Source: Pseudomonadota bacterium
Lineage (GTDB): Bacteria > Pseudomonadota > Alphaproteobacteria > Rhizobiales > Rhizobiaceae
Assembly: GCA_020161665.1 (NCBI GenBank)
Contig: JAIUPA010000031.1
Location: 1 to 64,000, forward strand
Length of the DNA stretch: 64,000 nucleotides
Direction of reading: 5' to 3'
Below are positions 1 to 64,000 of the stretch, one piece after another. The notes under the pieces are model-generated. The model worked only from the letters and a program-made list of their open reading frames with translations, was not told the origin of the DNA and did not search any database. Numbering within the stretch: the first letter of the stretch is position 1; each line of letters starts with the position of its first letter. The position numbers and the translations under genes are program-made.

Positions 1-485
1 AGCGTGTCTATCTGGTGCCGGCCTTTACCGGCCTTGGCGCACCCTGGTGGGACACAGAAGCACGCGGCGCGATCTTCGGCCTGACGCGGGGAACCGGACC
101 GGCTGAATTTGCCCGCGCGGCCCTCGAAAGCGTCGCATACCAGACCTTCGACCTCCTTGAAGCCATGCGCCATGACTGGGCTGGCGACAACGGCCAGACG
201 GTTCTTCGCGTCGATGGCGGCATGGTCGCCTCCGACTGGACGATGCAGCGGCTGGCCGACATTCTGTCCGCGCCCGTCGACCGTCCGGTCTTCCTGGAAA
301 CCACAATCCTTGGCGCCGCCTGGCTTGCCGCCTCGCGTGCCGGGATCTGGCCCGCGCGCGAGGACTTTGCGAAGCACTGGCAGCGCGACCAGCGGTTTGA
401 GCCGGGCATGGATGCGGACACGCGCGATGACGCGATTGCCGGTTGGCGCGACAGCGTTCGCCGCTGCCTCACGACCCGCGACTGA
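1..485 (+). CDS. glpK: Glycerol kinase, C-terminal part (cut by window start)
   Basis: Glycerol kinase phosphorylates glycerol to sn-glycerol 3-phosphate in the cytoplasm. Only the last ~160 residues are present; the frame is open from base 3 and the gene begins outside the window. The segment carries the FGGY-kinase C-terminal features: [12 protein letters not shown] near the start, the RGT turn, [12 protein letters not shown], and the DGGM/WMQ-type adenine-binding region ([13 protein letters not shown]), followed by the ILGAAWLA helix. These match GlpK better than xylulokinase. The gene ends with TGA at 483-485. No T-rich terminator is evident before the convergent antiporter gene. Confidence 0.93.
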
Positions 486-529
486 ACTGCCAGAATATTT
501 CCAGGGGTGAACCCTCGTCAGGCGATGTT

Positions 530-2353
530 CTAGTGTGGCGTCTGCACTGAGGGCACGCCCTCGGCATCGTCCGGAAGCGGCTGATCGGAGGCCCGACGCG
601 GGGCATTGCCATAGATCAGAGGCCTGCCCGCATCCAGACCGCCCGCCAGTTCATTGGCAAAGCGTTCGCTGTCGCGGCGGCGAATGTCGGCCATGGTGGC
701 GGCGCGTTCCTCTTCGTCCACATCCATCAGTTCCAGCGCTTTTTCCGCCAGAACCAGCGAGGTTTCAAACGTCTCACGCAGCTGGAAGTCCACCCCCGCA
801 TGGGTCAGTTCCAGCGCGTGCGCCCGATCAAAGGCGCGCGCAATGACCGGCACCAGCGGGAATTCGGCCTTCATCAGTTCCACGATCTTGAGCGAGGCTT
901 CTTTGTCATCCACGGCCACTATGACGACACGCGCCTCGCCTGCCCCCGCCGCATGCAGGATGTCGAGCCGCGATCCATCACCATAATGCACCTTGAAGCC
1001 GAACTCCTTGGCATCGCGAATCCCATCCGTATCGGTCTCGATGATGGTGATGGAGCAGGCCCGCCCAAGCAAAGGCTGGCTGACGATCTGGCCGACACGC
1101 CCGAAGCCGATGAGAAGCACCGAGGCACGCTCGTGATCGACCACCTCGACGCCATCCATGGAAACGGCCTGACGCGGCATCAGACGGTCATGCGCCATGA
1201 CGAGAAGCGGCGTCAGCGCCATGGAGACGATGATCGTCGCCGTCAGCATGGCATGCCCCTCCCCGTCGATAATCCCCGCCGCGCTGGCCGCCGCATAAAG
1301 CACGAAGGCGAATTCCCCGCCCTGCGCCATCAACACCGCGCGCTCCACCGCCTCGCGATGCGGCGCATTGAACAGCCGGGCGATGACGTAGATCGCCGCG
1401 ATTTTCAGGATCATGTAAGCGATCACGGCCACGGCGATCAGCTGCCAGTTATCAGCGATCACAGATAGATTGAGCGACATGCCGACGCCGAGGAAAAAGA
1501 GGCCGAGCAGAATGCCGCGAAACGGTTCCACATCGGCTTCCAACTGGTGACGGAAGGAGGATTCCGAGAGCAGAACACCCGCCAGAAAGGCTCCCATGGC
1601 CATGGATAGCCCGCCTTTTTGCATGGCAAGGGCTGCTCCGAGTACCACAAAGAGAGCGGCCGCCGTCATCACCTCACGAGCGCGCGCCTTGCCGAGCAGG
1701 CGAAACATCGGGTCGAGCAGATAGCGCCCGGCCAGAACCAGCGCCAGAATGGAGCCAAGACCGATGGCGACACCCGTCAGACGGTCGGCCAGCGTCGTTT
1801 CCGCGCCGCCGGGGGCGAGAAAGGCGACAAGCGCCAGAAGCGGCACAATCGCCAGATCCTCAAACAGAAGGATGGAAATAATACGCCGCCCGTTCGGGGT
1901 TCCGAGCGCATGGCGCTCTTCGAGCATCTGCATCACAATCGCGGTGGAGGTCAGCACGAAGCCCGCGCCTGCCACGAAGCTTTGCGCCACGGGATAGCCA
2001 AGCGCCAGACCGACCAGCGTCAGAAGCGCCGCACAGGCGCCGGCCTGCGCCAGACCGAGGCCAAAAATTTCCCCGCGCATGGACCATAACCGCGAGGGCT
2101 GCATTTCAAGGCCAATGATGAACAGGAACATGACGACGCCGAGTTCAGCGACATGCAGAATGGACTGGGCATCATCGATGAATTTCAGGCCAAAGGGGCC
2201 GATGGCAAGGCCCGCCGCCAGATAGCCAAGCACGGAGCCAAGCCCCAGCCGCTTGAAGAGTGGCACAGCGACCACCGCAGCCCCCAGAAGCACCACAACG
2301 GGCAGGATATCAACACCGTGGCTTGCGGCGTGGGCGGCGGTTTCAGCACTCAT
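530..2353 (-). CDS. CPA2-family K+/H+ antiporter (KefB/KefC-like) with RCK domain
   Basis: A 607-residue inner-membrane monovalent cation:proton antiporter. Residues ~15-395 form about a dozen hydrophobic helices of the Na_H_Exchanger fold (for example the GLEMQPSRLW and GGEFAFVL motifs). Residues ~410-535 are a cytosolic TrkA-N/RCK nucleotide-binding domain beginning VLLIGFGRVGQ, a classical GxGxxG with an acidic residue at the end of the second strand (IIETD). The length matches KefB/KefC (about 600-620). Whether it is glutathione-gated like E. coli Kef cannot be read from the sequence; no KefF/KefG ancillary flavoprotein is adjacent. It is transcribed alone, convergent to glpK. Confidence 0.9.
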   Translation of the reverse strand: MSAETAAHAASHGVDILPVVVLLGAAVVAVPLFKRLGLGSVLGYLAAGLAIGPFGLKFIDDAQSILHVAELGVVMFLFIIGLEMQPSRLWSMRGEIFGLGLAQAGACAALLTLVGLALGYPVAQSFVAGAGFVLTSTAIVMQMLEERHALGTPNGRRIISILLFEDLAIVPLLALVAFLAPGGAETTLADRLTGVAIGLGSILALVLAGRYLLDPMFRLLGKARAREVMTAAALFVVLGAALAMQKGGLSMAMGAFLAGVLLSESSFRHQLEADVEPFRGILLGLFFLGVGMSLNLSVIADNWQLIAVAVIAYMILKIAAIYVIARLFNAPHREAVERAVLMAQGGEFAFVLYAAASAAGIIDGEGHAMLTATIIVSMALTPLLVMAHDRLMPRQAVSMDGVEVVDHERASVLLIGFGRVGQIVSQPLLGRACSITIIETDTDGIRDAKEFGFKVHYGDGSRLDILHAAGAGEARVVIVAVDDKEASLKIVELMKAEFPLVPVIARAFDRAHALELTHAGVDFQLRETFETSLVLAEKALELMDVDEEERAATMADIRRRDSERFANELAGGLDAGRPLIYGNAPRRASDQPLPDDAEGVPSVQTPH

Positions 2354-2370
2354 GCGGTCTGCCTTTTGCG

Positions 2371-2406
2371 TTTTGCCTCACGCTCTCATCGCGTGATTTG
2401 GCAAAA
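2371..2406. repeat. Inverted repeat in the antiporter promoter region
   Basis: TTTTGCC (2371-2377) pairs with GGCAAAA (2400-2406), and inside it TCACGC pairs with GCGTGA (2391-2396). It lies between the antiporter start (2353) and the toxin stop. It has no T-tract on either strand, so it looks more like a regulatory palindrome or mRNA hairpin than a terminator. Confidence 0.4.
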
Positions 2407-2447
2407 GATAACCGCAAACGAGGGTAAGCGCGAGGGTGACGCTCGGT

Positions 2448-2870
2448 TCAGGTGGAGATCCAGGGATTGAAGACTTTGGCACCTGCCGCCAAAAAAGGGC
2501 TGGTATCGCGAGTTGCTACGATGAAGCCGTGGGTGATTGCCGTCGCGGCAATGAAACCATCCGCCATGGCTATGGCCTTGCCAACGACCTTTGCTCTCGC
2601 CATCAATTCCGCATAGGCTCGCGACGTTTCAAGATCGAACGGCAACACCCGCCCGTTGAAAACCGGCAGCACATCATTTTCCAGCCGCGCCATGAAGAGC
2701 GCCCGACGTTTTCCTTCTGCCATGGCGGCTATACCGTATCGCAGTTCGGCAACGGTGACAGCGGAAAGATAGAGCGTTTCGACGGCCTGCTCGTCCATCC
2801 AAGCCAAAACTGCCGGTTCAGGCTCGACCTTCCAGAGTTCCGAGATCACGTTGGTGTCGATGATAATCAC
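2448..2870 (-). CDS. PIN-domain ribonuclease toxin (VapC/FitB-like)
   Basis: A 140-residue PIN-domain endoribonuclease, the toxin of a type II toxin-antitoxin pair. It begins MIIIDTNVISEL, with the first catalytic Asp in DTN. A conserved Glu lies in VTVAELRYGI and further acidic residues in MADGFIAATA and TRDTSPF, giving the usual four-acid Mg2+ site of PIN nucleases. Length and motif order match FitB/VapC. Its start overlaps the antitoxin stop by 4 bp (ATGA, 2867-2870), so the pair is translationally coupled. Confidence 0.9.
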   Translation of the reverse strand: MIIIDTNVISELWKVEPEPAVLAWMDEQAVETLYLSAVTVAELRYGIAAMAEGKRRALFMARLENDVLPVFNGRVLPFDLETSRAYAELMARAKVVGKAIAMADGFIAATAITHGFIVATRDTSPFLAAGAKVFNPWIST

Positions 2871-3133
2871 TCGAAACTCATCGGTTCGACGGGGGCCTTG
2901 TCACGAAGCTGGTCGAAGGTTTCGGCCTCTTGCGCGGTCAATCCGCCTGCCTCACGGGCAATGGATGTCAACAGGGTGCCCAGTTTCAGCCGGTCTTCCG
3001 GCTTGGCGGCCTGCTCCAGGATAAGCCGGATTTCGGCCTCGGCGCTCCGACCGTGCCGGGCAGCCCGAACGCGAAGGGCGCGATGCACCTCGTCTGGAAT
3101 GTTGCGGATGGTAATCGACGCCATTGACATCAA
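2867..3133 (-). CDS. Ribbon-helix-helix antitoxin (FitA-like)
   Basis: An 88-residue antitoxin. The N-terminus (ITIRNIPDEVHRALRVRAA then HGRSAEAEIRLIL) is the FitA-type ribbon-helix-helix DNA-binding fold; the C-terminal tail should wrap the PIN toxin. It should repress its own operon through the palindromes just upstream (3140-3179). ATG at 3133 is chosen; an in-frame ATG two codons later is also possible. Confidence 0.88.
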   Translation of the reverse strand: MMSMASITIRNIPDEVHRALRVRAARHGRSAEAEIRLILEQAAKPEDRLKLGTLLTSIAREAGGLTAQEAETFDQLRDKAPVEPMSFE

Positions 3134-3139
3134 ACTCCT

Positions 3140-3179
3140 ATCATGATGGCAATGATATCATTTCATGAGTGTGATATCA
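3140..3179 (-). promoter_or_regulatory. Tandem palindromic operators of the toxin-antitoxin operon
   Basis: Three short palindromes lie upstream of the antitoxin: ATCATGAT (3140-3147), the perfect 12-mer AATGATATCATT (3151-3162) and TGATATCA (3172-3179). The last two share the core TGATATCA with centres 19 bp apart. This is the arrangement expected for co-operative binding of a FitAB complex; the assignment to FitA is inferred from position. Confidence 0.6.
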
Positions 3180-3204
3180 ATCCAGCAGTGGGAGCGTTTC
3201 AGTT

Positions 3205-4875
3205 TCACACCGCCACGCGGCTATTCAGGTCCTTGACCAGTTTGCCGTGGCGGCGGGCCTCGCTCAGCACATCTTCGAAGCGCTCCAGCCCCTTACCTTC
3301 CAGAATGGTCTTGAGCTTGAGGAAGGTATCGGCGGTCGCCACCGCATCGCCGAGCGCCGTATGGCGGAGGTTCTCCGGCAGTTCCACGCCGAGGCGATCC
3401 GTCAGCGCGTCGAGCGAATGATCCTCCCACTCACCAAAAACGACAGCCGAGAGCGAAACCGTATCCAGCACCGGATTGGCAAAGGTTTTGCCGATCTGGC
3501 GTTCACGTCGATAGAGGAATTCCATATCGAAAGGCGCGTTGTGCGCCACCAGTACCGAGCCTTCGGCAAAGCGGTGGAACCGTTCCACGGCTTCCAGTAT
3601 GCGCGGCGCCTTTTCCACCATGGCATCCGTCACGCCATGGAAAGCGGTCGAGGCCGGAGGAATGGGGCGGCCCGGATTGACGAGCGTCTCAAAGACCTCG
3701 CTTTTCACCCGCTTGCCCGCAACGATGCGCACGGCGGCAATCTGCACCAGTTCATCGCCCTGATCCGGCAAAAGACCCGTCGTTTCCGTATCGAAGACCA
3801 CATAGGACAGCGCGTCAAGCCGCGCACGGGTGATGGCATCGGGCTGCGAACGGGCCAGCAGATCAAAATCATAGACCACCGAGTGCAGTGGATCGGACAC
3901 ACCGGCGGGCATCACCTCACCCGGCTTCAAACGCATGGAGAAGGTGAAATCCGCCTCGCTCTTCTGCGCCTCGAACTTGTCTTCCAGCATGCCCAGTTCA
4001 TGGGAAAGCCGCTTCAGTTCGCCCGGCAGGGCGTCCGGTTCCGCCGCCTTCATGTCGTCCACGGCTTCGCGCATGCGCTCGAAGGTTTCTTCAAGCAGCG
4101 CATCACGGCGGGCGAAGGCGGAAAGTTCCAGCGTCACATCGCGCAGCGTCATGACGTAAGCGCCTTCGGCCCCGCCATTTTCGGCGGCAAGGCGCATACG
4201 CCCGGCCAGACGACGCGCGCCCGTGGGCGTGGTGCAGACAAACTCCACCACCGCCTCCGGCGAGCCGGTTTCCATCAGCTGGCGATGAGCGGCGCGCACC
4301 GGGCCATCATCGAGATAGTCGAACAGGCTGCGGTCAAGACAGACCGGCGTTTCGGCATCGGCCAGAAGGCGCTGCGTCTGACCGTTGTAGAACACCAGCC
4401 GGTGACGCCCCGTGCAGAGCAGAACGGCGGGCGGCACATCGGCCAGCAGATGTTCCAGACGGTTCTTGTCGCCGGAAAGGCGAGTGGTTTCGCGGGCGAT
4501 GCTTTCGGCGAGCGCATTGCGTTCGGTGGAAAGCGTCGAGGTGGTGACGCGCACGGCTGCCGTCAGGTCGCCCAGATAGCGACCTTCGAGCGGGTTGATC
4601 TCGCGCGCCACATCGGCGTGAACCCGTGCCCGCATGGCGGAGGCAATCGCCTCGATGGGCTTGGCCACGTTGCGGTCAAAGAGGAAGGCAATCAGCCCGA
4701 CGAGCCCGGACACGCCGATGATGGCGATGATCGCCCCCTGAACGAGCGCTGAAAACGCCGCCGGGTCGGCGATTTCAGCCTTCGCCAGCACAAGGCCGAC
4801 CGCCGTCATGCCGATCACGCCGGCGATGATCGCAGCAAAGAAAAGCTGGATGCGAAGACGAAGGCTCATTTTCAT
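3205..4875 (-). CDS. Membrane-anchored PAS/exonuclease (DnaQ-like 3'-5' exonuclease)
   Basis: A 556-residue protein with an unusual combination. Two N-terminal transmembrane helices (~8-30 and ~45-67) are followed by a HAMP-like linker, a PAS-like module (~135-255, LLCTGRHRLVFYNGQTQRLL), a coiled region, and a DEDDh exonuclease domain (~360-530). The exonuclease motifs are FDTETTG (first Asp and Glu), HNAPFD and RHTALGDA (His and Asp), so it is probably active. Such proteins are usually annotated as DNA polymerase III epsilon-like exonucleases, but the membrane anchor argues against a replicative role. It lies 21 bp downstream of the cNMP/CBS/DUF294 gene and is probably co-transcribed with it. 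Confidence 0.85.
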   Translation of the reverse strand: MKMSLRLRIQLFFAAIIAGVIGMTAVGLVLAKAEIADPAAFSALVQGAIIAIIGVSGLVGLIAFLFDRNVAKPIEAIASAMRARVHADVAREINPLEGRYLGDLTAAVRVTTSTLSTERNALAESIARETTRLSGDKNRLEHLLADVPPAVLLCTGRHRLVFYNGQTQRLLADAETPVCLDRSLFDYLDDGPVRAAHRQLMETGSPEAVVEFVCTTPTGARRLAGRMRLAAENGGAEGAYVMTLRDVTLELSAFARRDALLEETFERMREAVDDMKAAEPDALPGELKRLSHELGMLEDKFEAQKSEADFTFSMRLKPGEVMPAGVSDPLHSVVYDFDLLARSQPDAITRARLDALSYVVFDTETTGLLPDQGDELVQIAAVRIVAGKRVKSEVFETLVNPGRPIPPASTAFHGVTDAMVEKAPRILEAVERFHRFAEGSVLVAHNAPFDMEFLYRRERQIGKTFANPVLDTVSLSAVVFGEWEDHSLDALTDRLGVELPENLRHTALGDAVATADTFLKLKTILEGKGLERFEDVLSEARRHGKLVKDLNSRVAV

Positions 4876-4896
4876 GGGGCGGTTGTTCCTCTCACG

Positions 4897-6720
4897 TCAT
4901 ATCGGCAGTGCGCCGCGATGGGCGAGACCGGCCTGCATGGTGCGCACCACCACAAAGGCATCGCGAAGCTGCGAACGCTCGAATTCGCCCATATCATAGG
5001 GGGACAGATAATTATCGGGGCGGTGGCCCGCCTTCACCTGTGCGGCCTGATTGCGCAGGCGGTCTTCGGCGATGAGATCGTAAGCCGCGATCAGATCGCG
5101 CGCTTCGGACTCGGTAATCAGTTCCGCCTCGGCCGCCGCCAGCAGGCGGGCGCGGGTGTTGGCAGGCGTCAACTGTTTCAGGAGCGCGTAGACGCGGGCG
5201 AGATCGACCACCGGCACGACGCCGTTCATCTTCATATCGATCTGGTGGCGATGCTCGCCGCTTTTCAGCGTCGCAAAGCCGCGCAACAGACCCAGCGGTG
5301 GCGCGTGCTTCAGCGAATTGCCGACCATGTGCGCGACGAAGAACGGGCTGTTGGCGGCAAGGCCCAGCGTTTCGGCCTGCACCTCGCGAAACAGCGCTTC
5401 CGCCCCGAAAATCGGACGCAGATCAAACATCACGCTCGCCAGCATTTGCGCCGTCGGATCGGGCTTCATGATCCAGTCGATGAAATATTGCCGCCAGACG
5501 CTGGCCGGCTGACGCCAGCGCGGATTGGTGGCCATCATATCGCCGGGGCAATAGACATAGCCGCATTCGTTGAGACCATCGCAGACGAAGCGGGCCAACC
5601 CCTCGAACCACGCCCCATGCAGGGCTGCGTCATAGCTGTTGTCGAGGATCAGGCAATTGTCCTGATCGCTGGTGCCGGTCTGTTCCTGCCGTCCCTGCGA
5701 ACCGCAGGCAAGCCAGAGATAGGGCACCGGCGGAGCCCCGAGCTTTTCCTCGGCAAAGGCAATCAGGCGGCGCGTCACGGCATCGGCAATATCGGTGATG
5801 AGGCGGGTCACCACCTCGTGCGGGTTATGGCCGCCAATCAGTTGCACGAGCAAATTGGGGATGGCCGCCGTTGCCGCCTTCAGCGCCGAAATCTCCTTCG
5901 CAGCGGCTATATCGCGGATCAGAAGCGCCGACGTCACCGCCTGAAAACGGGTCAAGTCCGTCTGGGTGATCATGCCGACAAGGCGCGTGCCATCGACCAC
6001 CGGCAGATGGCCAATGCCGCGCTCCATCATCAGGTGCAGCACGTCGGAGCCGAGGTCATTTTCGCTCAAGCCCACCGGGTCGCGGGTCATGATGGCGGCG
6101 GCGGTGGTCTTTTCCGGGTCCAGCCCGGCGGCCACGACGCGGGCGGCGAGATCGCGCACCGTCACAATCCCGACGAAACGTTCGCCATCCACCACGCCAA
6201 GGCAGGAGACCTTGCGATCACGGATGATTTCGGCAGCACGGCGCACCGTATCATCGGGCGCGCAGATCACCGGCGGCTTCGACATGAGGTCGGCCACCTT
6301 GCGCGTGCTCATATCAGCCGGGCGCGCGGGGGTGGCAAGCGTGCCGCGACGGGAGAAGAAGCGGGCAAAGACCGGCTCGTCCTCGATCAGCCGGTAGAAG
6401 TTTTCGGCCGGCAGCAGATAGAGCACGGCATCTTCGAGCACCACGGCATCGCTGAAGGCATTGCCTTCGGCGGAAAGGCCGCGCTCGCCAAAATGATCGC
6501 GGCGCGAAAGCTGCGAAATCACCTCGCCCGAAGGGCTGCGGATTTCCACCCTGCCCTTTTCGATCATATAGAGGCCCGCCAGCCGCTCACCCGCATGGAA
6601 GATCGTGCTGCCCGCCGGGAGGTCATAGCGCAGCAGACGGGTCACGACATCGGCAAACACGGCCTTGGGCAGACCATCATAAGGATGAACGGTTTCAAGA
6701 AACGTTTCGATTTTTGGCAA
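4897..6720 (-). CDS. cNMP-binding/CBS/DUF294 nucleotidyltransferase-like protein
   Basis: A regulatory protein of ~607 residues with, in order, a cyclic-nucleotide-binding fold (first ~120 residues, FHAGERLAGLYMIEKGRVEI), a CBS-domain pair (~150-270), and a DUF294 nucleotidyltransferase domain (GSQGRQEQTGTSDQDN, carrying the GS...D.D motif of the GlnD/DNA polymerase beta superfamily) with its C-terminal helical partner. The cytosolic role is unknown, though members often neighbour exonuclease-PAS proteins as here. The frame is open to an ATG at 6801, but its first 27 residues (WQRCALGGGGSTR...) look non-coding. I prefer the TTG at 6720, which places the cNMP domain at the N-terminus; this start is uncertain. 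Confidence 0.85.
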   Translation of the reverse strand: MPKIETFLETVHPYDGLPKAVFADVVTRLLRYDLPAGSTIFHAGERLAGLYMIEKGRVEIRSPSGEVISQLSRRDHFGERGLSAEGNAFSDAVVLEDAVLYLLPAENFYRLIEDEPVFARFFSRRGTLATPARPADMSTRKVADLMSKPPVICAPDDTVRRAAEIIRDRKVSCLGVVDGERFVGIVTVRDLAARVVAAGLDPEKTTAAAIMTRDPVGLSENDLGSDVLHLMMERGIGHLPVVDGTRLVGMITQTDLTRFQAVTSALLIRDIAAAKEISALKAATAAIPNLLVQLIGGHNPHEVVTRLITDIADAVTRRLIAFAEEKLGAPPVPYLWLACGSQGRQEQTGTSDQDNCLILDNSYDAALHGAWFEGLARFVCDGLNECGYVYCPGDMMATNPRWRQPASVWRQYFIDWIMKPDPTAQMLASVMFDLRPIFGAEALFREVQAETLGLAANSPFFVAHMVGNSLKHAPPLGLLRGFATLKSGEHRHQIDMKMNGVVPVVDLARVYALLKQLTPANTRARLLAAAEAELITESEARDLIAAYDLIAEDRLRNQAAQVKAGHRPDNYLSPYDMGEFERSQLRDAFVVVRTMQAGLAHRGALPI

Positions 6721-6889
6721 AGGACAATCCGTGAATTCAGGGTAAGGGGCAGCGCGCGTTGATCCTCCTCCTCCCAAGGCGCACCGTTGCCATATTCGCA
6801 ACTGCAGCGCACAAGGCCAATGCGCAATTAGACGCAGGCGCCCGTCATTGACGATTTCGAAGCCGCCTGATCCCTGCTAGAGCTTCACG

Positions 6890-7645
6890 ATGCTTGATCA
6901 CACGCCCGCCATCCTCGCCCTTGCCATTATTGCCGCCTTCATGGTTGGCCTTTCGAAGGGCGGACTGCCCTCGGTGGGTGCGGCAGCTGTGCCGCTTCTG
7001 GCGCTTGTGATGTCGCCGGTCACGGCAGCGGCCCTGCTTCTGCCGGTCTTTGTCGCCAGTGACATGGTGGGGCTTTATCTCTATCGCCGCCATTTCTCGC
7101 GGCGCAATCTCGCCATCCTCACCCCCGCATCGATCATCGGCGTTGGCATCGGCTGGTATTTTTCCGCCTCGCTTTCATCCGCCTTCATCGGCTTCATCGT
7201 CGGCATGGTGGGCTTGCTCTTTGTGCTGAATGCCTGGTTTGGCGGGCGTTTTCGCACGCAGAAGAAGGAAGCGGATGTGCCGCGCGGCCTGTTCTGGGGG
7301 GCGATTACCGGCTTTACCAGCTTCGTGTCGCACACCGGCGCGCCGCCCTTCCAGATGTATGTGCTGCCGCAGCAACTGGACAAGCTGACCTTTGCCGGAA
7401 CGACCACGGTGCTCTTTGCCATCGTCAATGCGGTGAAACTCATTCCCTATTGGCAGCTCGGCCAGTTCTCGCAGATCGACACGACACTGATGCTCTGGCT
7501 CGTTCCGGTCTCGATCCTCGGCACGGTCGCCGGACGACGGCTGACCGGCATTATTCCGGAATGGCTGTTCTTCCGCCTGATCCAGATCGCCCTGCTTCTT
7601 CTGTCGCTGAAACTTGTCGCGGACTATGTGATTTCGCTTCTTTGA
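6890..7645 (+). CDS. TauE/SafE-family sulfite or sulfonate exporter-type permease
   Basis: A 251-residue inner-membrane protein with about eight hydrophobic helices and the family's repeated pattern (GLSKGGLPSVGAAAVPLLAL in the first half, GFTSFVSHTGAPPFQMYVLP in the second). TauE/SafE proteins move sulfite, sulfoacetate or related anions; the substrate cannot be read here and no sulfonate gene is adjacent. It is monocistronic and is followed by a strong hairpin terminator region. Confidence 0.88.
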   Translation: MLDHTPAILALAIIAAFMVGLSKGGLPSVGAAAVPLLALVMSPVTAAALLLPVFVASDMVGLYLYRRHFSRRNLAILTPASIIGVGIGWYFSASLSSAFIGFIVGMVGLLFVLNAWFGGRFRTQKKEADVPRGLFWGAITGFTSFVSHTGAPPFQMYVLPQQLDKLTFAGTTTVLFAIVNAVKLIPYWQLGQFSQIDTTLMLWLVPVSILGTVAGRRLTGIIPEWLFFRLIQIALLLLSLKLVADYVISLL

Positions 7646-7652
7646 ACGCAAA

Positions 7653-7676
7653 AAGGCCCGGTTCGCACCGGGCCTT
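7653..7676. terminator. Stem-loop terminator, copy 1
   Basis: AAGGCCCGGT (7653-7662), loop TCGC, ACCGGGCCTT (7667-7676). On the minus strand the stem is followed by a run of T, so it should terminate azoR transcription; on the plus strand it immediately follows the permease stop. Confidence 0.75.
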
Positions 7677-7710
7677 GATGGCGATGACAAAGGTCAGAAA
7701 CCTCTCTTTT

Positions 7711-7786
7711 CGTCATGGTCGGGCTTGACCCGACCATCCATAAATCATTGATATCATGGATCCTCGGGTCAGGCCCGAGGATGACG
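7711..7786. repeat. Alphaproteobacterial intergenic palindromic element, copy 1
   Basis: A compound palindrome bounded by CGTCAT (7711-7716) and ATGACG (7781-7786). It contains two internal hairpins: GGTCGGG..CCCGACC, and CCTCGGG..CCCGAGG around 7762-7780. This 'GTCAT-CGGGcttgacCCG-ATCCA' type is a common intergenic repeat of alphaproteobacteria. A second, diverged copy is at 52473-52544. Confidence 0.7.
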
Positions 7787-7818
7787 GAAGTGGGGAGGAA
7801 AGGTTTATCATCCACCTC

Positions 7819-7845
7819 AAAGGCCCGGTTCGCACCGGGCCTTTT
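7819..7845. terminator. Stem-loop terminator, copy 2 (same hairpin)
   Basis: AAAGGCCCGGT (7819-7829), TCGC loop, ACCGGGCCTTTT (7834-7845) and a T-rich tail on the plus strand. The stem is the same sequence as the one at 7653-7676, so the permease and azoR are separated by two copies of one terminator flanking a palindromic repeat. Confidence 0.75.
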
Positions 7846-7867
7846 CGTTTCTGCTGTGCCTGCGAAA

Positions 7868-8476
7868 TCAGGCAGCCTTGGCCAGTTCAGCCACGCGGGC
7901 AGCGGCAGCGGCCAGCGACTTTTCAGCGGCTTCCGGACCGTAGGCCAGACCCTCGACATAGATGGTTTCGATATCAGTGATGCCGATGAACCCGAGAACC
8001 GTCTTGAGGTAGGGAACGGCATGGTTGGCGGCGGCAAACGGGCCGTCGGAATAAACGCCACCCGAAGCCAGCACGATGTAAACCTTCTTGCCCTTCACGA
8101 GGCCTTCCGGACCGGCTTCCGTGTAACGGAAGGTCACGCCGGCGCGGGCGATGTTATCGACCCAGCTCTTCAGCGTGGAATAGAGGCCGAAGTTGATGAG
8201 GCCGGTGGCGAGAACGATCGTGTCGGCGGCAAAGAGTTCGGCGACCAGCTTGTCGGAGATGTCGGCGGCAGCGGCTTCGTCCGCCGTGCGGTCAGCCGGG
8301 GCCTTGCGGATGGCCGAGGTGCTGACGCCATCGAGATGGGCCACCGGGTTGGAGCCGAGGTCGCGCAGCGTGACCGGGCCGCCAGCGGCCAGCGCCGTTG
8401 CCAGATCGGTTGCGACCTTGGAGGAGATAGATTCAGCACCGCGCGGGCTGGACGTGACGAGAAGGATCGAGGACAT
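7868..8476 (-). CDS. azoR: FMN-dependent NADH:quinone/azo reductase AzoR
   Basis: A cytoplasmic flavodoxin-fold oxidoreductase of 202 residues, the usual AzoR length (about 200). It reduces quinones and azo dyes with NADH via bound FMN. The N-terminus ILLVTSSPRG is the FMN phosphate-binding loop; PLYNF-type contacts appear as ATGLINFGLYSTLKSWVDNIARAGVTFRYT, and VLASGGVYSDG matches the second FMN loop. The frame continues upstream to 8623, but ATG at 8476 gives the family N-terminus and lies just outside the divergent regulator's promoter. Regulation by the adjacent LysR protein is likely. Confidence 0.93.
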   Translation of the reverse strand: MSSILLVTSSPRGAESISSKVATDLATALAAGGPVTLRDLGSNPVAHLDGVSTSAIRKAPADRTADEAAAADISDKLVAELFAADTIVLATGLINFGLYSTLKSWVDNIARAGVTFRYTEAGPEGLVKGKKVYIVLASGGVYSDGPFAAANHAVPYLKTVLGFIGITDIETIYVEGLAYGPEAAEKSLAAAAARVAELAKAA

Positions 8477-8488
8477 GAGGGAATTTCC

Positions 8489-8596
8489 TGACTGACTGAC
8501 TGATGGGGGCTGCAGCGGTGGATCACTGCTTGGTAGGTTTCCTAAACCGCAAGACCCATCGATAAAACTGTGATAATATCGAGGGCAGTTATCGAT
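8489..8596. promoter_or_regulatory. azoR/lysR divergent control region with inverted repeat
   Basis: The intergenic region holds a (TGAC)n-like tandem run at about 8489-8505 and an interrupted inverted repeat: ATCGATAAAACTG (8558-8570) against CAGTTATCGAT (8586-8596). The spacing and AT-rich centre fit a LysR recognition site just upstream of the regulator start. Confidence 0.5.
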
Positions 8597-8611
8597 TTTT
8601 TGGATATACCC

Positions 8612-9547
8612 ATGGAAGCCCAACCCACGCTCGACCAGTTGCAGGTTTTTCTCGCCGTTGCCGAAACGGGAAGTTTTTCAGCCGCAGCGCGGCGGCTCAA
8701 CCGGGCGCAATCCGTCATCAGCTACGCGATTGCCAATCTGGAGGCCCAGCTTGAAGTCACGCTCTTTTCGCGTGGCACGGCGCGCCAGCCCGACCTGACC
8801 GAAGCAGGCCGCGCCCTTCTTTCCGATACGCGCCGCCTGATTGCCGATCTCGACGTGTTGCGCTCCCGGGCGAAATCCATCCGTCAGGGACTGGAGGGCG
8901 AGGTGTCGCTTGCCCTGTCAGTCATGGTGCCGAACGACATCGTGGTGACGGAACTGAAGAGCTTTCGGGCGGCGTTCCCGACCGTATCGCTCAACCTGTC
9001 CATCGGCGAGCTTGGCATGGTCATGGATATGGTGCTGAGCGGCAAGGCCGATATCGGCGTCGGAGGAACGCTCGCCAACCGCAGCGACGAGTTGAGTGTC
9101 GAAAAGATCGGCCATTCCTTCATGGTGCCGGTGGCCGCCGCCGATCATCCGCTCGCCAAACTGGATCGCCCGCTGACGCTGGCCGATGTGCGCGAAGAGG
9201 TGCAACTGGTCGTGACCGATGCCTCGGGCCTGACCAAGGGCCGCGACTTCAACGTCCTGTCCTATCATATCTGGCGGGTTGGCGACCTGCACACCAAGCA
9301 CATGCTGACACTTGGCGGGTTGGGCTGGGGCGGCCTTCCCGCCCCGCTGGTTGCCCGCGATATCAAGGCCGGGCGATTGGTGGTTCTGCCGCTCGATGCC
9401 TATCAGAGCGGCGAATATGCGATCAACGCCATTCACCGCATGGCCAGCCCGCCCGGACCGGCCGGACGCTGGCTGATCGACCGATTCCGGGCCAGACTTT
9501 CGGCCTGCCCTGCCCCGGACAATGTTCGCAAAGCCCTTTCGGCGTAA
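8612..9547 (+). CDS. LysR-family regulator divergent from azoR
   Basis: A 311-residue LysR-type regulator. Residues ~5-65 are the winged helix-turn-helix (LDQLQVFLAVAETGSFSAAARRLNRAQSVISYAIANLE); the remainder is the periplasmic-binding-protein-like effector domain (GEVSLALSVMVPNDIV ...). ATG at 8612 is preferred over the GTG at 8570, because the latter would start inside the inverted repeat and add 14 atypical residues. Its position suggests control of azoR, probably in response to a quinone or other electrophile. Confidence 0.88.
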   Translation: MEAQPTLDQLQVFLAVAETGSFSAAARRLNRAQSVISYAIANLEAQLEVTLFSRGTARQPDLTEAGRALLSDTRRLIADLDVLRSRAKSIRQGLEGEVSLALSVMVPNDIVVTELKSFRAAFPTVSLNLSIGELGMVMDMVLSGKADIGVGGTLANRSDELSVEKIGHSFMVPVAAADHPLAKLDRPLTLADVREEVQLVVTDASGLTKGRDFNVLSYHIWRVGDLHTKHMLTLGGLGWGGLPAPLVARDIKAGRLVVLPLDAYQSGEYAINAIHRMASPPGPAGRWLIDRFRARLSACPAPDNVRKALSA

Positions 9548-9691
9548 TTTTAAGCAAAGCGGCAAGGCCAGCGTAAGGTTTTTCGGGCAAAGACATCCGC
9601 GGGTTCGGTTGACAGGTGTCAGTCGCGTCATCATATCGACGCGCCGGGCGGATAGACAGTGCCCGTTGGCAGCGGCAACAAGGGAGAATAC

Positions 9692-10963
9692 ATGCTCGAG
9701 ATGGCGGTTCGCCGGTGGTTCAAGGCGGGGCTTTCCCCCGTTGAGGCCGGTTCGTTTCTCGACGCCCATGGCTCCCGCAGCGAGCAAAAGCCTGCGCGCC
9801 TGCGCACCATGGCAGGCCTTTTCCTCAGCGCCGCCAGTTTCAGCCTGTTTCACGAAGCCTTTTTTGACGAGCTGGCACTTGCCTCCCTCGCCCTTGCGGT
9901 TTTGAGCGCGCGTCAGCGGCAAATCGGGCTTTTTGCCGGAATTCCGCTCTCCCTTGATCGCGCACCGCTCGACCGGGCGGCCCATCCTCACGAGATTGCC
10001 GCGGCGACCGCCGTGATCGACCGGAGCGGGCAGGCCGACGCGCAACTCGTGCGCCTTGGCGACAAGCGCATTCTCTGGGCCGAAGATGGCGAGGCGTTCC
10101 TGATGTATGCGCGCCAGGGCGGCAAGCTTGTGGCCCTTTTCGATCCCGTTGGCCCGCGCGAAAGCTGGCCGGGGCTGGTGCGGGCTTTTCGCCAGATGGC
10201 ACGCAAACGCAACTGCATTCCGGTGTTCTATCAGGCCTCCGAGGCCCTGCTGTCGATCGATGGCATGCGCGGTATGCGCGCTGTGAAACTGGGCGAACTG
10301 GCCGAGATTGATCTTGCGACCTTCGACATGAAGGGGGGCGAGTGGGCCAATCTGCGCCGCGCCATCAACCGCGCCACCCGCGACGGCCTCACCTACGAAC
10401 TCGTGAGCCCCGAGGGCATTCCCGGCATCATGGCGGAGATCCGGGCCATTTCAGACGCCTGGCTTGCCCATGGCGGCACGCGCGAAAAGCGCTTTTCGCT
10501 GGGCGCTTTCGATCCGGCCTATGTGGCGAGCTTCCCGGTCGCTGTGGCGCGCATGGATGGCCATATCGTCGCTTTTGCAACGCTGCCAACCGCCGAACAA
10601 AGCCGCTCGGTCTTTGTCGATCTGATGCGCTTTTTGCCCGGTGCGCATCGCGGCGTGATGGATTTCCTCATCGTGCGCCTCATCGAGGATCTGAAAGCGC
10701 GCGGCCATGCGCGGCTCAATCTTGGCATGGCACCGCTTGCGGGCCTGAAACGGGCAAGCCTTTGGGATCGCTTCGGGCGCTTCGTCTCCGAGCACGGCAA
10801 TCGCTTCTACGGCTTCAAAGGCCTTTACAATTTCAAGGCCAAGTTCGATCCGCAATGGACGCCGCGCTACCTCATCGTGCCCGCAGGCACCAGCCCCTAT
10901 CTGGCCGCCACAGCCACGGCCATGCTGATTGCCGGTGGCTTCTCCGGCGTTTTCCGCAGATAA
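9692..10963 (+). CDS. Free-standing phosphatidylglycerol lysyltransferase-type domain (DUF2156)
   Basis: A protein of 423 residues matching the C-terminal catalytic half of MprF/LpiA (DUF2156, a tandem GNAT fold): ILWAEDGEAFLMYARQGGKLVALFDPVGP, then NLRRAINRATRDGLTYELV, then MRFLPGAHRGVMDFLIVRLIEDLKARGHARLNLGMAPLAGL and YNFKAKFDPQWTPRYLI. MprF-type enzymes move an amino acid from aminoacyl-tRNA to phosphatidylglycerol. The large N-terminal flippase domain of classical MprF/LpiA is missing; only one or two weak hydrophobic stretches remain (~40-70 and the C-terminus). ATG at 9692 follows a good AAGGGAGA site; an upstream GTG at 9659 is possible. Lipid specificity is unknown. Confidence 0.8.
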   Translation: MLEMAVRRWFKAGLSPVEAGSFLDAHGSRSEQKPARLRTMAGLFLSAASFSLFHEAFFDELALASLALAVLSARQRQIGLFAGIPLSLDRAPLDRAAHPHEIAAATAVIDRSGQADAQLVRLGDKRILWAEDGEAFLMYARQGGKLVALFDPVGPRESWPGLVRAFRQMARKRNCIPVFYQASEALLSIDGMRGMRAVKLGELAEIDLATFDMKGGEWANLRRAINRATRDGLTYELVSPEGIPGIMAEIRAISDAWLAHGGTREKRFSLGAFDPAYVASFPVAVARMDGHIVAFATLPTAEQSRSVFVDLMRFLPGAHRGVMDFLIVRLIEDLKARGHARLNLGMAPLAGLKRASLWDRFGRFVSEHGNRFYGFKGLYNFKAKFDPQWTPRYLIVPAGTSPYLAATATAMLIAGGFSGVFRR

Positions 10964-11160
10964 CACCAGACCGCCTCTCATTAAATTATTTTTCCCTGAA
11001 TGCACATTGCCGCTTGAAATTCGCCAATTCTGCGCGAATTCTTCCAAAAGGCTGAACCAGCGCGGGAAAAATGATTGCAAATTGAACAAAAACGCGGCAA
11101 CCCGCTTGAAAAATCGACGGACAACAGCTTTCTTGGATGACAGCCTGAGGAGACGCCTTA

Positions 11161-11823
11161 ATGACAAAATCGACTGCGCCGGGCGAAGTGTTGCCGTTCC
11201 AGAATCCGCATGCGGTGCGCGACGATGCTCGCGACAACAATCTTGAACGCGCCATCGGCCATGAAGTGCGCACCCTGCGCAAGAAGCTCGGCATTACCGG
11301 CGCAGACCTTGCCTCGGCCACCGGCATTTCGCTGGGCATGCTGTCCAAGATCGAAAACGGCAATACCTCGCCGTCTCTCACCACGCTGCAATCGCTGGCG
11401 CAGGCGTTGGGCGTGCCGGTGACGGCCTTCTTCCGCCGTTTTGAGGAACAGCACGACGCCGTTTTCGTCAAGGCAGGCGAAGGCATTGAACTGGAACGCC
11501 GCGGCACGCGCGCTGGCCACCAGTACAATCTGCTCGGCCATATCGGCAACAACACCGCAGGCGTGGTGGTGGAGCCCTACCTGATCACGCTTTCGACCGG
11601 CTCGGACGTGTTCCCGACCTTCCAGCATGAAGGTCTCGAATTCCTCTATATGCTCGAAGGCGAAGTGCAGTATCGCCACGGCGACAAGCTTTACCCGATG
11701 GAGCCGGGCGACAGCCTGTTCTTCGATGCCGATGCACCGCACGGCCCGGAAGTGCTGACCAAGCTGCCCGCCCGCTTCCTGTCGATCATCTGTTATCCGG
11801 AAAAAGCGCGCAGCCGCCGCTAA
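11161..11823 (+). CDS. XRE-family regulator with cupin sensor domain
   Basis: A 220-residue regulator. Residues ~28-85 are an HTH_XRE fold (IGHEVRTLRKKLGITGADLASATGISLGMLSKIENG); residues ~135-210 are a cupin (HEGLEFLYMLEGEVQYRHGD ... MEPGDSLFFDADAPHGPE) that should bind a small ligand or metal. This PuuR-like architecture usually represses amine or amino-acid catabolism. Its position directly ahead of the Amt-Tdm block suggests it controls methylated-amine genes (inference). Confidence 0.88.
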   Translation: MTKSTAPGEVLPFQNPHAVRDDARDNNLERAIGHEVRTLRKKLGITGADLASATGISLGMLSKIENGNTSPSLTTLQSLAQALGVPVTAFFRRFEEQHDAVFVKAGEGIELERRGTRAGHQYNLLGHIGNNTAGVVVEPYLITLSTGSDVFPTFQHEGLEFLYMLEGEVQYRHGDKLYPMEPGDSLFFDADAPHGPEVLTKLPARFLSIICYPEKARSRR

Positions 11824-11859
11824 GGCCGCTCTGCGGAACGCATCAGAGCGCAATATGAC

Positions 11860-11896
11860 GCCCTTCGCCTACGGCTTCGTTGCGAAGGGCTTTTTA
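11860..11896 (+). terminator. Rho-independent terminator after the XRE-cupin gene
   Basis: GCCCTTCGC (11860-11868) pairs with GCGAAGGGC (11882-11890), followed by TTTTTA. Confidence 0.85.
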
Positions 11897-12089
11897 TTTC
11901 AATGCGTTAAGCCCAGACCGGACACAATTGATCATACCACAATCACGAACGCGTGATGTGACAAATCGTCGCTATGAAATTTCAAAAACCGCCTGTAACT
12001 TCATTCGGGGTCACATAATTTTCCCGACAAGAAAATATCTGGGCGGAAATGCTGCGAGGAGCCAACCAAAAAATTGGGGAACTCTCGCC

Positions 12090-13433
12090 ATGAATGAAAC
12101 GACCACGGATGTGGCGGCCAAGATAGAAGCGCTGGAAAAGTCGCTTGCCATGGCCAACACGCTGAACTCCGAAATCTTTTACTGGTGGTGCACCGCGCTG
12201 ATGGTGGCCATTCACGCTGGCTTCCTGGCCTATGAAATGGGTGCGTCGCGTTCCAAGAATGCGCTGGCCTCGGGCATCAAGAATATCCTTGCCTTCGCTT
12301 TCATCGTTCCCACCTTTTATTATGTCGGCTGGTGGATTTATCTCGCTTTCCCGACCGGCCTCACCATTTCGGAAGCCGCATCCGCTGGCCTTCCGTGGTC
12401 TGCCAATATGGGTCCGAACGTCTCCGACCACGCCTCGGGTGTGTTCTATGCAGCCTTCACGCTCTTTGCCGCCACGACGGCCTCGATCATGTCCGGTTCG
12501 GCCATCGAGCGTATCCGTATTTCCGGCTTCACCATTCTCGCCGTCATTCTCGGCTCGGTGGTGTGGAACCTCGGTGCGGCCTGGGGCTGGCATCCGCAGG
12601 GCTGGCTGACGACCAAGTTCGGCCTGCACGATACGGCGGCTGCCGGTTGCGTGCACACGGTTGCCGGCTTCTTCACGCTCGGCGTTCTGATCAACCTCGG
12701 CCCGCGCATCGGTCGCTACAATGCCGATGGCTCGATCAACGAAATCACCGGCCATTCCATGCCGATGTCGCTGATCGGCCTGATGCTCATCGTCATGGGC
12801 TTCTTCGGCTTCCTCGGCGGCTGCATCATCTACACGGCTGACGGCTGGACGACGATCTATAACACGCCGACCAACCTTTCGGCCTTCGCCTTCAACACGC
12901 TTCTCGGCGTGGCGGGTGGCATGATCGGCACCTACCTCGTGACCCGCGATCCGTTCTGGATGATGTCCGGCGCGCTCGTTGGCGTCATTGCCTCCGGCTC
13001 GGGCCTTGATGTCTACTATCCGGGACTAACCTTCATCAACTCGTTCCTGGCCGGTTGCGTCATTCCGAAGGTCAACGACATCATCATCCGCAAGTTCAAG
13101 ATCGATGATGCCGTGGGCGCGGTTGCCGTGCATGGTTTCACCGGCATCTGGGGCCTCGTCTCGATGGGTGTTCTGGCCGCCGGTTATCCGAACATCGAAG
13201 GTCCTGCCGTCTCCCTGATGGGTCAGGTTGCCTCGGCCATCGTCTTCGTGCTGCTCGGCTTCATCCCCGGTTACGTCTTCTCCTTCGCGCTGAAGATGGT
13301 CGGCCTGCTGCGCGCCAGCCCGGATGCCGAACTGGTCGGTCTCGACAAGACGGAAGTTCCGGCTCTTGCCTATCCGGAATCGCATATTCCGGCCTTCGCC
13401 CAGCCTGAACCGCACGTTTCGCCTGCCGAATAA
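12090..13433 (+). CDS. Ammonium/methylammonium transporter (Amt family)
   Basis: A 447-residue inner-membrane channel with 11 predicted helices. Both pore histidines of the Amt twin-His site are kept: GCVHTVAGFFTLG in helix 5 and VAVHGFTGIWGL near helix 10. ATG at 12090 follows TTGGGGA; the open frame upstream to 11880 overlaps the preceding terminator and is rejected. Unlike the nitrogen-regulated amtB there is no adjacent glnK. Instead it lies in front of a small membrane protein and Tdm, so methylated amines or released ammonium are plausible substrates (inference). It has a hydrophilic, proline-rich C-terminal tail (residues ~415-447). Confidence 0.88.
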   Translation: MNETTTDVAAKIEALEKSLAMANTLNSEIFYWWCTALMVAIHAGFLAYEMGASRSKNALASGIKNILAFAFIVPTFYYVGWWIYLAFPTGLTISEAASAGLPWSANMGPNVSDHASGVFYAAFTLFAATTASIMSGSAIERIRISGFTILAVILGSVVWNLGAAWGWHPQGWLTTKFGLHDTAAAGCVHTVAGFFTLGVLINLGPRIGRYNADGSINEITGHSMPMSLIGLMLIVMGFFGFLGGCIIYTADGWTTIYNTPTNLSAFAFNTLLGVAGGMIGTYLVTRDPFWMMSGALVGVIASGSGLDVYYPGLTFINSFLAGCVIPKVNDIIIRKFKIDDAVGAVAVHGFTGIWGLVSMGVLAAGYPNIEGPAVSLMGQVASAIVFVLLGFIPGYVFSFALKMVGLLRASPDAELVGLDKTEVPALAYPESHIPAFAQPEPHVSPAE

Positions 13434-13456
13434 GCCACGTTTTCAAGGAGAACACG

Positions 13457-13633
13457 ATGAACACTGCTCCGATCACCACCTGGGAAGGCGTGGAAGCCTA
13501 TTTCACGCTGGCCGACAAGCCCGCCACGCTGATGATCATCTGCGCGCTCGGCGTTCTGGCCGGTGCCTACACGCTGGTCAGCATGATCCGGCATGAAAAT
13601 GCCTGCTACAATTACACCAAGAAGAAGCACTGA
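13457..13633 (+). CDS. 58-residue single-span membrane protein between amt and tdm
   Basis: A short gene with an AAGGAG ribosome-binding site at 13445-13450, ATG at 13457 and TGA at 13631-13633, starting 23 bp after the Amt stop. The product has a polar N-terminus (MNTAPITTWEGVEAYF), one hydrophobic helix (~residues 24-43, TLMIICALGVLAGAYTLVSM) and a short basic tail (YTKKKH). I do not recognise a family. The tight spacing, good translation start and codon use like its neighbours support a real gene, perhaps an accessory subunit of the transporter (inference). Confidence 0.78.
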   Translation: MNTAPITTWEGVEAYFTLADKPATLMIICALGVLAGAYTLVSMIRHENACYNYTKKKH

Positions 13634-13651
13634 GTTCCCACCCGGTGCTAT

Positions 13652-13688
13652 TCTGGCCTCCCGGCTTCACGGTCGGGGGGCTTTTTGA
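13652..13688 (+). terminator. Probable terminator after the small membrane protein
   Basis: An imperfect GC-rich stem (GCCTCCCGG..GGTCGGGGGGC) is followed by TTTTT. It separates the amt-small protein unit from tdm. Confidence 0.65.
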
Positions 13689-13767
13689 TGGGCGAAACGA
13701 TGTTGAGCGGCCCTCTTCACAACTATTTTAAGTAAATTTATTTTCACCTTAGGCAAGTTTTTCTTTA

Positions 13768-13785
13768 CAAAGCGCAACCGCTTTG
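13768..13785 (+). promoter_or_regulatory. Perfect inverted repeat in the tdm promoter
   Basis: CAAAGCG (13768-13774), CAAC, CGCTTTG (13779-13785), about 46 bp before the tdm start and just downstream of AT-rich promoter-like sequence. It is a candidate operator, possibly for the XRE-cupin regulator; no second copy was noticed upstream of amt. Confidence 0.45.
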
Positions 13786-13831
13786 CCAGTATGGCTCACG
13801 AAAAAGAGCATCATAGCCGAGAGGAGGCGAC

Positions 13832-16201
13832 ATGCAGGATCGAGAGACGTCTGCGCTTCTGGCGCGACCCGTTCCCGGCAGTATTCTGCGTTATCCGAGC
13901 CGCCCGGCTTTGCCCGCCAATGTTCAGCGCTACAAGGTGCGTGGCGGCGGATCACTGACCATTCCTGTGGCGGCTGGCGATCATGTGACGCTGAAGGACA
14001 GCGAAGGCATGCAGGCCTGTGAGCTGACCTTCCTTTCGCCGGATGGCCGCTTTTCCGATCATGGTCTTGGCACATCCTTCACCTCGTCCGCCGATGGGTT
14101 GAAGGCCATTCTGGCCGCCCGTGATGAAAGTGCGGCCCGCGTGCGTCTGGCCATTGCCCGGCGCGGTGGTGATCTGGCAACCGTCCGCGCTCTTCGCCTG
14201 TTTGGCGGCCAGTCACGCCCGGGTGAGACGGCGGAATTTACGGTTCAGGCCGATGGTCTTTTGATCATCGCCGCCCCCGGCAACAGCATGACGCCGGACG
14301 AGCAGGCCACGCTCACCGAAATCGAAGTGCGCGTGCGCCGGACCAAGATCGAGCGCAGCTATGAAAGCCTGCTGCCGGAGCCGCTGGCCGACCCGCTGCA
14401 GGACATGCGCATTCGTGCCGCGACCGCCAAGGCCTACTTTGTGCGCGCCGGTGAATATATCCAGATCCTTGATGTTCAGGGCCGCCAGTGCACCGACTTT
14501 CAGGCCTTTTCGGCCCGCAAGCTGGACAAGGGGCTGGAACTGGCGCTCGATTCCACCGTCACGCGCACGCTGCTCGGGCGCAGCTACCCGACGCCCGGCC
14601 TGCCCTCCAAGGCCTTTGACCGGGATTTCGAGCCGCTGGTCGAGATCGTGCAGGATACGGTGGGCCGTCACGACGCCTTCGCGACCGCCTGCAACGCGCG
14701 CTATTATGACGACATGGGTTATCCGGGCCACATCAACTGCACGGATAATTTCAACGGCGAACTCGACCCCTACGGCATCAAGCCGCGCAAGGGTTGGGAG
14801 GCGCTGAACTTCTTCTACAACACCCATGTCGATCATCATAACCAGCTTTACCTCGACGAGCCGTGGTCACGGCCGGGCGATTATGTGCTGATGAAGGCGC
14901 TGACGGACATTGTCTGTGTCTCGTCGTCCTGCCCCGATGACATCGACGCCGCCAATGGATGGGACCCGACGGACATCCATGTGCGCACCTATTCCGCTGA
15001 AAAGACGTTCACGAGAGCTGTAGCCTATCGCATGACCCCAGATGCTGACGCCGAACTGACGCGGGAAACCGCCTTCCACTCCAGCCTTGCCCCGATGACG
15101 CGCGATTTCACCGAATATCGCGGCTACTGGCTGGCCAACCGCTTTGCCACCAGCGGGCCGATCGAGGAATATTGGGCGTGCCGCGAGGCGGCTGCCGTGA
15201 TCGACCTTTCGCCGCTGCGCAAATTCGAAATCACCGGGCCGGATTCCGAAGCGCTGATGCAATATTGCCTGACGCGTGACATGCGCAAGCTGACCACGGG
15301 TCAGGTCGTCTATTCGGCCATGTGCTACGAGCACGGCGGCATGGTGGATGACGGCACGCTGTTTCGCCTTGGCGACCATAATTTCCGCTGGATCGGCGGC
15401 GACGACTATTCCGGCGTGTGGTTGCGCAAGGTGGCGGAAGAAAAGGGTTTTCACGCCTGGGTTCGCTCCTCCACCGACCAGCTGCACAATATCGCCGTGC
15501 AGGGGCCGAAGAGCCGCGACATCCTGAAAGACCTATTCTGGACCGCTCCGCGCCAGCCAACCGTTGAAGAACTGGGTTGGTTCCGCTTCACCATCGGTCG
15601 CATCGGCGGCTTTGAAGGCGTGCCGGTCGTCATCTCGCGCACGGGCTATACCGGCGAGCTTGGCTATGAAATCTTCTGCCATCCGAAGGATGCTCCGGCG
15701 GTGTTCAAGGCCGTTTACGAGGCGGGCGAACCGCATGGCCTGAAGCCCATGGGCCTTCAGGCGCTCGACATGCTGCGCATCGAAGCGGGGCTGATCTTTG
15801 CCGGTTACGATTTCGACGACCAGACGGACCCGTTCGAGGCGGGCATCGGCTTTACCGTGCCGCTGAAATCCAAGCAGGACGACTTCATCGGTCGCGAGGC
15901 GCTTTTGAAACGCAAGGAACATCCGCGCTGGAAATTCGTCGGCCTCGACATTGCCGCCAACGAGACGGTTGGCCATGGCGATTGCCTGCATATCGGCCGC
16001 GCCCAGATCGGCGTCGTCACGTCTTCCACCCACTCGCCGTTCCTCGGCAAGAACATCGCGCTGGCGCGTGTCGACGTGACCCATGCCGCCGTGGGCACGG
16101 AAATCGAGGTGGGCAAGCTTGACGGCCAGCAGAAGCGTATTCCCGCCGTCATCGTGCCGCTGTCGCATTACGACCCGGAAAAGACGCGCCCGCGCTCCTG
16201 A
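13832..16201 (+). CDS. tdm: Trimethylamine N-oxide demethylase (DUF1989-GcvT fusion)
   Basis: A 789-residue cytoplasmic enzyme with the architecture known for Tdm: an N-terminal region with DUF1989 (residues ~1-400) fused to a GcvT/T-protein tetrahydrofolate-binding domain (~415-789). Tdm splits trimethylamine N-oxide into dimethylamine and formaldehyde. The DUF1989 part shows GRQCTDFQAF (C220), GHINCTDNFNGELDPYG (C303) and CVSSSCPDDIDAANGWDPTD (C362, C367), which probably supply the reported zinc site. The GcvT part shows REAAAVIDLSPLRKFEITGPD and SRTGYTGELGYEIF. GAGAGGAGG precedes the ATG. Context (Amt, and tmm and a dimethylamine oxygenase 45 kb away) supports Tdm rather than dimethylglycine or sarcosine demethylases. 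Confidence 0.85.
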   Translation: MQDRETSALLARPVPGSILRYPSRPALPANVQRYKVRGGGSLTIPVAAGDHVTLKDSEGMQACELTFLSPDGRFSDHGLGTSFTSSADGLKAILAARDESAARVRLAIARRGGDLATVRALRLFGGQSRPGETAEFTVQADGLLIIAAPGNSMTPDEQATLTEIEVRVRRTKIERSYESLLPEPLADPLQDMRIRAATAKAYFVRAGEYIQILDVQGRQCTDFQAFSARKLDKGLELALDSTVTRTLLGRSYPTPGLPSKAFDRDFEPLVEIVQDTVGRHDAFATACNARYYDDMGYPGHINCTDNFNGELDPYGIKPRKGWEALNFFYNTHVDHHNQLYLDEPWSRPGDYVLMKALTDIVCVSSSCPDDIDAANGWDPTDIHVRTYSAEKTFTRAVAYRMTPDADAELTRETAFHSSLAPMTRDFTEYRGYWLANRFATSGPIEEYWACREAAAVIDLSPLRKFEITGPDSEALMQYCLTRDMRKLTTGQVVYSAMCYEHGGMVDDGTLFRLGDHNFRWIGGDDYSGVWLRKVAEEKGFHAWVRSSTDQLHNIAVQGPKSRDILKDLFWTAPRQPTVEELGWFRFTIGRIGGFEGVPVVISRTGYTGELGYEIFCHPKDAPAVFKAVYEAGEPHGLKPMGLQALDMLRIEAGLIFAGYDFDDQTDPFEAGIGFTVPLKSKQDDFIGREALLKRKEHPRWKFVGLDIAANETVGHGDCLHIGRAQIGVVTSSTHSPFLGKNIALARVDVTHAAVGTEIEVGKLDGQQKRIPAVIVPLSHYDPEKTRPRS

Positions 16202-16237
16202 CCAACCCATTTTCCCCGCCAGTCCCCTGGCACTATC

Positions 16238-16272
16238 GCCCGGCAGAAACACCCGTTTCTCCGGGCTTTTTT
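16238..16272 (+). terminator. Rho-independent terminator of tdm
   Basis: GCCCGG-c-AGAAAC (16238-16250) pairs with GTTTCT-CCGGGC (16255-16266), followed by TTTTTT. Confidence 0.9.
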
Positions 16273-16370
16273 CGTGGCGGAAGACGGCGATGGCCTTGAT
16301 TGAAACACACCCCGGCAAAATGACACGATGCCGACCGGATAGAGCAAGGAATTCGGGCATAGCTGGGGGC

Positions 16371-16450
16371 GCAAGAACCGTCTTGATCACGGGCGCCCGC
16401 GCGCCTGTTGCGCTGCATCTTGCCCGGCTATTTCATGGGGCGGGATGGCG
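16371..16450 (+). pseudogene. Remnant of an ATP-grasp-type enzyme N-terminus
   Basis: Translation in frame from 16371 gives RTVLITGARAPVALHLARLF then HGAGW. This is the typical N-terminal Rossmann-like strand-helix of a family of ATP-grasp/carbamoyl-phosphate-synthase-like proteins (VLITGARAPVAL.LAR.F..AGH). It has no ATG or ribosome-binding site and the similarity stops after about 27 codons, so it reads as a decayed fragment. Recognition is from memory of the family motif only. Confidence 0.45.
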
Positions 16451-16615
16451 CGAAACATCATGCCCTGCACGCGGCGGTCAGTGGAAATTTCAACGCTTCG
16501 CCCCATATTGTTTGGATTGCCAGCGACCGGCGCTCGCGAGCCTGCTCTGCCAGATTGCCGGTCCAGCCTGTTTGCCGGATGCGCCCCCCGCTGCCGGTTT
16601 CCCATGAGGTATGAC

Positions 16616-17659
16616 ATGACCTATACGCCCGCCCCTGACCGTTATGATTGCGCCCTGTTTCGCCGCGTTGGCCGAAGCGGCCTGAAGCTGCCCGCCATCT
16701 CCTTTGGCCTGTGGCACAATTTCGGTGATACGACGACGCTCGATGCGCAGCGTTCCATTCTCTTCAAGGCCTTTGATCTGGGCATTACCCATTTCGACCT
16801 TGCCAATAATTACGGCCCGCCGCCCGGCTCGGCGGAAATCAATTTCGGCCGCGTGCTGAAAGAGGATCTCGCCGCCTACCGCGACGAGCTGATCATCTCC
16901 ACCAAGGCGGGCTGGGATATGTGGCCCGGCCCTTACGGTCGCGGTGGTGGCTCGCGCAAGGCGCTGCTCTCCAGCCTCGACCAGAGCCTGAAGCGCCTCA
17001 ACCTCGATTACGTCGATATCTTCTATTCACACCGCTATGATGCGGACACGCCGCTCGAAGAAACCGCCGATGCGCTGGCGTCTGCCGTCCGGCAGGGCAA
17101 GGCGCTTTACGTCGGCATTTCTTCCTATTCCGGCAACAAGACCCGCGAAATGGCCCGCCTTCTGGAAGAGCGCAAAGTTCCGCTTCTCATCAATCAGCCG
17201 TCTTACAACCTCTTCAACCGCTGGGTGGAAAAGGACCTGTTGAAGGCAAGCGACGATGTGGGCGCGGGGGTGATTGCTTTTACGCCGCTGGCGCAGGGGC
17301 TTTTGACCAACAAGTATCTGAACGGCGTGCCGGACGATGCCCGCGTCAACCGTCCCGGTGGCGGGGCGCTTCGCCCCGAGCATCTGAAGGAAGAAAACAT
17401 CGCGCGCGCCCGGGCGCTCAACGAGATTGCCGCCCGCCGGGGCCAGTCGCTGGCACAGCTCGCCATTGCCTGGGTGCTGCGCGATCCTCGCGTCACCTCG
17501 GCGCTGATCGGCGCCAGCTCGACCAAGCAGATCATCGAAAATGTCGGCGCGCTGAAGAACCTCACCTTCACGGCGGAGGAACTGGCCGAAATCGACCGTT
17601 ACGCGGTGGAAGGCGGCATCAACCTGTGGGAGAAGCCATCCCACGAAGCCGCCGTCTGA
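16616..17659 (+). CDS. Aldo-keto reductase (YghZ/Gpr-like)
   Basis: A 347-residue NADPH-dependent aldo-keto reductase. The AKR tetrad is visible: D in FDLANNYG, Y in NNYGPPPG, K in STKAGWDM and H in SHRYDADTP. The C-terminal NADP site is IGASSTKQIIENVGAL. It resembles E. coli YghZ (L-glyceraldehyde 3-phosphate reductase, AKR14) and its PYGRGGGSRK segment. ATG at 16616 follows GAGGT; the frame is open further upstream but through the remnant region. It may detoxify an aldehyde from amine metabolism, but it could be unrelated to Tdm. Confidence 0.85.
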   Translation: MTYTPAPDRYDCALFRRVGRSGLKLPAISFGLWHNFGDTTTLDAQRSILFKAFDLGITHFDLANNYGPPPGSAEINFGRVLKEDLAAYRDELIISTKAGWDMWPGPYGRGGGSRKALLSSLDQSLKRLNLDYVDIFYSHRYDADTPLEETADALASAVRQGKALYVGISSYSGNKTREMARLLEERKVPLLINQPSYNLFNRWVEKDLLKASDDVGAGVIAFTPLAQGLLTNKYLNGVPDDARVNRPGGGALRPEHLKEENIARARALNEIAARRGQSLAQLAIAWVLRDPRVTSALIGASSTKQIIENVGALKNLTFTAEELAEIDRYAVEGGINLWEKPSHEAAV

Positions 17660-17675
17660 CGGGCCACGAAAGAAT

Positions 17676-17702
17676 CACCGCCTCGCCTCCCGCGAGGCGG
17701 TG
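17676..17702. terminator. GC-rich hairpin after the aldo-keto reductase
   Basis: CACCGCCTCG (17676-17685) pairs with CGAGGCGGTG (17693-17702). There is no T-tract, so termination may be weak or Rho-assisted. Confidence 0.5.
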
Positions 17703-17846
17703 ACGGGCACCATCCGAAAACAGTCTCTCCACGCGCCAAAAATGAGCGCCGCGCTTGCCCAGAGATGGCGAAACCCTTGCCAGCCTGCCACCCCGCACCT
17801 ATTCAATGGCACAGCGACATGCAGGCAATTCGAGTGGCGGGGCGTC

Positions 17847-18308
17847 ATGCTGACAAAAAAGGGAAAGTACGGTCTGAAGGCCATTGCTGATCTGGCGACG
17901 CTTGCCCCCGGTGAAACCGCCTTCGTGACCGAGATTGCGACGCGCAACAACATCCCCAAGAAGTTTCTGGACACGATCCTTCTGGAACTGCGCAATGGCG
18001 GCTTTCTGCGTTCGAAGAAGGGGCCGTCGGGTGGCTACGCGCTTTCCAAACCCGCCAGCGAAATCTTCATCGGGCAGATTGTGCGCACGCTTGATGGACC
18101 GCTGGCCCCCATTCGCTGCGCCAGCCGCACCGCTTTTGAGGCGTGTGACGATTGCGCGGACCCGGAAGCCTGCCCGGTTCGCCGCTCGATGAGCACGGTG
18201 CGCGATGCCATGGCTGAAATCCTCGACACGATGACGCTGGAAGCCTTTGTCCAAGGCAGCAAGGTCGGCTCAGACAGGGATGTATCGCCCGTCACGATAG
18301 GTGAGTGA
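17847..18308 (+). CDS. Rrf2-family regulator with cysteine cluster
   Basis: A 153-residue Rrf2-type winged-helix repressor (MLTKKGKYGLKAIADLATL; IPKKFLDTILLELRNGGFLRSKKGPSGGYAL). The C-terminal half carries C at CAS, CDDC and ACPVRR, similar to the cysteines that hold the Fe-S cluster in IscR/NsrR. It is therefore probably a redox-, nitric oxide- or iron-responsive regulator. ATG at 17847 is the family start. Targets cannot be deduced from the neighbours. Confidence 0.87.
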   Translation: MLTKKGKYGLKAIADLATLAPGETAFVTEIATRNNIPKKFLDTILLELRNGGFLRSKKGPSGGYALSKPASEIFIGQIVRTLDGPLAPIRCASRTAFEACDDCADPEACPVRRSMSTVRDAMAEILDTMTLEAFVQGSKVGSDRDVSPVTIGE

Positions 18309-18471
18309 CGCTCCAAGGCTTCCTCGACAACGCAATCGATGGCGGCAAGGGCATCCTGCAGCAGCAGCGCAATGGCCGTTCGACATCACCGAGAAGGCAG
18401 GCACCAAGCCTGATCTGTCTCGTCAACTGGGCCACCATCTCATTGTTTTAGAAGGCAGGTTTTCCCGACAG

Positions 18472-18499
18472 CAAAGGCGGCTGGGTCCCCTTGCCTTTG
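18472..18499. terminator. Inverted repeat between convergent rrf2-like and dctR genes
   Basis: CAAAGGC (18472-18478) pairs with GCCTTTG (18493-18499) with a 14-nt loop, directly after the dctR stop. It may be a weak bidirectional terminator. The remaining ~160 bp of this gap shows nothing clear. Confidence 0.35.
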
Positions 18500-18503
18500 A
18501 TTG

Positions 18504-19106
18504 TCAGTTCTGCCCGTCGGCAATCAGCTTGGTCAATTCGATGGCATTACGAACGCCCATCTTGGCAAGAACCCGGCCGCGATGGACCTCGACCGTGCGC
18601 AGCGCAATCCCCAGCGCATCGGCGATCTGCTTGTTGAGCGCACCCGTCACCATCAGAGCCATGACTTCCTTTTCTCGCTGCGAGAGGGTCGCTTTGCGGT
18701 CCGCCACACTCTGGCGTGCCGCCGCGGCGGCCTGATCTTGTGCATGGGCCGCGATGGCCGTCAGCGCCAGATCGACGATCTGGTTGTCGTTGAACGGTTT
18801 CTCGATGAAGTCAAAGGCTCCGGCCTTGAGCGCGCGCACCGCGACGGGCACATCGGCATGGCCCGTCAGGAAGATCACCGGCACCCGCACGCCCGCCAGT
18901 TGCAGGCGATCGAAAACCTCGGGTCCGGACAGCCCGCCCATGCGCACATCCAGAATAATGCAGGCGCAGTCGCTCAGCGGCAGGGCATCCAGGAATGCCT
19001 CGCCGCTGTCCCATCCCCGCGTCGACAATCCGCGCGATGCCAGCAGAAAGGACAGGGCATCGCGGATGACGTCCTCGTCATCGATGATATGGATGGTTCC
19101 AATCAT
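18504..19106 (-). CDS. dctR: FixJ/NarL-type response regulator, DctR-like
   Basis: A 200-residue response regulator. The receiver domain (~1-120) has the DDED acidic pocket, the phosphorylatable Asp in IILDVRMGG and the Lys in IEKPFND. The LuxR-type HTH (~137-200) is LSQREKEVMALMVTGALNKQIADALGIALRTVEVHRGRVLAKM. Its start overlaps the kinase stop by 4 bp (19103-19106). The FixJ-type layout plus the divergent TRAP genes match DctR of Rhodobacter, which activates dctPQM. Confidence 0.88.
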   Translation of the reverse strand: MIGTIHIIDDEDVIRDALSFLLASRGLSTRGWDSGEAFLDALPLSDCACIILDVRMGGLSGPEVFDRLQLAGVRVPVIFLTGHADVPVAVRALKAGAFDFIEKPFNDNQIVDLALTAIAAHAQDQAAAAARQSVADRKATLSQREKEVMALMVTGALNKQIADALGIALRTVEVHRGRVLAKMGVRNAIELTKLIADGQN

Positions 19107-21193
19107 ACCATGCGTCCCCCCTCGCCTGCCGACATTTCATGATGGGTATAGGGCAGGCTGACGGTGAACACCGTGCCACCGCCTTCGCCCGGGCGAAAGC
19201 CAAGCTGTCCGCCGTGCAATTCCACGATGGAGCGGCAGATCTTCAGCCCCATGCCAAGGCCCTGCGGTTTGGTGCTCGCGAAGGCATCATAGAGGCGATC
19301 CTCGACCTCGGGGGCAATGCCGCCGCCCTGGTCAACCACCTCGATAATGGCGCTGGTCTCGCGTGGACGAAGCCGGATCCGCAACAGGTCGCCAGTCCGG
19401 TGTTCGCCCATCGCTTCCATCCCGTTGCGGGTCAGGTTGATCAGCAACTGTTCGAGGAGAATGTGGTCGGCGGCAACGGGTGGCGTCGGCTCGATCTCGG
19501 CCGTCAATTGCACATGATGCTCGCGGGCGTCGGCCGAGAGAAGGGAGATCGTGCCGGCGATGACATCCTCCAGATGCGTCTGCGAAAAACGCGGCTCGCG
19601 CTTGCGCGCCATATCCTGCACGCGCTGGATGACGAGCCCGGCCCGGGCCGCCTGCTGAGACAGTTTTTCTGCTCCCAGGCGCACAAGGACCGTATCCATG
19701 TCTGGTTTGGCGGTAAGGTTGAGCAGGCCCGCGGCATAGGATGCGATGGCCGAGAGCGGCTGGTTCAGTTCGTGGGCAAGCGTTGAGGCCATTTCGCCCA
19801 GCGCCACCAGCCGGCCCGTGCGAGCAATGGTCTCGTCCTGTGTACGGGCGCGCTTGGCCGCCTTGCGGCTTTCCGTGATATCGATGACAGACCCCATCCA
19901 GCCGCGATGCACGCCGCCAGCATCAATCAGCGGAGCCTCAAACACCTGCACGTCGATCTCATGGCCATCGCGATGGCGAAAGCGGGTCTCGAAACTCTGA
20001 CTGACCGCGCCGCTGGCCTTAAGCTGCCTTTGCCGCTCCTCGACCTCGCCCATACGGGATGGGTCCCAATAGGGCATAGGGGGGGCGCGTCCGACGATTT
20101 CGTTGGCTCCCAGACCGACGAGATTGCAAAAAGCGGCGTTGACGTAAAGAATTCGGCCATCGTGGTCCTTTGCGCGCAAGCCGACCGTCAGGCTCTCCTC
20201 CATCGAGCGACGGAAGGCGGTCTCGCCTCGCAGACGCAATTCGGCATCGCGCCGCCGCCGGGTGCTGAGGAAAAGCACGGCCAGCGCCACAACGGAGAAG
20301 GCCGCCAGCGCCATGATTGCCCCGAACAGCAGGGTGGAATGAAACCCGCCCCGCGCATCATAGGCCGAAATCTGCAACAGGGTCCCACGAAGCGGCGGAT
20401 CGAACGCGATGACATGCCGGGCATTGCCAGCCCTCGTCTCCAGTCTCTGGCGCGCCGCGATGGTTTCGCCGCCGGCATCGATGACCTTGACGCCATACTG
20501 CTCGGCAATCCACCAGGGGATATGGCGCTCCAGCAGGATGGGGATCGATATCGTCGCCATGACCAGCCCCCCGGCCCCGGCAAGCGGCATGCCGATAGTC
20601 ACAAGGCCGTTGGCGCTCACATTGCCATAGACCGGGCGCGTTGCATGTGCAGCCCGACCCTTCATAAGAGCCGCAAGCTCGGGATCGTCAGGCACGACGC
20701 GGTCGGGCACCGCCTGGAGAACCTTGCCCGCCGCATCATAAAAAGTCAGGGACTGGACCTCGGGATTGGTCGCGATATGCAGGCGGGCGCGGGCCTCGAA
20801 CATGGCCTGCGGTACCCCTTCCACGCCCTCCAGCGCCAGACGCACCAGAAGATCCTCGTGAATGGAGAGCTGGAAGCGCAGCGTCTGTTCCACCCAGAGC
20901 GCATCGGTTGCGATCTTGACGCGCGCACGCTCTACTTCGCTGCGCTCGACGAACCAGGCAAGCGCGGCCACGCCGATCGCCAGCGCCGCAATCGCCACCA
21001 GCGGCACGAGCGACAGCAGGTCAATACGCTGCCATGCGCCAGAAGCCTGTGCCTGTTCCCAGGGATCGCCACCGCCGCTGCCGCGCCACTTTTCCTCGTT
21101 GCTTGACTTCGTCACGATGCCCCTGTCCGCTCCGCCCTGTTGCGGCCTTCGTTCAGCACCTTTTCGACCGACGCCGCTATTGCGGGTTTCCAC
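19103..21193 (-). CDS. dctS: Sensor histidine kinase, DctS-like
   Basis: A 696-residue membrane sensor. A first transmembrane helix (~58-82) and a second (~285-308) bracket a ~200-residue periplasmic ligand domain. A PAS domain with PAC follows (~330-450), then HisKA (GEMASTLAHELNQPLSAIASYAAGLLNL, with phospho-His) and HATPase_c (LINLTRNGMEAM, VDQGGGI, GLGMGLKICRSIVE). This layout matches DctS, which senses C4-dicarboxylates. The frame begins at a GTG at 21193; a GTG at 21115 would remove a low-complexity leader and is also plausible. Confidence 0.87.
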   Translation of the reverse strand: METRNSGVGRKGAERRPQQGGADRGIVTKSSNEEKWRGSGGGDPWEQAQASGAWQRIDLLSLVPLVAIAALAIGVAALAWFVERSEVERARVKIATDALWVEQTLRFQLSIHEDLLVRLALEGVEGVPQAMFEARARLHIATNPEVQSLTFYDAAGKVLQAVPDRVVPDDPELAALMKGRAAHATRPVYGNVSANGLVTIGMPLAGAGGLVMATISIPILLERHIPWWIAEQYGVKVIDAGGETIAARQRLETRAGNARHVIAFDPPLRGTLLQISAYDARGGFHSTLLFGAIMALAAFSVVALAVLFLSTRRRRDAELRLRGETAFRRSMEESLTVGLRAKDHDGRILYVNAAFCNLVGLGANEIVGRAPPMPYWDPSRMGEVEERQRQLKASGAVSQSFETRFRHRDGHEIDVQVFEAPLIDAGGVHRGWMGSVIDITESRKAAKRARTQDETIARTGRLVALGEMASTLAHELNQPLSAIASYAAGLLNLTAKPDMDTVLVRLGAEKLSQQAARAGLVIQRVQDMARKREPRFSQTHLEDVIAGTISLLSADAREHHVQLTAEIEPTPPVAADHILLEQLLINLTRNGMEAMGEHRTGDLLRIRLRPRETSAIIEVVDQGGGIAPEVEDRLYDAFASTKPQGLGMGLKICRSIVELHGGQLGFRPGEGGGTVFTVSLPYTHHEMSAGEGGRMV

Positions 21194-21270
21194 AATAGCG
21201 TGGCGGGTCAGAAAATGGCAACAAAATGGCGATCGCCTGGAGGGGCGACGAAAATGGAGGAGAAATAATC

Positions 21271-22275
21271 ATGTTCACCCGTCGTAACTTCACCCGGCTC
21301 GCAGGGGCCGCAGCCATCGCGCTCTCCGTCGCAATGCCCGCCCTCGCTGAGCCTCTGGTCATCAAGTTCAGCCACGTCGTCGCGCCCGATACACCGAAGG
21401 GCAAGGGTGCGACCAAGTTCAAGGAACTGGCCGAAGCCTACACCAAGGGCGCCGTCAAGGTCGAGGTCTACCCGAACTCTCAGCTCTACAAGGACAAGGA
21501 GGAGCTTGAAGCTCTCCAGCTCGGCGCGGTTCAGATGCTCGCCCCCTCGCTGGCAAAGTTCGGTCCGCTCGGCGTGCAGCAGTTCGAGCTTTTTGACCTG
21601 CCCTACCTGATGACGAGCTACGACGACCTGCGCAAGATCACCGATGGCCCGGTGGGCAAGTCGCTGCTTTCGATGCTTGAAGCCAAAGGCATCAAGGGCC
21701 TTGCCTATTGGGACAACGGCTTCAAGATCATGTCGGCCAATTCGCAGTTGCATACGCCGGACGACTTCCTTGGCCTGAAGATGCGCATCCAGTCGTCGAA
21801 GATCCTGGAAGCCGAAATGAAGGCGCTTGGCGCCGTTCCGCAGGTCATGGCCTTCTCCGAAGTCTATCAGGCGCTGCAGACCGGCGTTGTCGACGGTACG
21901 GAAAACCCGCCGTCGAACATGTATACCCAGAAGATGCATGAAGTGCAGAAGCACGCCACGCTCTCCAATCACGGCTATCTCGGCTATGCGGTGATCGTGA
22001 ACAAGACCTTCTGGGAACAGCTTTCGCCGGACGTGCGCGAGCAGCTTGAAAAGGCCATGGCCGAATCGACGGCTTACGCCAACTCCATCGCCAAGCAGGA
22101 AAACGAAGCAGCCATCGCAGCGATGAAGGCCGCCGGCAAGACGACCTTCTACGAACTGAGCGATGACGAACGCAAGGCATGGATCAAAGCTCTGCGCCCC
22201 GTGCAGGAAGAAATGGCATCGCGCATTGGTGCTGATCTGATCGCCAAGGCCCACGCCGCGCTCGGCTCAAACTGA
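21271..22275 (+). CDS. dctP: TRAP transporter solute-binding protein DctP
   Basis: A 334-residue periplasmic binding protein of the DctP family. It has a signal peptide (~1-26, NFTRLAGAAAIALSVAMPALA) and a DctP body (IKFSHVVAPDTPKGKGATKFKELAE; QSSKILEAEMKALGAVPQVMAFSEVYQALQTGVVDGTENPPSNMY), with the conserved Arg that ligates substrate carboxylate. ATG at 21271 follows GGAGGAG; a longer frame from 21226 would disrupt the signal peptide. C4-dicarboxylates are the likely substrate because of DctSR, but another carboxylate such as an alicyclic acid is possible. Confidence 0.92.
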   Translation: MFTRRNFTRLAGAAAIALSVAMPALAEPLVIKFSHVVAPDTPKGKGATKFKELAEAYTKGAVKVEVYPNSQLYKDKEELEALQLGAVQMLAPSLAKFGPLGVQQFELFDLPYLMTSYDDLRKITDGPVGKSLLSMLEAKGIKGLAYWDNGFKIMSANSQLHTPDDFLGLKMRIQSSKILEAEMKALGAVPQVMAFSEVYQALQTGVVDGTENPPSNMYTQKMHEVQKHATLSNHGYLGYAVIVNKTFWEQLSPDVREQLEKAMAESTAYANSIAKQENEAAIAAMKAAGKTTFYELSDDERKAWIKALRPVQEEMASRIGADLIAKAHAALGSN

Positions 22276-22300
22276 TCTTCCGGTTCTGACACCCAAAAGC

Positions 22301-22325
22301 GGATGCGCCGTTGATCGGCGCATCC
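22301..22325 (+). promoter_or_regulatory. Perfect 10-bp hairpin between dctP and dctQ
   Basis: GGATGCGCCG, TTGAT, CGGCGCATCC, with no T-tract, in the 184-bp spacer after dctP. It probably stabilises the dctP message or partly terminates it, giving more binding protein than membrane subunits. Confidence 0.65.
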
Positions 22326-22459
22326 AGACCCGGCCAGGGCGGCACGCCCCGTGCGTCAATAGACACACGAAGCCCAGCCCTTGTTTCCGAATTCATTCAT
22401 CCGGCTTTCCGCGAAAATCCCGATAGGTTTTCCGGGCCGATGGTTCAGTGAGGTCCGCC

Positions 22460-23092
22460 ATGTTGTTGCGCATCCTCGACCGTCTCGAAGAAATCCTGAT
22501 TTCCGTGCTGATCGCGCTTGCGGTCGCATTGATCTTCGCTGCGGTCGTCCACCGTTTTTCGATCGGCTTTGCCGCCGATCTCGTTGCCGTTGGCCGTGCC
22601 AACGATCTGCCCTGGCTGCAATCAGCAGCACGTTCGGCCTTCAAGGCAATCAACGCCGTTCAGCTGACCTGGGCGCAAGAGGCCTGTATCTATCTCTTTG
22701 TATGGATGGCCAAATTCGGCGCCGCCTATGGTGTGCGCGCCGGCGTGCATGTGGGCGTGGATATTCTTGTCGAAAAGCTCACCGGCCGCACCCGCAACGT
22801 CGTCACGATCATCGCCATGTCAGGCGGCATCCTCTTTACTGCCATTGTGGCCTGGATCGGCGCCGATTTCGTCTACCACATCTGGCTCGGCAAGCAGGTC
22901 TCCGCGGACCTCGAAATGCCGATGTGGATCGTCTATCTGGCCGTGCCGCTCGGTTCCACCCTGATGTGCTTTCGCTTCATCCAGGCCCTCTATCTCTACC
23001 TGAAGACGGGTTTCATCGCCCATCACGATCACGGTTCAGTGGACGGTCTTGAAGAAGAAGCCGACGACCTTGCCAAGGGAGCCCACGGATGA
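22460..23092 (+). CDS. dctQ: TRAP transporter small permease DctQ
   Basis: A 210-residue four-helix integral membrane protein (ILISVLIALAVALIFAAVVHRFS; IYLFVWMAKFGAAYGVRAGVHVGVDILVEKL). It is longer than a minimal DctQ (~160-170) because of a ~45-residue insert after helix 1, as in C4-dicarboxylate DctQ proteins. The stop overlaps the dctM start (23089-23092). A GTG at 22448 is the alternative start. Confidence 0.9.
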   Translation: MLLRILDRLEEILISVLIALAVALIFAAVVHRFSIGFAADLVAVGRANDLPWLQSAARSAFKAINAVQLTWAQEACIYLFVWMAKFGAAYGVRAGVHVGVDILVEKLTGRTRNVVTIIAMSGGILFTAIVAWIGADFVYHIWLGKQVSADLEMPMWIVYLAVPLGSTLMCFRFIQALYLYLKTGFIAHHDHGSVDGLEEEADDLAKGAHG

Positions 23093-24411
23093 CCCCTCTG
23101 ATTATTTTCACTATTCTGGCAGTGCTGCTCCTGACGGGCATGCCGGTATCGATCTCGCTTGGCCTGACCGTCTTTACCTTCCTGTTCGGCTTCACCACGA
23201 TCCCGCTCGATTCCATCGCGCTGAAGCTCTTTACCGGCATCGAGAAGTTCGAGATCATGGCGATCCCCTTCTTCATTCTCGCCGGCAACTTCCTCACCCA
23301 TGGCGGTGTTGCACGGCGCATGATCCGCTTCGCCACGACCATGGTCGGGCACTGGTATGGCGGCATGGGTCTTGCGGCGGTCCTTTCCTGCGCGCTGTTT
23401 GCCGCCATCTCCGGCTCGAGCCCGGCAACCGTGATGGCCGTCGGATCGATCTTGATCCCCGCCATGGTGCGGCAGGGCTATCCGGCGCAGTTCGGTGTCG
23501 GCACGGTTGTGACCGCCGGCGGTCTCGGCATTCTCATTCCGCCGTCCATTGTCATGGTCATGTATGCGGTGGCAACATCGGGCATGGTGGTCACAGGTCC
23601 CGATAATTTGCCCGTCATGTCCGCGTCCATCGGCACGCTGTTCATGGCAGGCGTCATACCCGGCCTGATGCTGGCAACCATGCTCGGCGCCACAACCTTC
23701 TATCGCGCCTGGAAGAATGGCTATCCGCGTATGCAGCGCGCCACATGGGGCGAACGCTGGAAGGCCCTGCGCGAAAGCATCTGGGGGTTGATGCTCATCG
23801 TCATCATCATGGGCGGTATCTATGGCGGGATCTTCACGCCGACAGAAGCGGCTGCAGTCAGTGCCGTCTATGCCTTTATCGTCGCGGTCTGGGTCTATCG
23901 GGACATCACGCTGCGCGACGTACCGAAGGTGCTGCTCAGTTCTGCGGCCATGTCGGCGATGCTGCTCTACATCATCACCAATGCCGTCATGTTTGCCTTC
24001 ATCATGACCTCGGAGCAGATTCCGCAGCAACTTTCGGACTGGATCGTCAATCTCGGCCTCGGCAAGATCGGCTTCCTGCTGATGGTCAACTTCATCCTGC
24101 TGTTCATCGGCATGGTGATGGAACCCTCGGCCATCGTCCTGATCATGGCCCCGATCCTCTATCCGGTCGCAGCCAAACTCGGCGTCGATCCCGTCCATTT
24201 TGGCATCATGCTGGTCGTCAATATGGAAATCGGCCTGTGCACGCCGCCGGTGGGTCTCAACCTCTATGTCGGATCGGCGATATCAAAACTCGGGCTGACG
24301 GCCGTGACCAAGGCCGCCACTCCCTGGCTGCTCACGGCCCTCGTCTTCCTCGGCATCATCACCTATGTGCCGGAGATCACGCTATTCCTGCCACGCCTGC
24401 TCGGCATGTGA
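23089..24411 (+). CDS. dctM: TRAP transporter large permease DctM
   Basis: A 440-residue membrane protein with ~12 helices and the DctM signatures (ALFAAISGSSPATVMAVGSILIPAM; GILIPPSIVMVMYAVATSG; MEIGLCTPPVGLNLYVG). It forms the Na+-coupled translocation unit with DctQ. It is translationally coupled to dctQ by the ATGA overlap. Confidence 0.94.
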   Translation: MTPLIIFTILAVLLLTGMPVSISLGLTVFTFLFGFTTIPLDSIALKLFTGIEKFEIMAIPFFILAGNFLTHGGVARRMIRFATTMVGHWYGGMGLAAVLSCALFAAISGSSPATVMAVGSILIPAMVRQGYPAQFGVGTVVTAGGLGILIPPSIVMVMYAVATSGMVVTGPDNLPVMSASIGTLFMAGVIPGLMLATMLGATTFYRAWKNGYPRMQRATWGERWKALRESIWGLMLIVIIMGGIYGGIFTPTEAAAVSAVYAFIVAVWVYRDITLRDVPKVLLSSAAMSAMLLYIITNAVMFAFIMTSEQIPQQLSDWIVNLGLGKIGFLLMVNFILLFIGMVMEPSAIVLIMAPILYPVAAKLGVDPVHFGIMLVVNMEIGLCTPPVGLNLYVGSAISKLGLTAVTKAATPWLLTALVFLGIITYVPEITLFLPRLLGM

Positions 24412-24433
24412 AGGCACAAGCCCCGTGAACAAG

Positions 24434-24466
24434 ACCGACCGGGAGACGATCCCGGTCGGTTCTGCG
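24434..24466 (+). terminator. Terminator of dctPQM
   Basis: ACCGACCGGG (24434-24443), loop AGACGAT, CCCGGTCGGT (24451-24460), then TCTGCGTTT. Confidence 0.8.
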
Positions 24467-24581
24467 TTTGTATGATACGTAATGCATGGCCCCCAACATC
24501 AGGGCATCGATGGTGAAATAGCCGAAAGGTCGCGCAAGAGAGATGGCAGATCGGTCGTAGCGAGGCCTGTTGAACCCTTCC

Positions 24582-25421
24582 TCAGATCAGGCGTTCACCA
24601 TGCCAGCGCAGGTGATCATCCATGAAGGTGGAGATGAAGTTGTAGGAGTGGTCATAGCCGTCGCGCATATTGAGAACGAGCGGCTGGCCCGCCTTCTTCG
24701 CGGCGTCCACCAGACGCTCCGGCATGAGGCCGGTCGCAAGGAAGCTGTCGGCCGTGCCCTGATCGACCAGCAGTTCGGGAAAACGCTTGCCGTCTTCGAT
24801 CAGCGCCACCGCATCATAGCGCCGCCATGCGGCCGCGTCGGTTCCCAGATACTTCTCGAAGGCCGGTTTCGACCAGCCCGCCACCGACGGGTTGACGATC
24901 GGCGCAAACGCCGAGGCGCTCTTATAGGTTTCGGGATTGTTGAGCGCGATGGTGAGCGCGCCGTGCCCGCCCATGGAATGGCCGGTAATGCCCTGACGGC
25001 TCATATCCGCCGGAAAATGCGCGGCGATGATCGCCGGCAGTTCCTGCGTGACATAGGAATACATGCGGTAATGATCCGCATAGGGCGCTTGCGTCGCATC
25101 GACGTAAAAGCCCGCGCCGGAGCCGAACTGCCAGTTCTCCTTTTCATCGGCCACATCCTCGCCACGCGGCGAGGTATCCGGCAGAACGATGATCAAGCCC
25201 AACTCGGCGGCAAGCTGGCGGTACTCACCCTTGTCCATGCAATTGGCATGGGTGCAGGTGAGACCTGAGAGATACCAGAGAACCGGCAGCTTTTCGCCTT
25301 CGGCATGCGGCGGCACGAAGACGGCGAAGGTCATCGGCGTCTTCGTTTCAGTCGACAGGTGACGATAGACGCCCTGAATGCCGCCATGGGCCTTGGCGGT
25401 GGAAATCGTTTCCAGTGTCAT
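24582..25421 (-). CDS. fghA: S-formylglutathione hydrolase
   Basis: A 279-residue esterase-D-type alpha/beta hydrolase that splits S-formylglutathione into formate and glutathione, the second step of glutathione-dependent formaldehyde oxidation. The nucleophile is in GHSMGGHGAL, with the family segments LSGLTCTHANCMDKGEYR and DTSPRGEDV. ATG at 25421 follows GAGG and lies 9 bp from the adhC stop; a TTG at 25433 overlapping that stop is less likely. Confidence 0.94.
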   Translation of the reverse strand: MTLETISTAKAHGGIQGVYRHLSTETKTPMTFAVFVPPHAEGEKLPVLWYLSGLTCTHANCMDKGEYRQLAAELGLIIVLPDTSPRGEDVADEKENWQFGSGAGFYVDATQAPYADHYRMYSYVTQELPAIIAAHFPADMSRQGITGHSMGGHGALTIALNNPETYKSASAFAPIVNPSVAGWSKPAFEKYLGTDAAAWRRYDAVALIEDGKRFPELLVDQGTADSFLATGLMPERLVDAAKKAGQPLVLNMRDGYDHSYNFISTFMDDHLRWHGERLI

Positions 25422-25429
25422 GACGGGCC

Positions 25430-26542
25430 TCAATAAACCACGACCGAACGGATCGACTTGCCTTCATGCATCAGGTCGAAGGCGGTGTTGATCTCGTCAA
25501 GCGGCATGGTGTGGGTGATGAGGCTGTCGATATCGATCTTGCCTTCCATGTACCAGTCGACAATCTTCGGCACGTCGGTGCGGCCACGCGCGCCGCCGAA
25601 GGCCGAGCCCTTCCAGACGCGGCCCGTCACCAACTGGAACGGACGGGTGGAGATTTCCTGACCCGAGGGGGCGACGCCGATGATGATCGATTCCCCCCAG
25701 CCGCGATGGCAGCATTCCAGCGACTGGCGCATGGTGTGAACATTGCCGATGCATTCGAAGGAGAAATCCGCGCCGCCGCCGGTGATGTCGACAATCGCTT
25801 CCACCACCTTGTCGTGGCCCACTTCATTCGGGTTGACGAAATGCGTCATGCCGAACTTCTTCGCCATCTCGACCTTGGAGGGGTTGAGGTCCACACCGAT
25901 GATCTTGTCGGCGCCGACCATGCGGGCACCCTGAATGACGTTGAGGCCGATGCCGCCCAGACCGAACACCACGACATTGGCGCCCGGCCAGACCTTGCCC
26001 GTGTAAACCACAGCGCCGATGCCGGTCGTTACGCCGCAACCGATGTAGCAGATCTTGTCGAAGGGGGCGTCCTCGCGCACCTTGGCGACGGCGATTTCCG
26101 GAAGAACCGTGAAGTTCGAGAAGGTGGAGCAGCCCATATAGTGGAACACGTCGCCGCCATCGCAGGTAAAGCGCGTCGTCTTGTCGGGCATCAAACCCAG
26201 CCCTTGCGTGCCGCGAATGGCGGTGCACAGGTTGGAGCGCTGCGAAAGACAGGTTTTGCAGCCACGGCATTCCGGCGTGTAGAGCGGGATCACATGATCG
26301 CCCGGCTTCACGGAGGTGACGCTCGCACCCACTTCGCGCACGATGCCGGCCCCTTCATGGCCGAGGATTGCCGGAAACTTGCCTTCGGAATCAAGGCCCG
26401 ACAGCGTGTAGGCATCGGTATGGCAGACACCTGTCGCCATGATTTCCACCAGAACCTCACCGGCCTTCGGGCCGCCGATCTCGATGGTCTCGATGGTGAG
26501 CGGCTTGTTCGCTTCCCATGCAACGGCGGCGCGACTTTTCAT
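25430..26542 (-). CDS. frmA: S-(hydroxymethyl)glutathione dehydrogenase (class III ADH)
   Basis: A 370-residue zinc-dependent, NAD-linked enzyme that oxidises the formaldehyde-glutathione adduct to S-formylglutathione. Catalytic Zn ligands lie in [10 protein letters not shown] and LGHEGAGIV, and the structural Zn ligands in [17 protein letters not shown]. The Rossmann motif is [15 protein letters not shown]. Good ribosome-binding site (GAGGAG). It is the middle gene of frmR-frmA-fghA. This operon should consume formaldehyde from Tdm and the dimethylamine monooxygenase encoded elsewhere in the window. Confidence 0.95.
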
Positions 26543-26573
26543 GGTTCTGTCTCCTCGGGTTTTGGCTGCAGCC

Positions 26574-26858
26574 CTATTTCAGATAGGTGCGCAGAATTTT
26601 CATGACGGCATCCAGATCACCGTCGATTTCATCGTGAGGAATGACCTGCCCGGCCCGGCTTCCCAGCGTTTCGCGCAGATGGATTTCCAGCACTTCGGCC
26701 ATCAATCCGCCCACGGCCCCGCGAAGGGCGGCAATCTGCTGCAAAAGCAGGCTGCACTCGGTACCCGCCGCCACGGCGCGTTCCAGCGCCTCGGCCTGGC
26801 CCTTGATCCGTCTCAGGCGGACCTGTGCACGCTTCTTGTCTTCCGGAGAATGGGGCAT
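26574..26858 (-). CDS. frmR: Formaldehyde-responsive repressor FrmR
   Basis: A 94-residue all-helical CsoR/RcnR-family repressor. It begins [10 protein letters not shown] and keeps both residues that formaldehyde cross-links in E. coli FrmR, Pro2 and Cys35 ([11 protein letters not shown]). Formaldehyde should release it from DNA. It is the first gene of the operon, with a pair of operators directly upstream. Confidence 0.93.
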
Positions 26859-26886
26859 GGTTTCCTCTTCACGGTCGAACTTAATG

Positions 26887-26924
26887 ATACTCCATGGGGT
26901 ATGTCAATATACTTGGGGGAGTAT
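26887..26924 (-). promoter_or_regulatory. Two tandem FrmR operators
   Basis: ATACTCCATGGGGTAT (26887-26902) and ATACTTGGGGGAGTAT (26909-26924) match the ATAC-(G/C-rich)-GTAT pattern of CsoR/FrmR-family sites. Their centres are 22 bp apart, about two helical turns, on one DNA face. Confidence 0.8.
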
Positions 26925-26937
26925 ATGGATATCGCCT

Positions 26938-27870
26938 CTATCCGCAAGCAACCGCCTCCGCCTCAGCCCGAATCGCCTGTGTCAGCAGCGTCAAGGGCAG
27001 TGATGGCACCGAGTCGGCGCGCACCGTCAGCCCCACCGGTCCGCGCGTCTCCTGCGTCGCGATCGGCAAGGCGACCAGCCTGCCATCGGCGATATCTCCG
27101 GCCACAACGCCCTCGGAAATAATCCAAACCGCATCACTCATGCGCAGGAAGGCACGCCCGAAGGCATCGGAAACCGTTTCGATCTGCGTAACCGGCGCGG
27201 GAATGCCGTGGGCAATCAGGAACTGCTCAACGATCGGGCGGATCACCGAATTGCGCGTCGGCATCAGCACCGGGAACTCACCCAGCCGTTCGAACACGTT
27301 GATGCCCGGTTCCAAAAGCGGATGCCCGGCCCTCACAGTCAACAACACACGCTCTGAATAGAGGTGCTCAAATGAAAGGCCGGTCATTTTCTCAGGGGCC
27401 GCCAGACGCCCGACGACGAGATCAAGATCGCCCATCCGCAACTGTTCGAGAAGAACGGCATTTTCCCCCGTCACGACCTTAACGGGGCTGCCCGTGCCCT
27501 CGGCCAGAAAGCGCGAAATGGCGTGTGGCATAATGCGGGCGGACACCGTCGGCAAGGCTCCGACACGCACTGGCGGCCCGGTGCGGGCGCTTTCCTTGGC
27601 AACGGAATCAACGGCTTGGCGCAGCGCTGTCAGCGTCGCGCCGGCATAGCGCATGAAGACCTCTCCATGGCTTGTGAGGCGGATACCGCGGCCATCGCGC
27701 TCAAGCAACGCAACAGCGAGGATGTCTTCCAGTTCGCGGATTGTCTTCGTCACCGCGGGCTGGCTGATATGCAGAAGCTCTGCCGCCCGGTTCACGCTTT
27801 TCTGGCGCGCAACTTCCATGAAGGCTTGCAGATGGCGGAACTTGATCCGCGGATCGATGGGCAGAACCAT
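26938..27870 (-). CDS. pcaQ: PcaQ, LysR-family activator of the pca genes
   Basis: A 310-residue LysR regulator (RHLQAFMEVARQKSVNRAAELLHISQPAVTKTIRELE) with the PcaQ-type effector domain (RVGALPTVSARIMPHAISRFL; VGRLAAPEKMTGLSFEHLYSE). PcaQ of rhizobia and Agrobacterium activates pcaDCHGB in response to 3-carboxymuconolactone-type intermediates. It is divergent from pcaD, the standard arrangement, with the operator overlapping its own start codon. Confidence 0.93.
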   Translation of the reverse strand: MVLPIDPRIKFRHLQAFMEVARQKSVNRAAELLHISQPAVTKTIRELEDILAVALLERDGRGIRLTSHGEVFMRYAGATLTALRQAVDSVAKESARTGPPVRVGALPTVSARIMPHAISRFLAEGTGSPVKVVTGENAVLLEQLRMGDLDLVVGRLAAPEKMTGLSFEHLYSERVLLTVRAGHPLLEPGINVFERLGEFPVLMPTRNSVIRPIVEQFLIAHGIPAPVTQIETVSDAFGRAFLRMSDAVWIISEGVVAGDIADGRLVALPIATQETRGPVGLTVRADSVPSLPLTLLTQAIRAEAEAVACG

Positions 27871-27884
27871 AACTCACCGGTTAT
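27869..27884. promoter_or_regulatory. PcaQ operator
   Basis: ATAACT-CACC-GGTTAT fits the described PcaQ site ATAACC-N4-GGTTAA with minor changes. It overlaps the pcaQ start codon (27868-27870) and lies about 72 bp before pcaD, fitting both autorepression and activation of pcaD. Confidence 0.8.
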
Positions 27885-27955
27885 TTATATCGCACTAAAT
27901 GTCATTTTACTTAACCAAAGCCTCGATGCAATATCCTTGGCAAGAGGAGACCACC

Positions 27956-28753
27956 ATGCATTTTCTGACCGTTGGCGATGCCGCGATCCATTACCGCGCC
28001 GAAGGACTGGGAACGGGCAAGCCCGTCATCGCCTTCGTGAACTCGCTGGGCACGGATTTCCGCATCTGGGATGCGGTGATGGCGGAACTGGGCAACGCCT
28101 ACGCCTATGTGCTGCACGACAAGCGTGGCCACGGCCTTTCCGGCATGGGTGAAACGCCATACTCGATCGAAACCCATGCGGATGATCTCATCGCGCTGCT
28201 CGACCATCTTGGCGTTGAAAAAGCTGTCATCTGGGGGCTTTCCGTGGGTGGGTTGATTGCGCAAGACCTCTGTGCCCGCCATGCGCACCGGGTGCACGGA
28301 CTCGTTCTTTCCAATACGGCGCACAAGATCGGCACGCCCGATATGTGGAACGCCCGTATTGGAACCATCAGCGCAAACGGCCTTTCCGGCATGATCGACC
28401 CCATCACGGAGCGCTGGTTCACGCCCGCTTTCCGTACGGATGACAATGCGCTTTATGCCGGTTGCCGTGTAATGCTCGCCCGACAGCCGGTCGATGGCTA
28501 TTGTGGAACCTGCGCGGCCATTCGCGATGCTGACTACACCGAGACAACGACACGCATCCGTGTTCCGACCCTTTGCGTGGTCGGCGATCAGGACGGCTCG
28601 ACGCCGCCGGACCTCGTGAAATCTCTGGCGGCGCTCATCCCCGGCAGCCGTTTTGCCGAAATCGCCGCCTGCGGCCACATTCCTTGCGTTGAGCAGCCCG
28701 TCGCCTACGCCCAAACAGTTGTCGCCTTCCTTTCATCCCTGCCGGAGCACTGA
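27956..28753 (+). CDS. pcaD: 3-oxoadipate enol-lactonase
   Basis: A 265-residue alpha/beta hydrolase that converts 3-oxoadipate enol-lactone to 3-oxoadipate. The nucleophile Ser is in WGLSVGGLIAQ and the catalytic His in CGHIPCVEQP; LGTDFRIWD and HDKRGHGLS are family motifs. ATG at 27956 follows AGAGGAGA. It is the first gene of pcaDCHGB; no pcaL fusion with PcaC. Confidence 0.95.
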   Translation: MHFLTVGDAAIHYRAEGLGTGKPVIAFVNSLGTDFRIWDAVMAELGNAYAYVLHDKRGHGLSGMGETPYSIETHADDLIALLDHLGVEKAVIWGLSVGGLIAQDLCARHAHRVHGLVLSNTAHKIGTPDMWNARIGTISANGLSGMIDPITERWFTPAFRTDDNALYAGCRVMLARQPVDGYCGTCAAIRDADYTETTTRIRVPTLCVVGDQDGSTPPDLVKSLAALIPGSRFAEIAACGHIPCVEQPVAYAQTVVAFLSSLPEH

Positions 28754-28757
28754 GTAT

Positions 28758-29914
<1,157 letters not shown>

Positions 29915-29915
29915 C

Positions 29916-30536
29916 ATGGTTCAACCACTTGGCTACCTCAAGGAAAGCGCCTCGCAGACGGCAGGTCCTTACGTTCACATTGGCTGCACGCCGAACTTCG
30001 TCGGCATCCATGGCATTTTCGACAAGGACCTCGGCTCCGGCGCGCTCTATAACGACCAGACGCGCGGCACCCGCATCACCATTCGCGGCACCGTCTATGA
30101 CGGCGGCGGCAATCCGCTGAAGGACGCGCTGGTGGAAATCTGGCAGGCCGATGACGCAGGCTTCTACAACAGCCCGAGCGAAACACGCGGCGCAGCCGAT
30201 CCGAATTTCCTCGGCTGGGGACGTTCGCCCGGCGACATGGACACCGGCGAATTCGTTTTCGAGACGATCAAGCCGGGTCGAGCGCCCTTCAAGGACGGTC
30301 GCTGGATGGCCCCGCACGTCACCTTCTGGGTCGTGGCGCGCGGCATCAATATCGGCCTTCACACGCGCATGTACTTCCCCGAAGAGGAACAGGCGAATGG
30401 CGAAGATCCGGTCCTCGCACGCATCGAGCACAAGAACCGCATTCCGACGCTGATTGCGACGAAGGAAGGCGACAACACCTATCGTTTCGACATCCGCCTG
30501 CAGGGCGATGGCGAGACGGTGTTCTTCGACATCTGA
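29916..30536 (+). CDS. pcaG: Protocatechuate 3,4-dioxygenase alpha subunit
   Basis: A 206-residue alpha subunit starting SQTAGPYVHIGCTPN. It has the same beta-sandwich fold as PcaH but without the full set of iron ligands, as is normal for PcaG. The start is 1 bp after the pcaH stop. Confidence 0.96.
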   Translation: MVQPLGYLKESASQTAGPYVHIGCTPNFVGIHGIFDKDLGSGALYNDQTRGTRITIRGTVYDGGGNPLKDALVEIWQADDAGFYNSPSETRGAADPNFLGWGRSPGDMDTGEFVFETIKPGRAPFKDGRWMAPHVTFWVVARGINIGLHTRMYFPEEEQANGEDPVLARIEHKNRIPTLIATKEGDNTYRFDIRLQGDGETVFFDI

Positions 30537-30543
30537 GGACATC

Positions 30544-31602
30544 ATGGGCCTTTCCGCCTTCGACCATCCCTTCCTTTCGGGTCTGTTCGCAGACCCGGAT
30601 ATCGCCGCCTTTTTTTCCGCCGAGGCAGACATTGCTGCCATGCTGCGGTTTGAGACGGCGCTTGCCGAAGCCGAAGCCGAATGCGGCGTCATCGCTCCGC
30701 AACTGGCCGAGGCTATCGTCGCGCAACTGGCCGGGTTCGCCCCGGACGTGGCGCTTCTGGCTGAGGGCGTTTCCAAGGATGGCGTGGTCATTCCCGAGTT
30801 TGTGCGGCAATTGCGCCGGACGGTCGGAGAGGCGGCGGAAAAGGTTCACTTCGGGGCCACCAGTCAGGATGTCATCGACACGAGCCTGATGCTGCGCCTG
30901 AAGGCGGCCACGAACATTCTTACGGCACGGCTCGCGACTGTGGTCGCGGGCCTTTCCGGCCTCGAAGCGCGCGATGGCCAGAACCCGATGATGGGTTACA
31001 CCCGCATGCAGGCGGCGATCCCGATCACCGCAAGCGAGCGTATCGCCAGTTGGAAAGCGCCGCTCGAACGTGCAACCGAGCGTTTCGCTGCCTTCGCGCA
31101 GACGGGTTTTGCCATACAATTTGGCGGCGCGGCGGGAACGCTCGAGAAATTCGGCGACAAGGGTCCGGCTGTCCGGGCCGCTCTTGCCCGCAGGCTTGAC
31201 CTCGTTGACCGTCCGCAATGGCACAGCCAGCGCGACGGACTGGCCGAGTTTGCCGCATTGCTGTCGCTCGTGACCGGAAGCCTTGGCAAGTTCGGTCAAG
31301 ATGTGGCGCTGATGGCGCAATCCGGTACAGCCATCCACCTGACAGGTGGCGGCGGTTCTTCCGCCATGCCGCACAAGCAGAATCCGGTGGCGGCCGAAGT
31401 TCTGGTGACGCTTGCCCGCTTCAATGCCTCGCAACTGGCCGGGCTTCACCACGCGCTGGTTCATGAACAGGAGCGTTCCGGCGCGGCCTGGATGCTGGAA
31501 TGGCTGATGCTGCCGCAGATGGTGCTGGCGACAGGCGTGGCGCTTCAGACCGCACTCACCCTGACGACGCGCATTGCAAAACTGGGTGGCGAAAAGACCT
31601 GA
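30544..31602 (+). CDS. pcaB: 3-carboxy-cis,cis-muconate cycloisomerase
   Basis: A 352-residue fumarase/aspartase-superfamily enzyme making 4-carboxymuconolactone. Superfamily signature GGGGSSAMPHKQNPVAAE; HFGATSQDVIDTSLML and GYTRMQAAIP supply the active-site histidine/serine regions. The length is that of short PcaB enzymes of rhizobia (about 350) rather than the 450-residue pseudomonad form. Last gene of pcaDCHGB. Confidence 0.95.
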   Translation: MGLSAFDHPFLSGLFADPDIAAFFSAEADIAAMLRFETALAEAEAECGVIAPQLAEAIVAQLAGFAPDVALLAEGVSKDGVVIPEFVRQLRRTVGEAAEKVHFGATSQDVIDTSLMLRLKAATNILTARLATVVAGLSGLEARDGQNPMMGYTRMQAAIPITASERIASWKAPLERATERFAAFAQTGFAIQFGGAAGTLEKFGDKGPAVRAALARRLDLVDRPQWHSQRDGLAEFAALLSLVTGSLGKFGQDVALMAQSGTAIHLTGGGGSSAMPHKQNPVAAEVLVTLARFNASQLAGLHHALVHEQERSGAAWMLEWLMLPQMVLATGVALQTALTLTTRIAKLGGEKT

Positions 31603-31785
31603 AGAGGGAATAACGCCCTCTTACCGAGCGATATGATTACCCCGCGCAGCCTCTTCGCGGGGTGAGCGCCGTTGAACCAAAAGGGGCTTCGTGCGTTTAA
31701 TTACATATTGATTTTACATTGTTTTTCGGTTTTTGAATTTCATCAAAAATGTGCATTCCGGCCTGTTTTTCGCCACCCAACAGAC

Positions 31786-31815
31786 TTGACATTAAAATGA
31801 ACTAACTGGTACAAA
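31786..31815 (+). promoter_or_regulatory. Probable sigma70 promoter of the ABC-aro operon
   Basis: TTGACA (31786-31791), 17-bp spacer, GTACAA (31809-31814) as a weak -10 (TACAAA one base later). Predicted transcription start is about 31822, giving a leader of ~230 nt. Confidence 0.5.
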
Positions 31816-31859
31816 CAATCATGGTCAGAGGGACGGATGCACTGAGGAGACGCATTCCA

Positions 31860-32046
31860 CAAAGCCCCGACGAACCAAGGGAGTGATGTCGAAGTCCACT
31901 GGATTTCGCGAGGAGGTGTGCAGGCCGGTCCTGTCGGATTGCTGAAGGCGGTGCCCTGCAAGATGCCGGGCATGCCGGGGAACCATCCGGTTCAGCAGCA
32001 AGCCGCAAGGCAAGGTCTGTCGAGGCCCGCAGAACGGGTCCGGAGG
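31860..32046 (+). ncRNA. Candidate structured 5' leader (possible cis-regulatory RNA)
   Basis: The leader folds into a string of clean hairpins. These are GAC/GTC (31869-31871 with 31888-31890); GAAGTCC-ACT-GGATTTC (31891-31907); TGCAGG (31919-31924) with CCTGCA (31955-31960); GAACC-ATCC-GGTTC (31980-31993); GCC-GCAA-GGC with a GNRA tetraloop (32002-32011); and GGCCCG-CAGAA-CGGGTC (32024-32040). The last one abuts the CGGAGG ribosome-binding site (32041-32046). I do not recognise a known riboswitch class. Pairings were found by eye, not by folding software. Confidence 0.5.
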
Positions 32047-32050
32047 AACA

Positions 32051-32719
32051 ATGTCTTACAGTCTCGATTTCTCGGTGGTCGTCGCACGACTGCCCGAGCT
32101 TTTGCTCGCCTGCCTTGCGACGATCGGCCTTTCACTGGCTGGCATGTCGCTGGCGACGGTCATCGGCGTCTTGGGTGTCATCGCGCGGCGCTCGCGCTTT
32201 CGCCTCCTGCGCGGGCTGGTGATCGGCTTTGTCGAACTGATCCGCAACACGCCTTTTCTGGTGCAAATCTTCTTTATCTTCTTCGCTCTGCCGCAGCTTG
32301 GCCTTCGGCTGAACCCGACCGTGACCGCCATCATCGCTTTGGGTCTGAATGGCGGAGCCTATGCTATTGAAATCATTCGCGGTGGCGTTGATGCCATTCC
32401 GAAAGGCCAGGTGGAGGCGGGGCTTGCACTTGGACTGCACAGGGCGCAGATCTTCCGCCACATCATCCTGAAGCCGGCGCTTCGCACCGTCTATCCGTCG
32501 CTCACCAGCCAGTTCGTCATGCTGACCCTGACGACCTCGGTCTGCACTTCGATTGCCGCTTATGAGTTGACATCGGTCGCGCAGAAGATCGAGGCGGATA
32601 CGTTCCGTTCGTTCGAGGTCTATTTCTCGATCACGATCCTCTACTTGATCATTTCCTCGCTGATGATGGGCATTTTCGCGCTCATCTCCCGCTTTTCTTT
32701 CAACTATCCGGTCAAGTGA
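32051..32719 (+). CDS. ABC importer permease, polar amino-acid-type (HisMQ family), 1
   Basis: A 222-residue inner-membrane permease with ~5 helices. The EAA loop reads GAYAIEIIRGGVDAIPKGQVEAGLALGLHRAQIFRHIILKPALR. It pairs with the next gene as a heterodimer. First gene of an operon that continues into catabolic shikimate genes, so the cargo is probably not an amino acid (see the binding protein). Confidence 0.9.
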   Translation: MSYSLDFSVVVARLPELLLACLATIGLSLAGMSLATVIGVLGVIARRSRFRLLRGLVIGFVELIRNTPFLVQIFFIFFALPQLGLRLNPTVTAIIALGLNGGAYAIEIIRGGVDAIPKGQVEAGLALGLHRAQIFRHIILKPALRTVYPSLTSQFVMLTLTTSVCTSIAAYELTSVAQKIEADTFRSFEVYFSITILYLIISSLMMGIFALISRFSFNYPVK

Positions 32720-32729
32720 GGAGAAGACC

Positions 32730-33380
32730 ATGGCAAGCATCGGCCCCAACGAACTTTTCTTCCTGATGCAGGGCCTGAAATGGACCCTCGCGCTCACACT
32801 GGTCGGCTTCATCGGCGGCGGCCTGTTCGGCCTCATCGTTGCGCTCACCCGCACGGCACAGAACGATCTCGTCCGCCGCACGACAACCGGTTACATCGCC
32901 GTCTTTCAGGGCACGCCGCTCCTGATGCAGCTTTTCGTCGTCTATTACGGCGTGGCGCTGATGGGCTTCAACGTGGACGCCTGGGTGGCTGTTGCCATTG
33001 CCTTCACGTTGCATGCCAGTGCCTTTCTCGGCGAAATCTGGCGCGGCGGCATCCAGGCGGTGCCGAAGGGACAGACCGAAGCCGCCAAGGCCCTCGGCCT
33101 GCATTACGTCTCGATGATGAAGGACGTCATCCTGCCGCAAGCCTTCAAGATTTCGCTTCCGGCCACGATTGGCTTTCTCGTGCAGCTCATCAAGGGCACG
33201 TCGCTCGCAGCCATTGTCGGCTTTGTGGAATTGTCACGCGCCGGACAGATCGTCTCGAACCAGACGTTTCGCCCGCTCACCGTCTTCGCCCTCGTCGGCG
33301 TCATCTATTTCCTGATCTGCTGGCCGCTTTCGCTTTGGGGCGCCCGCGTTGAAAGGCGTCTGTCCACCGCATCCCGCTGA
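32730..33380 (+). CDS. ABC importer permease, polar amino-acid-type (HisMQ family), 2
   Basis: A 216-residue second permease subunit. EAA loop: HASAFLGEIWRGGIQAVPKGQTEAAKALGLHYVSMMKDVILPQAFK. It begins 10 bp after the first permease with a GAGGAGAAG site. Confidence 0.9.
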   Translation: MASIGPNELFFLMQGLKWTLALTLVGFIGGGLFGLIVALTRTAQNDLVRRTTTGYIAVFQGTPLLMQLFVVYYGVALMGFNVDAWVAVAIAFTLHASAFLGEIWRGGIQAVPKGQTEAAKALGLHYVSMMKDVILPQAFKISLPATIGFLVQLIKGTSLAAIVGFVELSRAGQIVSNQTFRPLTVFALVGVIYFLICWPLSLWGARVERRLSTASR

Positions 33381-33443
33381 GGACAGGCACCGCATCAAAA
33401 CCTGGAATGCAAACTTCATCAGCTTTGTAAGGAGGAGCAAAAG

Positions 33444-34280
33444 ATGAAAACCAACCTCAAGATCGGGCGTCGCACCCTGCTCGCCCTCGTGGCAGCCACC
33501 GCCGCCTTTCCGTTTCTGACCCCCGCCGATGCTTCGGCTGCATCGCTTGCCGATGCCAAGGCAAAGGGCAAGGTCGTGATCGGCATTCAGGGCGACAACG
33601 CGCCCTGGGGCTTTGTGAATTCCACCGGCGTTCAGGACGGCCTCGATGCCGATATCGGCAAGGCCTTCGCCGAACATCTGGGCCTTCAGGTCGAGTTTAC
33701 GCCGCTCGCCGTTGCCAACCGCATCCCTGCCCTTGTGACCGGAAAGGTCGATGTTCTGTTTGCCACCATGGGCATGACCGCAGAGCGCGCCAAGACGATC
33801 CAGTATTCGAAGCCCTATGCCGGCAACGTCCTGTCGGTCTATGGCCCCAAGGACAAGAAGATCGCCGGTTTCGATGACCTGACGGGCATGTCCGTCGGCG
33901 TACCGAAGTCGAGCGCCATGGATACTGCCATTACGGCCGGTGCCGGTTCCAAGGCCAATATCCTGCGCTTTGATGATGACGCCGCCAACATTCAGGCGCT
34001 GATCGCCGGACAGGTGGAAGCCGTCGGCGGCAACCAGTTCTACGGTGATCGTCTGAACGCCGCAGCCGCTGACAAGTACGAGACCAAGTTCGACCTCGTC
34101 ACCCTCTATAACGGTGCGGGAACGCGTCCGGGCGAGAAGGACTGGAACGAGGCGATCAACAGCTTCATCGACAAGATCAAGGCCGATGGCACGCTCGCCA
34201 AAATCTACGCCAAGTGGATGAAGCGCGATGTTCCGTCCTTCCCGGACGCTCTGCCCGACATCCCCTTCACCGTGAAGTAA
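33444..34280 (+). CDS. ABC importer periplasmic binding protein (SBP_bac_3 family)
   Basis: A 278-residue periplasmic protein with a signal peptide ending near residue 33 (ADASAAS). The body is of the lysine/histidine/glutamine-binding type ([29 protein letters not shown], keeping the carboxylate-binding Arg). The second-lobe Asp that binds the alpha-ammonium group of amino acids (DAxxxD motif) is replaced: the segment reads [13 protein letters not shown]. This suggests a ligand with a carboxylate but no alpha-amino group, such as shikimate or quinate, fitting the downstream enzymes. Confidence 0.88.
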
Positions 34281-34296
34281 GCAAACGGAGGCTCCC

Positions 34297-35058
34297 ATGC
34301 CGCAATCCGCCGCCGCACAGGTTCCGCTGATCGCCCTCGAAGGGGTCGGAAAGTGGTATGGAGCCTATCATGCACTCAAAAACATCAACCTGACGGTCAA
34401 AAAGGGCGAGAAGATCGTTCTTTGCGGGCCGTCGGGTTCGGGAAAATCGACGCTCATCCGCTGCATCAACCATCTGGAGGAAACCCAAGAGGGAAATATC
34501 ACGGTGGAAGGCACCACGCTTTCCGACTCCAGCCGCAGCATTGATGCGGTGCGGCGCGAGGTGGGCATGGTGTTCCAGAGCTTCAACCTCTTTCCGCACA
34601 AGACCATCATGGAAAACTGCACCCTTGCCCCCATGCGGGTGAAGGGTGTTTCCAAGGCCGAGGCGGAAGCAACGGCGCGCAAATATCTTGAGCGCGTGCG
34701 CATCCTCGATCAGGCCGACAAATACCCGGCCCAGCTTTCCGGTGGACAGCAGCAGCGCGCGGCGATTGCCCGTGCGCTGTGCATGGAACCGAAAGCCATG
34801 CTGTTCGACGAGCCGACATCGGCTCTCGATCCGGAAATGGTGAAAGAAGTGCTCGACACGATGATCGGTCTTGCCCGTGACGGCATGACGATGATCTGCG
34901 TGACGCATGAAATGGGCTTTGCCCGGCAGGTCGCCGATCGCGTGGTTTTCATGGCCTCGGGCGAGATCATCGAGGAAGGCCCGCCGGAGACCTTCTTCAG
35001 CAATCCGCAGCACCAGCGCACCCGTACCTTCCTCGGCGAAATCCTCGCCCACCACTGA
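34297..35058 (+). CDS. ABC importer ATP-binding protein (HisP/GlnQ family)
   Basis: A 253-residue ATPase. Walker [10 protein letters not shown], signature [15 protein letters not shown], Walker [15 protein letters not shown], switch His in [19 protein letters not shown]. It energises the two permeases encoded upstream; 16-bp spacing from the binding-protein gene. Confidence 0.94.
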
Positions 35059-35065
35059 AGATGGC

Positions 35066-35081
35066 GGCGGGTTCACCCGCC
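35066..35081 (+). promoter_or_regulatory. Hairpin between the transporter and the aroE-like gene
   Basis: GGCGGG-TTCA-CCCGCC, no T-tract. A possible partial terminator or message-stability hairpin within the operon. Confidence 0.45.
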
Positions 35082-35087
35082 CCCTTA

Positions 35088-35170
35088 GAGCATTGTTTTA
35101 ACGCAGTCCGAACGCAAAGCCGCTGACGCACTTTTGCTGGACATGCTCCAGTTTTCCGTCCGAACGAGAA
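35088..35170. repeat. Rhizobiales AGAGCATTT-type intergenic repeat, diverged copy
   Basis: AGAGCATTGTTTTAACGCA, then GCAAAGCCGCTGACGCACTTTTGCTGGACATGCTC and GTCCGAACG, resemble the common Hyphomicrobiales intergenic element (AGAGCATTTCCAGCAAAAGTG..., TCCGGAATTGCG). It lies between the ABC genes and the shikimate dehydrogenase. Other copies are at 47015-47062 and 62533-62595. Confidence 0.6.
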
Positions 35171-35182
35171 CGGTCCCGATCC

Positions 35183-36052
35183 ATGACAGAACACACTTCC
35201 TATCGCGTCGGCCTGATTGGGCGGACCATCCAGCACTCCAAATCGCCGCCGCTGCACATGCGCGAGGGGGCTGCCCACGGTCTCGATTACGTCTATGAAC
35301 TGGTCGATGCGACGGCCCGCAACCTGCCGGACAGCGCGCTTGGCGACCTGCTCGACGAACTTGAAGCGCGTGGTTTTGCCGGAACGAACATCACCCACCC
35401 CTTCAAGCAGGCCGTTATTCCCTTCCTCACCGATCTTTCCGAGGACGCCCGCATGCTGGGCGCGGTCAACACCATTGTGTTCAAGGATGGCAAGCGGATC
35501 GGCCACAACACCGACTGGTATGGCTTTTCCGAAAATCTCGTGCGCGGCCTGCCCGGTGCCAGGCTTGACCGTGCCCTGCTTCTGGGTGCCGGTGGCGCGG
35601 GCGTTGCCGTTGCCCATGCGGCGCTCAAGCTCGGCATCGGCCATCTCGATATTCTCGATCAGGACAGGGACCGAGCCGAGCGCCTGGCCGCAGAACTCAA
35701 CGAACGCTTTGGCCAACAGCGCGCCTTTGCGGTTGCCGATGCTGCGGAATCCCTGCCAAAGGCGGATGGCCTCATCAATGCAACGCCGGTTGGCATGCTC
35801 GCGCATCCCGGCATTCCCGTTTCGCCCGACCTGCTGGAGTCCCGTCACTGGGTGGCCGATATCGTTTACGTGCCGCTCGTGACGGAACTTCTGGCCGCGG
35901 CCCGCGACAAGGGTTGCCGAACGCTGCAAGGCGGCGGCATGACCGTTTATCAAGCCGCCGAAGCATTTCGTCTTTTCTGCGGAAAGCAGCCGGATGACGA
36001 GCGCATGACGGCCCATTTCAATGAACTTTGCGCTGAAGAGGCCCGATCATGA
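35183..36052 (+). CDS. Catabolic shikimate/quinate dehydrogenase (AroE family)
   Basis: A 289-residue shikimate-dehydrogenase-family enzyme. Substrate site: HSKSPPLHM, catalytic Lys in NITHPFK, Asp in GHNTDWYGF. Cofactor loop: GAGGAG. The NRTxxRA motif of biosynthetic NADP-dependent AroE is replaced by [11 protein letters not shown], with acidic residues at the 2'-phosphate position, as in NAD-linked catabolic quinate/shikimate dehydrogenases. It should oxidise shikimate to 3-dehydroshikimate and/or quinate to 3-dehydroquinate. The stop overlaps aroQ (36049-36052). Confidence 0.9.
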
Positions 36053-36489
36053 GCCTGTTTTACGTCCTGAATGGCCCGAACCTTAATCTTCTCGGCCAGC
36101 GTCAGCCCGAAATTTACGGCTACGAGACCATGGCCGATGTGGAACGCAATTGCCGGGCGCTGACAGACGCCGCCGGGCATCAGCTGTTCTTTGCGCAGAG
36201 CAACCGGGAATATGAGCTGATCGACTGGATTCATGAAGCGCGCGGCAAGGCGGCGGGCATCGTCATCAATCCCGGTGCCTTCACCCACACCTCAGTCGCC
36301 ATTCTGGATGCGCTCAATGCCTTCGAGGCCCCGGTGATCGAGGTTCACATCTCAAACATCCACAAGCGCGAGGTTTTTCGCCACCATTCCTATGTCTCGA
36401 CGCGAGCCGAAGGCGTGATCGCCGGGTTGGGCATCGAGGGTTACGAAATGGCGCTTCGCCATCTCATCAATCGTCTTGCACGCGGGTAG
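36049..36489 (+). CDS. aroQ: Type II 3-dehydroquinate dehydratase
   Basis: A 146-residue enzyme interconverting 3-dehydroquinate and 3-dehydroshikimate. Catalytic Tyr and Arg are in [21 protein letters not shown], substrate loop [13 protein letters not shown], catalytic His in [18 protein letters not shown]. Coupled to the dehydrogenase by ATGA, it serves catabolism (quinate branch) here. Its 3' end overlaps the convergent tetR gene by 23 bp. Confidence 0.95.
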
Positions 36490-37159
36490 GAATATGGTCT
36501 GGCCGCAGCACATAGCGCAGTACCATCTCCGCCACATGGGCCGAAAGCCGCTCTTGCCCGTCGTCTGTGAACAATTCACCGCCGAAAATATGGGAGAAGG
36601 TGGCGCTGTTCGAGACGTTGAAGAAGGACAGCGCGCTGATCTGCCAGTGCAGTTCCAGCGGATCGACGCCAGTGCGAAACACGCCGCTTTCCTGACCGCG
36701 CTTCAAAACGCCCTCCAGCGCTTCAATGGCCGGGCGATTGAGGCCGCGAATGGTCTGGGAAACCTGCATGTGACGGCCATGGTGGATGTTCTCGATCATC
36801 ACCATACGGATAAAATCGGGATGGCGGCGATGGTGATCGAAGGTGAACCGGCAGAGCCGCTCAAGCGCCGCCTGCGGGTCAAGCCCATCCAGTTCAAGGT
36901 CGCTTTCGCCGCCGCGCACCTTGCCATAGGCCTCTTCCAGAACGCGCTGGTAAAGCCCCTCCTTGTCGCCGAAGTAGTAATAGATCATGCGCTTGGATGT
37001 GCGCGTGCGGGCCGCAATTTCGTCAATGCGCGCGCCGGACAAGCCGTTTTGGGAAAATTCCTCCATCGCAACGGTGAGAATATCGCGGCGCACCCCTTCG
37101 GGATCGCGCTTGGCCACCTTGGCGGGTCGTTCCTTGGCCGTGGCGTTTTCCTCTTTCAT
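36467..37159 (-). CDS. TetR-family regulator of the quinate/shikimate block
   Basis: A 230-residue TetR repressor. [51 protein letters not shown]. The C-terminal ligand domain is of the large TetR_C type seen near aromatic-catabolic genes. It is divergent from quiC with a ~80-bp shared control region, so it probably represses quiC and perhaps the ABC-aroE-aroQ operon. Confidence 0.88.
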
Positions 37160-37239
37160 CGCATCCCCCCGCTCATCCGGCTGCTTCGCGCCGGAATCTT
37201 ATTAACCAAGCAGTACATAAGGCCAGAAAGGAAGGCAAT

Positions 37240-39177
37240 ATGGCAGCCCCGGCGACTAAAGGACTAGGCGTTCCGATGCGCACGTCGATTGCGACCGTTT
37301 CGATCAGCGGCGAATTCCCGGACAAGCTCGCTGCCATTGCCAAGGCGGGCTTTTCCGGCGTCGAGATTTTCGAAAACGATTTCCTGACTTTTGATGCATC
37401 TCCGCGCGAAGTGGCCAAAATGGCCCGGGACCACGGGCTGGACATCACGCTCTTCCAGCCATTTCGCGATTTCGAGGGGATGCCGGAGCCGCATCGCACC
37501 CGTGCTTTCGAACGCGCCGAGCGCAAGTTCGACATTATGGGTGAGCTTGGCACCGATCTTATGCTGATCTGCTCCAACGTTTCGCCCGTCTCGCTCGGTG
37601 GCATCGACCGGGCGGCGGCGGATTTCCATGAACTGGGCGAGCGGGCGGCCAAACACGGTGTGCGTGTCGGTTACGAGGCGCTCGCCTGGGGTCGCCATGT
37701 CAACGACCACCGCGATGCATGGGAAATTGTGCGACGCGCCGACCATACGCAGGTCGGAATCATTCTCGACAGCTTCCATACACTTTCGCGCAAGATCGAC
37801 CCGAATTCGATCCGCTCCATTCCCGGCGACAAGATTTTCATCGTGCAACTCGCCGACGCGCCGCTTTTCGACATGGACCTGCTCTACTGGAGCCGCCACT
37901 TCCGCAATATGCCGGGAGAAGGCGACCTGCCGGTGGTGGATTTCATGCGCGCCGTGGCGGCGACCGGCTATACGGGGCCGCTTTCGCTGGAGATTTTCAA
38001 CGACCAGTTTCGCGGCGGACATGCCCGGGCGCTGGCCGAAGACGGCCACCGCTCGCTCGTCTACATCATGGATCAGGTGAAGCGGCAGGAGCCTGACATT
38101 CGCATCGCGGTTCCGGATATGCCCGACCGCATCACCGCGCATGGCGTTGAGTTTGTCGAATTCACCACCGCCCCGGCGGAAAAGGCCAATCTCGCCAGCC
38201 TGCTCGGCACGCTTGGCTTTAACAGGGTCGCCAGACATCGCACGCGCAGTGTCGATCTATATCGACAGGGCGACATTCGCATCGTCATCAATACCGACCA
38301 GACGGGGGACAGTTTTGCGGTATCGTCCTATTCCGTGCACGGCACGAATGCCTATGCCTTTGGCATGAAAGTCGACAATGCCATGGACGCCCTGAAGCGA
38401 GCGGCGGCCCTTGGAGCGACCACCTTTTCCGAGCCGCGCAAAGCGGGCGAAGTCCACGTTCCGGCCATTCAGGGTGTTGGCAACGGGGTGATCTATTTCC
38501 TCGATGACAGCGCGAAACTTTCCACGATCTGGGACGCGGAATTTGTGCCCGTCGAAGAAGAGGCGGCGCAACCAACGGCCGGTCTCACGCGCATCGACCA
38601 TCTGGCGCAAACCACCCATTACGACGAGATGCTGACCTGGCTTCTCTTCTACACGTCAATCTTTTCGACCCGGCGCACGCCGATGGTCGACGTGGTCGAT
38701 CCCGGCGGACTGGTGCGAAGCCAGGCGATTGAAAGTGTGCCGGAACCGACCTTCCGCCTGACGATGAACGGCGCGGACAGCCGAAAGACCTTTGCCGGGA
38801 AATTTCTCGCCGAAGGGTTTGGCACCAGCATTCAGCACATCGCCCTTGCGACGGATGATATTTTTGCAACCGCCAACCGGCTGGCCGAACTCGGTTTTGA
38901 AGCGCTGCCTATTTCGCGCAACTACTATGATGATCTGGAAGCACGCTTCGGCCTCGAGCCCGCCTTTTCCGATGCGCTGCGCGCCGCGAGCATCCTTTAT
39001 GACCGCGACGACCGTGGTGAATATTTCCAGATTTACAGCAGAACCTTCGCGGAGGGTTTCTTCTTCGAAATCATCGAGCGGCGCGGTGCATACGGCGGAT
39101 ACGGGGCTATGAATGCCCCGTTCCGGATTGCCGCCCAGCGTCGCCTTTCGGGCCCGGCGGGCATGCCACGTGGATAA
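37240..39177 (+). CDS. quiC: 3-dehydroshikimate dehydratase, TIM barrel fused to HPPD-like domain
   Basis: A 645-residue fusion like QuiC1 of Pseudomonas. The N-terminal AP-endonuclease-2-type TIM barrel (~15-275) dehydrates 3-dehydroshikimate to protocatechuate; metal-ligand regions are VGYEALAWG, GIILDSFH and LSLEIFND. The C-terminal half (~300-620) is a vicinal-oxygen-chelate domain like 4-hydroxyphenylpyruvate dioxygenase with all three metal ligands visible (IDHLAQTTH, IQHIALATDD, FFEIIERRG). AAAGGAAGG precedes ATG at 37240. It links the shikimate block to pcaHG. Confidence 0.92.
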   Translation: MAAPATKGLGVPMRTSIATVSISGEFPDKLAAIAKAGFSGVEIFENDFLTFDASPREVAKMARDHGLDITLFQPFRDFEGMPEPHRTRAFERAERKFDIMGELGTDLMLICSNVSPVSLGGIDRAAADFHELGERAAKHGVRVGYEALAWGRHVNDHRDAWEIVRRADHTQVGIILDSFHTLSRKIDPNSIRSIPGDKIFIVQLADAPLFDMDLLYWSRHFRNMPGEGDLPVVDFMRAVAATGYTGPLSLEIFNDQFRGGHARALAEDGHRSLVYIMDQVKRQEPDIRIAVPDMPDRITAHGVEFVEFTTAPAEKANLASLLGTLGFNRVARHRTRSVDLYRQGDIRIVINTDQTGDSFAVSSYSVHGTNAYAFGMKVDNAMDALKRAAALGATTFSEPRKAGEVHVPAIQGVGNGVIYFLDDSAKLSTIWDAEFVPVEEEAAQPTAGLTRIDHLAQTTHYDEMLTWLLFYTSIFSTRRTPMVDVVDPGGLVRSQAIESVPEPTFRLTMNGADSRKTFAGKFLAEGFGTSIQHIALATDDIFATANRLAELGFEALPISRNYYDDLEARFGLEPAFSDALRAASILYDRDDRGEYFQIYSRTFAEGFFFEIIERRGAYGGYGAMNAPFRIAAQRRLSGPAGMPRG

Positions 39178-39181
39178 GCTC

Positions 39182-40240
39182 TTAAGCCAGTGGCGACAGG
39201 TCCACCTGAACCGACGCGCCGCGTTCAGCCGCCAGTCGAATGGCATCGAGAACAATCAGATTGGCCGTCGCGTCGCGGGCCGACACAAGCGGGTCTCCAC
39301 CCTTTCGGATCAGCGTATCGAAATGGTCGAGCTGCTGCTCATAGGGGTCCGCATGGGTCACGGGAAGCTGCAAGGGCTTGAGCACTCGGGTCCAGTCCGG
39401 CGCACCTTCCGGCTCCCAGAGCGTCAGGTCAGGCAAGGAGAGACCGGCATGACTACCGGCATAATGATGGGCGGTAACGGGGTGAGCGGGGAAGCGCACC
39501 GGATTTTCGCCCGCCGACAGATCCCAGGCCCAGGGACCATTGGCGGCATCGGAGATGCAAAGCGTGGCGAGGCCACCGCACACGAAAGTCAGGGCGACGG
39601 CAGCGCTGTCTTCCACGGCGAAGCCCCGGCGCGCATGGCTGGCGATCGCCTGAACGCTTTCGATTTCGCCGAAGAAGTGGCGCAAAAGATCGATCTCGTG
39701 GACGAGATTGATGAGAAGCGGCCCTCCGGCCCCCGGCGTTCTGCGCCAGGCCGCATCGAAATAGGATGGCGGCTTGGCCAGTGTACAGGTGACGTTGGCC
39801 ATCACCAGATCGCCGATCCGGCCCGCATGGATCGCCGCATGGGCGGCGCGGATGATGGGGTTATGGCGGCGGTGATGGCCGATCAGAAGCGGCACGCCGG
39901 TGCGTTCGCCAACCTCAATCAGACGCAACGCCGAGGTGAGACTCTCAGCCACCGGCTTTTCAAGGAGAACGGGCATGCCCGCTACCAGAAGTACGGCAGA
40001 GATCGGCAGATGGGTCTCGTTTGGGGTCGCAACGATAGCGGCTTCAGCCAGACCGGATGCGGTGAGCGCGGCCACATCAGGCAGGCAAGGCACCCCGAGC
40101 GACTGGGCAAGCGCCACGCCGCCCGGTGCCGGATCGACCAGTGCACTGAGGCGCAAAGCCTTGGATTTGGCCAGCGTTTCAATGTGTGTGCGGCCAATGG
40201 CCCCTGCCCCGATTACGGCAACGCCAATTTTTTCAACCAT
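39182..40240 (-). CDS. Gfo/Idh/MocA-family oxidoreductase
   Basis: A 352-residue NAD(P)-dependent dehydrogenase. N-terminal Rossmann fold VAVIGAGAIGRTHIETLAKSKALRLSALVDP; catalytic-region motif LLEKPVAES; C-terminal alpha/beta substrate domain with HEIDLLRHFFGE. The substrate is usually a cyclitol, sugar or other polyol ring and is not identifiable here. It ends 4 bp from the quiC stop (convergent). Its promoter region is shared with the epimerase gene and holds the IclR-type palindrome. Confidence 0.87.
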   Translation of the reverse strand: MVEKIGVAVIGAGAIGRTHIETLAKSKALRLSALVDPAPGGVALAQSLGVPCLPDVAALTASGLAEAAIVATPNETHLPISAVLLVAGMPVLLEKPVAESLTSALRLIEVGERTGVPLLIGHHRRHNPIIRAAHAAIHAGRIGDLVMANVTCTLAKPPSYFDAAWRRTPGAGGPLLINLVHEIDLLRHFFGEIESVQAIASHARRGFAVEDSAAVALTFVCGGLATLCISDAANGPWAWDLSAGENPVRFPAHPVTAHHYAGSHAGLSLPDLTLWEPEGAPDWTRVLKPLQLPVTHADPYEQQLDHFDTLIRKGGDPLVSARDATANLIVLDAIRLAAERGASVQVDLSPLA

Positions 40241-40294
40241 GGAATCCCTCCCTTATTTGTGTCCGGGATCATAACAAGCAAAAATCAAAACGGA

Positions 40295-40326
40295 ATTAAA
40301 GTTTAATCTTGAATATCATTCCATTC
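40295..40326. promoter_or_regulatory. Operators between the oxidoreductase and epimerase genes
   Basis: ATTAAA-G-TTTAAT (40295-40307), and on the minus strand GAATGGAATGATATTCA (40326-40310). The latter matches the palindrome found upstream of iclR and two other genes (consensus ATGGAATGAYATTCCAT). Confidence 0.65.
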
Positions 40327-40462
40327 TTTGCAATGGTCTGGATCAAGGTTGAGGACAACAGCAAGACCGGGAGGGTCGCATGCGCCGTCAAGCACTGAAC
40401 CGCACGACCGTCAGCCGGTCAAAACGGGTTTGCATTTTGAAGCCGGGCAAGGAGACCGGGGC

Positions 40463-41395
40463 ATGAGCCGCATCCTTGTCACAGGCGGCACCGGCTTTGT
40501 CGGACTGCGCACCCTTGCCGCCCTTCATGCCGAGGGCAATACGCTACGCATTTTTGATCTGATGCCGCGCCCCGAACGTATTGCCGCCGGAATTCCGGTC
40601 GAGGTGGTTAGCGGCGACATTACAGACAGCAGTGCTGTTCAAGCAGCAGCGCAAGACTGTGATGGAATTGTCCATCTCGCCGGACTGATGACCGTCGACT
40701 GCGCCCGCGATCCGGCGCTCGGCGCGCGTGTCAATCTGATCGGCAGCCTCAATGTGTTCGAGGCGGCAAAGGCCCGTCGCCTTCCCGTGGCCTACCTGTC
40801 CACCGCAGGCGTCTTCGGCCCGCAGGATGCGACGCACCCCCTTCCGATGACCATCTACGGCGCGACGAAGCTTGCCGTGGAGGGTGCCGCAAGGGCCTTC
40901 TTTATGGATCACGGTGTTCCAAGCCTTGGGCTTCGCCCCTACATTATCTATGGGCCGGGTATCAGCTCCGGCATTGCGGCTGGCCCGTCCATTGCGATCG
41001 ACGCCAGCGTGCGCCGCGAACCCGCAACGATCCAGTTTTCCGGCCGTGTCGGCTTTGTGTATGTGGACGATGTGGCCCGCCTGCTGGCGACCGCGATGCG
41101 CGCACCCTTGACCCAAGCGACCGTTCTGACCATGGCGGGCGACACCGCCGAGATGGATGATTTCGTGGCTGAACTGGCACGCCAATCCGGCTTTGACGGC
41201 ATATCCGTCAGTGGTTTGCCGCTGCGCATTCCCGCCGATCTGGTGTCCGACCAGGTTCCACCGGTTTTCGGCGACCAGCCGGTGACTTCGGTCGCCAACG
41301 GGATTTCGCGCGCGCTGGCCGAACTGAAAAATCTGACTGACGAAAAGTCCAACGTTTCGTCCTCATCGTCCATTTCCCGGATGCGAGGGCCATGA
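40463..41395 (+). CDS. NAD-dependent epimerase/dehydratase (extended SDR)
   Basis: A 310-residue extended SDR. NAD loop ILVTGGTGFVGLRTL, acidic strand end RIFDLM, active-site STAG and YGATKLAVE (Tyr-x3-Lys). The C-terminal serine-rich tail (SNVSSSSSISRM) looks disordered. ATG at 40463 follows AAGGAG. It could act on a ring hydroxyl or ketone rather than a sugar nucleotide, given its place ahead of the importer; the substrate is unknown. Confidence 0.87.
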   Translation: MSRILVTGGTGFVGLRTLAALHAEGNTLRIFDLMPRPERIAAGIPVEVVSGDITDSSAVQAAAQDCDGIVHLAGLMTVDCARDPALGARVNLIGSLNVFEAAKARRLPVAYLSTAGVFGPQDATHPLPMTIYGATKLAVEGAARAFFMDHGVPSLGLRPYIIYGPGISSGIAAGPSIAIDASVRREPATIQFSGRVGFVYVDDVARLLATAMRAPLTQATVLTMAGDTAEMDDFVAELARQSGFDGISVSGLPLRIPADLVSDQVPPVFGDQPVTSVANGISRALAELKNLTDEKSNVSSSSSISRMRGP

Positions 41396-41439
41396 TTTTG
41401 TCAATCATCAAATGAGGCCCGTCATCGAGGGCGCACCGC

Positions 41440-41618
41440 TCAGCGAAGTCAGCCTCAAGCTGAAGGCTCATTTGCCGCGACCTTGAACCGTCGTGCATCA
41501 GGAGGAAAAGCCTGAACCCAATTCGCAGCCACCGGTGAGGAGACCGGTGGTTGCGTTCCGAAGGGCGGCCCCATCGGGTCGCACCCCAAGGACGATGCAA
41601 ACGATCATTATCGGGAGG
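41440..41618 (+). ncRNA. Candidate structured leader of livKHMGF
   Basis: The 229-bp spacer folds into a compact multibranch element. TGCATC (41494-41499) closes with GATGCA (41594-41599) around three arms. These are AGG/CCT (41500-41502 with 41511-41513); a perfect 13-bp hairpin CGCAGCCACCGGT (41524-41536) with ACCGGTGGTTGCG (41543-41555) capped by GAGGAG; and GCGGCCC-CATC-GGGTCGC (41565-41582). An additional hairpin AGCCT/AGGCT lies at 41451-41468. The ribosome-binding site GGGAGGA follows at 41613. I do not recognise the class; pairings were found by eye. Confidence 0.5.
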
Positions 41619-41624
41619 ATTTCA

Positions 41625-42752
41625 ATGATCAAGAAACTGCTGTCTGCAACCGCCATGGTTCTGGCACTGGGCGCCATGCCTGCACTCGCTGACCTCAAGG
41701 TCGGCTCAATTGTCGAACTGTCTGGCCCGGGCGCTGCTGCCGGGACCAACTTCCGCGACGGCGTCCACATGGGCTTTGAAGAAATCAACGCTCAGGGTGG
41801 CATTCTCAAGGAAAAGGTGGAAATCCTTGAATATGACAGCCAGACCGACCCGCAGGTCTCGCGCGCCCTCGTTCAGAAGGCCATTGACGAAAATGTCTAT
41901 GCCATCATGGGCACCGTCTTTTCCTCGTCTACCGTCGTCAACATGATGGTTGCCAAGCAGTATGGCATTCCGCAGTTCACCGGCTCGGAAGCCCCTTCGA
42001 TCACGGCTAAGGGCAATCCCTATATCTTCCGCACCGCCTTCGGTTCGCAGAAGGGCGTGCCGAAGCTCGTGAAGTACATGGTCGACAAGATGGGCGTGAA
42101 GAAGGTGGGCGTGGCCTGGGCCAACACCGAATTCGGCAAGGGCGGTCATCAGGCATTTATCGATGAAGCCAAGAAGGCCGGTCTGGAAATCGTCGTCGAC
42201 GTGCCGTCCGAACAGGCGCAGGCCGATTTCTCCGCCGACGTTCTGAAGCTCAAGAACTCCGATGCCGATGCCTTCTTCGTCTACTACACCGAGGAAGAAA
42301 GCGCCCGCTTCCTGCGCGAAGCCCGCAAGCAGGGCATTTCCAAGCCGCTGCTCGGCGAAACCACGCTCGTCGGCCACAAGGTGATCGAACTGGCCGGTGA
42401 GGCCGCCAACGGCGCTGCCGGTCACGTCGGCCTGACGCCGGATGCCAATGTTCCGGCACTCAAGGAGATGGTTGAGCGCTTCAAGGCCAAGTACAAGTAC
42501 ACGCCGGATCACAACGCCATCAAGGGCTACATCGGCGCCTGGACGCTGAAGTATGTGACCGAACTGGCTGGCAAGCCGGATAGCAAGGCGATCGCCGAAA
42601 AGCTGCACGGCCTGACGCTGAAGGCGTCGGAATATCCGGGCGTTCTCATGGATGTCAGCTGGGATGACACGGGTGAAATGTCGCGCGAGAGCTTCTTCGT
42701 GAAGGTCGAGAACGGCAAGCAGGTCGTGGACGCCATTCTGCCCCCGAACTGA
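41625..42752 (+). CDS. LivK-type ABC binding protein
   Basis: A 375-residue periplasmic protein of the branched-chain-amino-acid-binding fold (Peripla_BP_6). It has a signal peptide (1-22, KKLLSATAMVLALGAMPALA), then LKVGSIVELSGPGAAAGTNFRDGVHMGFEEINAQGG and two lobes. The family also transports aromatic acids, amides and urea; the surrounding genes suggest an alicyclic or aromatic acid (inference). Confidence 0.9.
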   Translation: MIKKLLSATAMVLALGAMPALADLKVGSIVELSGPGAAAGTNFRDGVHMGFEEINAQGGILKEKVEILEYDSQTDPQVSRALVQKAIDENVYAIMGTVFSSSTVVNMMVAKQYGIPQFTGSEAPSITAKGNPYIFRTAFGSQKGVPKLVKYMVDKMGVKKVGVAWANTEFGKGGHQAFIDEAKKAGLEIVVDVPSEQAQADFSADVLKLKNSDADAFFVYYTEEESARFLREARKQGISKPLLGETTLVGHKVIELAGEAANGAAGHVGLTPDANVPALKEMVERFKAKYKYTPDHNAIKGYIGAWTLKYVTELAGKPDSKAIAEKLHGLTLKASEYPGVLMDVSWDDTGEMSRESFFVKVENGKQVVDAILPPN

Positions 42753-42773
42753 GCCCCAAATCCTTCAAAAACG

Positions 42774-42800
42774 GACCGGTGACGGATTTCGTCGCCGGTC
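42774..42800 (+). promoter_or_regulatory. Hairpin after the livK-type gene
   Basis: GACCGGTGACG, GATTT, CGTCGCCGGTC: an 11-bp stem with one G-U pair and no T-tract. As after dctP, it probably raises binding-protein output relative to the permeases. Confidence 0.6.
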
Positions 42801-42849
42801 TCCCCATCCCCGTTCGCTAAGCCGACCAACAGCCGTTTAGGACATACTC

Positions 42850-43728
42850 ATGGCCGAGCTTCTTCAAATTCTGATTTCCGGCTTGGCCGCCGGTTCCATC
42901 TATGCGCTGGCCGCCGTGGGTTTTACCCTGCTCTGGCAGGCATCGCAGACGATCAATTTCGCGCAGGGCGAATTCGTCATGCTGCCCGCGTTCTTCGTGC
43001 TGATCGGCATGACCGTTTTCGGGCTGCCGCTCTGGCTCTCCATTTTCCTCGGCCTTGGCCTGGCGCTTCTCATTCTCGGTGTCGCCTTCAAGCGGTTGAT
43101 TGTCGAGCCAATGCTACCGCATGGCACGCTGCCGCTCGTGATCGCTACCATCGCGCTCGGCCTTCTGATGAAGGAAAGCGTCAAGGAGTTTTATGGCGCG
43201 ACGGCACAGCCCTTCCCGCCCATCTTCCCGCAGACGGTCTATCATATCGCTGGCGCCAGCGTTTCGGTTCAGGATATCTGCAACTTGATCGTCTCTATGC
43301 TGGCCATTGGCGGACTTCAGCTGTTCCTCAGCCGCACACGTACCGGTCGCTGCATGCAGGCTTCGGCCCAGAACCCTGGCGTCGCTGAAATTCTCGGCGT
43401 CAACGTCAAGCGCATGGTGCTCTACACCTTCCTGATCAACGCGGCGCTCGCCACCATTGCCTCCGTGCTGATCTCGCCGATCTATCTCGCCAAGTTCTCG
43501 AACGGTGAAACGCTTGGCCTCGTGGCCTTCATCGCGGCCATCGTCGGCGGCTTCAACCAGATCCGCGGCGCGCTCGTCGGCGGCCTGCTGATCGGTGTCA
43601 TCGACAACTTCTCGGCGGTTTACATTTCGGCCCAGTATCGCTCGGCCATGCCGCTCATCCTGCTCATCATCATCATCCTGCTGCGCCCGCAGGGCCTGCT
43701 CGGCACCCCGGAAGGGAGAACCGTATGA
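42850..43728 (+). CDS. livH: LivH-type ABC permease
   Basis: A 292-residue permease with ~8 helices. Family motifs: SGLAAGSIYALAAVGFTLLWQASQTINFAQGEFVML and IVGGFNQIRGALVGGLLIGVIDNF. The stop overlaps livM by ATGA (43725-43728). Confidence 0.92.
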   Translation: MAELLQILISGLAAGSIYALAAVGFTLLWQASQTINFAQGEFVMLPAFFVLIGMTVFGLPLWLSIFLGLGLALLILGVAFKRLIVEPMLPHGTLPLVIATIALGLLMKESVKEFYGATAQPFPPIFPQTVYHIAGASVSVQDICNLIVSMLAIGGLQLFLSRTRTGRCMQASAQNPGVAEILGVNVKRMVLYTFLINAALATIASVLISPIYLAKFSNGETLGLVAFIAAIVGGFNQIRGALVGGLLIGVIDNFSAVYISAQYRSAMPLILLIIIILLRPQGLLGTPEGRTV

Positions 43729-44699
43729 CCCGCCTTCGCCCCGTTCTTCTTGCCCTTGGCATTGCCGCCCTTGTTATGGCTCCCATCGGCCAGGGCAACT
43801 ACATCGTCTATACGCTGTGCTCGTGGCTTCTCTTTTCCATCGCCGCCATGGGTCTGAACCTGACGCTCGGCTATGCCGGACAGGTGAGCCTCGCACAGGC
43901 AGGTTTCATGGGCATCGGTGCCTATATCACCGCACTCATGACGCTTGCCGGTGTTCACTGGATCTTTGCTGTCATCCTGTCGATTACGGCAAGCTTCGCC
44001 ATGGGCCTTCTGCTGGGCTATCCGGCGCTGCGCGTCCAGCACCACTTCCTCGCCTTCGTAACGCTGGCCTTCAACACGCTGCTGTTTCTTGTGCTGCGCA
44101 ATGAAGAGGAAATCACCGGCGGCTCCTTCGGCCTCAGCGGCATGGAGCGCCCGATCTTCTTCGGCTTCACGACGGATTCGAACATCGCCTTCTACTACTT
44201 CTCGCTCGTCTGCTTCCTGGTGGCAGCCGGAACCCTTTGGTGGATCCTGCATTCGCCGTGGGGCCGCGCTTTCAAGGCGCTGCGCGAAAACCCGGTCCGC
44301 GCCGAAAGCCTTGGCCTCAAGGTTCGCCGCCAGACGCTTCTTGCCTTTGCCATTGGCTCGGCCTTCGGCGGTCTTGCCGGAGCGATGCAGGCCCCGCTCG
44401 TTCAGTTCATCGAACCGTCGAGCTTTGCTCTCATCCACTCTCTGAAGCTTCTGCTGATGGTGGTGGTTGGTGGTTCTGGCTTCTTCTTCGGCCCGATGCT
44501 GGGTGCTGCCGTTGTCATTCTTCTGCCGGAAGTACTGCGCTTTACCGAAGGCTATTACCTCATCATCTACGCCGCCCTGGTCATCGTTCTGATGGTGTTT
44601 TCGCCGAACGGACTGATCGGCCTTGGCCAGAAGCTGTTCGACAAGTTCAAGCCCAAGCATGAAGCCCGCCGCGATCTGAAACAGGGAGTCCAGCTGTGA
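43725..44699 (+). CDS. livM: LivM-type ABC permease
   Basis: A 324-residue partner permease. Motifs: MGLNLTLGYAGQVSLAQAGFMGIGAYITAL, GRAFKALRENPVRAESLGL and GGLAGAMQAPLVQFI. The stop overlaps the GTG start of livG. Confidence 0.92.
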   Translation: MTRLRPVLLALGIAALVMAPIGQGNYIVYTLCSWLLFSIAAMGLNLTLGYAGQVSLAQAGFMGIGAYITALMTLAGVHWIFAVILSITASFAMGLLLGYPALRVQHHFLAFVTLAFNTLLFLVLRNEEEITGGSFGLSGMERPIFFGFTTDSNIAFYYFSLVCFLVAAGTLWWILHSPWGRAFKALRENPVRAESLGLKVRRQTLLAFAIGSAFGGLAGAMQAPLVQFIEPSSFALIHSLKLLLMVVVGGSGFFFGPMLGAAVVILLPEVLRFTEGYYLIIYAALVIVLMVFSPNGLIGLGQKLFDKFKPKHEARRDLKQGVQL

Positions 44700-45463
44700 A
44701 CGCGCATTCTCGCAACACCGACGGACCCATTCTCTCGGTCCGCAATATTTCCAAGCAGTTCGGCGGCATTCGTGCCGTCAACGGGGTCAGCTTCGATGTC
44801 CAGCGCGGCGAAATCCTCGGTCTCATCGGACCGAACGGCTCCGGCAAATCAACGCTGTTCAATTGCATTCTCGGCCAGCTTCGCCCGACCGAGGGACATT
44901 GCGAGATCAACGGCCAGAACACCGATGGCGTGCGCCCAGCCGACATGTCGCTGATGGGCATTGGCCGCACGTTCCAGCAGCTGTCCGTGTTCCCGAAAAT
45001 GACGGTGCTCGACAACGTCATCATGGCCGGTCAGGAACATGAGGGGTCGATGCTGTCGCGCCTCTTTGGCAAGCCCGATGCCGGGCTGACGGAAAAGGCC
45101 GAACAGCTGATCGAGTTCTTCCGCCTGACCCCTTATCGCGATACGCCTGCCGGTTCGCTTTCTTATGGCCAGCAGAAGCTTGTCGATGCGGCTATGGCCT
45201 TCATGGCAGGTCCGGGCATTGTTCTTCTCGACGAGCCTGCAGGCGGGGTGAACCTCACCATGCTCGGCCATCTGAAGGAACGGCTCATCACCTATAACCG
45301 CGAGCACGGCACGACTTTTGTCGTCATCGAACACAACATGGAATTCGTCATGTCGCTTTGCACCCGCATCATCGTGCTGGCGCAGGGGGAAATCATTGCC
45401 GAGGGGAGCCCGGACGAAATCCGGTCGAACCAGATGGTCATCGACGCATATCTGGGAGGCTGA
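44696..45463 (+). CDS. livG: LivG-type ABC ATPase
   Basis: A 255-residue ATPase with GTG start at 44696 overlapping the livM stop. Walker A GPNGSGKST, Walker B IVLLDEPAGGVN, switch His in VIEHNMEFVM. The ABC signature is LSYGQQKLVDAA. The adenine loop RNISKQFGGIRAVNGVSF is typical of LivG. Confidence 0.93.
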   Translation: MNAHSRNTDGPILSVRNISKQFGGIRAVNGVSFDVQRGEILGLIGPNGSGKSTLFNCILGQLRPTEGHCEINGQNTDGVRPADMSLMGIGRTFQQLSVFPKMTVLDNVIMAGQEHEGSMLSRLFGKPDAGLTEKAEQLIEFFRLTPYRDTPAGSLSYGQQKLVDAAMAFMAGPGIVLLDEPAGGVNLTMLGHLKERLITYNREHGTTFVVIEHNMEFVMSLCTRIIVLAQGEIIAEGSPDEIRSNQMVIDAYLGG

Positions 45464-45464
45464 C

Positions 45465-46187
45465 ATGCTGGAGTTGAAGAACATCACGGGCGGTTATGGC
45501 CGCATCACCATTCTCAACGGCACGTCCTTCACCATTCCCAAGGCCTCGATCACCACGGTGATCGGGCCGAACGGGGCGGGCAAATCCACCGTCTTCAAGG
45601 CGATTTTCGGCCTTCTCAACATCCATGGCGGTGAAATCCTGCTCGATGGCGAGAACGTCACCCGAAAGAAGCCGGCGGAAATGATCGCGCGCGGTGTCAC
45701 CTACGTTCCGCAGGGTCGCAACGTCGTGCCGCAGCTTTCCGTGCTCCACAATCTGGAACTCGGGGGCATCACCTCCAAGGACCAGACCAAGGTCAAGCAG
45801 CGCATGGAAGAGGTCATGGACCAGTTTCCCATGCTTCGCCAGCGCAAGGACCAGAAGGCCATCGAGCTTTCCGGCGGCCAGCAGAAGCAGCTGGAAATCG
45901 CCCGCGCCCTGCTGCTTGATCCGAAGCTTATCCTGATTGACGAACCATCGATCGGCCTGTCGCCCAACCTCGTGCAGGACGTTTTCCAGACGCTGATCCG
46001 CCTGCGCGACCAAGGTGTGACGATCCTGATGGTCGAGCAGAACGCCAAGGCCGCGCTCGCCATGTCGGATTACGGTCTTGTGCTTGAACTCGGCCAGACG
46101 CGTATGTTCGACAAGGCCGACAAGCTTCTGAAAGATCCCCGCGTCGGCCAGCTCTTCCTCGGCGGCCACATCGAGGATGCCGCCTGA
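45465..46187 (+). CDS. livF: LivF-type ABC ATPase
   Basis: A 240-residue second ATPase. Walker A GPNGAGKST, signature LSGGQQKQLEIARAL, Walker B LILIDEPSIGLSPN. It begins 1 bp after livG. Last gene of the importer operon. Confidence 0.93.
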   Translation: MLELKNITGGYGRITILNGTSFTIPKASITTVIGPNGAGKSTVFKAIFGLLNIHGGEILLDGENVTRKKPAEMIARGVTYVPQGRNVVPQLSVLHNLELGGITSKDQTKVKQRMEEVMDQFPMLRQRKDQKAIELSGGQQKQLEIARALLLDPKLILIDEPSIGLSPNLVQDVFQTLIRLRDQGVTILMVEQNAKAALAMSDYGLVLELGQTRMFDKADKLLKDPRVGQLFLGGHIEDAA

Positions 46188-46212
46188 TCCTCTCTTCCCT
46201 CAGGCGCAAAGC

Positions 46213-46246
46213 AAAAGGCCCGGCGATCATCTCGCCGGGCCTTTCC
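46213..46246. terminator. Bidirectional terminator between livF and the SDR operon
   Basis: AAAGGCCCGGCG (46214-46225) pairs with CGCCGGGCCTTT (46233-46244). The A/T flanks allow function on both strands. Confidence 0.85.
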
Positions 46247-46263
46247 ATTTCACGTTCGGACGA

Positions 46264-47070
46264 TCACCCCGCCGAAGCATCCCCAAAATCGCCGAAGGCC
46301 GTCCAGCCGCCATCGACCGGCAGAATAGCACCGGTGATGCCAGACGCAGCGGACGAAGCCAGAAAGGCGACGGCTGCCGCCACTTCTTCCGCCTGGATCA
46401 ACCGACCGATGGGGGTGCGACGCCGCAGCGTCGGCAGGTCAAGCCGTCCGGCTTCCGCCAGCTTCCTGACCAATGCCGTCTCCACGAAAGCGGGGGCGAC
46501 AGCGTTGACACGCACGCCCTTGCCCGCCCATTCACACGCCATGGCGCGGGTCATAGCGGCGATGCCAGCCTTGGCGGCGCCATAGGCATTGCGCTTCGGC
46601 AGGCCGGTCAGGCCCGCGATGGACGACAGGTTGATGATAGAACCCGCCCCCCGCTCCACCATTCCGCGCCCCACTTCGCGTGACATCAGGAAGGTTCCGG
46701 CGAGATGCACATCCAGCACCTTGCGGAAACTCTCCACGCTCTGCTCCAACGTCGGCAGATGCGTGTCGCCAATCCCGGCATTATTGACCAGAACGTCGAA
46801 AGGCGCAGACGCGGCTGCCGCCATCGCCTGCGCCTCATCGGTAATGTCACAGGAAAGGCCCTGATGGCCTTCCCCCAGTTCAGCGGCCCGTGCAGCGGCC
46901 TTGTCACCATCGAGATCGGCAATGGTGACCCAATAACCCGCAGCGGCCAGCGCCGTGGCAATGGCGAAGCCGATCCCCTCGGCTCCCCCAGTTACCAGTG
47001 CATGCCTTTCCTTTCGCAATTCCGGACGCAAAACCGCTTCACACTTTTGCTGGAATTGCTCTTCACGCAT
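46264..47070 (-). CDS. Short-chain dehydrogenase/reductase, third gene of the FAD-SDR-SDR operon
   Basis: A classical SDR of 268 residues as read. NAD loop ALVTGGAEGIG, acidic residue in ADLDGD (NAD preference), NNAG, Ser in NLSSIAGL and Tyr-x3-Lys in NAYGAAKAG. It should oxidise a ring or side-chain alcohol. The first ~20 residues (MREEQFQQKCEAVLRPELRK) are encoded by a Rhizobiales intergenic repeat; the frame overlaps the preceding SDR stop by 8 bp. The true start may lie nearer the GG-loop, but no better ATG is seen. Confidence 0.88.
   Translation of the reverse strand: MREEQFQQKCEAVLRPELRKERHALVTGGAEGIGFAIATALAAAGYWVTIADLDGDKAAARAAELGEGHQGLSCDITDEAQAMAAAASAPFDVLVNNAGIGDTHLPTLEQSVESFRKVLDVHLAGTFLMSREVGRGMVERGAGSIINLSSIAGLTGLPKRNAYGAAKAGIAAMTRAMACEWAGKGVRVNAVAPAFVETALVRKLAEAGRLDLPTLRRRTPIGRLIQAEEVAAAVAFLASSAASGITGAILPVDGGWTAFGDFGDASAG
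47015..47062. repeat. Rhizobiales AGAGCATTT-type repeat inside an SDR 5' end
   Basis: On the minus strand: AGAGCAATTCCAGCAAAAGT, then GTGAAGCGGTTTTGCGTCC and GGAATTGCG. This is a near-canonical copy of the common intergenic element. Here it is translated as the N-terminal extension of the SDR at 46264-47070. Confidence 0.8.
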
Positions 47071-47842
47071 AACCCGGCCTCGGCACCAGCCCCATCAGGG
47101 TTTGCGACAAGCCGCCATCGACCACAATATCCTGACCGGAAATGTAGGACGCACGGTTCGAGGCGAGGAAAAGGGCGGCGTCCGCCATATCCTGCGGGGT
47201 TGCGATCCGGCGCATCGGCACCATGGCCTCGCGCTTGGCTTTCACCGCCTCGTCCCGGTAAAACGGTTCCGACAACGGTGTGCGCACAAGGCCGGGGCTG
47301 ACCGTGTTCGAGCGAATGCCTTTCGGACCCCATTCATAGGCCAATTGGCGCGACAGCATCAGAATGGCGGCCTTCGAGGCGGAATAGGCCCCGCTGGCCG
47401 GCTGGGGATGTGAACCGGCAATGCTCGCCACATGCACCAGCGCACCGCCGCCGCGCGCCATCATACCCTTGCCGAAGGCCTGCGCCGCCGCCAGATAGCC
47501 CGTGAGGTTGACGGCCAGCATGGCCGACCAATCGGCCTCGGAAACACTCTCCAGCGGGCCAGGGCGCAAGATCCCGGCATTGTTGACGAGAATGTCGGCA
47601 CCGCCTGCGGCATCGACCCGTTCAGCGGCGGCTGCAATTTCTCCCGCCTTCGACAGATCACAGACAAGGGTGAAAGCACCATGGCCCAGTTCGGCGACAA
47701 GCGGGGCCGTGCGCTCCTCGTCGCGGTCGAGCAAAACGACGCGTGCGCCCTCAGCGGCAAAGGCCCGCGCCAGCGCCTGCCCGATGCCACCCCCGGCCCC
47801 TGTGATAACTGCGGTTTTTCCTTCCAGTCCAAGCCAGCTCAT
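47063..47842 (-). CDS. Short-chain dehydrogenase/reductase, second gene of the operon
   Basis: A 259-residue SDR. TGAGGGIGQALA, LLDRDEER (Asp: NAD preference), NNAG, Ser in VASIAGSHP, Tyr-x3-Lys in GAYSASKAA. The overlap with the flavoprotein stop (ATGA, 47839-47842) makes translational coupling likely. A candidate cyclohexanol-type dehydrogenase feeding the adjacent flavoprotein (inference). Confidence 0.9.
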   Translation of the reverse strand: MSWLGLEGKTAVITGAGGGIGQALARAFAAEGARVVLLDRDEERTAPLVAELGHGAFTLVCDLSKAGEIAAAAERVDAAGGADILVNNAGILRPGPLESVSEADWSAMLAVNLTGYLAAAQAFGKGMMARGGGALVHVASIAGSHPQPASGAYSASKAAILMLSRQLAYEWGPKGIRSNTVSPGLVRTPLSEPFYRDEAVKAKREAMVPMRRIATPQDMADAALFLASNRASYISGQDIVVDGGLSQTLMGLVPRPGYA

Positions 47843-49551
47843 GCCACGCCTCCTTCCTGCGTCGATTGTGCTGCGGATGCGGCAAGCGCTCGTCCCGTGA
47901 TCCAGCCAAAGGTCATGGCAGGCCCAAGCGTGATGCCCGCGCCGGGGTAATTGCCGCCCATGATCGAGGCGCGATCATTGCCCACCGCATAAAGGCCGGG
48001 AATGACATCGCCCTGCCGGTCAAGAACTTCACCTGGAACCGTGGTCTTCAAGCCATCGAACGTGCCGAGATCACCCATCTCCATTTTCACCGCATAGAAT
48101 GGCCCCTGCTCAACCGGTGCGACGCACGGGTTCGGCTTGTTTTCCGGATCGGCGAGATAGCGGTTGAACGAGGTTTCACCACGATGGAAAGCCTCGTCGC
48201 GTCCCTTAACCGCACCGCGATTGAACTCGGCAACCGTTTGCTCCAGACCGACCGGATCAATGCCGCAGGCGCGGGCAAGCTCGGCCAGCGTCCGGCCCTT
48301 TTTGAGGTATCCCGAGCGCAGCCAGCTGGCGAGCGGCATGGGCGCGGGCTTGGCATGGCCAAGTCCATACTTGCGAATGGTGCGGTGGTCGCAGATCAGC
48401 CAGGCCGCCCCTTCCCCGGCGGCAATCATCGCCGCGCCGACATCGTGATAGCTTTCGCTTTCATTGGTGAAGCGCTTGCCGTTCGACAAGACCGCGATCA
48501 TGCCCGGTTTGTAGCGATCGAGCAGATGCGGAAAAATGCCATGGCCCGGCACGCGGCTCACCGGCATCCAGGCCGCGGGTTCGGAAAATTCAGCGTCAAA
48601 CGCGCCGCCCACCTCTTCACCAAGACGAATGCCATCGCCCGTATTGCCCTCCGGCACCGGCGAGTAATGCTCTGCCATCTTCCCCGTCAGGTGCTTGTAA
48701 ACGCCAGCGCGGCGGGCAAGATCATGGGCATAGCCACCGCAGGCCAGAACCACGCCGCGGCGGGCGGTGATTGTGCCGGGTTGATCCCCGCCAATCACGG
48801 CACCGGTCACGCGACCATTCTCGGTGGTCAGCTTGAGAGCCGGTGTTTCGGTGAGGATCGGAATAGAGAGATCAAAGCAGCTCTTGGCAAGACGCGCGGC
48901 CAGAGCATTGCCGCTCGTCACCTGCACGCCGCGACCATAGCGCACCACTTCACCCGCATGGGCGGCCAGCCGCTTCAGCACGTAGAAAAACGAGGTGACG
49001 GACTTGGTGGCGTTGAAGAAGTGCTTGATATCGGCATTCGATGAATTGAACATCATGCCCATGAAGGTGATGGTCGCCAGCGGCGGACGCAGGCGCTTCA
49101 GGTTATCGCCGAGCGATGACGTATCGAAAGGGGCTGCCAGCACCGAACGGCCCACATCCACACCACCATCCACGGTCGGGTGGTAATCGGGATAAAGGGT
49201 GGGGACGAACTTGACGGACGTTTCCTTCTCGAACCAGTCCAGCATTTGCGGACCGGCATCTAGGAAGGCATCGACGGACTTTGCATCAAACCAGTTGCCG
49301 GTTTCGGCCTGCATGTAGCGGCGCGCAGCCTCCCGCGTATCGGCCGGATTGTTGGCCTTGCCGTGGCGATTGCCCGGAATCCATAACACGCCGCCGGAAA
49401 AGGCCGTCGTGCCGCCGAAGACCGGCTCCTTCTCGATCACGATCACGGAAAGCCCGTGTTTCTTGGCGGTGATGGCGGTGGCAAGTCCACCTGCCCCCGA
49501 TCCAATAACGAGCACATCGCAGACACGCTCTTCCTTCTTGTGCCGCTCCAT
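47839..49551 (-). CDS. FAD-dependent dehydrogenase, 3-ketosteroid-dehydrogenase-like, copy 1
   Basis: A 570-residue flavoprotein of the fumarate reductase/KstD superfamily. FAD loop VLVIGSGAGGLATAITAKKHGLSVIVIEKE then GGTTAFSGGVLWIPGN; C-terminal FAD/active-site segment MGGNYPGAGITLGPAMTFGW, with the Tyr-Pro-Gly that supplies the catalytic Tyr in KstD. Such enzymes insert C=C bonds next to a ring ketone. ATG at 49551 follows GGGAGGAACCT, better than the ATG at 49575. First gene of the FAD-SDR-SDR operon, divergent from the AraC gene. Confidence 0.88.
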   Translation of the reverse strand: MERHKKEERVCDVLVIGSGAGGLATAITAKKHGLSVIVIEKEPVFGGTTAFSGGVLWIPGNRHGKANNPADTREAARRYMQAETGNWFDAKSVDAFLDAGPQMLDWFEKETSVKFVPTLYPDYHPTVDGGVDVGRSVLAAPFDTSSLGDNLKRLRPPLATITFMGMMFNSSNADIKHFFNATKSVTSFFYVLKRLAAHAGEVVRYGRGVQVTSGNALAARLAKSCFDLSIPILTETPALKLTTENGRVTGAVIGGDQPGTITARRGVVLACGGYAHDLARRAGVYKHLTGKMAEHYSPVPEGNTGDGIRLGEEVGGAFDAEFSEPAAWMPVSRVPGHGIFPHLLDRYKPGMIAVLSNGKRFTNESESYHDVGAAMIAAGEGAAWLICDHRTIRKYGLGHAKPAPMPLASWLRSGYLKKGRTLAELARACGIDPVGLEQTVAEFNRGAVKGRDEAFHRGETSFNRYLADPENKPNPCVAPVEQGPFYAVKMEMGDLGTFDGLKTTVPGEVLDRQGDVIPGLYAVGNDRASIMGGNYPGAGITLGPAMTFGWITGRALAASAAQSTQEGGVA

Positions 49552-49626
49552 AGGTTCCTCCCTGACTTCTGGCATTGATCTTTGCTAACTTAGGAGAGTG
49601 GATCAGACCAATGGACGCACCGGCGC

Positions 49627-49641
49627 AATTGTTGCACAATT
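49627..49641. promoter_or_regulatory. Inverted repeat AATTGT-TGC-ACAATT
   Basis: A perfect 6+3+6 palindrome in the control region between the flavoprotein operon and the AraC-type gene, 27 bp before the AraC start. Candidate autoregulatory or pathway operator. Confidence 0.5.
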
Positions 49642-49667
49642 CGCTTGGCAGACATTCGGGAGGAAGA

Positions 49668-50567
49668 ATGGCGAGCGAAGCCCAGAGCGGGATTCCGCAT
49701 TACTATCTCTATGGCGATCAGGATGCGGACGTTGAACTCGACTTCCTGCACATGGAGCCTATTCGCGACCGCTCCGGCCCGAACGACTGGAGAATTCGTC
49801 CGCATGCGCATCCCGATCACATGCAGGTGCTTCTCGTCAAAAGCGGCGGCGGCACCATTCGCATGGAAGACCGGATTCTGCCGATCCCCGCGCCGGGCAT
49901 TCTTGTTGTGCCCGCTGGTATCGTTCACCAGATCGACTTCAACCCCGGCACGGATGGCTTCGTGGTGACAGCGGCGCTCGGCTGCCTCAAGGCGGCCACC
50001 ATCGCCGACCCGCGTCTGGCCAAGGCCGCGCAACAGCCGGCGGCCTATCCGCTGGAAGGAACGGGGGTGAACATTGCGGCGGTGCAGGATACGTTTGAAT
50101 GGCTGCACCGCGAGTTCATCTGGTCAGCACCGGGGCGCCGCACGGCCATCATGGCACAATATATGCGCATCCTCGTGGTGGTGCTCCGGCTTTACGTGAC
50201 CCATGACGATCCGGGTATGGCGGCCCCCGACCGCGATTATGATCTTCTGGTGCGATACCGCGCCCTTCTTGAAGAACATTTCCGCAATGAACGGTCGCTC
50301 ACCTTCTACGCGGGTGAAATGGCAGTGACACAGGCCCGGCTCAACGCCGCCTGCAAGGCCCGCGCGGGCAAAACAGCGTCCGATCTGCTCTATGAACGCA
50401 TCATCATCGAAGCCAAGCGCTACCTCGTCTACACCGAAAGCAGCGTGGCGCAGGTGGCGCACATGACCGGATTTGACGACCCGGCCTATTTCAACCGCTT
50501 CTTTACCCAGCGCGTTGGCCTGTCGCCGGGCGCCTTCCGCAAACAAGCCCTGCATCACGACACCTGA
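49668..50567 (+). CDS. AraC-family regulator with cupin domain (PobR-like)
   Basis: A 299-residue regulator. N-terminal cupin-like effector domain (IRPHAHPDHMQVLLVKSGGG..MEDRILPIPAPGILVVPAGIVHQIDF); C-terminal double HTH (MAVTQARLNAACKARAGKTASDLLYERIIIEAKRYLVYTESSVAQVAHMTGFDDPAYFNRFFTQRVGLSPGAFR). This is the layout of AraC-type PobR activators of pobA. ATG at 49668 follows CGGGAGGAAG. It lies upstream of NIPSNAP and pobA on the same strand, supporting control by 4-hydroxybenzoate. Confidence 0.87.
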   Translation: MASEAQSGIPHYYLYGDQDADVELDFLHMEPIRDRSGPNDWRIRPHAHPDHMQVLLVKSGGGTIRMEDRILPIPAPGILVVPAGIVHQIDFNPGTDGFVVTAALGCLKAATIADPRLAKAAQQPAAYPLEGTGVNIAAVQDTFEWLHREFIWSAPGRRTAIMAQYMRILVVVLRLYVTHDDPGMAAPDRDYDLLVRYRALLEEHFRNERSLTFYAGEMAVTQARLNAACKARAGKTASDLLYERIIIEAKRYLVYTESSVAQVAHMTGFDDPAYFNRFFTQRVGLSPGAFRKQALHHDT

Positions 50568-50672
50568 CGGAGAGCGGACGGCGGCCCTCCGGGTATCGTC
50601 CAATCTTTCCGACGCTCCGTCCATTTCCCAAATCGCCTCTCTTGGTCAGTTTGCCGACCATGGGAGGACATC

Positions 50673-51236
50673 ATGATCCATGAATGGCGAAGCTACCGGC
50701 TGAAGCCCGGTGCGGCACCGATTTATCTGGCGATGCTGGCCGATGAAGGCCTGCCGCTCGTCACCCGGCACCTGCCGATGACAGGTTACTGGCTGGGTGA
50801 AACCGGGCCGCTCAACACCATCCATCATCTGTGGAGCTATGCCGACTGGGCCGAGCGCGAAGCCTGCCGGGCTTCGCTCGCCACCGAGGAAGGCTGGGTC
50901 AAGGGTTTCATTCCGCGCGCTTTCGCTCTGGTGGAAGAGCAGGAAAACCGCTTCCTGCGCCTGACCACCTCATCGCCCGCTTTCGACGCAGCACTTGCCG
51001 CACGCCGGACCGTCAGGCCTTGCCGCAATGCGGGCGCTCCCTTGATGGCGCGCGAATGCGCCGCGCTGGTTTCCGGTCTGGCGCTCACCGGCTCCGTTGC
51101 CGTTTTCGAAACGCTGTCCGGTGCGGCAGGCGGTCCCTTCTCGCTTCTGCCACGCAGTGCCGATCCCGTTCCTGCCGAGCCCCTTTCCGGCGTCAGCCAC
51201 ATTGTGCTGCGCCCGCTTCACTTTTCACCGCTTTGA
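50673..51236 (+). CDS. NIPSNAP-family protein, copy 1
   Basis: A 187-residue protein with a NIPSNAP/dimeric alpha-beta-barrel pattern in the first half (MIHEWRSYRLKPGAAPIYLAML; TIHHLWSYADWAEREACRASL). The second half is a second, diverged copy of the fold. The biochemical function of this family is not established. GGGAGGA site; 22 bp ahead of pobA and probably co-transcribed. Confidence 0.75.
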   Translation: MIHEWRSYRLKPGAAPIYLAMLADEGLPLVTRHLPMTGYWLGETGPLNTIHHLWSYADWAEREACRASLATEEGWVKGFIPRAFALVEEQENRFLRLTTSSPAFDAALAARRTVRPCRNAGAPLMARECAALVSGLALTGSVAVFETLSGAAGGPFSLLPRSADPVPAEPLSGVSHIVLRPLHFSPL

Positions 51237-51258
51237 TCATTCTGGGAGGAATACAAGC

Positions 51259-52425
51259 ATGAGACATCAGGTTGTCATCATTGGCGGAGGACCGTCCGGC
51301 CTTCTCCTGTCGCTTCTTCTGCGCCGCAAGGGCGTGGACGCCGTGGTTCTCGAACAGCGCACGCGTGATTACGTGTTGGCGCGCATTCGCGCTGGCGTTC
51401 TCGAACAGGGCCTTTGCGATCTCTTGCGCGAAGCGGGTGTGGGCAAGCGTCTGGATGCCGAAGGCTTCGTGCATGACGGCACGCTCATCACCGCGCACGG
51501 CCAGACCGTCCATATCGATTTCAAGGCGCTGACCGGTTCCAGCGTCACCATTTACGGCCAGACGGAAGTGACCCGCGACCTTTACGATGAACTCGACCGC
51601 ACTGGCGCGCCGATCTTCCACGAGGCGGAAGGGGTCGAAATCCACGGCGCGGACAGCGATGCGCCCTACGTCACCTTCACGCATAACGGCAAGGGACAGC
51701 GCATCGACTGCGACTATATCGCGGGCTGCGACGGTTTCCATGGCGTGAGCCGCCGCACCATTCCCGAAGGCACGCGGCGCGAATATGAACACGTCTACCC
51801 CTTCGGGTGGCTGGGCATTCTGTCGGAAACCAAGCCACTGCACGAAGAACTGGTCTATGCCGGGTCGGACCGTGGCTTTGCCCTTTGCTCCATGCGCAAT
51901 GCGCAACTGAGCCGTCACTATCTGCAGGTGCCGTTGACCGACAAGGTGGAAGCCTGGAGCGATGATCTCTTCTGGGATGAACTGCGCCGCCGTCTGCCCG
52001 CTGAACTGGCTGACACACTGGAAACGGGTCCGTCGATTGAAAAGTCCATTGCGCCGCTTCGCAGCTTCATCTCCGAACCCATGAGCTGGGGTCGCCTGTA
52101 TCTCGCCGGGGATGCCGCCCATATCGTGCCGCCGACCGGTGCCAAGGGTCTTAATCTGGCGGCTTCCGATGTGTATTACCTGTCTCGCGCGCTCATTGCC
52201 CGCTATGCCGGAGACGACGGGCTTCTCAAGACCTATTCGGCAACGGCGCTTGCACGTGTGTGGAAAGCCTCGCGCTTCTCGTGGTCGATGACACGCATGC
52301 TGCACACCTTCCCGGCGGAAGGCGACTTCCTGCGACGCATGCAGGCTTCGGAGATCGACTATCTGGCGGGCTCGAAAGCCGCACAGACAGCGCTTGCCGA
52401 AAACTATGTCGGCCTGCCTTACTGA
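51259..52425 (+). CDS. pobA: 4-hydroxybenzoate 3-monooxygenase
   Basis: A 388-residue FAD/NADPH hydroxylase converting 4-hydroxybenzoate to protocatechuate. FAD loop IIGGGPSGLLLSLLLRRKGVDAVVLE; RIRAGVLEQGL; GCDGFHGVSRRTIP (DG motif); EKSIAPLRSF and GDAAHIVPPTGAKGLNLAASDV, both diagnostic of PobA. Length matches (about 390). Its product enters the pcaHGBCD route encoded 20 kb away. Confidence 0.95.
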   Translation: MRHQVVIIGGGPSGLLLSLLLRRKGVDAVVLEQRTRDYVLARIRAGVLEQGLCDLLREAGVGKRLDAEGFVHDGTLITAHGQTVHIDFKALTGSSVTIYGQTEVTRDLYDELDRTGAPIFHEAEGVEIHGADSDAPYVTFTHNGKGQRIDCDYIAGCDGFHGVSRRTIPEGTRREYEHVYPFGWLGILSETKPLHEELVYAGSDRGFALCSMRNAQLSRHYLQVPLTDKVEAWSDDLFWDELRRRLPAELADTLETGPSIEKSIAPLRSFISEPMSWGRLYLAGDAAHIVPPTGAKGLNLAASDVYYLSRALIARYAGDDGLLKTYSATALARVWKASRFSWSMTRMLHTFPAEGDFLRRMQASEIDYLAGSKAAQTALAENYVGLPY

Positions 52426-52472
52426 CCCGGACGGACCATCCGTCTGACAGCCCTTTTCGCGGCCCCCTCCTT

Positions 52473-52544
52473 CGTCATGCCCGGCATCCACCGGGCATCC
52501 ATGGCCAATTGCGGGCATGGGCCTCCGGTGATCCGGGGGTGACG
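52473..52544. repeat. Alphaproteobacterial intergenic palindromic element, copy 2
   Basis: Bounded by CGTCA (52473-52477) and TGACG, with the internal hairpin GCCCGG-CATCCA-CCGGGC and ATCCATGG. Same class as 7711-7786. It separates pobA from iclR and may also act as a transcription barrier. Confidence 0.65.
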
Positions 52545-52652
52545 CAGGACGCGGCGAGTATCCTCACTCGCATGACTTGTTTCCTGCGTCATTTCGCCTT
52601 TCCTGCGGATGACCATGGAAAACTCTTGACTATCCGGCACCCTGCGTCAAAA

Positions 52653-52668
52653 ATGGAATGATAATCCA
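52653..52668 (+). promoter_or_regulatory. IclR-type palindrome upstream of iclR
   Basis: ATGGAATGATAATCCA, one mismatch from a perfect palindrome, 14 bp before the iclR start. Probable autoregulatory site; same consensus as at 40310-40326, 57786-57802 and 59451-59465. Confidence 0.65.
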
Positions 52669-52681
52669 GATTGGAAAACGC

Positions 52682-53479
52682 ATGAGCACGCTCGAAAAAT
52701 CCCTGTCGATCATCGAACTTCTCGCGGTCAAGCCGGGCGGCATGTCCGTTTCGTCCATTGCCCAAACCGTGAACCAGCCCGCAAGCGGGGTTCATCGCAC
52801 ACTCAACGAGTTGATGCGGCTTGGTTATGTCCGGCAGGTGCAGGATCAGGGCGATTATGCGCTGACGATGAAGCTGGCCGCCATGGGCGTGGGCTTTCTC
52901 GGTCGCACCGGGGTTGGCGATGTGGCGCAACCCATTCTCGACCGGTTGGCGCAGACGAGCGGCGAGTTGATCCGCCTTTCGGTGATCGATGGTGACGACC
53001 TGATCTGGGTGGCCGTTGCGCAGGGTGCCACCAGCGGCCTTCGCTATGATCCGGGTCAGGAACAGGGTGTCGTCGTGCATCTGGCGTCCAGTTCCGGCGG
53101 GCAGGCCTGGCTTTCCTCGATGAGTGATGAGGAAGCGCTGGCCCGCGTCGCGCGTCAGGGACTGACCCGCACCGGCGCACCGGCAAACACCAACTCGCCC
53201 AAAACCATTGCCGAGCTTCTGGCGATCCTCGCCGAGACCCGCAAACGCGGCTATGCGGTTGCCGTCAACAGCTACATCGTCGGCATGGCGGCCATGGCGA
53301 TGCCCGTCGTCAGCAGCAATGGTCAGGTGATCAGTTGCCTGTCGATTGCCGGGCCTGCCGTGCGCATGACGCCGGAACGCATGGCCGAGCTGGCGCCGCA
53401 TCTGGCACGCGCGGCGGAAGAAATCGGCATGTCGGCCAGCGGTTCACGCTACTTCCCCGGCCTTAACAAGCGCAGTTGA
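52682..53479 (+). CDS. IclR-family regulator
   Basis: A 265-residue regulator. N-terminal winged HTH (EKSLSIIELLAVKPGGMSVSSIAQTVNQPASGVHRTLNELMRLGYV); C-terminal GAF-like effector domain (RLSVIDGDDLIWVAVAQGATSGLRYDPG; YAVAVNSYIVGMAAMAMPVV). ATG at 52682 gives the family start; an ATG at 52658 would lie inside the operator. Proposed master regulator of the alicyclic-acid region because its own palindrome recurs at three other promoters. Confidence 0.9.
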   Translation: MSTLEKSLSIIELLAVKPGGMSVSSIAQTVNQPASGVHRTLNELMRLGYVRQVQDQGDYALTMKLAAMGVGFLGRTGVGDVAQPILDRLAQTSGELIRLSVIDGDDLIWVAVAQGATSGLRYDPGQEQGVVVHLASSSGGQAWLSSMSDEEALARVARQGLTRTGAPANTNSPKTIAELLAILAETRKRGYAVAVNSYIVGMAAMAMPVVSSNGQVISCLSIAGPAVRMTPERMAELAPHLARAAEEIGMSASGSRYFPGLNKRS

Positions 53480-53482
53480 ACG

Positions 53483-53517
53483 AAAAAGGCCCCCATCAAC
53501 CGATGAGGGCCTTTTTT
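53483..53517. terminator. Bidirectional terminator after iclR
   Basis: AAAAAGGCCCCCATC (53483-53497) pairs with GATGAGGGCCTTTTTT, one C-A mismatch. It serves both iclR and the convergent NIPSNAP gene. Confidence 0.88.
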
Positions 53518-53534
53518 CTGTCCGGAAAGAGACC

Positions 53535-54146
53535 TCACTTCAAAGGCGAATTGGCCGTCGGGAAGGCAATGGTCGAGCGCATGTCGGTGGTCAGCCAGTC
53601 CGGTCCACCCTTCGGCGGCCAGACGCCCTGCGCTACGGAATCGGCGCGGATCTGACCGCGTTCATTGACCGATGCGAAGGGCCAGATATGCGTCATACGC
53701 GGCTTGCCATCGACGCCATACATCGAAATGGTCAGCTTCGAGAGTTCCGTACGGGCCGGAATGGCGGCTTCCCAAGCCTTGATGGTCGGCTCAAGGCCGC
53801 CGGTCTTCAGAACATAGGTGCGGAATTCATAGGCCGGACCGAAGGAACCGGTTTCAACCGGCGGCAGGAAGGGAAACGGCGCATAGCCTTCCAGTTCCAA
53901 CCCGGTCAGCCATTCCGCCGAGCCGAAGGGATTGGCAGCGCGCAGCGTGCGTTCACGCTCGGCATCATAGTCGGCAACGGTCTCGAAGCCACGAAACACC
54001 AGCACGCGGTTGAGGACGCCGATGTCAGCATAGAAGATGCCCAGCAGCTTGCCCTTGCCTTCCCGGGCGAAGGTTTCAATAGCGGGGGCTGCCTTGGCGG
54101 CTGCACCCATGCTGGTGGAAAGTGTCGCGATTTCATAACGCTGCAT
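53535..54146 (-). CDS. NIPSNAP-family protein, copy 2
   Basis: A 203-residue protein with two NIPSNAP-like halves (MQRYEIATLSTSMGAAAKAAPAIETFA..LLGIFYADIGVLNRVLVFRGFE; YEFRTYVLKTGGLEPTIKAWEAAIPARTELSKLTISMYGVDGKPRMTHIWPFAS). Function unknown. It is the last gene of a flavoprotein operon, paralleling the NIPSNAP-pobA pairing. Confidence 0.8.
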   Translation of the reverse strand: MQRYEIATLSTSMGAAAKAAPAIETFAREGKGKLLGIFYADIGVLNRVLVFRGFETVADYDAERERTLRAANPFGSAEWLTGLELEGYAPFPFLPPVETGSFGPAYEFRTYVLKTGGLEPTIKAWEAAIPARTELSKLTISMYGVDGKPRMTHIWPFASVNERGQIRADSVAQGVWPPKGGPDWLTTDMRSTIAFPTANSPLK

Positions 54147-54175
54147 GGAAAATCCTTTCGTGAAGCGGGGAGCGC

Positions 54176-55894
54176 TCAGGCAGCCTGAGCGGAGGAATTG
54201 AGCTTGCCAGCGGCATGCTTTGCGATGCGCCAGCCAAACACCATGGCCGGGCCGATGGTGGTGCCCGGTCCGGGATAGGTGCCGCGGAAGATCGAGGCGA
54301 GATCATTGCCGCAGGCATAAAGGCCGGGAATGAAAGTTCCCGTTTCATTGAGCACACGACCATATTCATCGCCCGCCAGCCCCGCACTGGAGGCAAGGTC
54401 GGACGGGCGAACAGCCATGGCATAGTAAGGTCCGGCCCCGACAGGCCCGAGGCAGGGGTTGGCGCCACCCGCTTCCGCATCGCCGTTGAAGCGGTTCACC
54501 ACGGTCGAGCCTCGACCGAAGGCCTCATCCACGCCGGACGCCGCAGACCGATTATAGGCATTGACCGTTTCCGACAGCGCCAGCGGATCACAGCCGATTT
54601 TGGCCGCCAGTTCGGACAGCGTGCGGCCCGTCACCACATAGCCCGCCTTCAGCATGGCTTTGAGATTGCTCGCTCCGGGCAGGATCATGCCCAGACCATA
54701 GCGCTTCATGAAGGCGGCATCGCAGACGAGATGCGCCGGGATCGCACCATGAGCGATCTGCCCCATGGCAAAGTCGTGATAGGAGTTGGCCTCGTTGACG
54801 AAGCGACGGCCACGCGCGTCCACGGCAAACAGGCCGGGTTTGGCGCGGTCGAGAATGATGTGCGGCCAGACTGCCATCGAGCCATCGGCACGGCGATATG
54901 ACGAGCAAGGCATCCACAGCGCAGGGCTGTCGCCACCATCATCGAGACGCGCACCAATCGCGGTTGCGACATTAGCGCCATCGCCCGTGTTGTTCTGCGG
55001 TCCCAGCGCATAGTCGCGCGTACCTGGCGGGAAAAGCTTCTCACGGATGGCACGGTTCCAGCAGACACCGCCGGTTGCCAGCACCACCCCCTTGCGCGCC
55101 TTGATCCGACGCACGCCGCCGGGACCATCCAGAACCGCGCCGGTGACGCGGCCATTCTCGACGATCAGTTCACGAACACCGGCTTCAAACAGAATCGGCA
55201 CCTTGGCCTTGCGCAGGCTATACAGCAGGCGCGCCACCAGTGCATTTCCCATCAAAAGACGCGTGCCGCGCTTGTAGGACAGGCGATCAAGCGCATAGCG
55301 ACCGACGATTTCCAGCGTGGTGCGCAGGTTGGAAAAAGACGCAAAAGGGGAGAGCAAGGCGCCCAGTTCGTTGCGGCCGACCATCATGCCGCCCAGCCCC
55401 ATGAATTCACGGCGCGGCGGGCGCACGCGGTCGAAATCTTCGCGGCCCAGCAATCTGCCATCGAAGGCCACCGGTCCCAGCGCGCGACCACCATAGGCCG
55501 CACCCGGTCCATCCAGATAATCGGGATGGGCAGCGGCGGCGGCAAACTTCACGTCGGTCCTGCGGTCGAGTTCCTCAATGGCGACGGGGCCGGATTCGAG
55601 GAAGGCCTCGCGCAAATGCGCACCACCCCGGTTTGCAACGGTCGCCTCCAGGAAGGCGCGCGCATCCTCTATCCTGTCCGGCACACCCGCCAGCTTCGAA
55701 AGATGCGTCCCGGGAACCCAGGTCGTGCCGCCCGAGGTCGAGGTTGTACCGCCCACTTGCGCTGTCTTTTCGGCCACGATCACCGACAGGCCTTCAAGGG
55801 CCGCAATCAGCGCCGCCGTCATGCCGCCCGCACCGGCGCCGCAGACCAGAAGGTCAACCTCTTCGATCATGTTGCGATTGCTGTCAGACGGCAT
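54176..55894 (-). CDS. FAD-dependent dehydrogenase, 3-ketosteroid-dehydrogenase-like, copy 2
   Basis: A 572-residue flavoprotein of the same superfamily as copy 1. LLVCGAGAGGMTAALIAALEGLSVIVAEKT, GGTTSTSGGTTWVPG, and FRGTYPGPGTTIGPAMVFGW with the catalytic-type Tyr. ATG at 55894 follows GGGAGGAGA and overlaps the upstream gene's stop by 11 bp, so the three-gene unit is coupled. Confidence 0.88.
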   Translation of the reverse strand: MPSDSNRNMIEEVDLLVCGAGAGGMTAALIAALEGLSVIVAEKTAQVGGTTSTSGGTTWVPGTHLSKLAGVPDRIEDARAFLEATVANRGGAHLREAFLESGPVAIEELDRRTDVKFAAAAAHPDYLDGPGAAYGGRALGPVAFDGRLLGREDFDRVRPPRREFMGLGGMMVGRNELGALLSPFASFSNLRTTLEIVGRYALDRLSYKRGTRLLMGNALVARLLYSLRKAKVPILFEAGVRELIVENGRVTGAVLDGPGGVRRIKARKGVVLATGGVCWNRAIREKLFPPGTRDYALGPQNNTGDGANVATAIGARLDDGGDSPALWMPCSSYRRADGSMAVWPHIILDRAKPGLFAVDARGRRFVNEANSYHDFAMGQIAHGAIPAHLVCDAAFMKRYGLGMILPGASNLKAMLKAGYVVTGRTLSELAAKIGCDPLALSETVNAYNRSAASGVDEAFGRGSTVVNRFNGDAEAGGANPCLGPVGAGPYYAMAVRPSDLASSAGLAGDEYGRVLNETGTFIPGLYACGNDLASIFRGTYPGPGTTIGPAMVFGWRIAKHAAGKLNSSAQAA

Positions 55895-57650
55895 TTTCTC
55901 TCCTCCCGTCAGTGTCTTGCGTCTGCCGCTCGCCCATGGCGATGGTTTCGGCGGCCATAAATCCAAAGGTCATGGCCGGTCCAAGCGTGATACCGCCGCT
56001 CGGATAATGGCCGCCCATGATGCTGCTCATATCGTTGCCCGCCGCATAGAGGCCGGGAACCGGCTGCCCTGTGGGGTCGAGCACCCGGGCGGCGGCATCC
56101 GTCTCGATGCCCGCAAAGGTGCCAAGGCTGCCCGGCACCACTTTGACCGCATAGAAAGGACCGTTCACGATGGGCGCTATGCACGGGTTCGGCTTGTGGT
56201 CGGGGTCGCCCTGCACCCGCTGATAGGGCGTTTCACCGCGATGGAATTGCGGGTCTTCGCCCCGCGCGGCATGGCGATTGAAGGTCTCGACCGTTTCGCC
56301 TAGCCCAGCCGCATCGATGCCGCAGCGATGCGCCAGATCGGCCATCGTCGGCGCTTCGATCAGATAGCCGTTTTTCAGGAAGGGACCGATGGAAACGGGT
56401 GCCGGTTTGACCGCGCCCAGACCATAGCGACGCAGGAAGCGGCGGTCGCAGATAAGCCACGAAACGGATGGCTCACCCGGCGGGGTGGCGGCAATCATCG
56501 CCCGCACGTAATCATGATAAGGCCCGCCCTCATCGGTGAAACGCCGTCCGTTCGCCATCACCGCGATGATGCCCGGCTTGCCGCGTTCCACCAGATGCGG
56601 AAAGCGTCCAACACTGCCATCGGCGCGCGGCACGAGCGAAACCGGCGCATAGGCCGCCGCATGGGCAAGCGTTTGCGCGACATGACCGCCGACGCTTTCC
56701 GCCAGTCGCAGCCCGTCACCACTATTGTCTTGAGGAGCCGCCGAATAATGCGGTGTGCCTGCCTTAACGTGAGGCAGAAGATCGTTCAAACGCTTGGGAT
56801 CATGCGGGAAGCCACCGGTGGCCAGAACAACCCCGCAGCGGGCCGTAACCTGAACCTCACCACGTTCCGTTGCCAGGATCGCGCCGGTCACGCGGCTGCC
56901 ATCGCGCAGCAGACCTTTGGCCGGGGACGCGGACAGTAACATGACACCGGCATCAGCGGCAGACCGTAACAGTCTTGCAATCAGCGCATTACCGTTGACC
57001 AGCTGCATGGCGCGGCGATGAACGGCCAGATCCCGGATATGCTTCAACACGCGGCGGGTGACATAGGCAAATGCCTTTACGGACCGCATCGCCGTCAGGA
57101 ACATGCGCATATCCACGCCGGAGGCGATGCCCATACCCAGAAATGTGGTCTCAGGGATGGGTGGGCGCAGCCGCGTGATCAAGGCTCCCAGATGCCGGCC
57201 ATCATAGGGTGCCGCCACCACCGAACGCCAGCCGGTGACCGCCCCGGGCAAATGACCGTAAAAATCCGGCACACCACTGCCCACATTGAAATGGACCTCG
57301 GTGTTTTCCTCGAAAAAGGAGAGCATACGCGGACCAGCGTCGAGAAACGCGGCAATTTTCGCCTCGTCATACTGGTTGCCAAGCACGGCACGCAGATAGG
57401 TTCGCGGCCCTTCCGGGTCTTCGCCATGACCAGCCGCAACGGCGTGGGGCGCATTCGGCACCCACAGCCAGCCGCCGGAATAGGCGCTGGTGCCGCCAAA
57501 GGTGTCCGCCTTTTCCGCAACGATGACCTTGAGGCCGCGATGCGCCGCAACCACCGCCGCCGCCAGGCCACCCGCACCTGAGCCAATGACCAGAACGTCA
57601 CAGGTAATCACCGCACCATGATCCGCAAGAGCCGCATCCTTATCCTTCAT
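55884..57650 (-). CDS. FAD-dependent dehydrogenase, 3-ketosteroid-dehydrogenase-like, copy 3
   Basis: A 588-residue flavoprotein: VLVIGSGAGGLAAAVVAAHRGLKVIVAEKA, GGTSAYSGGWLWVPNAP, and MGGHYPSGGITLGPAMTFGF with the Tyr kept. ATG at 57650 follows GGAGGAGG; the frame's ATG at 57707 adds an implausible Arg-rich leader. First gene of its operon, 136 bp downstream of the IclR-type palindrome. Confidence 0.88.
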   Translation of the reverse strand: MKDKDAALADHGAVITCDVLVIGSGAGGLAAAVVAAHRGLKVIVAEKADTFGGTSAYSGGWLWVPNAPHAVAAGHGEDPEGPRTYLRAVLGNQYDEAKIAAFLDAGPRMLSFFEENTEVHFNVGSGVPDFYGHLPGAVTGWRSVVAAPYDGRHLGALITRLRPPIPETTFLGMGIASGVDMRMFLTAMRSVKAFAYVTRRVLKHIRDLAVHRRAMQLVNGNALIARLLRSAADAGVMLLSASPAKGLLRDGSRVTGAILATERGEVQVTARCGVVLATGGFPHDPKRLNDLLPHVKAGTPHYSAAPQDNSGDGLRLAESVGGHVAQTLAHAAAYAPVSLVPRADGSVGRFPHLVERGKPGIIAVMANGRRFTDEGGPYHDYVRAMIAATPPGEPSVSWLICDRRFLRRYGLGAVKPAPVSIGPFLKNGYLIEAPTMADLAHRCGIDAAGLGETVETFNRHAARGEDPQFHRGETPYQRVQGDPDHKPNPCIAPIVNGPFYAVKVVPGSLGTFAGIETDAAARVLDPTGQPVPGLYAAGNDMSSIMGGHYPSGGITLGPAMTFGFMAAETIAMGERQTQDTDGRRENAV

Positions 57651-57785
57651 TCGACGCCTCCTCCAGAAGCGCAAGGGTTCGTTCCGCGCCAGTGGGCGTC
57701 GGTGCAACCTCTTGATTGTCTAGACAAGGCGCGCCACTCCTCGTCAGCGCGCCACTCTGCTTATTCGCAGCATCTTATGCACAAA

Positions 57786-57802
57786 ATGGAATGACATTCC
57801 AT
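57786..57802 (-). promoter_or_regulatory. IclR-type palindrome upstream of the flavoprotein operon
   Basis: ATGGAATGACATTCCAT, a perfect palindrome around its central base and the best copy of the motif. A further TGTATTCCG half-site lies at about 57811. Confidence 0.7.
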
Positions 57803-57820
57803 ATAATAATTGTATTCCGT

Positions 57821-58633
57821 TTATGCTTTTTCGATGATCCGTCGTGCCGCAGCCAGCGCCTGCTCTGCCCGCTCACGCGGCGAAAGCCGTTTCATCATTT
57901 CGCTTGAGGCAATCTCGACGCTGATCGGCACCGTTTTCGGAAGCGCGCGGACGAAGGAGACAAGATCGATGCCACCATCGCCGGGCAACAGGCGACCGCC
58001 ACGGGCAATGGCAATCAGACCGGCATCACTTGGGTCATATTCGGCGGGCGCATCGCAAAGCTGGAAGTAGTGAATGCGGTCGGGGGCAATGGCCTTCAGA
58101 TCGGCCACCTTGCCGCCGGTGCGATCCCAATGCAGCGCGTCGGCCAAGACACCGCCATTCGGCTGGCTTGCTGCCTCGACGATGCGACGGGCCTCTTCGG
58201 CATTTTTCACCCCCGTCCAGGGCATGAATTCGAGATCCGCGGTGAGGCGATACCGGGCCGCGAGTTCAGCAAAGGCCGCAAAGGTCTGCGTCAAACGCTC
58301 GTGGTTTGTGTCATCGCCCGCCACCAGAATATTGGAAGCGCCCAGTGCCTCTGCACACTCAAGGAAGGGCAGGAAATCACGCACATCGGTTTCGGCTTTC
58401 AGCCGCACGATCTCCACATCACCAACCTTGATACCGGTCTCGGCAAGCGCCTTTTGCGCTTCGACCAGCACGCTCCGGTCGCTCATGATGGGATAGGGGC
58501 CCTCGCCGCTCGCCGCAGCCGGCAGAAGGCGAAGGCCCACGCTGGAATAGCCGGTTTCCGCTGCCAGTCGAATGGCTTCAGCCGGGGCAAGATCGGCCAC
58601 CGTCAGGAAGGCCAGAGCAAAATGTCTCGTCAT
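57821..58633 (-). CDS. Sugar-phosphate-isomerase-type TIM-barrel protein
   Basis: A 270-residue AP-endonuclease-2/xylose-isomerase-like TIM barrel (LAAETGYSSVGLRLLPAA; ADLEFMPWTGVKN; ILVAGDDTNHERLTQTF; DALHWDRTGG; FQLCDAPAE; VSVEIAS-type end). Metal ligands Glu, Asp/His and Glu are suggested in these segments. It is a distant relative of the dehydratase half of QuiC, so it could dehydrate or isomerise a shikimate-like ring. It starts 7 bp after the AroE-like stop. Confidence 0.82.
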   Translation of the reverse strand: MTRHFALAFLTVADLAPAEAIRLAAETGYSSVGLRLLPAAASGEGPYPIMSDRSVLVEAQKALAETGIKVGDVEIVRLKAETDVRDFLPFLECAEALGASNILVAGDDTNHERLTQTFAAFAELAARYRLTADLEFMPWTGVKNAEEARRIVEAASQPNGGVLADALHWDRTGGKVADLKAIAPDRIHYFQLCDAPAEYDPSDAGLIAIARGGRLLPGDGGIDLVSFVRALPKTVPISVEIASSEMMKRLSPRERAEQALAAARRIIEKA

Positions 58634-58640
58634 GGCACCC

Positions 58641-59432
58641 TCAGACCGCGCACATGTAATCGACCATCAGGTCGCGCACCTCAACGAACATATCGACGCC
58701 GGTAATCGCGCCGCAGCCGATAGCACGCGCCCGCGCGACAAGCGGCGAAACGGCGGGCTGGGTAATCACTTCACCGATGAACATATTCGGCGTCAGCTTG
58801 TCACCGTCAAACGGGAGCGGGTCGCCATCACGCATGCCTGCGGGCGTCGCGTTGACCACCACATCAAAGCCGGTCGGGTCTGCACTTCCAGCCGTAACCT
58901 TCGCCTTGCCCAAGGATGCAAGGCGCTGCATGAGGCTCGAGCGGCGGGCCTCGTCCATTTCATGGATCGCCAGTTCCGAGACACCGGCAAGAACCAGCGC
59001 ATGGGCAATGGCACTCCCTGCGCCACCGGCACCGGCCAGAATGGCGCGCTTGCCTTCCAGCACGCAGCCCGCCTTTTGCAGCGCCGCGACATGGCCTATC
59101 CCGTCAAACATATCGCCTTCCCAACCGGTGGGCGTGCGGCGAAGGGTATTGACCGCGCCCAGAAACGCAGCCCGCTCCGAAAGCCGGTCAGCCATGGTGA
59201 TGGCCGCAATCTTGTGCGGCACGGTGATGATCACGCTGTCGAGATTCTGAACCGCCTTCAAGCCCGCCCAGCACGCTTCAAGGTCTTTTGGAGCAACGTG
59301 ACCGGGAATACAGACGGCATTTTTGCCGCGCGCCTGCAACATCTCGCTGACGCCTGCCGGTGACTTCACCTGCGCGATGGGATCGCCGATCACCATGCAC
59401 AGACGCGACGCACCGTTGAGTTCCAGATTCAT
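58641..59432 (-). CDS. Divergent shikimate-dehydrogenase-like protein (AroE family)
   Basis: A 263-residue AroE-family protein. The catalytic Lys is kept (ITVPHK) and GAGGAG binds the nucleotide, but the shikimate carboxylate motif SxSKSP reads AQVKSP and GxNTDxxG reads GDMFDGIG. The cofactor strand ends AIHEMDEARR rather than NRTxxRA, pointing to NAD. Hence an oxidoreductase for a related ring acid rather than a biosynthetic AroE. ATG at 59432 follows GGAGGAGACG. Confidence 0.85.
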   Translation of the reverse strand: MNLELNGASRLCMVIGDPIAQVKSPAGVSEMLQARGKNAVCIPGHVAPKDLEACWAGLKAVQNLDSVIITVPHKIAAITMADRLSERAAFLGAVNTLRRTPTGWEGDMFDGIGHVAALQKAGCVLEGKRAILAGAGGAGSAIAHALVLAGVSELAIHEMDEARRSSLMQRLASLGKAKVTAGSADPTGFDVVVNATPAGMRDGDPLPFDGDKLTPNMFIGEVITQPAVSPLVARARAIGCGAITGVDMFVEVRDLMVDYMCAV

Positions 59433-59450
59433 CGTCTCCTCCACAAAATC

Positions 59451-59467
59451 TGAATGTCATTTCATAT
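59451..59467 (-). promoter_or_regulatory. IclR-type palindrome upstream of the AroE-like gene
   Basis: Minus strand ATATGAAATGACATTCA, two mismatches from the consensus ATGGAATGAYATTCCAT, 19 bp before the AroE-like start. Confidence 0.55.
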
Positions 59468-59587
59468 TTGAATACACATCCATTTTATTTTCGTCCAGTG
59501 GATATTTTGCGACGAGTCATGGAAAAGCCGCCACGTCTGAACGGACGGGCGGCTTGAAAGGGCTCAACGAAGATGAGGGCCGTGCCT

Positions 59588-60187
59588 TTACAGAGCGGCG
59601 TTGCGGCCTTCCTCGGGCGACACAGACCGGGCGGCAAAGGAAAAGGCCGGGGCGCGGTTCAGCCGGTCGGCGAAGGCATAGCCCTCTTCCCAGCGACCGA
59701 AGCCGCTGGCGATGTTGATGTGGCCGACCGCGCCGAGATTGACGAGCTGGCTTCCCCAGCCGTCCACATGGCGGGAAAGATCGGCCACATCCATGTAAGG
59801 ATCGTTCAGGCTGCCGATGACGAGGCTCGTAAACGGTAGCGTCTGAAGCGGCTTCACACCAAAACTGACGACGCAGGGGTGGAGCGCCTCCACCTTGTCG
59901 AGATCGGCGGGAGCGACGAGAAGCGCGCCCCTGATCTTGCGTGCCGAGGGGCGGTTGGCAAGGCTTGCGGTCAGCACGCAGCCGAGACTGTGCGCCACGA
60001 TGAAGGCGCCCTCGTCCACCGCATCCAGCGCGGCTTCCAGCCGGGCCTGCCATTCATCGAGCACCGGGCAGTTCCAGTTGTCCTGATCGACCAGCCGTGC
60101 GTCGGCCCTGTCGCGCAGCCAGTGCTGCTGCCAGTGGCCCTCGGGCGACCCGTTGAGGCCGGGAACGATCAGGGTGGGGATACACAT
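59588..60187 (-). CDS. RBBP9/YdeN-family serine hydrolase
   Basis: A 199-residue alpha/beta hydrolase. TLIVPGLNGSPEGHWQ (oxyanion region), nucleophile Ser in VAHSLGCVL, Asp in GSLNDPYM and His in GAVGHINIASGFGRWEEG. ATG at 60187 follows AAGGACA; upstream frame to 60259 is atypical. Substrate unknown; no obvious link to the neighbouring catabolic genes. Confidence 0.87.
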   Translation of the reverse strand: MCIPTLIVPGLNGSPEGHWQQHWLRDRADARLVDQDNWNCPVLDEWQARLEAALDAVDEGAFIVAHSLGCVLTASLANRPSARKIRGALLVAPADLDKVEALHPCVVSFGVKPLQTLPFTSLVIGSLNDPYMDVADLSRHVDGWGSQLVNLGAVGHINIASGFGRWEEGYAFADRLNRAPAFSFAARSVSPEEGRNAAL

Positions 60188-60330
60188 GCCATGTCCTTGA
60201 ACTTGACTGAACATGGGCAAAGTGTGCCGTAGCGCAGAGGAATAATCGACTAACGGCATTGCCTTACGAGCGGCCAGAGCGAAAAGCCCGCCTCAATCTT
60301 CGTCTTTTCGTGGAAAATTCACCCGTCTTG

Positions 60331-60930
60331 TCAGGCGCGACGCTGCTGGGCGCGGGTAATGTCACGGGCCGCTTCTTCCGAGGCATTGGCAAGCTGGCGC
60401 ATTTCGGTGGCGAGCACGGCAAAACCCGCACCCGACGTTCCGGCCCGCGCCGCCTCGATGCCCGCATTGACGGCCAGAAGCTTCAGATAGCGCAGCGAAT
60501 GCAGGATTTCCCCGGTCTTTGACGCCGTGACGCGCATCTCCGAGGTCTGCTCGTCGAGGCGCTGGTAGAGCGTATCAATCGAGATGATCGAGCCTTCGAG
60601 ATATTGCAATTCGCCATCAGCATCCCAGATGCCGCCGCCGGTTTCGGCCACCCAGATCAACCGCCCGTCGCGATGGCGCATGCGATATTCCATCGACCAG
60701 TTGGTTTTCTTCTCCAGCGCCGCGCCCACCGCCTCGTCCATGGCGGCTAGGTCATCCTCATGCACCAGCGAGGAGAAGGTGCGCAGCCGGTTGCCGACGA
60801 TCTCATCGACCGGATAGCCGAAAACACGGTCGATACCGTTGGTCATGGCGAGCATGGTATAATCCGCATCGGCCCGGCAACGGTAAAGAAAGCCGTTCAT
60901 TCGCCCTAGCACACTTTCCTGAAAATCCAT
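60331..60930 (-). CDS. Soluble mini-chemoreceptor: PAS domain plus short MCP tip
   Basis: A 199-residue protein with no membrane helix. PAS/PAC (~10-120; [44 protein letters not shown]), then a truncated MCP signalling segment (~135-195) with a diverged hairpin tip ([36 protein letters not shown]). The usual long methylation helices are absent, so it may couple to CheW/CheA as a cytosolic sensor or act by mixed assembly with full receptors (inference). Confidence 0.82.
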
Positions 60931-61079
60931 CGGTCCGCCCTGTCGCCGGGAGTTATCTTGAATGACGGGAACAATAGTTTCGTGAAATGGTTACGGCTTG
61001 GTGAATTTCCGGTTGCGAATTGTCAAATTTGCTGCGCCGCACCATCACAGAATTGCGAGGCGCTGCACGCTGAAGCCTA

Positions 61080-61119
61080 AAACGCCAGCGGACGGCCGGG
61101 GGGTGGCCCGGTCGTCTGC
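61080..61119 (-). terminator. Terminator of the tmm operon
   Basis: GCGGACGGCCGGG (61088-61100) pairs with CCCGGTCGTCTGC (61107-61119), 13 bp with two G-U pairs. On the minus strand a short T run (GTTTTAG) follows. Confidence 0.75.
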
Positions 61120-61145
61120 CAGTCGCCTCACCCTGAAGGTCAGGA

Positions 61146-62486
61146 TCAGTTCTTGAGATAGGCTTCCATGGAGTCGTCCAGCGCATCCTTCCACGGGGTG
61201 TGGTGGATGGGGGCCATGGTGCCGGTCATCAGCGACTTGTAGCAGTTGTTGCGGAAGCCCATGATGTCGTCGATCTTGTGCTGCTTCCACTCGAAGAAGG
61301 CCTTGCAGGCACCATCGACGTCGAAGCTCGGATAGTCGGTATCGGCGATCAGTTCCTTGACGTAAGCGCCCTGATACTTGATCGCGTACTTCACGTCGTC
61401 GGAGGCTTCTTCGCGGGCTTCGCGCTCGGCCACGTCATCCAGCAGAACCTGCTTGTCAGCCGGCACGTCGATGCGGCCGAGGATGATGTCACGGACATAC
61501 CAGGCCTGCGCGTCGAACATGTTGAAGGTGAACCACTGGTCCTGCATGCCGAGGAAGAACATCTTCGGATTGTGGACATAGACGACGCCCTTGTAGAGGT
61601 CGTGCGTGGCCAGACGGTTCTTCGTCTTCAGGCGCAGGTCATCCGGCAGGAACGGGAAGTAGTGCTTGTAGCCCGTGCACAGGATGATGGCATCGACCTG
61701 CTTGGACGTGCCGTCCTTGAAGAAGGCGGTCTTGCCTTCGACGCGCTCAAGCGCGGGCTTTTCTTCCCAGTTGTCCGGCCAGTTGAAGCCCATCGGAGCG
61801 GAGCGGTAGGAGGTCGTGACGGTCTTGGCGCCATACTTCCAGCACTGCGAACCAATGTCTTCAGCAGAGTAGGAAGCGCCCACCAGCAGAACGTCCTGAC
61901 CGGCGAATTCGCGGGCGTCACGGAAATCGTGCGCGTGGACGATGCGGCCATAGAACTGGTCGAAGCCCGGATATTCCGGAACGTTCGGCGAAGAGAAATG
62001 GCCCGAGGCGCAGATGACGTAATCGAAGCGGTCCTTGGTGACCTTGTCGGCCACCATGTCGTGAACCGTCACGGTAAAATCATTGGTGGCTTCATTGTAC
62101 TCGACCCAGCGAACGACGGTGGAGAAGCGGATCCAGTCGCGCACGTTGGCCTTCTTCACACGGCCTTCGATGTAATCCATCATCACGGCGCGCGGCGGGT
62201 AGGAGGCGATCTGCTTGCCGAAATGCTCTTCGAAGGAGTAGTCGGCGAATTCGAGACCTTCCTTCGGACCGTTGGTCCACAGGTAGCGATACATGGAGCA
62301 ATGAACCGGCTCGCCGTTTTCATCGACGCCGGTGCGCCAGGTGTAGTTCCACAGGCCACCCCAATCGGACTGCTTTTCGAAGCAGACGATTTCCGGGATT
62401 TCGGCACCCTTCATCTTGGCGGACTGGAAGGCGCGCAGAGCCGCGAGGCCGGACGGACCAGCCCCGATTACAGCAATTTTCGTCAT
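61146..62486 (-). CDS. tmm: Trimethylamine monooxygenase
   Basis: A 446-residue flavin monooxygenase that oxidises trimethylamine to its N-oxide with NADPH and O2. FAD loop [48 protein letters not shown] fingerprint [11 protein letters not shown] followed by NADPH loop [23 protein letters not shown], and [15 protein letters not shown]. These segments are characteristic of bacterial Tmm rather than Baeyer-Villiger enzymes. Its product is the substrate of Tdm at 13832-16201. Confidence 0.92.
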
Positions 62487-62532
62487 TTTCGTTCCCCTTT
62501 TGGTGAGTTGAGCGGTTCCGTTTCAGCGGGTT

Positions 62533-62595
62533 GGAAAACGCTCTATCTCTTTGCTTTCTCGCAATTCCGGTCGGAAAGCCGCAAAGTCGCGCCTT
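62533..62595. repeat. Rhizobiales AGAGCATTT-type repeat, copy 3
   Basis: On the minus strand: GCGACTTTGCGGCTTTCCGA, then CCGGAATTGCGAGAAAGCAA and AGAGATAGAGCGTTTTCC, matching the second half of the common element. It lies between tmm and the DUF3445 gene. Confidence 0.75.
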
Positions 62596-62633
62596 TCCGG
62601 GAATGGTTGGTTCCGGTTCAAGGCTCTACGGTC

Positions 62634-63674
62634 TTAATCCGGGAAAGTGCCAGCGCTGGTGGGAGCGCCGTCATCATACTTCGACAGCCACTCAACAGTG
62701 ACGTCGCGGTAGCGGGTAATCCCCTTGTAATCGACAAGCTCGGTCGGCAGCGAGCCGAGCACGCGGTGGAAGCGGTTGGCCCACTTCGGCACCGTCACCA
62801 GCTCGCTCATGTTCATGAGGTAGCAGCGGATGACGAACAGGAGAGCATTGGAGCGCGGCAGACGCCACAGCGTCTGCACCTCGACGCGAAGGTGAACCTT
62901 GTCGCCGACATTCTCGGGCGTAACCGTCGTGCGGTCCTTGCCCCATTTCGGGTAGTTTTCCGGGCTGGTGTCGAGACGCGGGTTGATCGTCATCGTCCAG
63001 TTGTAACGGCGGATCGGCTTGCCGAGCTGCATGTTGAGCAGGAACTTCAGCGCGCGTTCGAATACACCCTGCTGGTGGGCAAGCGGCACCGGGCCATGCC
63101 ATTCCATGAAGTTCATGCCCACGTCGAAATCGAGCGACCAGTCGGCCTGGGTGGTGACCATGCCGGCATCCATCCAGAGATTGTTGTCACGCTGGTCGAC
63201 GATGGTGATATCGCCCTGCGTCTGGCGGGAGATATATTCAAGCGGCTCCATCGGCAGCGTGGTCAGATCACCGAAGGTGAACGTGTCATCAATGCCGAGC
63301 GGGCGGTTGATCCAGCGCCAGCGGTCGCCGTTCTTTTCCAGCGTGAAGTGCTCGGGATAACCGGCCGCCTGCTGTTCCATCAAAAGTTCCAGCGTATCCC
63401 ACTGGGCCTGCATCATGTGCGGCAGGGCCTGATAGCGCAGCGGATCGGCTTTCAGAACCAGCGCGCGGTCGGCCATTTCCGAGATGTAGTGCTCATCCAC
63501 GTCGATGAGGTTCTCGAACACCGTGCCAGCGGCACCCTTCACATGCGGCTCCATGTTGACGGAGTACATGTAGTTGTCGTCCGGGAACGGGAACGGAAAG
63601 CGCCGGATGTTTTCCGGGCTGTTGCGATAGGTGAAGTCGTCGCGGAAGGTTTCCTGCCGGAATACAATCGCCAT
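62634..63674 (-). CDS. dmmA: DUF3445 heme-dependent oxidative N-demethylase subunit (dimethylamine monooxygenase)
   Basis: A 346-residue DUF3445 protein (FPFPFPDDNYMYSVNMEPH; LVLKADPLRYQALPHMMQAQWDTL; WDTL..MEQQ; HLRVEVQTLWRLPRSNALLFVIRCYLM). The family is known as heme-dependent oxidative N-demethylase and includes a subunit of bacterial dimethylamine monooxygenase, which makes methylamine and formaldehyde. ATG at 63674 is spaced 9 nt from AGGAG. The assignment as DmmA is supported by adjacent tmm and the ferredoxin gene; I am less sure of the exact subunit letter. Confidence 0.82.
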   Translation of the reverse strand: MAIVFRQETFRDDFTYRNSPENIRRFPFPFPDDNYMYSVNMEPHVKGAAGTVFENLIDVDEHYISEMADRALVLKADPLRYQALPHMMQAQWDTLELLMEQQAAGYPEHFTLEKNGDRWRWINRPLGIDDTFTFGDLTTLPMEPLEYISRQTQGDITIVDQRDNNLWMDAGMVTTQADWSLDFDVGMNFMEWHGPVPLAHQQGVFERALKFLLNMQLGKPIRRYNWTMTINPRLDTSPENYPKWGKDRTTVTPENVGDKVHLRVEVQTLWRLPRSNALLFVIRCYLMNMSELVTVPKWANRFHRVLGSLPTELVDYKGITRYRDVTVEWLSKYDDGAPTSAGTFPD

Positions 63675-63742
63675 TTCCATCATCTCCTGTCTTGGGTGCG
63701 GCTTCGGGCGGTTGGGAGGTCCGCCCGGCACACCGGGACGCG

Positions 63743-64000
63743 TTAGAGTTCGAGTGCCACGCGCTGCCCCTCGAAACGGGACACGCAGATCATGATCTTC
63801 TTGCCGGACGCCTTTTCGTCGTCCGAAAGGAAGAGGTCATTGTGGAGGAGGATGCCTTCGCAGGCCGCGACCCCCGTTTCGCACTGGCCGCAGGCACCGC
63901 CGCGGCAGAGGTAAGGCGCATCCACGCCGGCAGCTTCCAGCGCTTCCAGAATGCTCTCGTGCTCGCCAACCGCCACCGTCTTGCCCGAGCGCGTCAGTTC
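63743..64000 (-). CDS. [2Fe-2S] ferredoxin domain, C-terminal end of a reductase subunit (cut by window end)
   Basis: Only the last ~85 residues are in the window; the frame stays open to base 64000. Plant-type ferredoxin ligands: LCRGGACGQCETG (three Cys) and ICVSR (fourth Cys). A C-terminal ferredoxin like this is typical of phthalate-dioxygenase-reductase-type proteins. It is very likely the electron-transfer subunit of the dimethylamine monooxygenase, upstream in the same operon. Confidence 0.85.
   Translation of the reverse strand, partial: ELTRSGKTVAVGEHESILEALEAAGVDAPYLCRGGACGQCETGVAACEGILLHNDLFLSDDEKASGKKIMICVSRFEGQRVALEL

Follow-up and report, generated by a model that had tools for sequence, protein, structure and literature searches.

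In a 64,000-nucleotide stretch of DNA from an alphaproteobacterium of the Rhizobiaceae (the window), a short open reading frame (ORF) lies between an ammonium transporter gene (amt) and the trimethylamine N-oxide demethylase gene tdm (Table 1). Its position raises the question whether it is a gene at all and, if it is, which of the neighbouring proteins its product serves. The initial annotation had described the ORF, a ribosome-binding site, a single hydrophobic helix, a charged C-terminus and a gap of 23 bp (23 nt from the Amt stop codon to the start of the small ORF), all of which are seen in the sequence. The small protein consists of an aromatic, acidic N-terminal segment, one transmembrane helix, an HEN motif and a basic tail, with a predicted N-out/C-in topology. 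Its best 19-residue segment, residues 26-44, has a mean Kyte-Doolittle value of 2.18, and RHENACYNYTKKKH comes next. When modelled alone with AlphaFold, the protein has two helices, a short one near the N-terminus (residues 9-20) and a long one (residues 22-57), at a pLDDT of 78. No family in Pfam or NCBIfam matches at an E-value of 1 or better, and the small protein is outside every curated family of these two collections. Solved structures searched with the small-protein profile gave matches at chance level only (best E 0.17), an Rfam scan of the window gave no match, and searches of open-licence PMC papers brought up no description of the small protein.

Table 1. Features of the window around the small ORF.
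Feature	Position	Strand	Basis and remarks
XRE-cupin regulator, upstream of amt	11161..11823	+	family matches; relatives near several other loci
divergent Amt, 447 aa	12090..13433	+	PF00909 match; below TIGR00836 and TIGR03644 cut-offs
Shine-Dalgarno AAGGAG of the small ORF	13445..13450	+	sequence; spacer 6 nt
small protein, 58 aa, ATG start	13457..13633	+	sequence, ORF list
intrinsic-terminator-like hairpin	13655..13682	+	12 pairs, then T-run
weak sigma-70-like promoter match, between hairpin and tdm	13716..13744	+	1 found, 0.7 expected by chance
tdm, trimethylamine N-oxide demethylase	13832..16201	+	NF053776 1257.8 bits, cut-off 1100

The small ORF is a real protein-coding gene. It is present in one copy in the window's own genome and, by tblastn, in 9 of 199 genomes of the family, and the small-protein profile matches 10 of 387 genomes of the class (Alphaproteobacteria) and 10 of 397 of the phylum, with the window's genome counted each time. 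In a named genome collection, tblastn found it on nine contigs, from genera that include Allorhizobium, Ectorhizobium, Peteryoungia, Methylobrevis, Thalassospira, Pseudomaricurvus and Jiella; one of the nine, L010, encodes gene products identical to those of the window and may be the window's own genome. After removal of duplicates, the set of loci of the window's type (type 1) comprises 30 distinct loci, L010 included. All 30 have an ATG start preceded by a Shine-Dalgarno-like 4-mer, compared with 807 of 8135 background ATGs. Relatives of the small protein occur in Alpha- and Gammaproteobacteria, and an alignment of 14 sequences has ten invariant columns. The pN/pS of the ORF is 0.12-0.28 in nine close pairs, which indicates purifying selection, and 0.40 and 0.52 in two more distant pairs. 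Short as the ORF is, a chance or non-coding origin is practically inconceivable and refuted by this conservation, namely the low pN/pS of the close pairs, the Shine-Dalgarno-like motif at every type-1 locus and the residues that are invariant across Alpha- and Gammaproteobacteria. The window protein has the marks of the type-1 family, a W-E/D-G-x-x-A-Y-F-T segment, one helix, H-E after the helix and a place directly behind a divergent Amt; some members deviate from these at single positions. Among viral contigs, 43 pattern matches were obtained, none of which was confirmed.

The suggestion that gene callers would miss the ORF holds only in part. In a check of plasmids, 74 records matched and eight were opened (L019, L071-L077). 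Seven of them have an intact amt, and in each a 'hypothetical protein' of 58-71 aa is annotated behind the transporter. In the eighth, amt is broken and the small ORF is there but unannotated.

The transporter encoded upstream is a member of the Amt/Mep/Rh family by its PF00909 score of 190.2 bits (gathering score 23.2), and it stays below the cut-offs of both the canonical family TIGR00836 (200.9 against 343.3 bits) and the marine subtype TIGR03644 (178 against 514 bits). A conserved homologue of the small ORF at the same place was looked for and found: in 30 of 30 type-1 loci an Amt is encoded directly upstream on the same strand, at a distance of 2-145 nt (median 33.5). For the converse test, the 387 Alphaproteobacteria drawn before were searched with the window Amt (E 1e-100 or better). 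The divergent Amt was detected in 12 genomes, all with a short one-helix ORF behind it, which matched the profile in ten; in the other two (G460 and G236) a diverged one-helix ORF occupies the same place, followed in G236 by a Tmm gene.

As a control, PF00909 was searched in 14 genomes chosen for carrying the pair. The scores of the 45 Amts obtained split in two, with 26 canonical proteins at 292 bits or above and 19 divergent ones at 215 bits or below. A one-helix ORF of 50-79 aa, judged by eye from the ORF listing, lies directly behind 18 of the 19 divergent and none of the 26 canonical Amts (Fisher p 1e-11, ignoring relatedness). In one case (L111) the small ORF sits inside a longer GTG frame, and two of the canonical Amts are fused to further domains. 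The exception without a small ORF, L112, is an even more divergent Amt (109.9 bits). The small ORF proves to be a conserved, apparently obligatory companion of the divergent Amt class, and the partnership with the Amt trimer that the initial annotation had considered possible is well supported by these genome comparisons (30/30 loci and 12/12 Amts, as against 0/26 canonical).

The small proteins fall into three types: type 1, to which the window's protein belongs (n=30), type 1b (n=6) and type 2 (n=6). In all 42, lysine plus arginine is higher on the C-terminal than on the N-terminal side of the helix, and the N-terminal side is never net positive. The residue just after the helix is E in 41 and D in one, and an aromatic residue near the N-terminus is W in 39, Y in two and F in one. 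Types 1 and 2 are taken to be homologous by these common features and by position; their pairwise score is not significant. In an Amt tree of 68 rows, the canonical Amts and those accompanied by types 1b, 2 and 1 each form one side of a branch, with supports of 100/100, 100/98, 100/98 and 91/76, respectively. The small-protein types require three changes on this tree, the minimum, with no mixing between clades. Amt and small-protein distances are correlated with r 0.85, as shared inheritance alone would lead one to expect.

The surroundings of the pair were queried for Tmm (NF058570), DmmA-family (NF041259), GlnT/GmaS (TIGR03105) and Tdm (NF053776) genes, confirmed by family match. Methylated-amine genes are present in the fetched flank (6-9 kb) of 21 of the 30 type-1 loci, and at two further loci (L044 and L047) a gene that scores over the TIGR03105 cut-off lies immediately upstream; the fetched flanks of the other seven hold no methylated-amine gene. 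At one of these seven (L055, 5020-9017), the Amt-small ORF pair comes right after the ethanolamine ammonia-lyase genes eutBC, a hint that the pair may serve ammonia-releasing breakdown of amines more widely. All 12 genomes with the divergent Amt have GmaS/GlnT over cut-off, compared with 77 of 387 overall (p 2e-9, inflated by relatedness). In three genomes of 1.2-1.4 Mb, gmaS is divergent and adjoins the pair; the excerpted text of PMC3160333 has a glnT (SAR11_1316) in P. ubique. In the window itself, genes for Tmm (79% to the Thioclava Tmm) and DmmB/DmmC-like proteins are located at ~61149-64000 on the minus strand, 47 kb from the pair, and most of a TMA pathway lies within the window. The small protein is not mentioned in the available excerpts of papers that place amt near tdm or tmm, and amt is absent from the main text of a 2026 paper on TMA regulation.

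The pore residues of 42 Amts with a small protein were compared with those of 26 canonical Amts, numbered by E. coli AmtB. The twin histidines H168 and H318 as well as D160, W148, F107 and F215 are retained in all 42. The same 42 proteins carry the replacements F103A, Q104F, W212F and S219C (A122, F123, F238 and C245 in the window Amt), whereas canonical Amts have F103 in 26, Q104 in 19, W212 in 26 and S219 in 23 cases, with C at position 219 also in two. We take the changed positions to lie toward the outer face, and F103 to line the S1 ammonium-binding site as well. S1 is composed of S219, W148 and F107, and S219A raises methylammonium uptake, according to the review PMC10433425. The small protein's conserved N-terminal segment would, by prediction, lie on the outer face too, like the changed Amt positions. 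At the level of sequence, the outer substrate site of the Amts in this class is rebuilt. The nearest solved sequence to the window Amt is Ks-Amt5 (PDB 8qj3, 6eu6), which has the divergent Amt fold and the twin histidines in common with it. Ks-Amt5 has a fused histidine kinase where the window Amt has a separate small helix, and in the alignment it retains F-Q and S at the positions that are changed in the window Amt. The N-terminus of the window Amt (12090-12170) has no obvious signal peptide; it has an extension of ~20 residues with a coiled-coil-like pattern, similar in relatives, which would be outside the cell.

We consider it likely that the small protein is a dedicated N-out single-pass accessory subunit of the divergent, amine-catabolism Amt class. 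Our confidence is strong for the association with Amt, moderate for a physical subunit and weak for the details of its action. The small protein would be co-translated with Amt and insert so that the acidic, aromatic N-terminus faces outward and the basic tail inward, one copy packing beside each Amt protomer. The conserved N-terminal W-E-G-x-E-A-Y-F-T segment may then be placed near the outer vestibule, and the H-E-N motif at the inner edge of the membrane. Most likely, the Amt trimer would be stabilised in this way and the altered recruitment site completed or shaped, and the transporter could then handle methylammonium-type cations and/or recapture NH4+ freed by amine breakdown. That the small protein shapes the recruitment site is a tentative idea and the weakest link of the proposal. 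An AlphaFold model of a read-through chain of Amt and small protein from L012 reached a mean pLDDT of 53.8 and gave no usable docking.

A more far-reaching version, which we regard as doubtful, is a two-subunit methylated-ammonium transporter. Amt would have given up that portion of the NH4+ site which F103 and S219 make up, and the aromatic periplasmic segment of the small protein would rebuild the site for larger cations. If true, this would be a route for the uptake of mono- and dimethylamine in these bacteria. It would also imply, with the same doubt, a large sister class of two-subunit Amts in Alpha- and Gammaproteobacteria and possibly in small-genome marine bacteria.

Amt/Mep/Rh proteins are described as homotrimers that are controlled at most by soluble PII proteins. 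Our analysis suggests that part of the Amt family works with a second, hitherto undescribed subunit, and the homotrimer picture would have to change for an Amt clade in which the substrate site is rebuilt and a dedicated one-helix protein is always present. The clade would offer a direct test of the origin of selectivity for NH4+ versus methylated amines, and it would be a candidate transporter for those methylated-amine pathways that supply the marine cycles of nitrogen and carbon. With KdpF, CydX and AcrZ the window protein shares the design of a short single-pass protein dedicated to one membrane complex; their partners are different ones. KdpF is a single-helix subunit or modulator of a membrane complex. 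The same is stated for CydX and AcrZ in the excerpts of PMC4325964 and PMC10710835, respectively.

Instead of being a constitutive subunit, the small protein might be a regulator that gates Amt or targets it for degradation according to nitrogen or amine status, replacing GlnK; we think this unlikely. GlnK/PII of E. coli is also a small protein that is encoded with an Amt (AmtB) and acts on it, and by tblastn a GlnK-like neighbour gene is found near 9 of the 26 canonical Amts (within ~1.5 kb) and none of the 19 divergent ones (flanks mostly longer), as a replacement of GlnK would have it. In addition, the acidic residue conserved at the membrane's inner edge could touch a cytosolic factor. GlnK, however, is soluble and trimeric and blocks the pore from the cytosolic side, while the window protein is a single-pass membrane protein without a Pfam or NCBIfam match, and the Amts of its class have no adjoining glnK (0/19). 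A precedent of similar size (~60 residues) is sP36 of Methanosarcina mazei, a 61-aa partner of an ammonium transporter that binds AmtB1 and GlnK1. In the excerpted description, sP36 is cytoplasmic, is recruited to the membrane when ammonium is shifted up and acts by way of GlnK1 rather than being an integral membrane protein (PMC10714827), which sets it apart from the window protein. A regulatory role is further disfavoured by the location of the most conserved part of the small protein, the N-terminal segment, which is predicted to be outside, and the fixed position behind amt fits stoichiometric co-production better.

An improbable alternative is that the small protein serves as a membrane anchor that docks a soluble amine-catabolism enzyme such as GmaS to Amt, so that the imported amine would be channelled. 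The presence of GmaS/GlnT in all 12 genomes with the divergent Amt, in several of them only a few kb from the pair, would suit an anchor, but type-1 members mostly have a short cytosolic tail, and no part of the protein is less conserved.

The small protein was also proposed in the initial annotation to be a coupling factor to Tdm. The hairpin behind the small ORF (folding energy of 13634-13690, -23.7 kcal/mol; z -2.58), together with the weak promoter match in front of tdm, suggests from sequence that amt and the small ORF are a unit of their own; they probably form one transcription unit, with tdm separate. Only 13 of the 30 type-1 loci encode a full-length Tdm in the fetched flank, in varying order and strand. 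Although tdm comes next after the small ORF in the window, as it does in a few relatives, the intervening terminator-like hairpin of 12 pairs and the scarcity and variable arrangement of Tdm elsewhere make a coupling of Amt to Tdm very improbable. Upstream of amt, the best sigma-54-like sequence in the window agrees in 6 of 12 letters, no better than in shuffled sequences; a match of at least 10 of 12 letters is present in 8 of the 30 type-1 loci.

On plasmid p1 of Aminobacter niigataensis DMFA1 (L078, 3019-4618), a more distant, 29%-identical Amt lies inside a branched-chain-type ABC transporter cluster. The ORF behind it, 64 aa long and hydrophobic, differs in sequence from the small protein and is of uncertain kinship to it. 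Genome G022 has L041, L112 and L111, three divergent Amts that differ in type, within 22 kb on its contig 4 (3.279-3.301 Mb), the first of them, L041, near Tmm, TmoX-like and Tdm genes.

Follow-up and report, generated by a model that had tools for sequence, protein, structure and literature searches.

A conserved GGAG-loop hairpin as a candidate control element in the leader of a putative shikimate uptake operon of Rhizobiaceae

The alpha-r14 small RNAs (sRNAs) carry a fixed CCUCCUCCC motif on hairpins whose stems vary, and act on transport mRNAs through motifs complementary to the Shine-Dalgarno sequence (anti-SD motifs; PMC10746234). AbcR sRNAs silence ABC-transporter mRNAs, again via anti-SD motifs (PMC8844928). 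Distant upstream sites for ribosome standby have been documented in E. coli (PMC3936740; PMC7708055). Here we compare with these systems the leader RNA of a transport operon found in a 64,000-nucleotide stretch of DNA (the window) from a genome of the Rhizobiaceae. Genome G002, of the same genus, and Allorhizobium borbori DSM 26385 (locus L020) have identical leaders.

The permeases of the operon are of the polar-amino-acid ABC type and its binding protein belongs to family 3. A TetR-family regulator gene (Pfam TetR_N and TetR_C_29) is convergent to the operon, a QuiC-like dehydroshikimate dehydratase gene also follows, and the leader is preceded by a gene of the Lyase_1 family that may be pcaB. 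Judged by these gene families, the natural reading is that the operon serves the uptake of shikimate or quinate and their breakdown via protocatechuate. The features of the locus are listed below, with loop sequences set between hyphens.

31786..31815, + strand: promoter, TTGACA (31786-31791), 18-nt spacer and TACAAA (31810-31815), conserved in 25 homologous loci
31800..31812, + strand: AACTAACTGGTAC, candidate operator for TetR, which overlaps the -10 box; its occurrence follows that of the TetR gene (80 loci compared)
31822..32050, + strand: untranslated operon leader, from the inferred start up to the permease ATG
31835..31857, + strand: hairpin 1, GGATGC-ACTGAGGAGAC-GCATTC, with GGAG at 31846-31849
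31880..31883, + strand: second GGAG copy
31890..31908, + strand: hairpin 2, CGAAGTCC-ACT-GGATTTCG, with GGAG copies on both flanks
31912..31915, + strand: third GGAG copy
about 31921-31933, + strand: hairpin 3, read from sequence
31922..32007, + strand: 86-nt insert, missing from L007 and L020, the two relatives aligned
within about 31939-31998, + strand: hairpin 4, long and interrupted, read from sequence
32002-32011, + strand: hairpin 5, GCC-GCAA-GGC, read from sequence
32024..32040, + strand: hairpin before the ribosome-binding site, GGCCCG-CAGAA-CGGGTC
32042..32047, + strand: Shine-Dalgarno sequence (SD) GGAGGA, read from sequence
32051, + strand: permease start codon ATG, the 3' boundary of the leader
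32051..36489, + strand: operon for two ABC permeases, binding protein, ATPase, shikimate dehydrogenase (SDH)-like protein and type II dehydroquinase
36467..37159, - strand: TetR-family regulator gene

The region around TTGACA-N18-TACAAA, with its AACTAACTGGTAC element, is the best-conserved portion of the intergenic region. The promoter was recognised through this conservation; a consensus scan listed another, weaker site instead. Among 80 loci compared, all 25 that bear the operator also encode the TetR protein at 70% identity or more, except L013, whose contig ends too early, and none of the loci without a TetR gene has such an operator. Diverged tandem versions of the operator occur in L035 and L037, where TetR identity is 69-72%, and no operator is recognised by the pattern in three loci with TetR at 47-50% identity. 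In surveys that sampled genomes rather than covering them exhaustively, the operator/promoter pattern was matched in 16 of 395 family genomes, with a single match per genome, and in 35 of 39 genomes of one genus, once each. In genomes further removed, the TetR gene and an SDH gene are transcribed divergently, with promoters of the form TTGACAAATTAACCAGACGGTACAT in between. The co-occurrence with the operator, together with these related promoters between TetR and SDH genes, makes TetR the probable cognate regulator. Because gene and operator co-occur, TetR probably also senses the substrate, and it is probably a substrate-sensing repressor of the operon. The protein reaches no NCBIfam equivalog cut-off, and a literature search on this regulator found nothing relevant among the papers covered. 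In the two loci with diverged operators, homologues from Mesorhizobium and Rhizobium, the 130 nt or so before the permease start hold a tandem pair of operator-like elements (TGGTACAAA), and L037 also has a hairpin, GCCGC-TTGAGGAG-GCGGC, directly before the SD.

From the spacing of the conserved promoter we infer that transcription starts near 31822, where the original prediction had guessed it; this promoter lies upstream of the hairpins, and thus sequence evidence does not place the start downstream of them. The same prediction described six hairpins in series, one with a GCAA tetraloop and one beside the ribosome-binding site, as a possible new cis-regulatory RNA matching no known class. 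All six are present to within one base, and the ribosome-binding site falls one base later than the proposed 32041-32046. Collectively, though, they are unremarkable: the minimum free energy of the whole leader has z = -1.0, with 28 of 200 dinucleotide shuffles folding equally well or better, and at this value overall folding energy was discarded as evidence for an element. The GCAA hairpin is there in the sequence but falls mostly within the 86-nt insert missing from the nearest relatives, which also contains hairpins 3 and 4; hairpin 2 is found in L007 as well. The hairpin at 32024-32040 is weakly conserved (9 of 22 clusters versus 4.9 expected; 8 of 300 shuffles reach 9). Leaders of homologous loci are between 91 and 234 nt long and, apart from the promoter and the GGAG loop, have little sequence in common. 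A covariance-model search of the leader against Rfam 15 returned no family at gathering thresholds or even at E<=10. No intrinsic terminator or attenuator was found in the leader; a leader peptide was rejected, as candidate upstream ATGs differ between leaders and no conserved upstream open reading frame was found. The insert at 31922-32007 is lineage-specific, with AGGC on both flanks. It was dismissed as a repeated element, since the leader DNA matches its own genome only once. What stands of the proposed cis-regulatory RNA is hairpin 1, in which pairing is kept while the stem varies, the loop is conserved and no Rfam family matches. Hairpin 1, which exceeds chance, had not been singled out in the prediction.

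Although the leaders diverge past the promoter, most of them can fold their first 70 nt into a hairpin whose loop contains GGAG. By a simple criterion of at least four pairs and a loop of at most 12 nt, this hairpin occurs in 17 of 23 independent leaders, each representing one cluster of similar leaders at a 72% identity cut. Dinucleotide shuffles of the same leaders yield a mean of 2.6 and a maximum of 8. When GGAG is held fixed and only its flanks are shuffled, the mean is 7.2 and the maximum 12, and none of 500 shuffles reaches 17. The best tetramer that does not overlap GGAG in sequence attains 4 clusters. As a control, 110 stretches of 70 nt in front of other genes of the same genome were examined and 5 contain a GGAG-loop hairpin; a general habit of its 5' untranslated regions was rejected. 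Leaders found after the hypothesis was formed behave similarly: once those whose match was the SD itself had been taken out, 9 of 13 have the hairpin (shuffle mean 1.2, maximum 5, none of 1000 reaching 9; flank-shuffle mean 3.9, with 1 of 1000 reaching 9). The loop GGAG lies 24 +/- 6 nt past TACAAAC. Several Agrobacterium leaders have no GGAG in hairpin 1. Stem sequences are unrelated between leaders and pairing is kept, as in the following examples.

L024: GGCGC-GAGGAGAGA-GCGCC
L028: AAACGC-GGGAG-GCGTTT
L017: TTGGCC-AGGAGGAGACCG-GGCCAG
L094: AAGGACGTG-GGGAGAG-CACGTCCTT
L101: operator plus GGCG-GTTGGAGGAT-CGCC before an SDH-like gene, read from sequence

Alignment of hairpin 1 by MAFFT followed by RNAalifold gave no structure, as stems and loops vary in length, and hairpin counts against shuffles were used in its place. 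Because pairing, and not stem sequence, is conserved, the data point to a function at the RNA level. Hairpin 1 looks like a real, undescribed control element and, as judged from these comparisons, the GGAG-loop hairpin is linked to this promoter and regulon.

GGAG is also the most enriched leader tetramer outside the SD (62 versus 31.2), and its complements are depleted (CUCC, 1 versus 6.5; CCUC, 2 versus 6.7). Sequestration of the SD was rejected on this ground, as CUCC and CCUC are the words able to hide it. Copies of GGAG outside the SD have a mean unpaired probability of 0.63, versus 0.40 for all tetramers; the similar purine words GAGG and GGAA come close to GGAG in this respect.

Hairpin 1 is best read as a docking site that mimics the SD and is bound by an anti-SD sequence, whether of alpha-r14/AbcR sRNAs or of the 30S ribosome. 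Tentatively, by a slim margin and at clearly less than an even chance, we favour a TetR-gated leader in which the partners of this hairpin are alpha-r14/NfeR1 and AbcR-type sRNAs. Specifically, the neighbouring TetR, as the likely sensor of the substrate, would gate transcription through the operator overlapping the -10 box, as their co-occurrence suggests. The 5'-proximal hairpin of the transcript would then show GGAG in its loop, backed up by the further GGAG copies and the SD, and an anti-SD sequence would read this loop and thereby tune translation. The sRNAs may first pair with the leader hairpin, loop to loop, and then either occupy the SD or be kept off it.

This genome has two AbcR copies in tandem and three alpha-r14 copies that score above the cut-off and carry CCUCCUCCC-type loops. 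The anti-SD motifs in the loops of these sRNAs (alpha-r14/NfeR1 and AbcR) are of the CCUCCUCCC or UUCUCCC type. The GGAG sites are complementary to such a loop and partly accessible, and the core of the motif also occurs in the 3' end of 16S rRNA. Calculated duplexes with alpha-r14 are better than those with the 16S end for 6 of 7 elements tested, because the C-rich stretch of alpha-r14 is longer; for hairpin 1 of the window the energies are modest, at -11 versus -8.6 kcal/mol, and the margin of alpha-r14 over 16S is not decisive. Since the 16S anti-SD has the same core, complementarity fails to separate sRNA from ribosome. Docking of sRNAs is supported by the counts in 17 of 23 leaders, 9 of 13 out of sample and 5 of 110 controls, by the enrichment of GGAG and depletion of CUCC, by the presence of alpha-r14 and AbcR in the genome and their known transport targets, by the duplex energies and by the co-occurrence of TetR and operator. 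Against it count the usual action of sRNAs at the SD itself, which in this leader lies about 195 nt downstream, the several Agrobacterium leaders without a loop GGAG, and some distant loci with a different leader.

If the ribosome were the partner, the GGAG loop and the later GGAG copies would hold the 30S subunit before the true SD, and no trans regulator would be involved. Such standby is almost as probable as docking of sRNAs. The GGAG copies tend to be unpaired (0.63 versus 0.40) and provide an accessible SD-like site upstream of the SD, CUCC is depleted in the leaders, and the upstream sites of E. coli offer a precedent (PMC3936740; PMC7708055). Standby would serve many genes, however, yet GGAG loops are not enriched in the other leaders of the genome. 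The unpaired state is equally a property of GAGG and GGAA, and the stem sequence varies freely with pairing alone kept, as would suit a 5'-end mRNA stabiliser whose purine-rich loop lacks a specific partner and serves just to prevent unwanted pairing. We consider this unlikely, as the loop selects GGAG specifically, with 17 clusters versus 4 for the best non-overlapping tetramer. A specific partner might also be a GGA-recognising RNA-binding protein that acts on the loop as CsrA/RsmA does elsewhere, and the layout of the leader, with a number of GGA motifs in its loops and between its hairpins, is like that of Csr targets. CsrA itself was rejected as the binder, because PF02599 is absent from this genome in a search that was positive in 3 of 14 control genomes. 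We know of no other candidate GGA-loop-binding protein, and hold this explanation to be quite improbable.

Least probable is the function that the original prediction had put forward, a riboswitch that senses shikimate, quinate or a related metabolite. The genes behind the leader are indeed likely to serve shikimate uptake and catabolism, and in distant members of the regulon a second type of structured leader has unpaired bases that are conserved. Nevertheless, the leaders hold no conserved aptamer-like sequence; with lengths of 91-234 nt, they share a variable-stem hairpin with a GGAG loop alone. There is no expression platform, whether intrinsic terminator or SD-sequestering strand, and no Rfam match. 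It is the lack of terminator, sequestering strand and conserved aptamer that makes a riboswitch unlikely, and the co-occurrence of TetR and operator explains a response to the substrate better, since TetR would account for the sensing. A literature search for a shikimate riboswitch found nothing relevant among the papers covered.

The second type of leader, which we call motif B, consists of two hairpins separated by AARACAAG, the first of them with an AUUUACC-like loop. It occurs in 16 distant TetR loci and in L225, from a different family within the order, and its spacing from the promoter upstream hardly varies (43-47 nt to ACAAG). Its positions are as follows.

L191:6822-6887, + strand: motif B
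L189:6903-6968, + strand: motif B
L199:268-334, - strand: motif B
L201:324-390, - strand: motif B
L194:6847-6913, + strand: motif B
L211:1393-1457, - strand: motif B
L225:1501-1566, - strand: motif B
Also in L193, L197, L198, L203-L206, L210, L212 and L213: motif B

The stem covaries, with 28 double-change cells where shuffling of columns gives 17.4 +/- 3.3 (none of 500 shuffles reaches 28) and a peak at zero slide, a count that rests on a structure named by us, as RNAalifold returned no pairs on the motif B alignment. Rfam gave no match at motif B in nine of these loci. With a covariance model of the motif run over 297 genomes, L225 alone among the top hits inspected was TetR-linked, and the others look like chance. 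Motif B takes the place of the GGAG hairpin in distant TetR-SDH loci and is a candidate undescribed cis-acting RNA. In L199, the ACAAGAGCGGCTGCAAGCCGCGGG unit of the motif stands in about four tandem repeats (about 170-334, - strand). In the genome of L189, and in this one genome, the TetR gene is immediately followed, on its own strand, by an alpha-r14-type sRNA gene (L189:6032-6118, - strand; 59.4 bits, just above the cut-off).

A broader and more doubtful proposal would join both leader types in one TetR-shikimate regulon of Rhizobiales with promoter-coupled leader RNAs. Here the GGAG hairpin would be the kissing-loop cis partner of alpha-r14/AbcR-type anti-SD sRNAs, such that an SD mimic further upstream, and not the SD alone, governs the transporter, and the distant AUUUACC-loop/AARACAAG leader would do an equivalent job. 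If the GGAG hairpin is indeed a docking site, then an mRNA can offer sRNAs or ribosomes an SD mimic well before its SD, and searches for sRNA targets that are limited to the start codon would miss such sites. A candidate TetR operator for shikimate uptake in plant-associated bacteria is now at hand, and motif B adds to the same regulon a candidate RNA family that is absent from Rfam.

Among described systems, TetR-repressed catabolic promoters resemble this locus in that a TetR gene lies close by and the operator overlaps the -10 box, although here the operator is a candidate identified by comparison only. CsrA/RsmA target leaders likewise present GGA motifs in hairpin loops, whereas this genome has no CsrA and the loop consensus extends to GGAG. 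The upstream standby sites of tisB and of synthetic leaders have in common with it a structured leader and an accessible site far upstream of the SD; here, instead, the SD-like loop is conserved and confined to one regulon. AbcR1/AbcR2 (RF02345) have ABC-transporter targets and both genes are in this genome, but their complementarity to the leader loop is short. The alpha-r14/NfeR1 sRNAs (RF02344) are reported to pair with their targets at the translation initiation region, whereas the conserved site here is an upstream hairpin. Their known targets encode transporters, as here, and the fixed CCUCCUCCC loop on a variable stem mirrors the fixed GGAG loop of the leader.
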